A stretch of 32,352 nucleotides of DNA from a virus. The stretch is taken from positions 1 to 32,352 of IMG/VR virus record IMGVR_UViG_3300017971_000608; one strand, written 5' to 3'. Below, one piece after another: positions 1 to 32,352 of this stretch. Both the position numbers and the translations under genes were made by a program. Below the pieces are notes generated by a model, which worked only from the letters and a program-made list of their open reading frames with translations, did no database searches and was not told the DNA's origin. Positions within the stretch are counted from its first letter, which is position 1. Every line of letters starts with the position of its first letter.

Positions 1-921
1 CCCATCACTCCGGCCATCATGGAGATCTACAGCCGGGAAATTCTTTTCCAGGCCCAACCCCTCCTCCGCTTTGAACAGATAGCCTCCAGGAAGGAAGAGC
101 TGTCTGTTGTTCCCGGGCGGACCATCAATTTCCTCCGCTACGCGGCCCTGACGGGAGACGCGGCGCTGGTGGAAAACGTGGACATGGAGACGGACAACCT
201 GACGGCTTCCCAGATCCAGATCACTGTGTCTGAACACGGGAAGGCCCTTCAGGTAACTGAATTCGCCCTTCGGACGGCCTTCACGGACATCCTTTCCGAT
301 AGCGCCACCATGTTGGGTCACCACATGGCGAAGTATCGGGACGGGATGATCAGGGATGAGCTGTTGACGGCGTCTAACGTCGTCTTCGCGGGGACGGCCA
401 CGGCCAGGGACGGCCTGGGACTGACTGACTATTTCGATACCGAGATGGTCAAAGACATGGTTGAAATTTTGGCCACCAACAAGGCCCCCAAGATCAACGG
501 GGACGCCTACATCTGTTTCATCCATCCCCACCAGGCGCGGCGTCTGCGGGATGATGAACACTGGGTTGACGCCAGCCACTACGGAGCCCCGGACCAGATC
601 TTCCGTGGAGAAATCGGAAGGTATGAGGACGTGAGGTTCATCGAAACCACCATGGTCCCCTACGTGGATGACACCGGAGCCATCTGGGCGGACGGTGTTG
701 ACACGGGTGAAACCACCACCCCCATTCCGGCGGCTGGTGTGGACGCCTACAGGGCCATCATGGTGGGAGATCACGCCATTGGCTTGGCTGTCTCCCTGGA
801 GGCGGAACTGAGAGATGACGGCGTGAAGGATTTCGGAAGGCGTCATAAGTTGGCGTGGTACGGAATTTGGGGCGTCGGGCTGATCGAAGGTGGCCACGTG
901 GTCATTGGGGAGTCCGCCTAA
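1..921 (+). CDS. Major capsid protein, N4-gp56 family (5' end outside window)
   Basis: This is the main shell protein of the phage head, an HK97-fold subunit of the N4-gp56 family. The family signature is visible: an N-terminal segment of the form TPAIMEIYSREIL followed by a Pro/Gly-framed turn and FLRYAAL, then ITVSEHGKALQVTEFAL, and a helical stretch with MAKYRDGMIRDELL. The reading frame is open from base 1, and the six codons before the first ATG (base 19) encode PITPAI, which fits the conserved start of this family. I therefore infer that the true start lies upstream of the window; if translation began at 19 the protein would have 300 residues. A short gap and a strong ribosome binding site separate it from the acidic protein that follows. 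The family call rests on motif recall, not on a search. Confidence 0.85.
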   Translation, partial: PITPAIMEIYSREILFQAQPLLRFEQIASRKEELSVVPGRTINFLRYAALTGDAALVENVDMETDNLTASQIQITVSEHGKALQVTEFALRTAFTDILSDSATMLGHHMAKYRDGMIRDELLTASNVVFAGTATARDGLGLTDYFDTEMVKDMVEILATNKAPKINGDAYICFIHPHQARRLRDDEHWVDASHYGAPDQIFRGEIGRYEDVRFIETTMVPYVDDTGAIWADGVDTGETTTPIPAAGVDAYRAIMVGDHAIGLAVSLEAELRDDGVKDFGRRHKLAWYGIWGVGLIEGGHVVIGESA

Positions 922-968
922 AGAACAGGCGGCCTTCCTGATCACTTGACACAACAGGAGGTCAGCTA

Positions 969-1529
969 ATGGCGAAGTCCAGGAGACCAGTGAAAAAGAC
1001 AGAGAAGGATGACCAGATCCCGGTGGAAACCGTGGAGGAAGAGGCGGTCCAGCCTTCGGAAGAAGAGACTCCAGAGGAGCCCATCATAGAAGAGGCCACG
1101 GAAGAGGCTGAAGCTGTGGAGCCCCCGGAGTTCGTGGAGGATGAAGCTGATGAAGCCCCGGAAGAAGCCACTACAGCGCCTACGCCCACCAACGAAGAAA
1201 CGGAGGACGGGCGGAACAGCGCGGCGGCGGAAGAACCGGTGGAGGAAAAGGAAATCTGTGACTCTCTGAATAAAGAGATCATGATGAAGCTTTCCAATCA
1301 GAAGCCCAACTACCCAAGGTCAGCGCCAGACGCGGCGAAGGCCACGGCGGCGGGCTATGTCCCCATCCGGATGTTGAAGACGCTGAACACCCCTCCAATG
1401 ATGAAGTCTAAAAGCTTCAGGTTCCGGTGGGCGTCTGAATTCCCACACTGTAAGGAAGGAGAAATCTACCTGGTCCCGCCTAACATGGCTGGCGTCTTGG
1501 TGGAAAACGGTTCAGCGTTCGGAGGCTAG
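969..1529 (+). CDS. Acidic low-complexity protein after the capsid gene
   Basis: I do not recognise a family. The 186-residue product has a basic start (AKSRRPVKKTEK), then about 80 residues dominated by Glu, Pro, Ala and Thr, and finally a more ordinary C-terminal domain (about 110-186) with the segments YVPIRMLKTL and GEIYLVPPNMAGVLVENGSA. The first part is probably disordered. The start is fixed by AGGAGGT at 956-962, six bases before the ATG. Position directly after the capsid gene suggests a head-associated or completion protein, but function is unknown. The acidic stretch creates a serine-rich open frame on the opposite strand, which is an artefact. Confidence 0.8.
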   Translation: MAKSRRPVKKTEKDDQIPVETVEEEAVQPSEEETPEEPIIEEATEEAEAVEPPEFVEDEADEAPEEATTAPTPTNEETEDGRNSAAAEEPVEEKEICDSLNKEIMMKLSNQKPNYPRSAPDAAKATAAGYVPIRMLKTLNTPPMMKSKSFRFRWASEFPHCKEGEIYLVPPNMAGVLVENGSAFGG

Positions 1530-1532
1530 ATC

Positions 1533-2345
1533 ATGCCCATAGTGGAGCTGATTGACGTTTCCTCCGTTTTCGGGACCAGCCGGTTGGTCAATTTGACCAG
1601 CCGGTTGGTGTCCCGTTCACGGATAAAGGAACAGGACGAATTTGAAATCTCTTCAGCGGAGGCGTCCACGTTCCTGGAGGAAGCCCTTCTACGCCATAAC
1701 CCGGACTATACCTGGGACACGCTACCCAAAGCGGAGGAGGCCCCGGTCATCCTCCTGGCCTGGAAGGAAGTCTGTATGTGGAGGGCCACACAGGTCTCCC
1801 TTCAGTTTCCGGTCAAGGGTCAACAGGGTGAAGCGGATCCTTCCGCCAGGTTTGACAACATCATGAAACTGGTGGACCGTCTGGGGATGGAGTATGACCA
1901 GGTCTGTGAAGATCTGGAGATTGGGGCCAAGGTAGGGGAGACGGTCACCATGGGGACTCTGGTCAGCTATGATGACCTGTGGGACCACATCACCCCCCTG
2001 TCAGTTCAAGAGGGGCCTGAAGCTTCTTCTTTGTCTGTAGCGGCGCTGAACCCACCAGACTCCTGTGATCTTGTTTGGTCTGAAAACACGGACACGGACT
2101 TCTACGCCTACCACGTCTACACGGACACCACGGCGGGCCTGGAGGACCTGACCACGCTGAACGATCCTGGCGCGGATCATCAAGGCGTCAAGAGCGGAGC
2201 GGAGCTGTTGAAGACCATCAAGGAACGTCACAAGACATCCATCAGAGTCAGTGACCTGATTGAAGGGTCCTGGTTCTTTGTGGTGGTCACGGAGGACATC
2301 AATGGGAAAATAGCCGTTTCAGATGAAGTAGAGGCTACCCTATGA
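1533..2345 (+). CDS. Probable head-tail connector/adaptor with C-terminal FN3-like domain
   Basis: The product has 270 residues in two parts. Residues 1 to about 140 are mostly helical (EASTFLEEALLRHNPDYTWD, then AWKEVCMWRATQ), a pattern seen in phage head-tail adaptor proteins. Residues about 165-270 look like a fibronectin type III/Ig-type beta sandwich, with LVWSENTDTDFYAYHVY near its start and GSWFFVVVTEDINGKIAVSD near its end. GGAGG at 1521-1525 lies seven bases before the ATG. The gene sits between the capsid block and neck genes, which supports a connector role; this is inference from position and predicted fold. A small internal duplication lies near the N-terminus (see repeat at 1574-1609). 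The next gene starts inside its stop region. Confidence 0.75.
   Translation: MPIVELIDVSSVFGTSRLVNLTSRLVSRSRIKEQDEFEISSAEASTFLEEALLRHNPDYTWDTLPKAEEAPVILLAWKEVCMWRATQVSLQFPVKGQQGEADPSARFDNIMKLVDRLGMEYDQVCEDLEIGAKVGETVTMGTLVSYDDLWDHITPLSVQEGPEASSLSVAALNPPDSCDLVWSENTDTDFYAYHVYTDTTAGLEDLTTLNDPGADHQGVKSGAELLKTIKERHKTSIRVSDLIEGSWFFVVVTEDINGKIAVSDEVEATL
1574..1609 (+). repeat. 15-bp perfect direct repeat, 21-bp period, inside a coding region
   Basis: The 15-mer gaccagccggttggt occurs at 1574-1588 and again at 1595-1609. The period is 21 bases (seven codons), so the reading frame is kept and the peptide TSRLV is repeated. It looks like a recent in-frame micro-duplication. Confidence 0.85.
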
Positions 2346-2761
2346 TCAAGACCCCCATCAACCAACACCACGTTGACTACATCCATGAAGTGGACAGACA
2401 TGTCATCTGGGAGACTGACAGGCTACGGCTTGGGAACCCCACGCTGACGGTCCACAGGTACACAAGGACCAATGACGTTCCCTACGCGGGCTCTGAAGGG
2501 ACCGTGGATGACGTTAGAATTGGGACCTTCCCCTGTACCTTCATGGACTTCACGGAGTTCAAGATAGCCAATTCTGGGGGACTGATCCAATCCAAGGATC
2601 AGTTGGTGGTCATCTATGACCACGATCCTGAAGAGACGGACATCATAGAGATGGTGTCAGAGTCAGGGAACCTTTGGTCCATCGTGAAGAAGACCTTCCA
2701 CACGCCATCCGGACGGTGTGAACTACACCTACGGCCACAGAAGACGGGGTTTTCACCATGA
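2342..2761 (+). CDS. Neck protein, possible head-closure (stopper) protein
   Basis: The 139-residue product is predicted to be rich in beta strands. Segments such as GTFPCTFMDFTEFKIANSG and DQLVVIYDHDPEETDIIEM resemble the small beta-barrel head-closure proteins (SPP1 gp16 type) that seal the connector after packaging. That resemblance is general and the assignment rests mostly on order: after an adaptor-like gene and before an HK97-gp10-like gene. The ATG overlaps the previous stop region by four bases, and the stop TGA overlaps the next ATG. No catalytic motif is visible. Confidence 0.65.
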   Translation: MIKTPINQHHVDYIHEVDRHVIWETDRLRLGNPTLTVHRYTRTNDVPYAGSEGTVDDVRIGTFPCTFMDFTEFKIANSGGLIQSKDQLVVIYDHDPEETDIIEMVSESGNLWSIVKKTFHTPSGRCELHLRPQKTGFSP

Positions 2762-3237
2762 TGGCTATGAAGAACATAATCAAGGGTTTCAAGTGGGTAG
2801 GGAAGCTTGAACGGAACGAACGGCGGGAGATACGCGGCGCTGTTCGGGAAGTAGGGAAGTGGACGCTGGCGCGGGTCAAGTCCAAGACGCCCAAAAGGCT
2901 AGGGACTACCAGATCCAAGTGGAAGCTGAGAATGTACCGTCCCCCAGAAAAGGGGTTCAGGGTCTACAACACGTCCAAGGTAGCGGACTACTTGGAGTGG
3001 GGATCCAGGCCACATATCATCAGACCACGTTCCAAGCGGGCGCTGACCGTCTTTCCGGCGGACCAACAGATGGGTCCTCTGGTGGCCATGGCTGACATAT
3101 CGCTGGTGGCCTGGGTCAGACACCCAGGCTCCAAACCCTTGGGGATCGTGAAGTCAACCCTCCCTGAAGCAAGGGCCAGAGCCAGGAAGACCATTCCTCT
3201 GGCCCTACAGAACGGGATAACCAAGACATTGAAATGA
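2758..3237 (+). CDS. HK97-gp10-like neck/tail completion protein
   Basis: The 159-residue basic protein matches the HK97 gp10 family pattern: an N-terminal helix with many Lys/Arg (RREIRGAVREVGKWTLARVK), then KTPKRLGTTRSKWK, a tyrosine-rich YNTSKVADYLEWGSRPH motif, PRSKRALTVF, and VRHPGSKP followed by a C-terminal helix. Family members sit at the head-tail interface and help to complete the tail. The start region reads ATGATGGCTATG, so 2758, 2761 or 2767 could be used; 2758 overlaps the stop of the previous gene and is kept here. The neighbours on both sides (closure-like and terminator-like genes) agree with this call. Confidence 0.8.
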   Translation: MMAMKNIIKGFKWVGKLERNERREIRGAVREVGKWTLARVKSKTPKRLGTTRSKWKLRMYRPPEKGFRVYNTSKVADYLEWGSRPHIIRPRSKRALTVFPADQQMGPLVAMADISLVAWVRHPGSKPLGIVKSTLPEARARARKTIPLALQNGITKTLK

Positions 3238-3740
3238 GTCTGGAAGACACTGTAGACCTGAACATAAAAGCTAGTGTCCAGAAGCGGGTCCATGAACAGT
3301 TCGCGGACCTTTACGGATACGCTGTGAACTATGGAGACGCGGCCTTCAAGGTCACGCCATCCATGGACACGTGGGTAGACGTGAACTGGGTTTCCTTCGG
3401 ACGCGGCCCCTACACGACCAACACGGTTATGTTCCGCTGTTTCAACAGACCTGTGAACGATAGGATGGGTCAAAGACTTGAAGAAATGATCTCACGGCTA
3501 AGGGAGGCCCTGAACATCAGGAACATCCCCTTCCTTGATTTCACTGTAGATCCACAAGTTCCCACCCCGATCACGTTTGAAGGAGAAGAGCTGGAAATGG
3601 CTATCAGATTTGAAGAACGTGGCCCTATTCAATCGGCCACGGGGATGGCCAGACCTGACAATGAAGGGGCCATGGACGGCGTGGAATTCGTCCCCCTGAC
3701 GTACTATGTCTACGTCCCACGGCCAAACGTAATTCTATGA
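3234..3740 (+). CDS. Probable tail terminator protein
   Basis: The product has 168 residues. It starts with a helix (VQKRVHEQFADLYGYAV), continues with beta-rich segments and a central helix (QRLEEMISRLREALN), and ends in strands (FVPLTYYVYVPRPNVIL). This alternation and the length agree with tail terminator proteins of siphoviruses, which stop tail tube growth and join it to the head. The assignment depends mainly on gene order: it lies between the gp10-like gene and the first tail tube candidate. The ATG overlaps the previous gene's stop by four bases. I see no motif that proves the function. Confidence 0.6.
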   Translation: MSLEDTVDLNIKASVQKRVHEQFADLYGYAVNYGDAAFKVTPSMDTWVDVNWVSFGRGPYTTNTVMFRCFNRPVNDRMGQRLEEMISRLREALNIRNIPFLDFTVDPQVPTPITFEGEELEMAIRFEERGPIQSATGMARPDNEGAMDGVEFVPLTYYVYVPRPNVIL

Positions 3741-3752
3741 TAGGAGGATAAA

Positions 3753-4493
3753 ATGGCTCTACCCGGTTTTGGTACAGTCGGCTTTGACTCTCTGTCTCTG
3801 GCCAGGACCACGGACCTGATAGAGTTCAGAGATGGGCTTGACATTGACCTGGTCTACCGGACGGAGACTGGGACAGTCTCACAGAACACCACGGACATCA
3901 CAAACCTGGCCTGGGGTCTGGCTCCCCAGATAGCCCAAGGCCCCACCCAGGCCAACCCCTTGGGGAGGACCTTGGAGACGGTCACGTTGACGGAGTCTGA
4001 AAACGTGGCCACCCATGAAGCCTACATTGACGGGAACCTTCCCCCGCTGGACAAGCTGGTCTACATTGACGGTTTCCTGATCCTGTCCAAGGAAGTCACC
4101 ATGACGGTGACAGGCTTTGGGGATCTTCCTGTGGGATATGAAGAAAACCTTCACGGGACTCCTGGCTATGACCTGGAGATAGCCACGGCTATCCCAGGAG
4201 CGGGGACGGTCTCCGTGGCCATCACGGACGCCATCCTGATCAACCCACGCCAGGACAGGTCCATCACAGACTGGCACAAGTTCACGTTTGAACTACGGAA
4301 AGTGGTTCCCCAGGATGACGGTGTTGGGGCGGCCCACCTGGTCACAGGTGTGTCCATTCCGGCCCAAGTCCTGGCTGGAAACTACACCATCTCCAGGACT
4401 ACCACCTTCGCGGCGGAAGCCTGGGCCACGGCTGAAGTAACGATAGAGGAACACTTTGGGACGGCCAGGGCTGGTATCTGGCCCGCCACATGA
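3753..4493 (+). CDS. Tail protein, candidate tail tube subunit
   Basis: The 246-residue product is beta-rich with abundant Thr and Val, and without charged low-complexity regions. Segments include LVYIDGFLILSKEVTMTVTG, DWHKFTFELRKVV and SRTTTFAAEAWATAEVTIEE. Following directly after the tail terminator candidate, it is one of several contenders for the major tail tube protein; the longer duplicated proteins at 5132 and 6120 are others. A good ribosome binding site (GATAGGAGGATAAA before the ATG) suggests high expression. I do not recognise a specific family, so the role is inferred from position and composition. Confidence 0.55.
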   Translation: MALPGFGTVGFDSLSLARTTDLIEFRDGLDIDLVYRTETGTVSQNTTDITNLAWGLAPQIAQGPTQANPLGRTLETVTLTESENVATHEAYIDGNLPPLDKLVYIDGFLILSKEVTMTVTGFGDLPVGYEENLHGTPGYDLEIATAIPGAGTVSVAITDAILINPRQDRSITDWHKFTFELRKVVPQDDGVGAAHLVTGVSIPAQVLAGNYTISRTTTFAAEAWATAEVTIEEHFGTARAGIWPAT

Positions 4494-4497
4494 TCTT

Positions 4498-4824
4498 ATG
4501 GCTAGAAACACGCTCCGGTATTCAATCCCTGTTTACACGAACACGGCCACCACCCCAGGGTCAAACGTGGGGAGGCTCCGTGGATACATCCACATTCTGA
4601 TAGTGACTGGGATGTTTCTATTTGAAGATGAAATCCAGGACTTCATAGATGAAGCCATAGACGAAGATGAAGGAGTCTACGCCATGGACGGGGAACCGGA
4701 GGTCAATGAAATCAGCCCAGAAACCAGGATCTACAACGTCAGGGTCAAGGGGAAAGGCTTTGGAACATCCCCGCTGACTCCTGAAATAGAGGAGACGGGA
4801 ACCGTAGTGGTCCCCGCTGGATAA
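4498..4824 (+). CDS. Small tail-region protein, first of a tandem paralogous pair
   Basis: The product has 108 residues from the ATG at 4498, five bases after the previous stop; an in-frame ATG at 4456 lies inside the previous gene and is less likely. The N-terminal half has the hydrophobic stretch GYIHILIVTGMFLF and then an acidic helix. The C-terminal half carries MDGEPEVNEISPETRIYNV followed by GKG. The same pattern (MDG.P, then P, then YN or FN, then GK) recurs in the very next gene, which points to a duplicated small beta domain. No family is recognised. The stop overlaps the next start as TAATG, so the two are translationally coupled. Confidence 0.7.
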   Translation: MARNTLRYSIPVYTNTATTPGSNVGRLRGYIHILIVTGMFLFEDEIQDFIDEAIDEDEGVYAMDGEPEVNEISPETRIYNVRVKGKGFGTSPLTPEIEETGTVVVPAG

Positions 4825-5120
4825 TGGCGGCCGGAGAAGCCCTACACTATGAACATGAACTGGTCTACTCCTACCCCCAGAACATCGTTTCTTGTTCTGT
4901 GGCGGGGGCGGGGGTGGCGGTAAGGAACGCCAACGTGGAAGTCAAGAAATGGAAGATTGACTGGACCACCTTGGAATACGGACTACAGCGGCTTGAAGAG
5001 GTCTTCCCTGGAGGGGAAGGCGGTTTCACAATGGACGGTCAGCCAAACATAACCCAGGTAGAGCCTGGCGTTCAACTGTTCAACATTTCAGCCACGGGAA
5101 AGAGAAGGATCCCAGTGTAA
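4824..5120 (+). CDS. Small tail-region protein, second of a tandem paralogous pair
   Basis: The product has 98 residues. Its C-terminal part, MDGQPNITQVEPGVQLFNI followed by GKR, aligns with MDGEPEVNEISPETRIYNV followed by GKG in the preceding gene, and the preceding residues GGF and VYA also match in character. The N-terminal parts differ: here there is a beta-rich start (HYEHELVYSYPQNIVSCSV) and VEVKKWKIDW. Start and stop codons of the two genes overlap at 4822-4826, so they are almost certainly co-translated. The function is unknown. Their place between tail tube candidates suggests minor tail or decoration proteins. Confidence 0.7.
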   Translation: MAAGEALHYEHELVYSYPQNIVSCSVAGAGVAVRNANVEVKKWKIDWTTLEYGLQRLEEVFPGGEGGFTMDGQPNITQVEPGVQLFNISATGKRRIPV

Positions 5121-5131
5121 AGGAGGACAAA

Positions 5132-6106
5132 ATGTCCATCACGATAGGACAGAGATATACCAGGGCCAGCGATAAGTCCCAACAGGAGGCCAACGTCACG
5201 GTGTCCATGGACAGCGTCAGGGTGGACAAGGGCGGCCAGATCCTTGAAGTCCCCGTTATCAAGGGAACAGTTGGCCAGAGGACCTACTTCAAGGAGGTCA
5301 CAAGCCTGGTCAGGGACCTTCTGGAGGGAAGCCCCCAGGGGATCTCCAGGAACATCCCCTACGCCATCCTGACGGCGGCCCCCATTGAAGCCCTGGACAC
5401 CTACATAGAACTATACAACCCCACGGACCTGGACGCCCTTCAGTTGGAGGTAGGTGACTTCCTCCTCCTTCTTCGGGACTTTTCCGTGGACCCCTTGACG
5501 GACACCACCCCCGGGGCCTTTGAATACCTGTTCTGTCATGAGATCACGCCAGGGACCCCTCCCGCACCGGCCCAGGCGGCGGTGAAGATCCCTGTGTCAG
5601 GCGCTACCCCGGGCTGGACGGACATCCCTGTTCCTTACTACCTGGGCTCCATCTTGGTCAATCTGTCCAAGCTCAAGTTTGACTCCACCTTGGGAGATGA
5701 AGGTCAGTTTGGGATGAAGTCACGGCTTGAACAGCCAGCCTCCCCCACCTTTACGGCGGAAGGAGGAACGACCCAGATAACGGTCACAGTGGATCCACAT
5801 GATGATGAAGCTGTGGAGTCCTTTGACATCTGGGTCACACAGGAGAAGATCCAGGCGGTGACTCCTGACATGATCCCAGATGAGTCTATCTACGCTTCCC
5901 AGGTTGGCGTTCCCCAGGTCATAACTACCTACGGGGGCGGAAGTTTCGCTGGTGGCGGGAACATCAGCGTGGATGACTACTGGGTCACGGTCACGGCCAA
6001 CGTGAAGAACGCTGACACTACTTCAGGGATCCTGAACTACTTCAGCAAATACTCCAAGACGCCAAGTGATCCGGCTGAACCCGTTCTGGTGACCACCACA
6101 TCATAA
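5132..6106 (+). CDS. Tail protein with C-terminal FN3-like domain, paralogue A
   Basis: The 324-residue product is a close paralogue of the next gene: over the first 80 residues 57 are identical by my count. The N-terminal part (IGQRYTRASDKSQQE, then VTVSMDSVRVDK) is beta-rich. A middle segment has YNPTDLDALQLEVGDFLLLL. The last 120 residues look like a fibronectin III-type domain (PASPTFTAEGGTTQITVTV ... SFDIWV ... DDYWVTVTANV), ending with TPSDPAEPVLV. Such C-terminal Ig/FN3-like domains are common on tail tube proteins and other surface-exposed virion proteins. The strong site AAGGAGG before the ATG fits a structural protein made in quantity. It may be a major tail protein, but the exact role is not proved. 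Confidence 0.65.
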   Translation: MSITIGQRYTRASDKSQQEANVTVSMDSVRVDKGGQILEVPVIKGTVGQRTYFKEVTSLVRDLLEGSPQGISRNIPYAILTAAPIEALDTYIELYNPTDLDALQLEVGDFLLLLRDFSVDPLTDTTPGAFEYLFCHEITPGTPPAPAQAAVKIPVSGATPGWTDIPVPYYLGSILVNLSKLKFDSTLGDEGQFGMKSRLEQPASPTFTAEGGTTQITVTVDPHDDEAVESFDIWVTQEKIQAVTPDMIPDESIYASQVGVPQVITTYGGGSFAGGGNISVDDYWVTVTANVKNADTTSGILNYFSKYSKTPSDPAEPVLVTTTS

Positions 6107-6119
6107 GAAGGAGGAGAAG

Positions 6120-7097
6120 ATGGCCATCCAAATAGGTCAACGATACACAAGGGCCAGTGACAACACCCAACAGGAACAGAATGTCTCTGTGTCCATTGAC
6201 AGCGTCAGGGTAGACAAGGAAGACCAGATAGCTGAAGTTCCTATTCTGAAGGGCGCGGCGGGCCAGCGTCAATACTTCAAGGAGATCACCGGCCTGGTCA
6301 GGGACCTTCTGGAAGGAACGCCCAAGGCGCTGTCCCACAGGATCCCCTACGCCATCCTAGAAGAAGAACCACAGGCTTTCCCTTCGCTCCAAGCATACAT
6401 TCCGCTATACTACCCCACAGATCTGGACGCCCTTCAAGTAGAGGAAGGTGACTTTCTTCTAGTCATCAGGGACTTTTCCGTAGATCCAACAGTTGACGTT
6501 GACAGCTTCAGGTTCTACTTCGTCCATGAAATAGTTAACCAGCCTCCTCCTCTGCCCTACCTGGTAAACGTCCAGATACCTGTTCCAGGGAGCCCGCCAA
6601 CCTTCACACTGAATGACACGGCCTTCCCTTTGGGCTCCATCGTGATCAATCTGTCCAAGTTCAAGCCTGACTCCTGTCTTGGGGATGAAGGACAGCTTGG
6701 TCTGAAGACCCAGTTGGAACAGCCCAGTGTTCCGTCTTTCGCGGATGTGTCTGGAGGTATCGGGGAAGTCATCTTCACCATCCAGCCCGTGGAGGATGAA
6801 GTGGTCATGTTCTATGACATTTGGGTCAGGAGTGAGAAACCCACGGCCCTGACGCCAGACATGATCCCTGACGCTACCATAGCGGCGGCTGACGCGGCCA
6901 TCCCATCCGTGGCTACCACCTTCAACGGAGGAGATGAGGCGGGCGGGTTCGCCTTGTCAACGGCTCCGGGTGACTACTGGGTCACGATAACGGCCAGGGC
7001 CAGGCGCGGAGGACCCCTTGGGGCCTACGCTTACATGGATAAATACAACTGGACCCCCAGTGATCCAGCGGAACCCGTCATGGTCACCACATCATGA
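6120..7097 (+). CDS. Tail protein with C-terminal FN3-like domain, paralogue B
   Basis: The 325-residue product repeats the whole architecture of the preceding gene: IGQRYTRASDNTQQE at the start, YYPTDLDALQVEEGDFLLV in the middle, LGSIVINLSKFKPDSCLGDE near residue 180, and an FN3-like end with FYDIWVRSEK, DYWVTITARARR and TPSDPAEPVMV. Identity is highest in the N-terminal part and lower in the FN3-like part. AGGAGG lies just before the ATG. The two copies may form one mixed tube, or one may be specialised (for example for the tail end or for decoration). The next gene is the tail assembly chaperone, which fits a tail tube assignment for at least one copy. Confidence 0.65.
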   Translation: MAIQIGQRYTRASDNTQQEQNVSVSIDSVRVDKEDQIAEVPILKGAAGQRQYFKEITGLVRDLLEGTPKALSHRIPYAILEEEPQAFPSLQAYIPLYYPTDLDALQVEEGDFLLVIRDFSVDPTVDVDSFRFYFVHEIVNQPPPLPYLVNVQIPVPGSPPTFTLNDTAFPLGSIVINLSKFKPDSCLGDEGQLGLKTQLEQPSVPSFADVSGGIGEVIFTIQPVEDEVVMFYDIWVRSEKPTALTPDMIPDATIAAADAAIPSVATTFNGGDEAGGFALSTAPGDYWVTITARARRGGPLGAYAYMDKYNWTPSDPAEPVMVTTS

Positions 7098-7133
7098 TGA
7101 ATTGACACGAAAACACGAACCCAGGAGGACACG

Positions 7134-7946
7134 ATGTCACAGAAATTGAAGGAGGTTCCGGAGGAATACCGGTTCCTTCTACCTGACAGCGAGAAACGGA
7201 CCATAGTGATAGGCCAGGAGGCCCATGAAATCCTCCCCTTGACAGAAGGGGAGTTTGAACAGCTATGGGTTGAAATTGGGGAGCTGTTCGGAAACGCGGC
7301 CACGGCCATAGCGTCAGCCCTGGCCAAGGAGCGGTCCAACGAAGAAAAGGAAGAAGTGGACGCCATTTCCGTGGGGATCACCACGGTGAAGGAAACCCTT
7401 CAGGAGATGTTGACTTCTGGGAGGCTGGCCAACATCATAGCCATAGCCACCCAACAGGAGCCTGAAGACATCAGGGAGAAGCTGACCCTGAAACAGGGCA
7501 TTCACATAGCTTCTGTTCTGTATGAACAGAATTTCTCCATGGAAGGGCTACCGGGAGACATCCGAAAAAATTTGGAGGGCTTCCTGGGGATGTTCGGGGT
7601 CAATATCACGAAGGGTCAGGACCCGACACAGGAGCTACTGGACATCACTCTGGGGAGCCTGGCGGATCTGGAGGACCACAAGACATCCAGCCAGGAAGCC
7701 CTGGACAAGATCAAGAGGGAAGCTTTGAAACGCGGTTTCAAAATTCCCTCCAACGCTACAGAGTCTATGAAGCCTTCGCCAGAAACTACGGATGGACCAA
7801 AGAATACATCCAAGGAACCAAGTTCTGGGAATGTGGGATCACAGGAGAACGCTGTTGGAAAGGACACAGACCAGGACTCTGTGAAGGAGTTGGATGTGGC
7901 CCTGACAGCTACTTCCCCCACGCCACAGAGCGGATCCACGGACTGA
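7134..7946 (+). CDS. Tail assembly chaperone, upstream frame (G-like)
   Basis: This is the usual gene just before the tape measure protein; it helps to load the tape measure and the tube subunits. The 270-residue product is helical and well formed up to about residue 203 (GEFEQLWVEIGELFG, then KLTLKQGIHIASVLYEQ, then EALDKIKREALKRG). After that it turns into a Ser/Thr/Pro/Asn-rich tail without clear structure, while the -1 frame becomes protein-like. This is what is expected if most of the C-terminal tail is only the unshifted reading of a region that is selected in the other frame. A strong site (CCAGGAGGACACG) precedes the ATG. See the frameshift entry that follows. Confidence 0.75.
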   Translation: MSQKLKEVPEEYRFLLPDSEKRTIVIGQEAHEILPLTEGEFEQLWVEIGELFGNAATAIASALAKERSNEEKEEVDAISVGITTVKETLQEMLTSGRLANIIAIATQQEPEDIREKLTLKQGIHIASVLYEQNFSMEGLPGDIRKNLEGFLGMFGVNITKGQDPTQELLDITLGSLADLEDHKTSSQEALDKIKREALKRGFKIPSNATESMKPSPETTDGPKNTSKEPSSGNVGSQENAVGKDTDQDSVKELDVALTATSPTPQSGSTD

Positions 7947-7972
7947 CTTTCACGCTGTTCTTCGTCTATTCC
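7718..7972 (+). other. Probable programmed -1 frameshift extension between the two chaperone frames
   Basis: In the -1 frame relative to the 7134 gene there is no stop codon from 7526 up to 8641. From about 7718 it reads as convincing protein (LQRYRVYEAFARNYGWTKEY, then KFWECGITGERCW and HATERIHGLTFTLFFVYSV), but there is no ATG, GTG or TTG in that frame until 7970. G/C-rich third codon positions move from the first frame to the -1 frame at about 7715-7745. The simplest reading is a G-GT type fusion made by -1 slippage, as in lambda and many other tailed phages. Canonical heptamers (A AAA AAT, A AAT TTG) exist only at 7565-7574, about 150 bases upstream of the switch. The exact site is unresolved. 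Confidence 0.6.
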
Positions 7973-8641
7973 GTGGCCATGGTGGAAAGTAGGGTAGATG
8001 AAATCTATCTTCAGGTTATGCTCCACGGAGGAGATCCTGATGAAGGTGACAAGCCTGTCACAGACAGGCGCGGAAAGGTCAAGGAAGAGGAGGCCAGGAA
8101 ATACATAGAAGATCCGTTCAGGGACTTCCCCTATGACGTGGACTTCACCAAGCTGACATCTGGTGACGTGGACAAGATGATAGACCAGGATGCCAGGCTG
8201 GTAGCGGAGGCCAACAGGATAGGAAAGCCCCTGTCACAGAAGGAGCTGGACAAGCTATGGACCCCAGAGAGAAAAGCGGCGCTGGAAGGTCAGGACATCC
8301 TGGCCAAGCGGGCTTCCATAAACAAGGAGCTGTGGTCCATCTACCAAAGGATGAAAAGGAGCGGAGTTGAACCTACCAAGGAAATCCTACTACGCTGTGT
8401 CAGGATCAGTTGGGCGGCGTTCAACCTTTTCCCGTCAGACACGGAGGTCCGGAGACGCCAGGACCTTGAAGCGAAACACGGCGTCAAGAGTACGGAGCCA
8501 CCATTGACAGCGGGTTCAGAGGCGGTCCCATTGTGGCACGGTCAAAACCTGCTAAACGAAGGGAGATTGAAAGGACTACTTCAAGACTTCAACCAGGCTT
8601 GTGGTTTCAAGGCCACAGTGGAAAGCCAACAAAAGGGGTAA
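7973..8641 (+). CDS. Tail assembly chaperone, downstream frame (T-like)
   Basis: From the first ATG this frame encodes 222 residues, but the real polypeptide is probably a fusion that enters it by -1 frameshifting from the 7134 gene, so its N-terminal part lies upstream of 7973. The product is helical and charged, with DPFRDFPYDVDFTKLTSGDV in the middle and a C-terminal helix. The upstream extension holds four cysteines in a C-x6-C-x8-C-x4-C arrangement, which could bind metal, though this is a guess. The ATG at 7973 lacks a good ribosome binding site, in keeping with expression by frameshift. The tape measure gene begins eight bases after the stop, the standard position for this chaperone. 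Confidence 0.65.
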   Translation: MAMVESRVDEIYLQVMLHGGDPDEGDKPVTDRRGKVKEEEARKYIEDPFRDFPYDVDFTKLTSGDVDKMIDQDARLVAEANRIGKPLSQKELDKLWTPERKAALEGQDILAKRASINKELWSIYQRMKRSGVEPTKEILLRCVRISWAAFNLFPSDTEVRRRQDLEAKHGVKSTEPPLTAGSEAVPLWHGQNLLNEGRLKGLLQDFNQACGFKATVESQQKG

Positions 8642-8648
8642 CTGAATA

Positions 8649-11147
8649 ATGGCGGCTAGTGTAGTTCTTAGCTTTCTGACCAGCGGGGTTTCCAAAGTCA
8701 TGGGAGCCCTTTCTGGCCTTGGGAAGGCGGCCGGTGGCCTGATGAAGGGCCTGGGCGCTCTTGGTCAAGGGATGAAGAAGGTGGCTCCGGCTGGACTGGC
8801 CTTGACGGGGGTCTTCGCTGGCCTGACCTACGCTATCATGAGTGTAGGAAAGTCTATCCTTCAGACAGGCCAGACCTTTGACGGCTTCAGGGCCAAGTTC
8901 AAGGCGCTCTACAAGGACATCACGCGGGCCACGGAGGCCATGAACGAAGCTATAGAGATAGCGGCGCGGACTCCGTTTAAGGTTCAGGATGTGGTGGATG
9001 TGTTTGGGGCGTTTAAGGCTGTGGGGCTGGACCCCACCAGCATGTTGAACGGAAAAGTGGTCATGGAGGACATGGCGGACCTGGCCTACGGGATGGGGCG
9101 GTCCCTCCAGGACGCCCAATGGGCCATCAAGGAAGCGGCGGCTGAAGGGAACTGGCGTTCCTTGATGATGCGGTTCTCCATCTCCAAGGACCAGATCATG
9201 TCTACCTTGGAGGCGGCCAACATCACACCTGATCTGTCCAACCCAACCAAGGCTCTGGAGACCATCAGAAAATACATCCAGCTTCAATTTGGCGGGACCA
9301 TGGAGGCCATGGCCCAGACAGTTGAAGTGAAGATCTCCAACATAGGGGACCAGTTCAACCAGTTCAAGGACCTGATCTACACGTCAGGCGTTTCTGACGC
9401 TTTGGTTGGGGTCCTGGACAAGGTTCTGAAGACCCTGGAAGCCTTCTTCAAGGGAGACACCGGCCAAGCCTGGGCCAAGAACATAGGGTCCACCTTCCAG
9501 ATGATCGTGGACTACCTGGTGAAGCTGGCCCCCCTTGGGCGGAAGGTCTTGGGCGCTATGTGGTCCATGTTCACCAAGATAGTGTCAGCGGCTACGCGGA
9601 CTGTGGTGGTCATGTATAGGATGGGAGAACCCTTCCGTGAAGTCATGAAGTGGGCCTTCAAGCTGTCCTCCACCTTGGTCAGGGCCATCTATCTGGTCTT
9701 CGTTCTGTTCAAGCGGCTGTTCACGGGGTTCCAGATGACAGGAAAAGGAACCCAACAGACGGCCAACGCCATCTCCTTGATCAGAGCGGGAGTGGAATGG
9801 CTGTTTGACGCGGTCATGAAAGGCTTCAGGCTGGTGACCCTGTCTATAGAAGCCATCAACACGGGCCTGGCCGGGCTGACTGGTATGCTCACAGACATGA
9901 CGAAGGAGGAAGAGGAGGCCGGGTCAGTCTGGCAAGAAATAGTCAACACCTTTGGGAAGTTCCAGGACGGGTTCAACAGCCTTGACTTTGACAGACAGGG
10001 GTCAGGGCTGGACATGTTGAAGACGCTGACTGGCGGAATGAAGGACGCCATGGGCGGGGTGGCTGAAGAGGCTGAAAAGTTGGTAGAGGAGCTGACAGAC
10101 GGCGCGGAGATGACAGCCGCACAAAGGTCAGACTACATTCTTCTTCAGAAGAACATCCTGACGGCCCAAAAGGCTCTTCAAGAAGGACGGAAGGAGCTGG
10201 AAAAAGCGGCCAAGGAATGGCGGCGGATCCACGAAGAACAGATAGGTCTGACCCATAGCGTGGAAGACATGGTGGACAGTTTCAGGGAGGCCAAGGGCCT
10301 GATGTCTGATGAAGAGAAGGACATGAAGGCCATGGCCAGAGCCCAGGAACTACTTGTTCAGGCCAGGGGACGCTACGATCTTGAAGGGGAGAAGGCGGCC
10401 CTGGAGGACATGGCCAAGATAGTCAGGAAGCGGCTGGAAGAAGAGGCTGACCTGGAAAAGGAGATCAAGGAGGCCAGGGACCCCAGGGAAAGAAGACGCG
10501 CTGAACGTGAGCTGGCCAAGAGGCGGGCGGCCTGGGAAGCTGGAGGCGGGAGTGACCTTGAAATAACCCAGGACAAGATCATCCGAAACCTAAAAGGGAT
10601 CACGGAAGAGCTGGTGGCGGCCAGCAAAGTGGGCTATGAAGAGGCCAAGGAAGAGACGGAAAAGGCCAGGGAGGCTTTGGCGGCCAAGGGAGAAGGCGCG
10701 ATAGCGGCCCAACAGTCCCTAACTAACTTCCTGACTACCGTGGCGGACAAGGTGAAGCCCCAAATGTTGGACAATTTCACGGCCGGTCTTGAACGGTTCC
10801 TTCAGAATGAAGACGCGCTGGAGTCTATGGGCGTGACCCTGACAGGTCTGTCAAACGGCCTATCCAAGCTGGCGGCTATATCAGCGGGCGGAGGGGCTGT
10901 GTCCCCCACGCTACAGCCTGAACTGTTTGGTGAACAGATCATGGCCCAGAGATACGGTAGACATGGGTCCCTTGGGGAACCAAACCAACGTCTGGTTGAA
11001 CTGGGAGAACAACAGCTTGAACAGATGAAGCTGGACGCTGAAGAGCGGAAGAAGGCCAACGAAGACGCCAAGAACCCGGTGTCTCCAGTGAGAAGTGACG
11101 GGCTGGGGTCTCCAACAGGGGCTACACCGGCGGAGCCCACTAGATGA
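8649..11147 (+). CDS. Tape measure protein
   Basis: The 832-residue product spans the inside of the growing tail and sets its length. It has the expected features: a Gly/Ala-rich helical start, a hydrophobic segment at about residues 48-67 (AGLALTGVFAGLTYAIMSVG), the conserved tape-measure domain around 75-190 (ARTPFKVQDVVDVFGAFKAV ... LADLAYGMGRSLQDAQWAIK-type sequence), further hydrophobic helices near 345, and a long charged coiled-coil region around 495-690. The C-terminal end is polar. It is the second longest gene in the window after the 705- and 822-residue tail-tip genes are compared, and follows the chaperone pair as usual. With the common rule of about 1.5 angstrom per residue the tail would be about 125 nm long. 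The stop overlaps the next start. Confidence 0.88.
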   Translation: MAASVVLSFLTSGVSKVMGALSGLGKAAGGLMKGLGALGQGMKKVAPAGLALTGVFAGLTYAIMSVGKSILQTGQTFDGFRAKFKALYKDITRATEAMNEAIEIAARTPFKVQDVVDVFGAFKAVGLDPTSMLNGKVVMEDMADLAYGMGRSLQDAQWAIKEAAAEGNWRSLMMRFSISKDQIMSTLEAANITPDLSNPTKALETIRKYIQLQFGGTMEAMAQTVEVKISNIGDQFNQFKDLIYTSGVSDALVGVLDKVLKTLEAFFKGDTGQAWAKNIGSTFQMIVDYLVKLAPLGRKVLGAMWSMFTKIVSAATRTVVVMYRMGEPFREVMKWAFKLSSTLVRAIYLVFVLFKRLFTGFQMTGKGTQQTANAISLIRAGVEWLFDAVMKGFRLVTLSIEAINTGLAGLTGMLTDMTKEEEEAGSVWQEIVNTFGKFQDGFNSLDFDRQGSGLDMLKTLTGGMKDAMGGVAEEAEKLVEELTDGAEMTAAQRSDYILLQKNILTAQKALQEGRKELEKAAKEWRRIHEEQIGLTHSVEDMVDSFREAKGLMSDEEKDMKAMARAQELLVQARGRYDLEGEKAALEDMAKIVRKRLEEEADLEKEIKEARDPRERRRAERELAKRRAAWEAGGGSDLEITQDKIIRNLKGITEELVAASKVGYEEAKEETEKAREALAAKGEGAIAAQQSLTNFLTTVADKVKPQMLDNFTAGLERFLQNEDALESMGVTLTGLSNGLSKLAAISAGGGAVSPTLQPELFGEQIMAQRYGRHGSLGEPNQRLVELGEQQLEQMKLDAEERKKANEDAKNPVSPVRSDGLGSPTGATPAEPTR

Positions 11148-13261
11148 ACTACATCAACACGAAGAAGTCAGTTTCAGCGGCCACGGGCGCGTCAGGGCGC
11201 GTCAAGTCCGTCACCTTCGCCAGGTCAGTGGGGGATCTGTCTGAACGGGTCACGCTGGACCTGGAGGGGATCTACACGGGCTATGACGCGGGGGAAGAGA
11301 CCACCATTGACGGAATATCTGGGCGGGTGATGGATGTCAACCTTCAGAGCCAGGGGATAGAGGGGGAGCCATCCACCACCATCAATTTCCGTGACTGGAT
11401 GGCCAACATGATCCTGAAGGCCCCCAAGAAGAACTATCTATACGTGTCAGCGCCAGAGACCTTCTGGGAGGATATGCAAAATGACACGGATGACAACACG
11501 GAGATCTACCTGAAGGACGCTGATGACTTTGGTGTGGGCGGCTGGACCATGAAGGACGTGATGTCTGACGCCTTGTCCACCATCCTGGGCCTGTCTCTGT
11601 GGTATTCGCTCCCCAATTTCTGGATCCAACAGTTCCAGATCCAGGAAGGGGAACCCCTGTTCCAGAGTATCTTTTCATCCATTTCAGCCCTGAACCCCCA
11701 GATCACAGTCAACAATTCCACCATCTACGTCTACGGGCGTGGTTCCTACGGGGCGTCCTCTGGATCCCTTAGTCTGACAGACGCGGAGACCATCTCCAGC
11801 CAGAGGACCTTTGTGGCCTACCCGGATGAACTGAAATTCACAGGCGGAGACGGGGAGTTCAATGAAGACGAATGGGACGGCCCTTGGGAAGGCGGGTCCT
11901 CTGACACCAAACAGGTCTACTTCTATGGGAAATACTGGCAGATCTCCAGCCCTGGAGGATGGGAGGAGAAGTGGTCAGTCACGTCTGACAACAGCCAGTT
12001 GACCCTGATCTATCAGCTATTCGCCAAGACTCCCTTTGGTGACGTGTCCCACCTGGCCTACCAGTGGACGGAGGTCTACAAGAGATGGGAGCCCCTGTCC
12101 GTGGACTCCATTGGGGACGTGGAAAACCTTCAATATGACGAATACACGTCACGGCCCACGCTGAACGTGAGCCCGGACAAACACAAGCTGGAGTCCGTGG
12201 AATTCGTGGTCAATAACTACCAGAACACGTCTGTGGAGTTTGACAGGCCCCTTCTGACTTCAACCTACACGGAACGGCTCTGCTACCTTTACTTCCACAA
12301 AGACTCTGTCCCTTCGGCTGATGAAACGCTCTACATTCCTGACGGCTTCCCCAGGACCGTGGAATACAAGTTCTCTGACCTGGAAGGGGCTACAGCGGCG
12401 GATGACATTCTGGTGGATCCTGGGACCACCTTTGACTACGCTGGAGTCTGGACGAACAAAGGGAGCCTGGAGAAGACGGAACACATCTATGAAGACGAAA
12501 CCTACGGCGGGCGTCTTCTGGAAGTAGTCACCCAGGAGTGGGGCCTGGTCTTCACGGATCAGGTCATGAGGAATGACAAAGGAAAGCTGGAGTTCACCAC
12601 AAACTACGAAGGCGGACCCATCTTCTTCACCCCCCTGAAGGACGTGGACAGGACTGACACGCTCCCGTTCATGCTTCTACCTGACAAGCCCCTGTGGAGG
12701 ATCAGGTTGGAACAGGATGTCTACAGGGAGCTGTCCTACAGACACGCCCAAAGGGCCACCTACAGGTCAGAGCTGGACCCCGCCAGGTATCTGGTCCCTC
12801 CCTTCAAGACGGACCAGGATGACTACACGGAAGTCTTCACCCATTTCAAGACCTACGCCACCTTGACCCAGATCCCGGCGGCGGAGGTCCCAGTCACCTG
12901 GTCCAAGCGGCGGGGAATGCCCATCAAGGTCTATCAGAACCTTTCTGGCGGGGACTCTGACATGGGGATGGCTACCGTCTCCCTGGGTTTGGTGGTAGAC
13001 TGGGATGACGCCTATGAAATAGCTGAATACCTGGCGGACAACACGGTCAAAGGGTCCGTAGAAGTCAGAACCACGGTCACGCTGAAGGGGATCTATGACA
13101 TCCCTGTGGGGACCCAGATCACAGGATCAGTTCAGGACGCCATGAAGGATTTCAGCGGTATAGACTACGGAGATGAAGCCCAGGTGGAAGCCTGGTCCCA
13201 TCAGTACGATGGCGGAGGAAACGCCATGACCACCTTGACCATAGTGGGATACGATGGCTAG
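11144..13261 (+). CDS. Large tail protein, candidate distal tail or baseplate hub protein
   Basis: The product has 705 residues and starts within the stop codon of the tape measure gene. Genes in this place usually encode the distal tail or tail-associated hub that closes the tube. The N-terminal part resembles a Dit/gp27-like barrel (VKSVTFARSVGDLSERVTLD ... ISGRVMDVNLQSQG). Around 170-210 there is EGEPLFQSIFSSISALNPQI followed by a short strand pair, a pattern seen in hub proteins. The rest is beta-rich, and no lytic enzyme motif is visible. The last 100 residues (VTLKGIYDIPVGTQITGSVQ) look like a further barrel. The call is based on position and general fold features; I cannot name the family. 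Confidence 0.55.
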   Translation: MNYINTKKSVSAATGASGRVKSVTFARSVGDLSERVTLDLEGIYTGYDAGEETTIDGISGRVMDVNLQSQGIEGEPSTTINFRDWMANMILKAPKKNYLYVSAPETFWEDMQNDTDDNTEIYLKDADDFGVGGWTMKDVMSDALSTILGLSLWYSLPNFWIQQFQIQEGEPLFQSIFSSISALNPQITVNNSTIYVYGRGSYGASSGSLSLTDAETISSQRTFVAYPDELKFTGGDGEFNEDEWDGPWEGGSSDTKQVYFYGKYWQISSPGGWEEKWSVTSDNSQLTLIYQLFAKTPFGDVSHLAYQWTEVYKRWEPLSVDSIGDVENLQYDEYTSRPTLNVSPDKHKLESVEFVVNNYQNTSVEFDRPLLTSTYTERLCYLYFHKDSVPSADETLYIPDGFPRTVEYKFSDLEGATAADDILVDPGTTFDYAGVWTNKGSLEKTEHIYEDETYGGRLLEVVTQEWGLVFTDQVMRNDKGKLEFTTNYEGGPIFFTPLKDVDRTDTLPFMLLPDKPLWRIRLEQDVYRELSYRHAQRATYRSELDPARYLVPPFKTDQDDYTEVFTHFKTYATLTQIPAAEVPVTWSKRRGMPIKVYQNLSGGDSDMGMATVSLGLVVDWDDAYEIAEYLADNTVKGSVEVRTTVTLKGIYDIPVGTQITGSVQDAMKDFSGIDYGDEAQVEAWSHQYDGGGNAMTTLTIVGYDG

Positions 13262-13451
13262 AAGATACGCTTTCGACACAAGACAAGAAATTCAGAAGAG
13301 AAGGATGGCTGTTCAGCGGAAGAGGTCCTACGGCCTGACGGGCGGCGGTCACATGGCTGTCATCATTGGCCCAACAGGTAAGGCGGGACATTTGGGGAAC
13401 CATCGGGTGGCGCTCCCCATAGCGGGCGGCCACAAGATGGTGATCCTGTGA
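13254..13451 (+). CDS. Small basic Gly-rich protein
   Basis: The 65-residue product is unrecognised. It begins with a very basic helix (MARRYAFDTRQEIQKRRMAV, then QRKR) and ends with a Gly/His-rich part (GLTGGGHMAVIIGPTGKAGH). The ATG overlaps the end of the 705-residue gene by eight bases, and its stop overlaps the GTG start of the next small gene (GTGA). This dense overlap, on the same strand and without a gap, supports a real coupled gene in place of chance. It may be a small tail-tip component. Confidence 0.6.
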   Translation: MARRYAFDTRQEIQKRRMAVQRKRSYGLTGGGHMAVIIGPTGKAGHLGNHRVALPIAGGHKMVIL

Positions 13452-13636
13452 AGGATAGGTTTGAAGTTCACAACACGCACGGACAGCGCGGCCTTTTCAT
13501 CTGTACCGGAAACACGGTCATCATCTCCAAGGAGGAGATGTCTGGGAAGATCGTGGTCCAGAGGGAAGGCCCTGTGGTCAGGTTTGTGGCCAGCGAAGAA
13601 ACAGGAAGACCCCCACAGATTTCAAGGAGGACATGA
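13448..13636 (+). CDS. Small beta-rich protein, GTG start
   Basis: The 62-residue product is unrecognised. It reads as a short beta sheet (FEVHNTHGQRGLFICTGNTV, then KIVVQREGPVVRFV). The start is the GTG at 13448, which overlaps the previous stop as GTGA; no ATG fits. The ribosome binding site is weak, so translation is probably coupled to the preceding gene. The stop overlaps the start of the next gene, and it lies within the same unbroken run of tail genes. Confidence 0.55.
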   Translation: MKDRFEVHNTHGQRGLFICTGNTVIISKEEMSGKIVVQREGPVVRFVASEETGRPPQISRRT

Positions 13637-14430
13637 TGTTAATGAAGAAAGTCATAGCCATGTTCTCCGGAAAGGCTGACTCCAGGGGGCGGACTAATCT
13701 GAATTTTGGGCGGGGGGTCAGGGCGGTAGAGTGGGCCACCAAGAAACCGTCCCTTGAAAGCGGGGAGACAAACACGGGCGGGAAGGCCATAGCCATCACG
13801 GACCAGGGGTTCATAGAGATGGCCACGGAGCTGGTGGGCGGGAACCACATTGGACGGGAAGGCCAGATCATGCTTCCTTTCATCCCCCACCTTTACGGGA
13901 AGCATAACCACGGGTGGGGTCCTCCTTGCTACCTGGCCTGTGAATACACCGGAGATGAAACCACGCTTCCGGCCTTCGCGGCTGTGGTGGTCACAGGCGT
14001 GGATGATGAAGGGGTGGGGCTTTGCGGGAAGTATGAATTCCAGAATGAAGATGACTTTGAAAGTGACGATGACTACGCGGAATACCTTTCAAACAACATG
14101 AGGCCCATGGGGATAGTCACAGGTAAGCTTGAAAACGGCCTGTGGCTGGTCCAGATGGCGGGCCTGACTTACGGCTACACCCATGAAGTGAACGAATACG
14201 GGGAAGGTGAACTGTATTCCGGGGCCAGCCTGACAGTCTACCCAAAGCCAGGGGAGTTCACGCTGGAGTCCAGTTCTGTGGCCTACTGTGCCCAGAACCT
14301 TGGGTCCATGGGTGTCCACAAGAATTCAGACGGGGAGCCCATGGGTCAGCTACTCCTTCACCTTGGGGCCACCAGCGTAGTGGGGACCCCCAGGTTCCTG
14401 TCCTACGGGACTGACTTGGAGGAAGCCTGA
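13633..14430 (+). CDS. Tail-region protein of unknown function
   Basis: The 265-residue product is not recognised. It has N-FGRGVRAVEWATKKPSLESG, a middle section rich in Gly and aromatic residues (HLYGKHNHGWGPPCYLACEY), an acidic patch (EDDFESDDDYAEYLSNN) and a beta-rich C-terminus. The start is uncertain: ATG codons lie at 13633, 13636 and 13642, and AAGGAGG ends at 13630. Spacing favours 13636 (five bases) or 13642 over 13633 (two bases). The stop TGA overlaps the next ATG (TGATG). Position between the hub candidate and the largest tail-tip protein suggests a tail-tip component. Confidence 0.65.
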   Translation: MMLMKKVIAMFSGKADSRGRTNLNFGRGVRAVEWATKKPSLESGETNTGGKAIAITDQGFIEMATELVGGNHIGREGQIMLPFIPHLYGKHNHGWGPPCYLACEYTGDETTLPAFAAVVVTGVDDEGVGLCGKYEFQNEDDFESDDDYAEYLSNNMRPMGIVTGKLENGLWLVQMAGLTYGYTHEVNEYGEGELYSGASLTVYPKPGEFTLESSSVAYCAQNLGSMGVHKNSDGEPMGQLLLHLGATSVVGTPRFLSYGTDLEEA

Positions 14431-16898
14431 TGGGATACGTCTTCCACCCCAAGCCCTACGCCTTGAAGACGGCTGAACGCCAGGACCACCTGTGGCCTGA
14501 TGATCACTTTGACGCCACGGTCAGGATAGAATACCCAGAAACCAGCCGGTGGGGCTTTGAAAACGTCCCCTTGTTTGACTCTCACATAGCGGACATCTTC
14601 AACTATCACAATGACATCCGGTTCTTCCACGGGCTGGATGACTGGGACTTCCATGTCTACCTGGACAAGACCAGGAGGCTAGATTTCTGTAAGCGGTCCA
14701 GCTTTGAAATGTCCGTTTCTACGTTCTTTGGGATGGGGTTCAATGACATGAGGCTGGCCATTCTGGAAGTGGTCCCCTTTCGCGGACATTCCCGTCTTCA
14801 CGGCTACGGAGACGGACGCGGGTTCATTCATCCAGGGCTCCACACCCAACAAAGCCCCTGGATCTGTCAATACATAGACCATTCAAGTCAGGAAGAAACG
14901 CGCTACTTTGACATTGAAACAGGAGTCCCACACCAGATAGAGGTCCTTGGTCTTGAAGGGGAGTTCCCAAACATCTGGGAGTCCATCGTGTTCTACAGAA
15001 GGGACATGGTTGAAGGGAAAGTCCGTCATTTTGTTGGCGCGTCTGAACGCTTCAACCTTGATCTGTTTCCCCGCCAACAGATAGACGACTATGTTCCCTA
15101 CATCAACCCCGCTGAATACGGGGGAGATGAAATGTGGAAGGGCTACGGGTCTGACTATCAGGGCGGCTACCATAAGATCAGAGAAGCCAGGACGGCCTAT
15201 CTAAGGGAAGTGGAGCTGACTGACAGTGAACAGGAAATTCCCATCTACACGCTGGAAGGCCAGAATTCTGGGAAGAAGCTGTTCATAAAGATGGAGACGG
15301 CCCCCGCGTCCCAGGATCTAGTTTTCTTCGTAGGGTTCAAGAAGTTCCACGGGGAGCGGAGGCTGTTCTGGAGGCTGACTGAAAGCCCAGGGTCCGTCCT
15401 TTCAGGCGTGGTAGGGAATGATCCGCACATGCCACAGGATGGGGACTTTCTGGCGGAAACCCTTTCCGCTGAGTTTCTGAATGACTACGTCTTCTACCAA
15501 AATTCACTTAGACACCCATTCCGTAGCTACATTGACGGCGCGTCTACTTCGGAGTATTTGGGAAAGTACGAATGGAATATGGGACGTGGGATCAACCTTT
15601 CTGTCTTGTCTGACTACACGCTGAACCCTCTGTCCAAGTATCTGGTCTTCGGTCTGAACGGCTACAGTTCCGTCAGGGTAAGGGCCAGACACGGGATGGC
15701 CACGTCAGGGCTTCAACACGTGGCCAGGAAAGTGGAGTTCTACAGCGGGGACAAGACCAGTTTCATGTTTGACGGCGGTGAAGCTTCAAGCTGGACTGGC
15801 GTGGCCCACCTTCGCGGGCTCCCTTCTAACTTCAGGGACTACTTCCAAGAGGGGAGGGAGTCCCTGTTGGATCTGATAGACCAGGGCTGTCTGACCATGG
15901 CGGCGGAGGACTACGCCACAACGATGAAGGCCACCACCATCACTTCCCTCCATGAATACCTGGACTGGAAGTTCAACGCTGGAAGGTTCTGGGGTAACAT
16001 CAGCCCAGACGAAGAAGTCCCCTACCCCGACAGGGAGGTCTCTGACCCTTTCGCGGAGGAGGACCCACAGGAAGAAGGGGAAGAGGAGGAGATTGGGTGG
16101 GCGGAGCCCATAGAGTCTCTGGGGAATTCCTATGAACAACAGACATGGGAACACGAAGTTGGAGGGGAGGCGGTCACCAGTTTCAGGATCATCCACGGAC
16201 CCAAGGACATCTCCTATGATGAACTACTTCCTGTGAACGTCAATGACACCCACATCAGGATGTATTTTGGCGCTGACTGTATGGCGTTCAGATACCTGGA
16301 CGAAACCATCAGGGACATCCCTGACAACGTGAACCTGGCCAACGGGATGATCTCCTCTGTCATCAGCGCCTTGGATGGGATGATGGAGGGGAAGGAGGAC
16401 GTGTTTCTGGCGGCCTACTTCGCGGAGCCTTGGGAAGGCTACTTCTCCTACGCCAAGACTACCTGGAATAGCGGGGAGGTCCAGGACAAGATAGAGAATT
16501 TCTGGGGATACCAGAGGCCGGGACCAGACCCGGCTGACATGTATGTCTACTGGTGGGGAAACTCCACGCCTTTGGCCCACCTTCATGACATGATCTCCGT
16601 CAGAGGACTGACGATCAACGATGAATTCATAGATGACATTCCCTACAGTTCCTACAACGGGGAATGCTACCATATCAGTGTGTGTCCCTTGTCCTTCACG
16701 GGCTCCGGGTGGGGAACAGACGCGGGCTACTACGGCGGCTCCTATTCCTTCACCTACCTGAATGGGTTTGGGGATCCGGTTGTCAGAGCCAAACAAGGAA
16801 ACATCAAGTTGAACATCCTGTCCAGGTATTGGGCCGGGTGGGAGTCAGCCTGTCAGTATTATTGCGACGAAACGGGCGGACAGCTTAAATCAGTTTAG
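14430..16898 (+). CDS. Large tail-tip/appendage protein of unknown family
   Basis: The 822-residue product is rich in aromatic residues, Asp and Gly, and has little low complexity except an acidic stretch around 538-552 (EEDPQEEGEEEEIGWAE). The N-terminal third is beta-rich (DATVRIEYPETSRWGFENV ... WDFHVYLDKTRRLDF), as in virion structural proteins that bind surfaces or sugars. I see no catalytic signature. The C-terminal part has repeated Tyr/Trp/Gly patterns (GGSYSFTYLNGFGDPV). The ATG is embedded in the preceding stop. Given its size and place it could be a receptor-binding or central tail-fibre protein, but this is inference from context only. Confidence 0.6.
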   Translation: MGYVFHPKPYALKTAERQDHLWPDDHFDATVRIEYPETSRWGFENVPLFDSHIADIFNYHNDIRFFHGLDDWDFHVYLDKTRRLDFCKRSSFEMSVSTFFGMGFNDMRLAILEVVPFRGHSRLHGYGDGRGFIHPGLHTQQSPWICQYIDHSSQEETRYFDIETGVPHQIEVLGLEGEFPNIWESIVFYRRDMVEGKVRHFVGASERFNLDLFPRQQIDDYVPYINPAEYGGDEMWKGYGSDYQGGYHKIREARTAYLREVELTDSEQEIPIYTLEGQNSGKKLFIKMETAPASQDLVFFVGFKKFHGERRLFWRLTESPGSVLSGVVGNDPHMPQDGDFLAETLSAEFLNDYVFYQNSLRHPFRSYIDGASTSEYLGKYEWNMGRGINLSVLSDYTLNPLSKYLVFGLNGYSSVRVRARHGMATSGLQHVARKVEFYSGDKTSFMFDGGEASSWTGVAHLRGLPSNFRDYFQEGRESLLDLIDQGCLTMAAEDYATTMKATTITSLHEYLDWKFNAGRFWGNISPDEEVPYPDREVSDPFAEEDPQEEGEEEEIGWAEPIESLGNSYEQQTWEHEVGGEAVTSFRIIHGPKDISYDELLPVNVNDTHIRMYFGADCMAFRYLDETIRDIPDNVNLANGMISSVISALDGMMEGKEDVFLAAYFAEPWEGYFSYAKTTWNSGEVQDKIENFWGYQRPGPDPADMYVYWWGNSTPLAHLHDMISVRGLTINDEFIDDIPYSSYNGECYHISVCPLSFTGSGWGTDAGYYGGSYSFTYLNGFGDPVVRAKQGNIKLNILSRYWAGWESACQYYCDETGGQLKSV

Positions 16899-16907
16899 GA
16901 GGCTATC

Positions 16908-17915
16908 ATGGCAAAGCCAGAAGATCTAGTCCTTTTCAGAACCACGGGCGGCCTGGGAGGACCCATCACCCCCACAGCGATAGAGAACCAGGACATGATC
17001 TCCTGGGACCCTTCAACTATCGCGGGGATCACCATTCAAGACGTAGCGGCGCTGAACGCCTACGATCTTCAGACCTACCCCAACGGAACCCTCCGCTACC
17101 TGTACGGGGTCACGCCACAAGTCCAGTGGAAGGCTCCTGGCGGGGACTACGGCCTGGAGGTCCCCATCACAGGGGACGGGCTCTACACGGTCTACGATGG
17201 GATCACGGAGTCCAAATACATCATCCTGGCTGTGGTGGAGGCCAGCCTTCCTTTGGCTTCTGAAGACCAGGACATCTTCATGACCTACCTGTCAAACGTC
17301 CTGTTTGACGATGTGGACGCGGATGAAAGTGAAGTAGGGGACACGGAATACAGGGGCTTCATCGTCAAGAACATGGGCGTGGACATCATGACCAATGTGG
17401 TGGCCTACATTGACACGTCAGACGTTCCGTCCTCCGCTTTGGTCACGGACTATGACTCCTCTGGCGCGTTTTACTTGAACGTGGGAGACACTACGGAATA
17501 CCCCCTGAACGGCTTTGTCAATAACGAAGTCACGGGGGAATGGCTCTACTTCGCGGCCAAGGCTTCAGACGGGGAACGTCTGATCATTCCGTCTGTTGGA
17601 CGCGGAGCCAAGGGGACCACACCGGCGGCGGGCCTGGCTGGACAAGCCATCACCTACAGAGCCCCCGTGGAGATAGGGATAGAAGCTGTCAGCGGAGGAG
17701 CCATTCAGGTCATCCCAACAGAAGACACGGCTCCCGTGGGAGTGACCTTCTCCTACGCTACCCAGGGGTCATCCTTGTCCCTTGGCCATCTTGACCCTGT
17801 CACCCCGGACGTAGACACGAACAAATACGGGATCTGGGTGGAGCGGATCATCAACCCTTCAGCCAGACCCATCACGGCCCAAAAGTTCACAGTTAGACTA
17901 GGACTTGACGCATAG
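16908..17915 (+). CDS. Tail protein, paralogue of the protein at 20302
   Basis: The 335-residue product is beta-rich and is homologous to the 325-residue protein encoded at 20302-21279. Matching blocks include QWKAPGGDYG (AWRAPG in the other), SNVLFDDVDADESEVG and then FIVKNMG (TNVIFDDVTAIEAQEG and FVRNFG), and PTEDTAPVGVTF (PADDQSPLGVNL). The C-terminal strand pair IWVERIINPSARPITAQKFT also aligns. A good AGGAGG site precedes the ATG. No family is recognised. Two copies around a beta-helix protein suggest repeated building blocks of a tail fibre or baseplate. Confidence 0.65.
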   Translation: MAKPEDLVLFRTTGGLGGPITPTAIENQDMISWDPSTIAGITIQDVAALNAYDLQTYPNGTLRYLYGVTPQVQWKAPGGDYGLEVPITGDGLYTVYDGITESKYIILAVVEASLPLASEDQDIFMTYLSNVLFDDVDADESEVGDTEYRGFIVKNMGVDIMTNVVAYIDTSDVPSSALVTDYDSSGAFYLNVGDTTEYPLNGFVNNEVTGEWLYFAAKASDGERLIIPSVGRGAKGTTPAAGLAGQAITYRAPVEIGIEAVSGGAIQVIPTEDTAPVGVTFSYATQGSSLSLGHLDPVTPDVDTNKYGIWVERIINPSARPITAQKFTVRLGLDA

Positions 17916-17924
17916 GGGAGACCC

Positions 17925-19493
17925 ATGGACTACTTTGTAGACTTCACGGCGGCTGAATTCGGGGACGGTCTGTCCCACGTCCACGCTCCGTCAAACGGCG
18001 CTCCAGGCGCGTGGAACACGCTGGTGGGTTGGGAGACACAGCTATACAACCTACTGGCGGATGGGGACAGGGTTTGGATCAGGAGGACGGGAACCGGCGT
18101 GACGGGGAACGCCCTTCTCCTTCAATACTCTGACAAGAAGGTAGCCTGGATAGGGTGGCCAAGCTCTTCTGACGAATACTACGATGTCAGACCTGGGACC
18201 GGGGGTCCATCACCTGACCCAAGAACGGACTGGGACCCTGACACGTCAACCTACACCCACGCTGACATGACGCTCCTGTTCTATGGGTCCAACCAGAGGT
18301 TCCACAGACTAAGGGTGGCCGGGGGCGTGATCTCTGACTTCACGATTTCAAACACGGACTTTGCCAACTGTGTCTTTGAAGACCTGTTTGAACTACCAGG
18401 GGATGAACCGTTTGGACAGACGCCTACTGGAATTTTGTGTAGGTTCTGTGAGTTCACTTCGTCTTCCCTGGTCTACATGACTGACAGTAGGGACATCTCC
18501 TTCATCTTCTGTTCCTTCAAGCGGGAGGGAACAGGAAACTCCTTGGACGCCTACAGATCCCACGGTATAACCTTCTTCGGCTGTGCTAGTACCTTCACGG
18601 CCCTTCCGTTCTTCTTTGACGAATGTGGCGCTGTGTCCATACTAGGAAGCAATCTTCCAGGGATCACGCTGGACAACTGTTCCATGGTTCACATGGCCAA
18701 CTGTGCCACACAGGGAAGCCACACCTACGGGGTCAACCTGGTCAACTGTACCGGCCCCGTGGCGCTGAATGACTCTGTCCTAAACGGTAGCGCGGCGGAT
18801 CTTAGGGTTCAAGGCCAGGGAGGGGCCATTAACTGTAGACACCTGGAACTGTATCATGACGTGGTTCAGTTCTCCCCGGCGTCCTCCAACTGGCTACCAA
18901 ACGCCTTCCCCATGTTGAACATCTCTGAATATGGCGGAGACCCTACGGACTACAGGGCGTGGCAATGGGGCGGCCAGATCAGGGCTGACACAACGGTCTA
19001 CAGACACGGGTCCTACCCCATATCCTACAGGCTGGAGCCTTCAACTATTCCCCCAATGAACTGTCCCAGGCTGGTGTTGAACATGTGGGGCCTGGAGATG
19101 ACCTACATGGACCAGGAGCCCCTGTCCTACCATATAGTGGCCATTCACTGTCTACATGATGGGTGGCCAGCGTCCACGCTTCATCAAGGAACGATCTGGG
19201 GACAGGCTGATGTTGGGGACATGGACTATGACGTGTTTGGCCTTGCCGGTAGAAGGCTATGCTTCCCCGGTAGATACACGTCAAACGTGGCCTATCAGCG
19301 GGAGGATCTGGAGCCCGACCCAAATTCAACATGGGAGAACCAAGGAACCATGACGCCTTTCGTAGTCTACGTCCCTATGGTGGCTCAACACAATGACCCC
19401 GTGAACCTTCGTGTCCCCATCAGACTGATCTTGGCGGCTTCAAATGGTTCAGGGGTCATCTACGTTGACCCTGTTCCAAGGATGGCAGGATAG
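17925..19493 (+). CDS. Right-handed beta-helix tail protein (tailspike-like)
   Basis: The 522-residue product has the look of a parallel beta-helix. In the middle part, roughly residues 115-310, short strands recur with ladders of Asn, Cys and Ser at similar spacing: ISNTDFANCVFEDLFE, CRFCEFTSSSLVYMT, DISFIFCSF, GITFFGCAS, GITLDNCSMVHMANC and GVNLVNCTGPVALND. Such solenoids are common in phage tailspikes that bind or cut surface polysaccharides. No catalytic residue pair can be assigned. The N-terminal part (about 1-110) is probably the attachment domain, and the C-terminal 200 residues form another beta-rich domain. Cysteine is unusually frequent; nearly all are encoded by TGT. Confidence 0.7.
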   Translation: MDYFVDFTAAEFGDGLSHVHAPSNGAPGAWNTLVGWETQLYNLLADGDRVWIRRTGTGVTGNALLLQYSDKKVAWIGWPSSSDEYYDVRPGTGGPSPDPRTDWDPDTSTYTHADMTLLFYGSNQRFHRLRVAGGVISDFTISNTDFANCVFEDLFELPGDEPFGQTPTGILCRFCEFTSSSLVYMTDSRDISFIFCSFKREGTGNSLDAYRSHGITFFGCASTFTALPFFFDECGAVSILGSNLPGITLDNCSMVHMANCATQGSHTYGVNLVNCTGPVALNDSVLNGSAADLRVQGQGGAINCRHLELYHDVVQFSPASSNWLPNAFPMLNISEYGGDPTDYRAWQWGGQIRADTTVYRHGSYPISYRLEPSTIPPMNCPRLVLNMWGLEMTYMDQEPLSYHIVAIHCLHDGWPASTLHQGTIWGQADVGDMDYDVFGLAGRRLCFPGRYTSNVAYQREDLEPDPNSTWENQGTMTPFVVYVPMVAQHNDPVNLRVPIRLILAASNGSGVIYVDPVPRMAG

Positions 19494-19499
19494 GAGAAC

Positions 19500-19820
19500 A
19501 TGAGAGATCAAGTCACGCTGACACCTTTGGGCTTCTCCACAGTTCCAGGGAAGACTGGGACTCCCAACGGTCTTCTGACAGGGCGGAGATACTTTGTCAA
19601 TCTGACAGGGACACACGCGGTAGAAGCCAAGAACAGGGTGGCTCTGATAGGACATTGGGAGGTCTTCGGGAACCGTCAACACGTTCACGCTATCCTGGGC
19701 TTTGACGTGAACGGCTACAGAGGCCCCCTGTCCAGGCTTGGAAAGCCACCAGGGGCTTGGGAAGGTCAAGGAACTGTCCAGGGCGGTAGCCCGTGGAGAA
19801 CCAGAAGGGGTTTCACATGA
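19500..19820 (+). CDS. Small tail-region protein of unknown function
   Basis: The 106-residue product is unrecognised. It looks like a small beta domain (VTLTPLGFSTVPGKTG, RYFVNLTGTH, KNRVALIGHWEVFG, VHAILGFDVNGYRG) followed by a Gly/Arg-rich end. The ATG lies seven bases after the previous stop, with a purine-rich AGGATAGGAGAAC before it. The stop TGA overlaps the ATG of the next gene. It may be an accessory part of the appendage formed by the surrounding genes. Confidence 0.6.
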   Translation: MRDQVTLTPLGFSTVPGKTGTPNGLLTGRRYFVNLTGTHAVEAKNRVALIGHWEVFGNRQHVHAILGFDVNGYRGPLSRLGKPPGAWEGQGTVQGGSPWRTRRGFT

Positions 19821-20299
19821 GCCAATATACAGTCTATTTCCAACACGCTGGCGTTCCAAGGGACAGCTTGACGCCAGAATTTGAGTCCTTGAAGGTGGCG
19901 TCCACAGGACTGGATGTCACACCCCCAACCATAGCTGAAGTGGGGGGAGGCCACTACAGGTTTGACCTGGTGGTCTCTGAACCCATCGTGGGGGTCATTG
20001 ACGGCGGGGAGGAGCTGGACAACAGGGACAGATACATCCCCATTCATCTCCACCCCTATGACTTCTACTTGGATCTTCCCCTGTCCTCCTTGGGGATCAC
20101 GGCGGAAGAGATAGCGGACGCTGTCCTTCAGGAGGACGTAGGAGACCATCACAATGTAGCCAATTCCCTGGCCCAGTTCTTGGCGGTCATGATGACGGCT
20201 GACTGGGAGAAGGACGGGTCCACGCTCCGGTTCTTCAAGCCTGACGGAACCGTCTTCAAGGAGTTCACCATTTCCTCCACGGAAAGAACGGGGATCTGA
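19817..20299 (+). CDS. Tail appendage protein with small beta-sandwich domain
   Basis: The product has 160 residues from the ATG at 19817, which overlaps the previous stop (ATGA) and has AGAAGGGG six bases upstream; a GTG at 19793 in the same frame is less likely. The N-terminal 80 residues carry a pattern I associate with a domain in phage tail fibre and baseplate proteins: YTVYFQHAGVPRDSLTPEF, then PPTIAEVGGGHYRFDLVV and VGVIDGGEELDNRDRYI. The following segment EEIADAVLQEDVGDHHNVAN and the last strands (GSTLRFFKPDGTVFKEFTIS) also resemble baseplate fragments that hold other proteins. The domain identification is from memory of the pattern. Confidence 0.6.
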   Translation: MSQYTVYFQHAGVPRDSLTPEFESLKVASTGLDVTPPTIAEVGGGHYRFDLVVSEPIVGVIDGGEELDNRDRYIPIHLHPYDFYLDLPLSSLGITAEEIADAVLQEDVGDHHNVANSLAQFLAVMMTADWEKDGSTLRFFKPDGTVFKEFTISSTERTGI

Positions 20300-20301
20300 T
20301 C

Positions 20302-21279
20302 ATGATAGATGTCAGGTTTGTCAGGAGCTACAGTAAAGGGGACACCCCCGGCCTTCTGGACTGGGACATGTTGGGAGGCGTCTGGACTTCCGTGGAGCTG
20401 GAGGGGCTGTCAGGGGACGTTCCTGTGGATCTGACCGGAGTCTGGGTGGTGGAGGCGTCCCCCCGGAACATGAGGGGCGGACGGCTAGGGGACATCTTCT
20501 TGAACGGGAGTGATCTGGCCTGGCGGGCTCCAGGATCAGCGGTCATTGGCCCCTACATCACAGTCCCTTCAGACTACAGCGGGGACGAAACATCCCACCT
20601 ACGGCTGGAGGACGGAGAAGACCCCAACAAATACGTCAAGGTGATAGTCAGACATGACATCCTTCCTGTGGCGGCGGGTCAGAACTATCCCATCCTTCTT
20701 CAGACCAAGACCAACGTGATCTTTGATGACGTGACGGCGATAGAAGCCCAGGAAGGGATCTTTGACTTCCGGTGTTGTTTCGTCCGGAATTTTGGGGACA
20801 CGGACTTCACTGAAGCCCGGATCTGGATTGAACACAACGTACCAGAGACGGTAGTCAATAACACGGAAGGCTACCCTATATCTGGTCCTTTCTACGTCTA
20901 CGTGGACTCCACGGCGGGCTATCCTCCCACGGGGATCATCAGGAACATCACGCGGAACCATTCCATGGTCTACACCAAGAAGGCGGACACGTGGTTCTAC
21001 GTTCCAGGAGGATCCAGCGGCGGCGGAATGAAGACTGACGTGATAGGCTACGATGTCCCCATCTCTGTGGGAACGGAAGGCTACCCCGCGTCAACCATAC
21101 CGGCGGACGATCAGTCCCCCCTTGGCGTGAACCTTTACAAGCCAACGGAGGCGGAGCCCCTGGAGCTGGTGGCGGACATTGACAACCAGGTGGCTACTGT
21201 GTGGCTAAGAAGGAACATCTGGGCGCTCTTCCCACAGACGAACCAGCTACACTTTGACCTGGTGGTGGAGGCGCTATGA
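20302..21279 (+). CDS. Tail protein, paralogue of the protein at 16908
   Basis: The 325-residue product has no family I can name, but matches the 335-residue protein at 16908-17915 over much of its length. Shared blocks are AWRAPG, TNVIFDDVTAIEAQEG with FVRNFG after it, GYPPTGIIRN (YPLNGFVNNE in the other), and the end TVWLRRNIWALFPQTNQLHF. Predicted structure is mostly beta. It starts two bases after the preceding stop, and its own stop overlaps the next ATG. It is part of the same appendage block as the beta-helix protein. Confidence 0.65.
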   Translation: MIDVRFVRSYSKGDTPGLLDWDMLGGVWTSVELEGLSGDVPVDLTGVWVVEASPRNMRGGRLGDIFLNGSDLAWRAPGSAVIGPYITVPSDYSGDETSHLRLEDGEDPNKYVKVIVRHDILPVAAGQNYPILLQTKTNVIFDDVTAIEAQEGIFDFRCCFVRNFGDTDFTEARIWIEHNVPETVVNNTEGYPISGPFYVYVDSTAGYPPTGIIRNITRNHSMVYTKKADTWFYVPGGSSGGGMKTDVIGYDVPISVGTEGYPASTIPADDQSPLGVNLYKPTEAEPLELVADIDNQVATVWLRRNIWALFPQTNQLHFDLVVEAL

Positions 21280-22106
21280 TCAGGGCTATCAGATCCACCT
21301 TTGACGTGGTCAGACCCCAACAGATCCACGTCAGGGAGTCCTTCAACATTTGGACAGAAGTTCCCGGCCTGTTTGACGCTGAACCCATCTTCAAGTTCGG
21401 CCAGTTCGTCCTTTTTCCTCCTGAACTGGGAGGAGGCCACAACACTGAACCCATCTTTGAATTCGGCTACTTCCAGATGTTGGAAGAGGAGACCATAGAA
21501 GTCATCCTGTTTCCTGAAGTGACGGACTCCCCGCTGGTCTTGGCGGTCTACAACGGGGACACGGTAGTTCCTACCATCCCCTTCTACTACTACATTCTGG
21601 GGACGCGGAGGGAGCTGACAGTCAGGCTGTGGTGGAACAAGGGCTATCCTGACGGGGAAGACATCTACGGCGTTTCAATGGCCTGTGAGCCTACAGGAGC
21701 CACACAGGCGGAAGGGTCAGAGATGGCCCAGTATTTCATAGCCGGTGTGGGATCCACGGACTACATCCCCACGGGGCTGGATCTTGGCTTCATGGACTCT
21801 GACAGCTACATAGATGTCACCATAGGCTTCAACGCTCCCACCACGGTAGAAACCAGGGGCCAGGCCATGATGGTCCTGTCTTTCACGGCTGACGGAGGCC
21901 CCACGATGATAGGGGGCTCCTTCATTGGGACGGGAGCCAATTTTGGCTGGACCGTCTCCCCCTTGGACAGGATCGTGAACGGCTTTGACCTTCTGATCCC
22001 CTTGTATGTGGTCCACCCAGATGACGTTCCCCCTGGCGTGGTAGACACCACACCGGCGGGACGTATTGAATGGAGGGAGAGTTTAGAAGATGGCGTTTCC
22101 AGATGA
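21276..22106 (+). CDS. Tail-region protein of unknown function
   Basis: The 276-residue product is beta-rich. Near the N-terminus two similar short segments follow one another: AEPIFKFGQFVLF and TEPIFEFGYFQML, about 20 residues apart, which looks like an internal repeat. The remainder has long strands (ELTVRLWWNKGYPDGEDIYG, then YIDVTIGFNAPTTVETRGQA). No family is recognised. The ATG overlaps the previous stop by four bases and the C-terminus overlaps the next gene by 17 bases, so the order is coupled. Likely a component of the tail appendage. Confidence 0.6.
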   Translation: MIRAIRSTFDVVRPQQIHVRESFNIWTEVPGLFDAEPIFKFGQFVLFPPELGGGHNTEPIFEFGYFQMLEEETIEVILFPEVTDSPLVLAVYNGDTVVPTIPFYYYILGTRRELTVRLWWNKGYPDGEDIYGVSMACEPTGATQAEGSEMAQYFIAGVGSTDYIPTGLDLGFMDSDSYIDVTIGFNAPTTVETRGQAMMVLSFTADGGPTMIGGSFIGTGANFGWTVSPLDRIVNGFDLLIPLYVVHPDDVPPGVVDTTPAGRIEWRESLEDGVSR

Positions 22107-23016
22107 CATAGATGAATTCACGGACAAGATAGACAAGCGGCCTTCCCCTGTTTCCAAGGTAGAGGAACACGTTATCCCAACGGCGGAAAGCGGGAACCCC
22201 AAGGTCTATTTGGAAGAGGCCCCTAACCCTGGATCCCTGGCTGTCACAGGTTCCATCACGTTCACGGAAGTCTCCTACGATCCCATCACGGGCGGGGAGT
22301 TCTACGTGAACTACAACACCGGAGAAATCAGGTTCTACACGGGAGACGAAGGGAAGACGGTCAACATCTCCTACCTGGGCCTGGGGTCAGCCCTTCGGGC
22401 CTATGACTTCAACCAGATCTACGAAAGCATAGAGCGGACCCAGTATTGGGGCCAGAGAACCCTGGCCACGCTGGCGGGTTCCGTGACGGAGACGGACCCC
22501 CCGTCAGCGGGGGTCCTGATCAAGGAAGGGACGGTCTACATCAGGCCCAAGATCCCCGTGGCCATTCCGGCCACGGCCATGGATTTCACGGCCTTCCCCT
22601 ACCTTCTGTCAGCCATCACCCCCACGTATTGGATGGCGGTTCTGGTCATGGTGAACCAGGCGGGAGACTTTGTCCTGGTGGAAGGATCCCAGACGCCAGT
22701 GGAAGAGCCTTTCCTGTTTGATGAAGGCTTTGAAGGTCAATACTATGATCACATCATTCTGGCGGAGATCCACGTTCAGGATGATGGGTCAGGCGCGGCG
22801 GGGACCATCCTTCCAGTTCAGGATGACAAGATCTTTGACAGGCGGCCTGTGGTCTACGCTGGCGGCGCGGAACAGGCCAGCCAGGTGGTTCCATCCATGG
22901 CCATAGTCTTCATCCAGAACGCTGAACCTGTTCCGTCAGGTTGGGAGCTGTTGGACGCTCCGGCCTTTGATGCGGGGGGAACGGTTGGGATCGTGAAGTG
23001 GATCAGGAAGCTGTGA
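22090..23016 (+). CDS. Tail fibre-like protein with collar-type C-terminus
   Basis: The 308-residue product begins with PDDIDEFTDKIDKR, then VEEHVIPTAESGNPKVYLEE and GGEFYVNYNTGEIRFYTGDE, a combination of a short helix and a small beta domain that recurs in phage virion proteins near the tail tip. A helix LRAYDFNQIYESIERTQ follows. The C-terminus contains VPSGWELLDAP, which recalls the VP-x-GW motif of phage tail collar domains. The ATG lies inside the previous gene, preceded by a GGAGGGAG stretch. It is the last gene of the structural block: beyond it come a short non-coding gap with a promoter-like sequence, and then DNA metabolism genes. Confidence 0.65.
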   Translation: MAFPDDIDEFTDKIDKRPSPVSKVEEHVIPTAESGNPKVYLEEAPNPGSLAVTGSITFTEVSYDPITGGEFYVNYNTGEIRFYTGDEGKTVNISYLGLGSALRAYDFNQIYESIERTQYWGQRTLATLAGSVTETDPPSAGVLIKEGTVYIRPKIPVAIPATAMDFTAFPYLLSAITPTYWMAVLVMVNQAGDFVLVEGSQTPVEEPFLFDEGFEGQYYDHIILAEIHVQDDGSGAAGTILPVQDDKIFDRRPVVYAGGAEQASQVVPSMAIVFIQNAEPVPSGWELLDAPAFDAGGTVGIVKWIRKL

Positions 23017-23036
23017 AACTGGCCTTCATTTTTTCC

Positions 23037-23066
23037 TTGACGGGCTAAGAATTTCCATGGTAATAT
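23037..23066 (+). promoter_or_regulatory. Sigma70-like promoter at the structural/replication boundary
   Basis: TTGACG (23037-23042) and TAATAT (23061-23066) are separated by 18 bases, and a TGG before the -10 box makes it an extended -10. It lies in the only gap between the tail block and the DNA metabolism block. A start about seven bases after the -10 would fall at about 23073, just after the GGGAGG at 23067-23072, so the first small gene would be nearly leaderless on this transcript while the helicase gene would be served normally. This is sequence match only. Confidence 0.5.
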
Positions 23067-23079
23067 GGGAGGACGATGG

Positions 23080-23322
23080 ATGAACAAATGTGGACAGAAG
23101 ACGGAGGTCTACTCCAGGGTAGTGGGTTACTACAGGCCCGTCCAACAGTGGAACACAGGGAAAAAGGCGGAGTTCAGAGACAGGGTTGACTACGATCTAA
23201 AAACGGCTCTTCCCAAACTACAGATCACGGAGGAAACCCAGGATGGCGGACAAGAGGATCACGGTCAGGAACAGGCTGACGCTGACGCCTGTCTCCTCCC
23301 CATTGGCGCGGCGGATCCTTGA
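23080..23322 (+). CDS. Stand-alone glycyl-radical domain of anaerobic ribonucleotide reductase type (NrdD C-terminus)
   Basis: The 80-residue product begins MNKCGQKTEVYSRVVGYYRP and continues VQQWNTGKKAEFRDR. This is the C-terminal signature of class III (anaerobic) ribonucleoside-triphosphate reductase; the Gly at residue 16, in RVVGYYR, corresponds to the residue that carries the glycyl radical. A full NrdD has several hundred residues plus a zinc ribbon of two Cys pairs. Here only Cys4 remains and the catalytic barrel is absent, with no other nrdD piece in the window. The ATG at 23080 follows GGGAGG (23067-23072) by seven bases; an in-frame ATG at 23065 has no such site. The last 26 residues overlap the helicase gene and look unstructured. 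A GrcA-like spare-part role is possible; a decayed remnant is the main alternative. Confidence 0.7.
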   Translation: MNKCGQKTEVYSRVVGYYRPVQQWNTGKKAEFRDRVDYDLKTALPKLQITEETQDGGQEDHGQEQADADACLLPIGAADP

Positions 23323-24688
23323 AGAAACGTCTGTCAAGAACCCTGTCTACAGTGACCTGAAGAAGTATTCTCCCTATGAAATCCCCTTCTGGGTCAAGCC
23401 CAAGATCCAGATGTCCAAAGTCCTGAAGGACGGGTCCATCACCATCCCCAGAGGCTACGGCTTTGGAGCCCTGGGCGGACTGGGCGGGCTTCAGGCCCAC
23501 GGCTTCCGTGTCATAGATGACACAGTCACGTCCCCCGTGGAGTTCCCTTCCTGGAAGATCTCCCCCAATGATCTCCAGATCCCTGTCCTTGACAGGCTCC
23601 AGGAAGAGCTACAGCGGCCCACACGTCCCGTCCATAATTTCCTCCTTGTTCTACCCACGGCCACAGGAAAGACAGTCCTGGCGGCTATGGCGGCCTCCCT
23701 GATGGGTCAGAAGACCCTTGTCCTGACCCATCGTCAACTGGTAGCCAATTCCTGGAAGCGGGACCTGGTGAAGACCTACGGGTTCAAGGAGGATGACATT
23801 GGGCTGATCCAGGGGTCCAAGGCCACGATAGGAGCCCAGTTCACTGTGGCCTACCTTCAGACCATGTTCAAGAAGAAGATGTCCCTGTTGGATGATCTGA
23901 AGGAGGAGTTTGGGACGGTCATCTTTGATGAATGTCACCTGTCCCCGGCGCGGACCTTCCATCAGGTGGTGGACGCTTGGCCAGCCAAGTTCAGGGTGGG
24001 CCTGACGGCCACGCCAGAGCGGGGAGACGGGCTGGACGGCGTGATCTTCCTGACCTTCGGGGACCCCTTTGTGGAGATCAAGGGGAACGTGGCGTCAGAG
24101 ACGGCCCAACCCATCACGGACGTAGTGGTCACGAACACGGGGATAGAGCTGGAGGACAAATACGGAGCCACGCTGATCCAGATGTGTGACATTGACGCGG
24201 CGCTCCAGAAGAACCTGAAACGGAACCTGATGATAGTGGACGATGTGAAGCGGGAAGCCATGGCGGGTCATTCCTGTCTGGTGGTCTGTAAGCGGAGGGA
24301 CCACGTCTACACGCTGATAGACCTTCTCCGGCGGGCCTTCGTCTACGCTGAACCCCTGGAGGGAAGGAGGTCAAAGAAACAGATAGCGGCCACGGAACAA
24401 GCCCTGATAGACAGGCGCGTCAAGGTGGCGGTAGGGACCATCCAACTGACCAAGGTTGGGGCTTCCATCAACCCCTTGGACCGGCTGTTTCTGGCGGGCT
24501 CCGTGGGAAACAAGAAAGACACAGAACAGATAGCTGGCCGGATCAGAAGGGCGGCCCCTGGGAAGACAGACGCGGTGATCTATGACTACGTGGACTCCAA
24601 CCCAGTTCTCTGGAACCATTTCAAGCGGAGGAGGCGGGTCTATGCTTCCTTTGGGCTGGAGAAGTTCAAGAACATGTTCCTGACATGA
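23243..24688 (+). CDS. SF2 DNA/RNA helicase, DEAD/DEAH superfamily (DECH box)
   Basis: The 481-residue product has the ordered motifs of superfamily 2 helicases: Walker A LPTATGKT at 137-144, LVLTHRQLV at 159-167, motif II DECH at 229-232, motif III-type GLTATPER at 253-260, and motif VI QIAGRIRR at 429-436. It resembles phage UvsW/RadD-like helicases that unwind or remodel branched DNA. An N-terminal extension of about 110 residues precedes the core. The ATG has a GGAGG nine bases upstream and lies inside the preceding small gene, an overlap of 80 bases. Walker A, DECH and motif VI are all intact, so an active ATPase is expected. The next gene starts near its stop. Confidence 0.88.
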   Translation: MADKRITVRNRLTLTPVSSPLARRILEETSVKNPVYSDLKKYSPYEIPFWVKPKIQMSKVLKDGSITIPRGYGFGALGGLGGLQAHGFRVIDDTVTSPVEFPSWKISPNDLQIPVLDRLQEELQRPTRPVHNFLLVLPTATGKTVLAAMAASLMGQKTLVLTHRQLVANSWKRDLVKTYGFKEDDIGLIQGSKATIGAQFTVAYLQTMFKKKMSLLDDLKEEFGTVIFDECHLSPARTFHQVVDAWPAKFRVGLTATPERGDGLDGVIFLTFGDPFVEIKGNVASETAQPITDVVVTNTGIELEDKYGATLIQMCDIDAALQKNLKRNLMIVDDVKREAMAGHSCLVVCKRRDHVYTLIDLLRRAFVYAEPLEGRRSKKQIAATEQALIDRRVKVAVGTIQLTKVGASINPLDRLFLAGSVGNKKDTEQIAGRIRRAAPGKTDAVIYDYVDSNPVLWNHFKRRRRVYASFGLEKFKNMFLT

Positions 24689-24699
24689 AGGAGGAAAAA

Positions 24700-25194
24700 G
24701 TGGCCAAGTCAAGGTTGAAGGACAGGAAAGCTGAAGCGGCGGAGGCTACAGCGGCGGCGGAGGAAGTAGTGGAGGAGGCGGAGGCCCCAACGTCCAAGGA
24801 AGAGGACACCATGGGGTTCATGGCCAGGCGCTACATGGACCTGAAGAAACAGATCAAGACGCTGAATGACGGCGTCTCCTCCCTGAAGAAGGCCCTGGTG
24901 GAGCGGGTCATGGCGGAGGGATCCAAGGACGCCAAGGGGTCCTTTCACGCCACGGGAGACGGCTTCCAGGTTGACTACACAGCCAGAACGTCCATCTCCT
25001 ACGTGGAGGAAGCGGAGGACATCCTGAAGTCCATTGGTGTCTGGAAAGAGGCCACCACGCGGGTCATAGATGACGCCAAGATTGAAGCCCTTCATGAATT
25101 GGGGAAGATCTCTGACGCGGACCTGGCCAAGCTTCTCCAGAAGGAGATCAACTATGCTCTTTACGTCAAGGATCCGTCAGAAAAGAAGAAGTGA
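24700..25194 (+). CDS. Coiled-coil protein of unknown function, GTG start
   Basis: The product has 164 residues from the GTG at 24700, chosen because AAGGAGG (24688-24694) sits five bases upstream; the ATG at 24685 in the same frame lies within that site's 5' side and has none of its own. The N-terminal 40 residues are Ala/Glu-rich and probably disordered. A long helix follows (RRYMDLKKQIKTLNDGVSSL, then KKALVERVM), then FQVDYTARTSISYVEEAEDI and a C-terminal helical part. I do not recognise the family. Its place between the helicase and nucleic-acid genes suggests a role in DNA metabolism, possibly as a partner protein. Confidence 0.65.
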   Translation: MAKSRLKDRKAEAAEATAAAEEVVEEAEAPTSKEEDTMGFMARRYMDLKKQIKTLNDGVSSLKKALVERVMAEGSKDAKGSFHATGDGFQVDYTARTSISYVEEAEDILKSIGVWKEATTRVIDDAKIEALHELGKISDADLAKLLQKEINYALYVKDPSEKKK

Positions 25195-25198
25195 GTTC

Positions 25199-25759
25199 TT
25201 GACCAACGGAGCGGGACTGTGTGACCTGTGCCAGGAGGAGAAGGCGGCTCCTTCCCCACACTGGCACACACAGGAACCGGAGACCTTCATGGTGTTTGAC
25301 CCAAGGACCTTCAAGGAGGACTACGAATTCTTCAGCCACGTCCAGGAGGCCATGGCGTGGGAGTTCTGGGAGGATGTGGTGGCCTTCACCTATCCTCTGT
25401 GTGACTTCCCACACCCCCCACGGGTGGCGAACCTTCGGAGCTGTCAGCCCGTCTTCATGGACATCATGAACAAGGTGAAGCCCAAGCTGGTGGTGGTAGT
25501 AGGGAAGGACACGGCCAAGTCCCTCTTGGGTCACGGGGTCTCCCCTCCAGACATCAGAACGCTGGCGGGACAGTTCATCCTTCCTGATGACTTCGCTGTG
25601 GACGGATACCTGACGCCCTTCATGGTCATCAGGAGCCCGTCCTTCATCCTGGAATTCGGGGATGACGCGGCGGCGGCTGAACTGTTCGCGGACCACCTAC
25701 AGAGGACGGAGGAACTATGGAAAACGCTTCCCATGGAGATCCAACAGAAAGCAAGATAG
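25199..25759 (+). CDS. Degenerate UDG-fold iron-sulfur protein, probable TTG start
   Basis: The product, 186 residues from the TTG at 25199, looks like a diverged relative of family 4 uracil-DNA glycosylase. It contains exactly four cysteines, at 8, 11, 68 and 82 (LCDLC, then LCDF and RSCQP), matching the C-x2-C and paired downstream cysteines that hold the [4Fe-4S] cluster. It also keeps PKLVVVVGKDTAKSLLG, the helix-strand after the cluster. But the uracil-binding motif GEAPG is replaced by FDPRTFKED, and the catalytic HP(S/A) motif by RSPSF. TTG is the only start that retains the first cysteine pair without a long overlap with the preceding gene, whose stop lies four bases upstream; an ATG at 25070 would overlap that gene by 125 bases. 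A canonical UDG is encoded at 28247. Uracil excision is doubtful; a DNA-binding or structural role is possible. Confidence 0.6.
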   Translation: MTNGAGLCDLCQEEKAAPSPHWHTQEPETFMVFDPRTFKEDYEFFSHVQEAMAWEFWEDVVAFTYPLCDFPHPPRVANLRSCQPVFMDIMNKVKPKLVVVVGKDTAKSLLGHGVSPPDIRTLAGQFILPDDFAVDGYLTPFMVIRSPSFILEFGDDAAAAELFADHLQRTEELWKTLPMEIQQKAR

Positions 25760-26130
25760 ACAAAAGAAAGGAGAAGCTGGTCAGGCTCCCTGACGGGACC
25801 CAGATCAAGGTGTTCTCCAGGTTCATGGTGGCCCAGGCCCTTGGAAGAACGGTCAGGACCGTCAGGGCGTGGGACAAGAAGGGGATCCTTCCTGAACCCA
25901 TCTTCAAGCTACGGGATGGGAGGCGCTGGTATTCGGCCCAGGAAATCAGGATCTTCAAGATGTTACTGGAACAGGAAGGGCTGAACCGTCTTGGCGCGGA
26001 TGGTCGGATGAAAAAGGCTGGAAAGCCAATAGCCCAGACCAATTTCAAGAGGCGGGCGGCCCTGGAAGTTAAGCGGTTGAAGAAGGAGGTCAAAGATGGC
26101 AAAACGGCGGCTCTTGCGTCCCCAATCTAG
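25717..26130 (+). CDS. MerR-like helix-turn-helix DNA-binding protein
   Basis: The 137-residue basic product has a winged-helix/MerR-type domain at about 37-85: MVAQALGRTVRTVRAWDKKG, then ILPEPIFKLRDGRRWYSAQE and IRIFKMLLEQEG. MerR-type domains bind DNA and often act as regulators or excisionase-like factors. The C-terminus is rich in Lys/Arg and looks like a nucleic-acid-binding tail. GGAGG lies five bases before the ATG, which lies inside the end of the preceding gene. No dimerisation coil typical of full MerR activators is present, so a small phage regulator or replication accessory factor is more likely. Confidence 0.7.
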   Translation: MENASHGDPTESKIDKRKEKLVRLPDGTQIKVFSRFMVAQALGRTVRTVRAWDKKGILPEPIFKLRDGRRWYSAQEIRIFKMLLEQEGLNRLGADGRMKKAGKPIAQTNFKRRAALEVKRLKKEVKDGKTAALASPI

Positions 26131-26374
26131 TGGTCAGGCGAAGGCCAAGAACACCCAGATGAAGGCGGGACAAGGGAAACAAGATCTTGGGTTTGTTGAA
26201 GTGAAGATCTCCGTGATGTTGTATGGAACGGGGGTGGCGGCGGCTTGTCAGATCCCCTGTGAAATGAACGAAATCACGGACACCTTCTCCCAGGCGTGGG
26301 AACACGTTGAACGGGAGCTGGCCCCCAAGATGAAGGAAGTGGCTGAACTGGCCCAGACACTACAGGTCAGGTGA
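26096..26374 (+). CDS. Small protein of unknown function
   Basis: The 92-residue product begins with a basic, Gln/Lys-rich stretch (MAKRRLLRPQSSGQAKAKNT) and continues with a strand (FVEVKISVMLYG) and helices (FSQAWEHVERELAPKMKEVA). It overlaps the end of the HTH gene by 35 bases and has AAGGAGGT before its ATG. I do not recognise it. It lies in the replication block, five bases before the winged-helix replication gene. Confidence 0.6.
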   Translation: MAKRRLLRPQSSGQAKAKNTQMKAGQGKQDLGFVEVKISVMLYGTGVAAACQIPCEMNEITDTFSQAWEHVERELAPKMKEVAELAQTLQVR

Positions 26375-26378
26375 TCAC

Positions 26379-27029
26379 ATGAACACAGAAACCTACACAG
26401 AATTCCTTCTGATAGCCAGGAACCCAACACTGTCTGACGGGGCCAAGGTCACGCTCCTGGAGCTGATCCCCCATTTCACGGACGGGCGGCTTCCGTCCAC
26501 GTCAGAGCTGTCTACCCTACGGGAGCTGGACGCGGACACGATCAAGAGCCACATGGACGAATTGACCAGGGTCAACATCCTGGTCAGGGTTCCATCCAAC
26601 GGGGCCAAGCGGTCCTTCAGTTTCCATGAAGACGGCCTGGCTGTGGCCCTGGGCTTCCCCAACATGGAGGCGGTAGACCTGGAGAAGCTGAAGGCTGACG
26701 GGGTCTCCAAGCCCCCACAGGACAAGAAGAAGCCCTACCTGAAACCAGCTAGGAAGATGACCCCCAAGGACCTTCTGGGGTTCTTCTACTCCCTGTACGC
26801 CAAGGAGATGGGGGAGCCCTACACAGGGGAGAAGCGGGACTACAACAGGATCAAGGCTCTGATCTCCAAGTTCAGTCCCTTCATCGTCTACCAGGGGATC
26901 AGGTCCTTCATCGTGGACAGGGAGATCCTGGGCGTGGAGGAGGTCTCCATCAAGGGCCTGTTCCAGAAACACCAGGGTCTCCTTCACGGTCTGGATGACC
27001 ACTACGAACCCAAGGAATACTCCCAGTGA
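26379..27029 (+). CDS. Winged-helix replication initiator/organiser-like protein
   Basis: The 216-residue product has an N-terminal winged-helix-like region at about 20-85: VTLLELIPHFTDGRLPSTSE, then LSTLRELDADTIKSHMDELT and RVNILVRVPSNGAKRSFSF. This resembles the DNA-binding end of phage replication proteins (lambda O or DnaD-like organisers). A Lys/Pro-rich linker follows, and a C-terminal helical domain (KDLLGFFYSLYAKEMGE ... RIKALISKFSPFIVYQGIRS) which could bind the loader or helicase. It is followed by the largest non-coding gap in the window and then a DnaC-like gene. The combination initiator, non-coding repeats, loader, helicase is typical of phage replication modules, so the role is well supported by context but not proved. 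Confidence 0.65.
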   Translation: MNTETYTEFLLIARNPTLSDGAKVTLLELIPHFTDGRLPSTSELSTLRELDADTIKSHMDELTRVNILVRVPSNGAKRSFSFHEDGLAVALGFPNMEAVDLEKLKADGVSKPPQDKKKPYLKPARKMTPKDLLGFFYSLYAKEMGEPYTGEKRDYNRIKALISKFSPFIVYQGIRSFIVDREILGVEEVSIKGLFQKHQGLLHGLDDHYEPKEYSQ

Positions 27030-27251
27030 ATTTTTGGCCCTATATATGTACGCGCACGGGCGCGGGCGCGATAGATCCTATAAGTTCTGAACAGGACGTT
27101 AACAGAGTAAAGACCCCACTAGAACACATAGGTGGGGATAGGATCTTATACTGACATAAAGGCCATCATCTCCCCCCTACGAAGTAGGGGGAAGAGAGGA
27201 TGGCGGTTATAGCGGCCCGCGTCAAGTAAAAAGTGTAAAGGAGGAAAACCA
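27030..27251. other. Non-coding region with nested inverted repeats, candidate replication origin or control region
   Basis: This 222-bp stretch is the longest without a gene. It contains an AT-rich step TATATATG (27041-27048) beside a GC-rich block with two copies of GGGCGC (27058-27069). A 9-bp inverted repeat (agatcctat 27073-27081, ataggatct 27138-27146) encloses a 6-bp one (ccccac 27114-27119, gtgggg 27132-27137). A perfect 8-bp stem with a 3-base loop lies at 27173-27191. It stands between a winged-helix replication gene and a helicase loader gene. AAAGGAGG at 27237-27244 belongs to the next gene. Confidence 0.5.
27173..27191 (+). repeat. Perfect 8-bp hairpin with 3-base loop
   Basis: Arms ccccctac (27173-27180) and gtaggggg (27184-27191) pair fully around the loop gaa. 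No T-run follows, so it is not a classical terminator; the following bases are gaagagagga-like purines. It may be part of the origin/control region. Confidence 0.85.
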
Positions 27252-27893
27252 GTGGAGGAAGTCAGAGTAGTCACCTTCGCTGAATTGAGGGAAGCGGGAA
27301 TTCCAGCGGAGTTCTACGGGGCGTCATTGCAAACCTTTTCCGGCCCGGCCCGGGTATCCAAGGCGGCGGGGGACTTTGTTGGTCTCTTCCAGAAGGAGCC
27401 AGAGGCGTCTGTTGGTCAACACGTCTACTTCCAGGGCGGTCTGTTATCCCAGACCAGGCTAATAGGGGCCACCATGGTGAAGGGCGTCCTGTCCTTTGGA
27501 CTGACGGCCAAGTTCGTCTCCCCCATGTCCATGTTGACGGAGGTCTTCGGATCTGTCAGACCGGCTGAATACAAGCCCAATGACCTAGTGGTCAGCCACT
27601 ACGAAGACGTGGACCTGGTGGTCTTTGACCTGGTGGATGTTGGGGACGCTAAGGACTGGCGCTGGATCATCCTTCAGAAGGTCATCCTTCGGAGAGTTGA
27701 AGAGGGAAGGCCCACGTCCATCCTGTCCCATCTCCCTCCCATGGTCATGGGTCAGGCCAAGCCAAGTCTGTCTGACTGTGTTGGAGAACGTCTTGGGGTG
27801 GCCATAGCTGACCTGTTCAAGATCGTCAGGTGTGGGGACTCCAAGGGCTACAGGGACAAGCTGGTCAAGAACCTGGAGGGGTCCAATGTTTGA
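27252..27893 (+). CDS. DnaC-like helicase loader with lost Walker A lysine
   Basis: The 213-residue product follows the layout of DnaC/IstB-type AAA+ helicase loaders. Residues 55-75 read GQHVYFQGGLLSQTRLIGAT, where a normal loader has G-x4-GK-T/S; the P-loop GK is replaced by SQ, so ATP binding at the usual site is unlikely. The Walker B-like segment DLVVFDLVD (121-129), the ILRRVEEGRPTSILSHLPP block (145-163) and the C-terminal GERLGVAIADLF ... GYRDK motifs are still recognisable. The start is GTG at 27252, seven bases after AAAGGAGG. It sits just upstream of the helicase gene cluster, so it probably still loads or recruits the DnaB-like helicase, perhaps without ATP switching. Confidence 0.65.
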   Translation: MEEVRVVTFAELREAGIPAEFYGASLQTFSGPARVSKAAGDFVGLFQKEPEASVGQHVYFQGGLLSQTRLIGATMVKGVLSFGLTAKFVSPMSMLTEVFGSVRPAEYKPNDLVVSHYEDVDLVVFDLVDVGDAKDWRWIILQKVILRRVEEGRPTSILSHLPPMVMGQAKPSLSDCVGERLGVAIADLFKIVRCGDSKGYRDKLVKNLEGSNV

Positions 27894-28350
27894 CGATCCT
27901 TGGGACGCCATACACCCCAGACCTGTGATCCTGGTGGACGCCATTGGCGTGGTCTACACGCCAAAGAAGTCAAGGATCCTTCGGAAGGTGACCTACGAAG
28001 TTCCCATGATCGTCCGTCAATGGCTGTTTGACGTGACCAGTTTCTACTACGTCTACCTGTTGGTGGACAGTGATAAAATGAAGGCCAGGCTCCAGGGGAG
28101 CCCACGGCCAGCGGTCTTCTTCACGGACTTCCTGGTGGTGAAGAACCAGGCGGATCTGAAGAGCTGGATGACCACGTTCCGGGGCTGTTTGGTCATCTCC
28201 AACCTTCCCGTGAAGTGGGGCGTTTCTGTGAAAGGAGTGAACACCTATGGCGATACTGAAGACGCCATCAAGAAAGCGGACCAGTTGGCCACAGTTAAAG
28301 GAGCGGATGTCTACATGCTCCAACTGCGTTCTATGCGGGGGACGGACTAA
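27886..28350 (+). CDS. Protein of unknown function in the replication block
   Basis: The product has 154 residues from the ATG at 27886, preceded by GGAGGGG; the in-frame ATG at 27832 lies within the loader gene and reads as shadow sequence. It begins MFDDPWDAIHPRPVILVDAI and contains a strand-helix alternation (SFYYVYLLVDSDKMKARLQG, then AVFFTDFLVV and LVISNLPVKWGVSV), suggesting a small alpha/beta fold. I cannot place it in a family. Its last 104 bases overlap the uracil-DNA glycosylase gene, an unusually long overlap for this genome. Confidence 0.55.
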   Translation: MFDDPWDAIHPRPVILVDAIGVVYTPKKSRILRKVTYEVPMIVRQWLFDVTSFYYVYLLVDSDKMKARLQGSPRPAVFFTDFLVVKNQADLKSWMTTFRGCLVISNLPVKWGVSVKGVNTYGDTEDAIKKADQLATVKGADVYMLQLRSMRGTD

Positions 28351-28927
28351 CGTGGTCATGGGGAAGGGCTTCACTGACGCCAGGATGGTCCTGGTGGGGG
28401 AAGCCCCTGGAGCCCATGAAGACGCGGCCGGTCTTCCCTTCGTGGGACCTTCAGGCGTGGTCCTGGACAAGATCCTGAAGGGGCTTGGGCTGAAGTACAA
28501 GGGAAAGAACGTCCCAGAGGACAGGCGGGTCTTCCTGACCAACGTGGTCAGATGTAGGCCACGGGATGGACAGAAGAACAGAGCCCCAAAGCCTGACGAA
28601 ATCCTAGCCTGTAGGCCATGGCTTGAAGAGACCCTACGGATGATCAATCCCAACATCTTGGTCATGATCGGGCGGATCTCTGAAGCGGCCATCATTGGGC
28701 GGCGTGGGTTCTCCTACCCCATGGTCATGGGGAACCTGGTGGTCTACGAAGTGACCCACCCGGCGGCCTACCTTCGGAACACCAAGTCCTTGGACAAAGA
28801 CATGGAGCTGTGGGACCAGATAGCCAAGGACCTGGAGGACTGTGTGGCGGCTGGAGCCAAGAGGCCAAGGTCAACCTATACGCTCCCGCTACTCCTCCAC
28901 GGAAGGAAGGAGGCGTCCAATGGCTGA
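28247..28927 (+). CDS. Family 4 uracil-DNA glycosylase
   Basis: This enzyme removes uracil from DNA. The 226-residue product has the full family 4 signature: a cysteine cluster CSNCVLCGGRTNVV at 24-37, the uracil pocket GEAPGAHED at 51-59, PFVGPSG at 64-70, TNVVRCRP with Cys103, EILACRPWL with Cys122, and the HPAAYL motif at 171-176. The four [4Fe-4S] ligands are Cys24, Cys27, Cys103 and Cys122 by family pattern. The ATG at 28247 has AAAGGAG nine bases upstream, and its N-terminal WPQLKERMSTCSNC fits the family start; an internal ATG at 28307 is a weaker alternative. The first three cysteines use TGC codons although TGC is very rare elsewhere in the window; they lie where this gene overlaps the preceding one. 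Confidence 0.88.
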   Translation: MAILKTPSRKRTSWPQLKERMSTCSNCVLCGGRTNVVMGKGFTDARMVLVGEAPGAHEDAAGLPFVGPSGVVLDKILKGLGLKYKGKNVPEDRRVFLTNVVRCRPRDGQKNRAPKPDEILACRPWLEETLRMINPNILVMIGRISEAAIIGRRGFSYPMVMGNLVVYEVTHPAAYLRNTKSLDKDMELWDQIAKDLEDCVAAGAKRPRSTYTLPLLLHGRKEASNG

Positions 28928-30242
28928 CATGGAAGTTGAAGCCCTGGCTAGTTTCTATGACAGTTCACAGGCGGAGCGGGCTGACTTCCTGAAGATGTCC
29001 CAGGGGATGGACCTGTTCAAGGGGCGGATCACGGAATGGACCTGGATCAGGAATTTCTTCACTGACCACGGGACGATCCCTTCCAGGCGGCTCTTCCTGA
29101 ATAGCTTCCCTTCCATCAAGTTCCCGGCGGAGACGGACCCCCTGTCCTATTGGGCTGAACAGCTATTTGAACGGGAGAAGTTCAACAGGCTGAAGGACCT
29201 GATGGGAGAAGTCAGGACGGACCTGGAGTCCCTGGATGAAGACGCGGCCACAAAGGCGTCCCAGAAGGTGTTTGAAGCTGTGGCCAGCCTTCAACAGGTC
29301 TGGGAACAGAGGCGGGACGTGAACTGGTCAGACCAGGAGGCGGAGAAGTGGGACAGCTACACGCGGCTTCAGGAGGAGCTGAAGCGGGACGGCCTGACGG
29401 CCCCTTGGAAGACCCTGGAAAAGCTGATCCCAAGGTTCAGGCCCAAACAGTTGGCCACGATCATAGCCAGGACATCAGTGGGGAAGACTTGGATGACGCT
29501 GGTCTTCGGTCTTCACTGGTGGAACCAAGGGGCCAAAGTAGTCTATATCTCCAAGGAGATGGGCGCGGAGGAGATAGCCCAACGGGCTGACTGTATGAAT
29601 TTTGGGCTGTCCTACACGCGCTACACGCGGGGGACGCTGACGGCGGAGGAGGAACGGAAGTTCAAAGCGGGGATCAGGAGGCTGAAGAGCGGGAACAAAC
29701 CTGACTTCATCATCGTGGATGACGAAGACCTGGATGAAACTGTGGGCGTTCAGTCGGTCATAGCCAAGATCCAGGAATACAGGCCAGACGTGGTCATCAT
29801 TGACGGAGCTGATCTCTTGATTGGAGCGGACAAGGCGGGGCTGGCGGAGACAGGGGTCAAGGTGGCCAGGATGATGAAGCGGGTGGCCAAAGCCAAGAAC
29901 GTGTTCATCTTCCAGACCTTCCAGGAGCGGAGGGAAGGGGGAGAACAGGAAGGAGGAAAGACAGGAGGAGGACTGGGGACGGTCTACTACGCTGACGCTA
30001 TCACCCATCATTCAGACTGGATCTTTGAACTGGGCGGCGTCAGGAAGGACCCAGTCAGGAAGTTCAAGGTGGAGAAGGCCAGGAACGCGGGACTGGGGGA
30101 GTTCCACATCAGGTTCCTGTTTGACCCCCCATGTTTTGACGAAATACCCCCAGGGGAGATCAAGCCAGAAGAGAAGCGGAGGACGGACACGGTGTCCGTC
30201 CAGATAGAGAACGAATTCAAGAAGCTTCGGGGGAAGTCATGA
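28920..30242 (+). CDS. DnaB-like replicative helicase (SF4)
   Basis: The 440-residue product unwinds DNA ahead of the fork. It has a helical N-terminal domain (TWIRNFFTDHGTIPSRRLFL at 41-60), then a RecA-like core: Walker A ARTSVGKT at 183-190, the SKEM motif at 211-214, Walker B VVIIDGADLL at 291-300, and KVEKARNAG at 383-391 in the place of the DnaB-type basic finger segment. Start 28920 is chosen from AAGGAGG six bases upstream; the longer reading from 28842 adds 26 residues from inside the UDG gene. The stop overlaps the primase start (ATGA), so helicase and primase are made together. Loader, helicase and primase lie close together, forming a self-contained replication set. Confidence 0.85.
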   Translation: MADMEVEALASFYDSSQAERADFLKMSQGMDLFKGRITEWTWIRNFFTDHGTIPSRRLFLNSFPSIKFPAETDPLSYWAEQLFEREKFNRLKDLMGEVRTDLESLDEDAATKASQKVFEAVASLQQVWEQRRDVNWSDQEAEKWDSYTRLQEELKRDGLTAPWKTLEKLIPRFRPKQLATIIARTSVGKTWMTLVFGLHWWNQGAKVVYISKEMGAEEIAQRADCMNFGLSYTRYTRGTLTAEEERKFKAGIRRLKSGNKPDFIIVDDEDLDETVGVQSVIAKIQEYRPDVVIIDGADLLIGADKAGLAETGVKVARMMKRVAKAKNVFIFQTFQERREGGEQEGGKTGGGLGTVYYADAITHHSDWIFELGGVRKDPVRKFKVEKARNAGLGEFHIRFLFDPPCFDEIPPGEIKPEEKRRTDTVSVQIENEFKKLRGKS

Positions 30243-31162
30243 CGGCGGCCCAACTGATGAACCTGTGTGAAGCCTTGGGGATTGAAGGTCTCCATCAGCG
30301 GACCACGAACATCACGGGCCTGTGTCCTGTCCACATGGAGCGGAGGCCATCCTGGGGGATCTCCTTCACCAAGGAATATCACCCCTGGAACTGTTATTCC
30401 TGCGGGGCCAAGGGGACGCTCCCCTGGCTGGTCCAGAAGGTCATGGCGGTCACCAAGGAACGGGCGCTGGAGTTCATTGGGAAGTTTGGATCATGCCGGG
30501 TTCCAGAGTTCAGCGGAGAAGTTCCAGAATTTGAACGGCGCTGGAAGAATGAAGAGATCCAGGTCACACCCCCGTCCCTCTTCAGGCCCTTTGAAGTTCA
30601 CAGGAAGAAGGTGGCCCTTTGGCTAGTCAGGCGCGGGGTCTCCCTATCTGTGGCGGAGGACTGTGGGTTGGGTTACGATCCGAAACAGAACAGGGTGATC
30701 TTCCCCTGGTGGGATGACGCGGGGAAGAAGCTATACGGGATGACGGGGCGGCTACGGTCAGGCCACGGTCCCAAGACGCTTCCCTACTTTGGTTTCAAGC
30801 GGGGGCTGACGCTCTTCAGGCCCCTGGTCTGTGAAGCCAAGTCCAAGGAGCCCCTGGTGGTGGTGGAAGGGGAGCTGGACGCCCTGGCGGCGGCGGCCCA
30901 CGGCCACCCCAACGTGGTCTCCACGGGCGGGGCTCCCAGTAGGAGACAGGCGGAGCTGTTGGTTGAATACGGCCAGCGGATCATCCTGATGTTTGACAAT
31001 GACGAAGGAGGAGAACAGATGATCTCCACAGTGGACGGCTGGATAGGAAGGAGGACGCGGCTGTTCAGGGTGGACTACTACGCGGGAAAGAAGGACCCGG
31101 CGGACATGACCAAGGACGAATTCCACACGTCCCTGAAATCCGTCCGGCTGGTGGGTCTATAG
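30239..31162 (+). CDS. DnaG-like DNA primase with CHC2 zinc finger and TOPRIM domain
   Basis: The 307-residue product makes RNA primers. The zinc-binding domain is complete: CPVH (Cys29, His32) and CYSC (Cys52, Cys55). The TOPRIM catalytic centre shows VVVEGELDAL (Glu210) and MFDNDEGG (Asp253, Asp255), with GRLR at 170-173 from the RNA polymerase-like domain. It is shorter than bacterial DnaG because the C-terminal helicase-binding domain is missing, which is common in phage primases; contact with the helicase must use another surface. Its ATG overlaps the helicase stop. A promoter lies directly after its stop codon. Confidence 0.87.
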   Translation: MTAAQLMNLCEALGIEGLHQRTTNITGLCPVHMERRPSWGISFTKEYHPWNCYSCGAKGTLPWLVQKVMAVTKERALEFIGKFGSCRVPEFSGEVPEFERRWKNEEIQVTPPSLFRPFEVHRKKVALWLVRRGVSLSVAEDCGLGYDPKQNRVIFPWWDDAGKKLYGMTGRLRSGHGPKTLPYFGFKRGLTLFRPLVCEAKSKEPLVVVEGELDALAAAAHGHPNVVSTGGAPSRRQAELLVEYGQRIILMFDNDEGGEQMISTVDGWIGRRTRLFRVDYYAGKKDPADMTKDEFHTSLKSVRLVGL

Positions 31163-31172
31163 ACATTTTTAA

Positions 31173-31187
31173 CTTGACAGCGTCAAG
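31173..31187 (+). repeat. 6-bp inverted repeat overlapping a -35 box
   Basis: CTTGAC AGC GTCAAG is a perfect palindrome with a 3-base centre, and the left arm contains the -35 hexamer TTGACA (31174-31179). A bound protein would block the promoter, so this is a good candidate operator. One half-site (GTCAAG) also occurs at 27221-27226. Confidence 0.65.
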
Positions 31188-31202
31188 GAATAGGTTTACA
31201 CT
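31174..31202 (+). promoter_or_regulatory. Sigma70-like promoter for the ssDNA-binding protein gene
   Basis: TTGACA (31174-31179) and TACACT (31197-31202) are 17 bases apart, with a predicted start near 31209. The primase stop lies just upstream, and AAAGGAG (31236-31242) plus the ATG at 31249 just downstream. It gives the next gene its own transcription, in contrast to the long coupled run before it. Confidence 0.65.
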
Positions 31203-31233
31203 GTAGGAAACTGTCCCATCACACGTTCCTACA
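31202..31233 (+). repeat. 8-bp inverted repeat overlapping the predicted transcription start
   Basis: TGTAGGAA (31202-31209) and TTCCTACA (31226-31233) are perfect inverted arms around 16 bases. The left arm spans the predicted start point, so it would be missing from most of the RNA; a DNA operator is therefore more likely than an RNA hairpin. If transcription begins further upstream the RNA could fold just before the ribosome binding site. Confidence 0.7.
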
Positions 31234-31248
31234 CGAAAGGAGAACACG

Positions 31249-32160
31249 ATGTCACAGGATGTCACCCAGACCACCTTCCAGGGGAAGACCAGAGGTCAGA
31301 TCAAACGGCTGGCCAAGGCCCTGGGATTGACGGTCTACAAGAGCCAGGACGCCACCATGTTGGCGGAGGCTGTTCTGAAGGCCATGGCGGAAGACGCGGG
31401 GGCCTACGAAGGGCTGTCTGAAGACCTGAAGGAGCTGGCTGAAGCTATCGGGTTTGAAGTCCTGGAGGAAGATGAACTGGACGATGAAGAGGAAGAGGAC
31501 GGGGAGCCCCCGGCGTCCAATCTTCCCCGCCACCTTCTTGGGGCCAACGAACTGAAGAAGGCCCTGGCGAACCAACAGGCGGCCCAGTCTTCAGGGAATG
31601 TTCCCAGGCTCTTCATCAAGGACGGCCAGACCAAGCTGGTCAGGTTCAGGGACAACACCCAGATCACGGGGATCTACTACCACAGCCTGAAGATTGAAGG
31701 GCGCTGGCGCTACTTCGTCTGTTCAGAGGGAACGGAAATCCCTGAAGACAGGCCCGTCAACTGTGCGTTCTGTGCGGCTGGTATCGGGCGCTCTGTCAGG
31801 GCTGTCTATGAAGTCATTGACAGGGAGGAGTGGACGGACAAACAGGGAGTCACCCACAGCCACACCCCCAGGCTGTTTGAAGTGACCCAGAAGCTTCACG
31901 CCAACATCCAACACATAGCCAAGAAGGGAATGTTGACGGATCGTGACGTGGAGATCACCAGGAACGGGGTTCAACAGGCCCAATATATCGTTCTCCCTGA
32001 TCCGGAGCCCACGCCTGAAGTCCCCTCTGGTGTGGACGTACCCCCACGGCTCCGTGACAAGCTGGCGGAGTTCTACACCCCGCTGACGAAGGCGGAACAA
32101 CAGGCGGCCATAGCCCAGTCCGGCGTGAATGGGAATGTGGCGGAACAGGAGGATGTCTAG
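31249..32160 (+). CDS. Probable single-stranded DNA-binding protein with SAP-like N-terminus and zinc motif
   Basis: The 303-residue product has an N-terminal helix-extended-helix region (TRGQIKRLAKALGLTVYKSQ at 14-33, then a second helix) and then a very acidic stretch (72-85). The core, about 118-265, carries KLVRFRDNTQITGIYYHSLK, GRWRYFVCSEG, and CAFC (Cys172, Cys175, perhaps with Cys158), then RLFEVTQKLHANIQHIA and a DRDVEITRNG segment. This layout resembles phage single-stranded DNA-binding proteins with a zinc-stabilised OB fold, of the T4 gp32 kind, though without the acidic tail at the C-terminus. It follows primase and has its own promoter, which fits a protein needed in quantity. 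The family call is tentative. Confidence 0.6.
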   Translation: MSQDVTQTTFQGKTRGQIKRLAKALGLTVYKSQDATMLAEAVLKAMAEDAGAYEGLSEDLKELAEAIGFEVLEEDELDDEEEEDGEPPASNLPRHLLGANELKKALANQQAAQSSGNVPRLFIKDGQTKLVRFRDNTQITGIYYHSLKIEGRWRYFVCSEGTEIPEDRPVNCAFCAAGIGRSVRAVYEVIDREEWTDKQGVTHSHTPRLFEVTQKLHANIQHIAKKGMLTDRDVEITRNGVQQAQYIVLPDPEPTPEVPSGVDVPPRLRDKLAEFYTPLTKAEQQAAIAQSGVNGNVAEQEDV

Positions 32161-32162
32161 CC

Positions 32163-32352
32163 ATGGCGTTCACGATCCAGATAGTCCATGACCACGGCCA
32201 GGTGGAGGTCATAGCGAAGGGCGCGGAAGCCTTCGTGGTAGCCTTCCAGGACAACAAAGGCGGGACAGGGTTCAGGTCCAACATAGCGGACCTGGGACAC
32301 CTTGGTCTCCTCCTGGACCTTGGGAAGGACATGATGGTCATCCAGAAGGCGA
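32163..32352 (+). CDS. Protein of unknown function, 3' end cut by the window
   Basis: An open frame begins with ATG at 32163, two bases after the previous stop, with AGGAGG about ten bases upstream at 32145-32152. It reads MAFTIQIVHDHGQVEVIAKG and then a strand-helix pattern to the last base, 63 codons, without a stop. No family can be named from this fragment. It is probably a further member of the replication block. Confidence 0.6.
   Translation, partial: MAFTIQIVHDHGQVEVIAKGAEAFVVAFQDNKGGTGFRSNIADLGHLGLLLDLGKDMMVIQKA

Follow-up and report, generated by a model that had tools for sequence, protein, structure and literature searches.

A family 4-type UDG homologue that keeps four cysteines but lacks the uracil pocket, in the replication operon of a group of uncultured phages

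A gene for a 201-residue protein, located at 25154..25759 (+) in a viral record of 32,352 bases (the window, read here on one strand), encodes, by profile and alignment, a divergent protein of the family 4 uracil-DNA glycosylase (UDG) group, homologous to it from end to end. We call this protein the pseudo-UDG. On our reading, to which we give a probability of roughly 0.55, it is a catalytically dead UDG of this group that serves replication or repair structurally, by contacting other proteins. The basis read from the sequence consists of the homology, the four cysteines, the losses of active-site residues, the selection acting on the gene, and its fixed place in a replication operon near a second, normal UDG.

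The initial annotation had the gene running from 25199 to 25759. That frame is open as described, but its start is not the preferred one: the frame extends upstream to an ATG at 25154, which adds 15 codons, and a Shine-Dalgarno-like AAGGAG at 25141..25146 (+) lies 7 nt ahead of this ATG and is present with the L017 orthologue too. The ATG is retained in two sister phages, and the more distant of these has the AAGGAG at identical spacing, while at the position of the window's TTG 25199 it has CTT and so no start codon. The true start is therefore most likely ATG 25154 rather than TTG 25199. An antisense ORF at 25166-25696 was dropped as a gene, because only a short fragment of that region is open in L016 and L017.

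With the Pfam UDG model, the window copy scores 20.5-20.7 bits and its orthologues 24.0 and 26.7 bits, so that against the cut-off of 24.3 bits one sister-phage orthologue lies above and the window copy below. A profile search, which the initial annotation had proposed, was performed with the three orthologues against 4,647 viral ORFs, 81 of which are UDGs. It gave 65 matches, of which 61 were UDG ORFs, including all of the top 34, and the control profiles (five shuffled and one reversed) gave 0 matches in the same ORF set. The UDG signal of this profile comes mainly from the C-terminal half, and the first 80 residues taken by themselves match weakly. In the hhalign comparison with stand-alone viral UDGs, residues 1-201 were aligned over 201 columns with a probability of 96.9% and an E-value of 2.8e-10. 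All NCBIfam matches are type 4 or UdgX models, although far under their curated cut-offs: for TIGR00758 the pseudo-UDGs reach 15-19 bits against a curated value of 125.3, which the canonical neighbour passes with 127.4, and the best score for the window copy is 20.8 bits with TIGR03914 (UdgX).

The predicted structure agrees with the profiles. AlphaFold was given an alignment of 39 rows (3 orthologues and 36 canonical UDGs) and returned a model with pLDDT 79.2 and pTM 0.79; from the orthologues alone (3 rows) the pLDDT was 35 and the model was unusable. At E<=1e-3 the 39-row model has 36 PDB matches, every one a UdgX or family 4 structure, with TM values of 0.61-0.69 by query length, and the best of them are UdgX. 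Since UDG rows were in its alignment, the model indicates that the sequence is compatible with a UDG fold and is not independent proof. Nevertheless, the fold proposed in the initial annotation is supported, and nothing unlike a UDG was predicted.

The window copy has exactly four cysteines, all conserved across the orthologues, as the initial annotation had read them. The first pair, C23 and C26 (C-x2-C, 25220..25231, +), is an intact motif; one alignment places it pair-to-pair on the family 4 ligands, and the many-row MAFFT alignments (32 and 39 rows) place it three residues off. The second pair, C83 and C97 (C-x13-C, 25400..25444, +), is invariant in both the 32-row and the 39-row alignments, and its spacing of 13 residues is two below that of the canonical enzymes, with no insertion. 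From this pattern we infer that the four cysteines hold a 4Fe-4S cluster, and zinc may take its place. The segment that follows the cysteines, PKLVVVVGKDTAK, is present as first read, and the pseudo-UDG shares with family 4 enzymes (Thermus UDGa, Thermotoga TM0511; TIGR00758) the fold, the C-x2-C ... C-x(13 or more)-C pattern, the Pro-x-(L/I)-V-V-x-x-G strand and the Pro-(S/A)-x-x-Leu loop. It differs from them in its shorter C3-C4 spacing, in an insertion ahead of the last strand, in its acidic charge, and above all in the active site.

The loss of the uracil pocket is wider than the missing GEAPG that was first noted. Motif 1 (G-E-A/G-P-G) is replaced by V-F-D-P at 25292..25303 (+), with F-S-P in L017 and F-(D/S)-P-x-x across the orthologues; the invariance of this motif in the canonical comparison set is partly a selection effect, because those contigs were retrieved by it. 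Glu47-Asp48 is retained as (E/D)-D. On the other hand, Phe54 with its PFVG segment and the Asn89 segment are deleted, Asn80 has become Thr or Ser (Thr in the window copy), and Lys83 has become Leu. Asp49 was considered as a catalytic Asp like that of family 1 and was ruled out, because the position is Ser in L017. In place of motif 2 there is R-S-P-S at 25631..25642 (+), where the catalytic His155 is Ser in all the orthologues. The replacement of HP(S/A) claimed earlier thus holds for the His only: H-P-S-x-x-L has become S-P-S-F-I-L, in which Pro156, Ser157 and Leu160 are kept and the DNA-intercalation loop Pro-Ser-x-x-Leu remains. In Thermus UDGa, the H155S change lowers k2 from 0.23 to 7.2e-5 per second, about 3,000-fold, and leaves Km nearly unchanged (7.6e-7 against 9.7e-7 M) (PMC5387724). 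With His155 replaced by Ser, and with Asn80, Phe54 and Glu41 gone as well, uracil excision by the pseudo-UDG is very unlikely.

Purifying selection maintains the gene, most strongly in its C-terminal half. For the whole gene dN/dS is 0.29-0.37, and for residues 109-170 it falls to 0.03 with the 88% orthologue and 0.19 with the 61% orthologue; dS is ordinary, and therefore the constraint acts on the protein. The most conserved stretch comprises residues 109-166 (from KPKLVVVVGK to IRSPSFIL; 25478..25651, +), and the identity over residues 109-170 is 84-98%. The N-terminal part is more variable, with 39% identity compared to 84%.

Copies of the pseudo-UDG were found in IMG/VR contigs at 100%, 88% and 61% identity; the two contigs at 61% encode the same protein. 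The number of distinct orthologues known is three. Each of the four related contigs has both the gene and a canonical UDG, as does the window. No homologue was found among 50,697 records of cultured phages, none that was convincing among plasmids (best E 0.5), and none by a contig scan of representative prokaryote genomes; contig scans depend on short stretches of identical peptide and may miss remote homologues. A convincing second UDG-like ORF near the canonical UDG was also absent from 79 other viral contigs. The possession of a pseudo-UDG beside a normal UDG is a trait of a small group of uncultured phages.

The genes around it are those of a replication region, all on the same strand. Upstream in the same gene run is an SF2-type DNA helicase (23243..24688; PHROGs phrog_16, E 2e-48), followed by a 169-residue protein with no function assigned (24685..25194), which shares 4 nt with the helicase gene and 41 nt with that of the pseudo-UDG. 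A MerR-type HTH protein (25717..26130; Pfam MerR_1, 28.9 bits) begins 43 nt before the pseudo-UDG gene ends, and overlaps on both sides are like those of a tightly packed operon. The canonical family 4 UDG that had been noted 2.5 kb downstream is present at 28247..28927 with all catalytic motifs (Pfam UDG, 103 bits), and behind it come a DnaB-like replicative helicase (28920..30242; phrog_19, E 6e-38) and a DNA primase with a CHC2 zinc finger and Toprim (30239..31162). The operon also has proteins weakly matching replication-initiation and helicase-loader types. At 31249-32160 the window also encodes a protein that probably binds single-stranded DNA and has a C-x-F-C cysteine pair (phrog_14578, E 1e-4).

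The initial annotation had derived the pseudo-UDG from a duplication of this neighbour. Such an origin is not shown by the data, as the two proteins have 18% identity over 39 residues only and the pseudo-UDG lies on a very long branch outside the 59 canonical UDGs of the tree; a shared clade with the neighbour is, however, not rejected (AU p 0.34).

We account for these observations by the following course. The four cysteines would hold a 4Fe-4S cluster that rigidifies the fold; excision would have been lost together with the pocket and the catalytic residues; the conserved C-terminal face with its Pro-Ser-x-x-Leu loop would contact a replication or repair partner; and the protein would then serve as a structural subunit, comparable to the UDGs of vaccinia virus (D4) and Epstein-Barr virus. 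Those two enzymes belong to family 1, have no Fe-S cluster and are still catalytically active; they are likened to the pseudo-UDG as viral UDG folds with a structural role in replication. The UDGs of poxviruses and gamma-herpesviruses are used structurally, independent of excision (PMC4450493, PMC5934625). There is also a link to polymerases: among the six long fusions of family 4 UDGs examined in other viral contigs the partner was PolA in five and the alpha subunit of PolIII in one. The latter was found at L064:9977-13999, where the UDG is fused N-terminally to a polymerase with PHP, alpha NTPase, finger and HHH domains. In the present phage group, PolA carries an exonuclease and a polymerase domain, and a UDG domain is absent. 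Taken together, the operon, the polymerase fusions and the viral precedents point to a probable structural role in replication. A more specific proposal, which we put forward tentatively and with the odds against it, is that the stand-alone putative Fe-S pseudo-UDG is a replisome subunit that does in trans what polymerase-fused UDG domains do in cis, as a phage counterpart of poxvirus D4 without excision.

The charge of the protein bears on several of the readings. The pseudo-UDG has a pI of 5.2 and a net charge of -8 (only -2 for the L017 copy), compared to +13 for the neighbouring UDG and a median pI of 8.5 for canonical viral UDGs, and therefore any DNA contact would be local or absent. The plain DNA-binding role suggested in the initial annotation is weakened by this, and with a general DNA binder thus made less likely, control of the active UDG becomes the main rival. 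The acidic pseudo-UDG would then bind the very basic canonical enzyme, or compete for its partners, and so limit excision during replication. The opposite charges and the presence of both genes in all four contigs speak for this, whereas several genes separate the two, the charge of the L017 copy is small, and known UDG inhibitors differ in fold and target family 1 enzymes; we consider it rather unlikely. A decoy that binds DNA or uracil and shields sites without cutting them could make use of the retained Pro-Ser-x-x-Leu loop, and in the Thermus enzyme the H155S mutant preserves Km (PMC5387724). Nevertheless, the pocket is without any contacts, so uracil recognition is unlikely, and with the negative net charge in addition a decoy seems very improbable.

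An enzyme of altered specificity, acting on another base or nucleotide in the same fold, was also considered. In its favour, residues 109-166 with their R-S-P-S are very strongly conserved, and the sister phage seemingly makes 7-deazaguanine-modified DNA. Its contig, G001, carries a QueC gene (L015:18758-19552, +), a QueD-like gene (L117:117-617, -) and a DpdA/TGT-like gene (L021:12906-14081, -), from which the phage group probably modifies its DNA in this way; the window stops before this region. But motif 1 offers no conserved acidic residue (Asp in two orthologues, Ser in the third), the motif 2 His and the Asn are missing, the Phe54 segment is deleted, and phages with 7-deazaguanine DNA are known, yet none of the cultured phage records yielded a homologue. 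We regard such an enzyme as improbable. Finally, the weak Pfam score of the window copy, and nothing else, would fit a pseudogene in decay or an ORF open by chance, and the higher scores of the orthologues, the conserved start and Shine-Dalgarno box, and an open frame under purifying selection in three lineages leave this reading next to no probability; it is refuted by dN/dS and conservation.

Among known UDGs, UdgX of Mycobacterium smegmatis provides the top structural matches and the top NCBIfam score for the window copy, but the pseudo-UDG lacks the catalytic motifs as well as the extended R-loop of motif 3, which carries the cross-linking His109. The UDG domains fused to phage polymerases (SPO1-like PolA; LysYB1, Serbin) share its replication context, and some have an eroded motif 1; they differ in being fused and in having the motif 2 His, while the pseudo-UDG is a stand-alone ORF without it. 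In the PolA domains of LysYB1 and Serbin (L032:1998-2504 and L033:1953-2450), motif 1 and Asn80 are eroded while the cysteines and the motif 2 His are kept. UDG domains are common in phages, either stand-alone or fused to polymerases, and may have a purpose beyond repair. The pseudo-UDG is a natural pocket-less UDG under selection, with its cysteines kept and with the same His-to-Ser change that has been studied in vitro, and it would let what this Fe-S fold does without catalysis be probed apart from excision.
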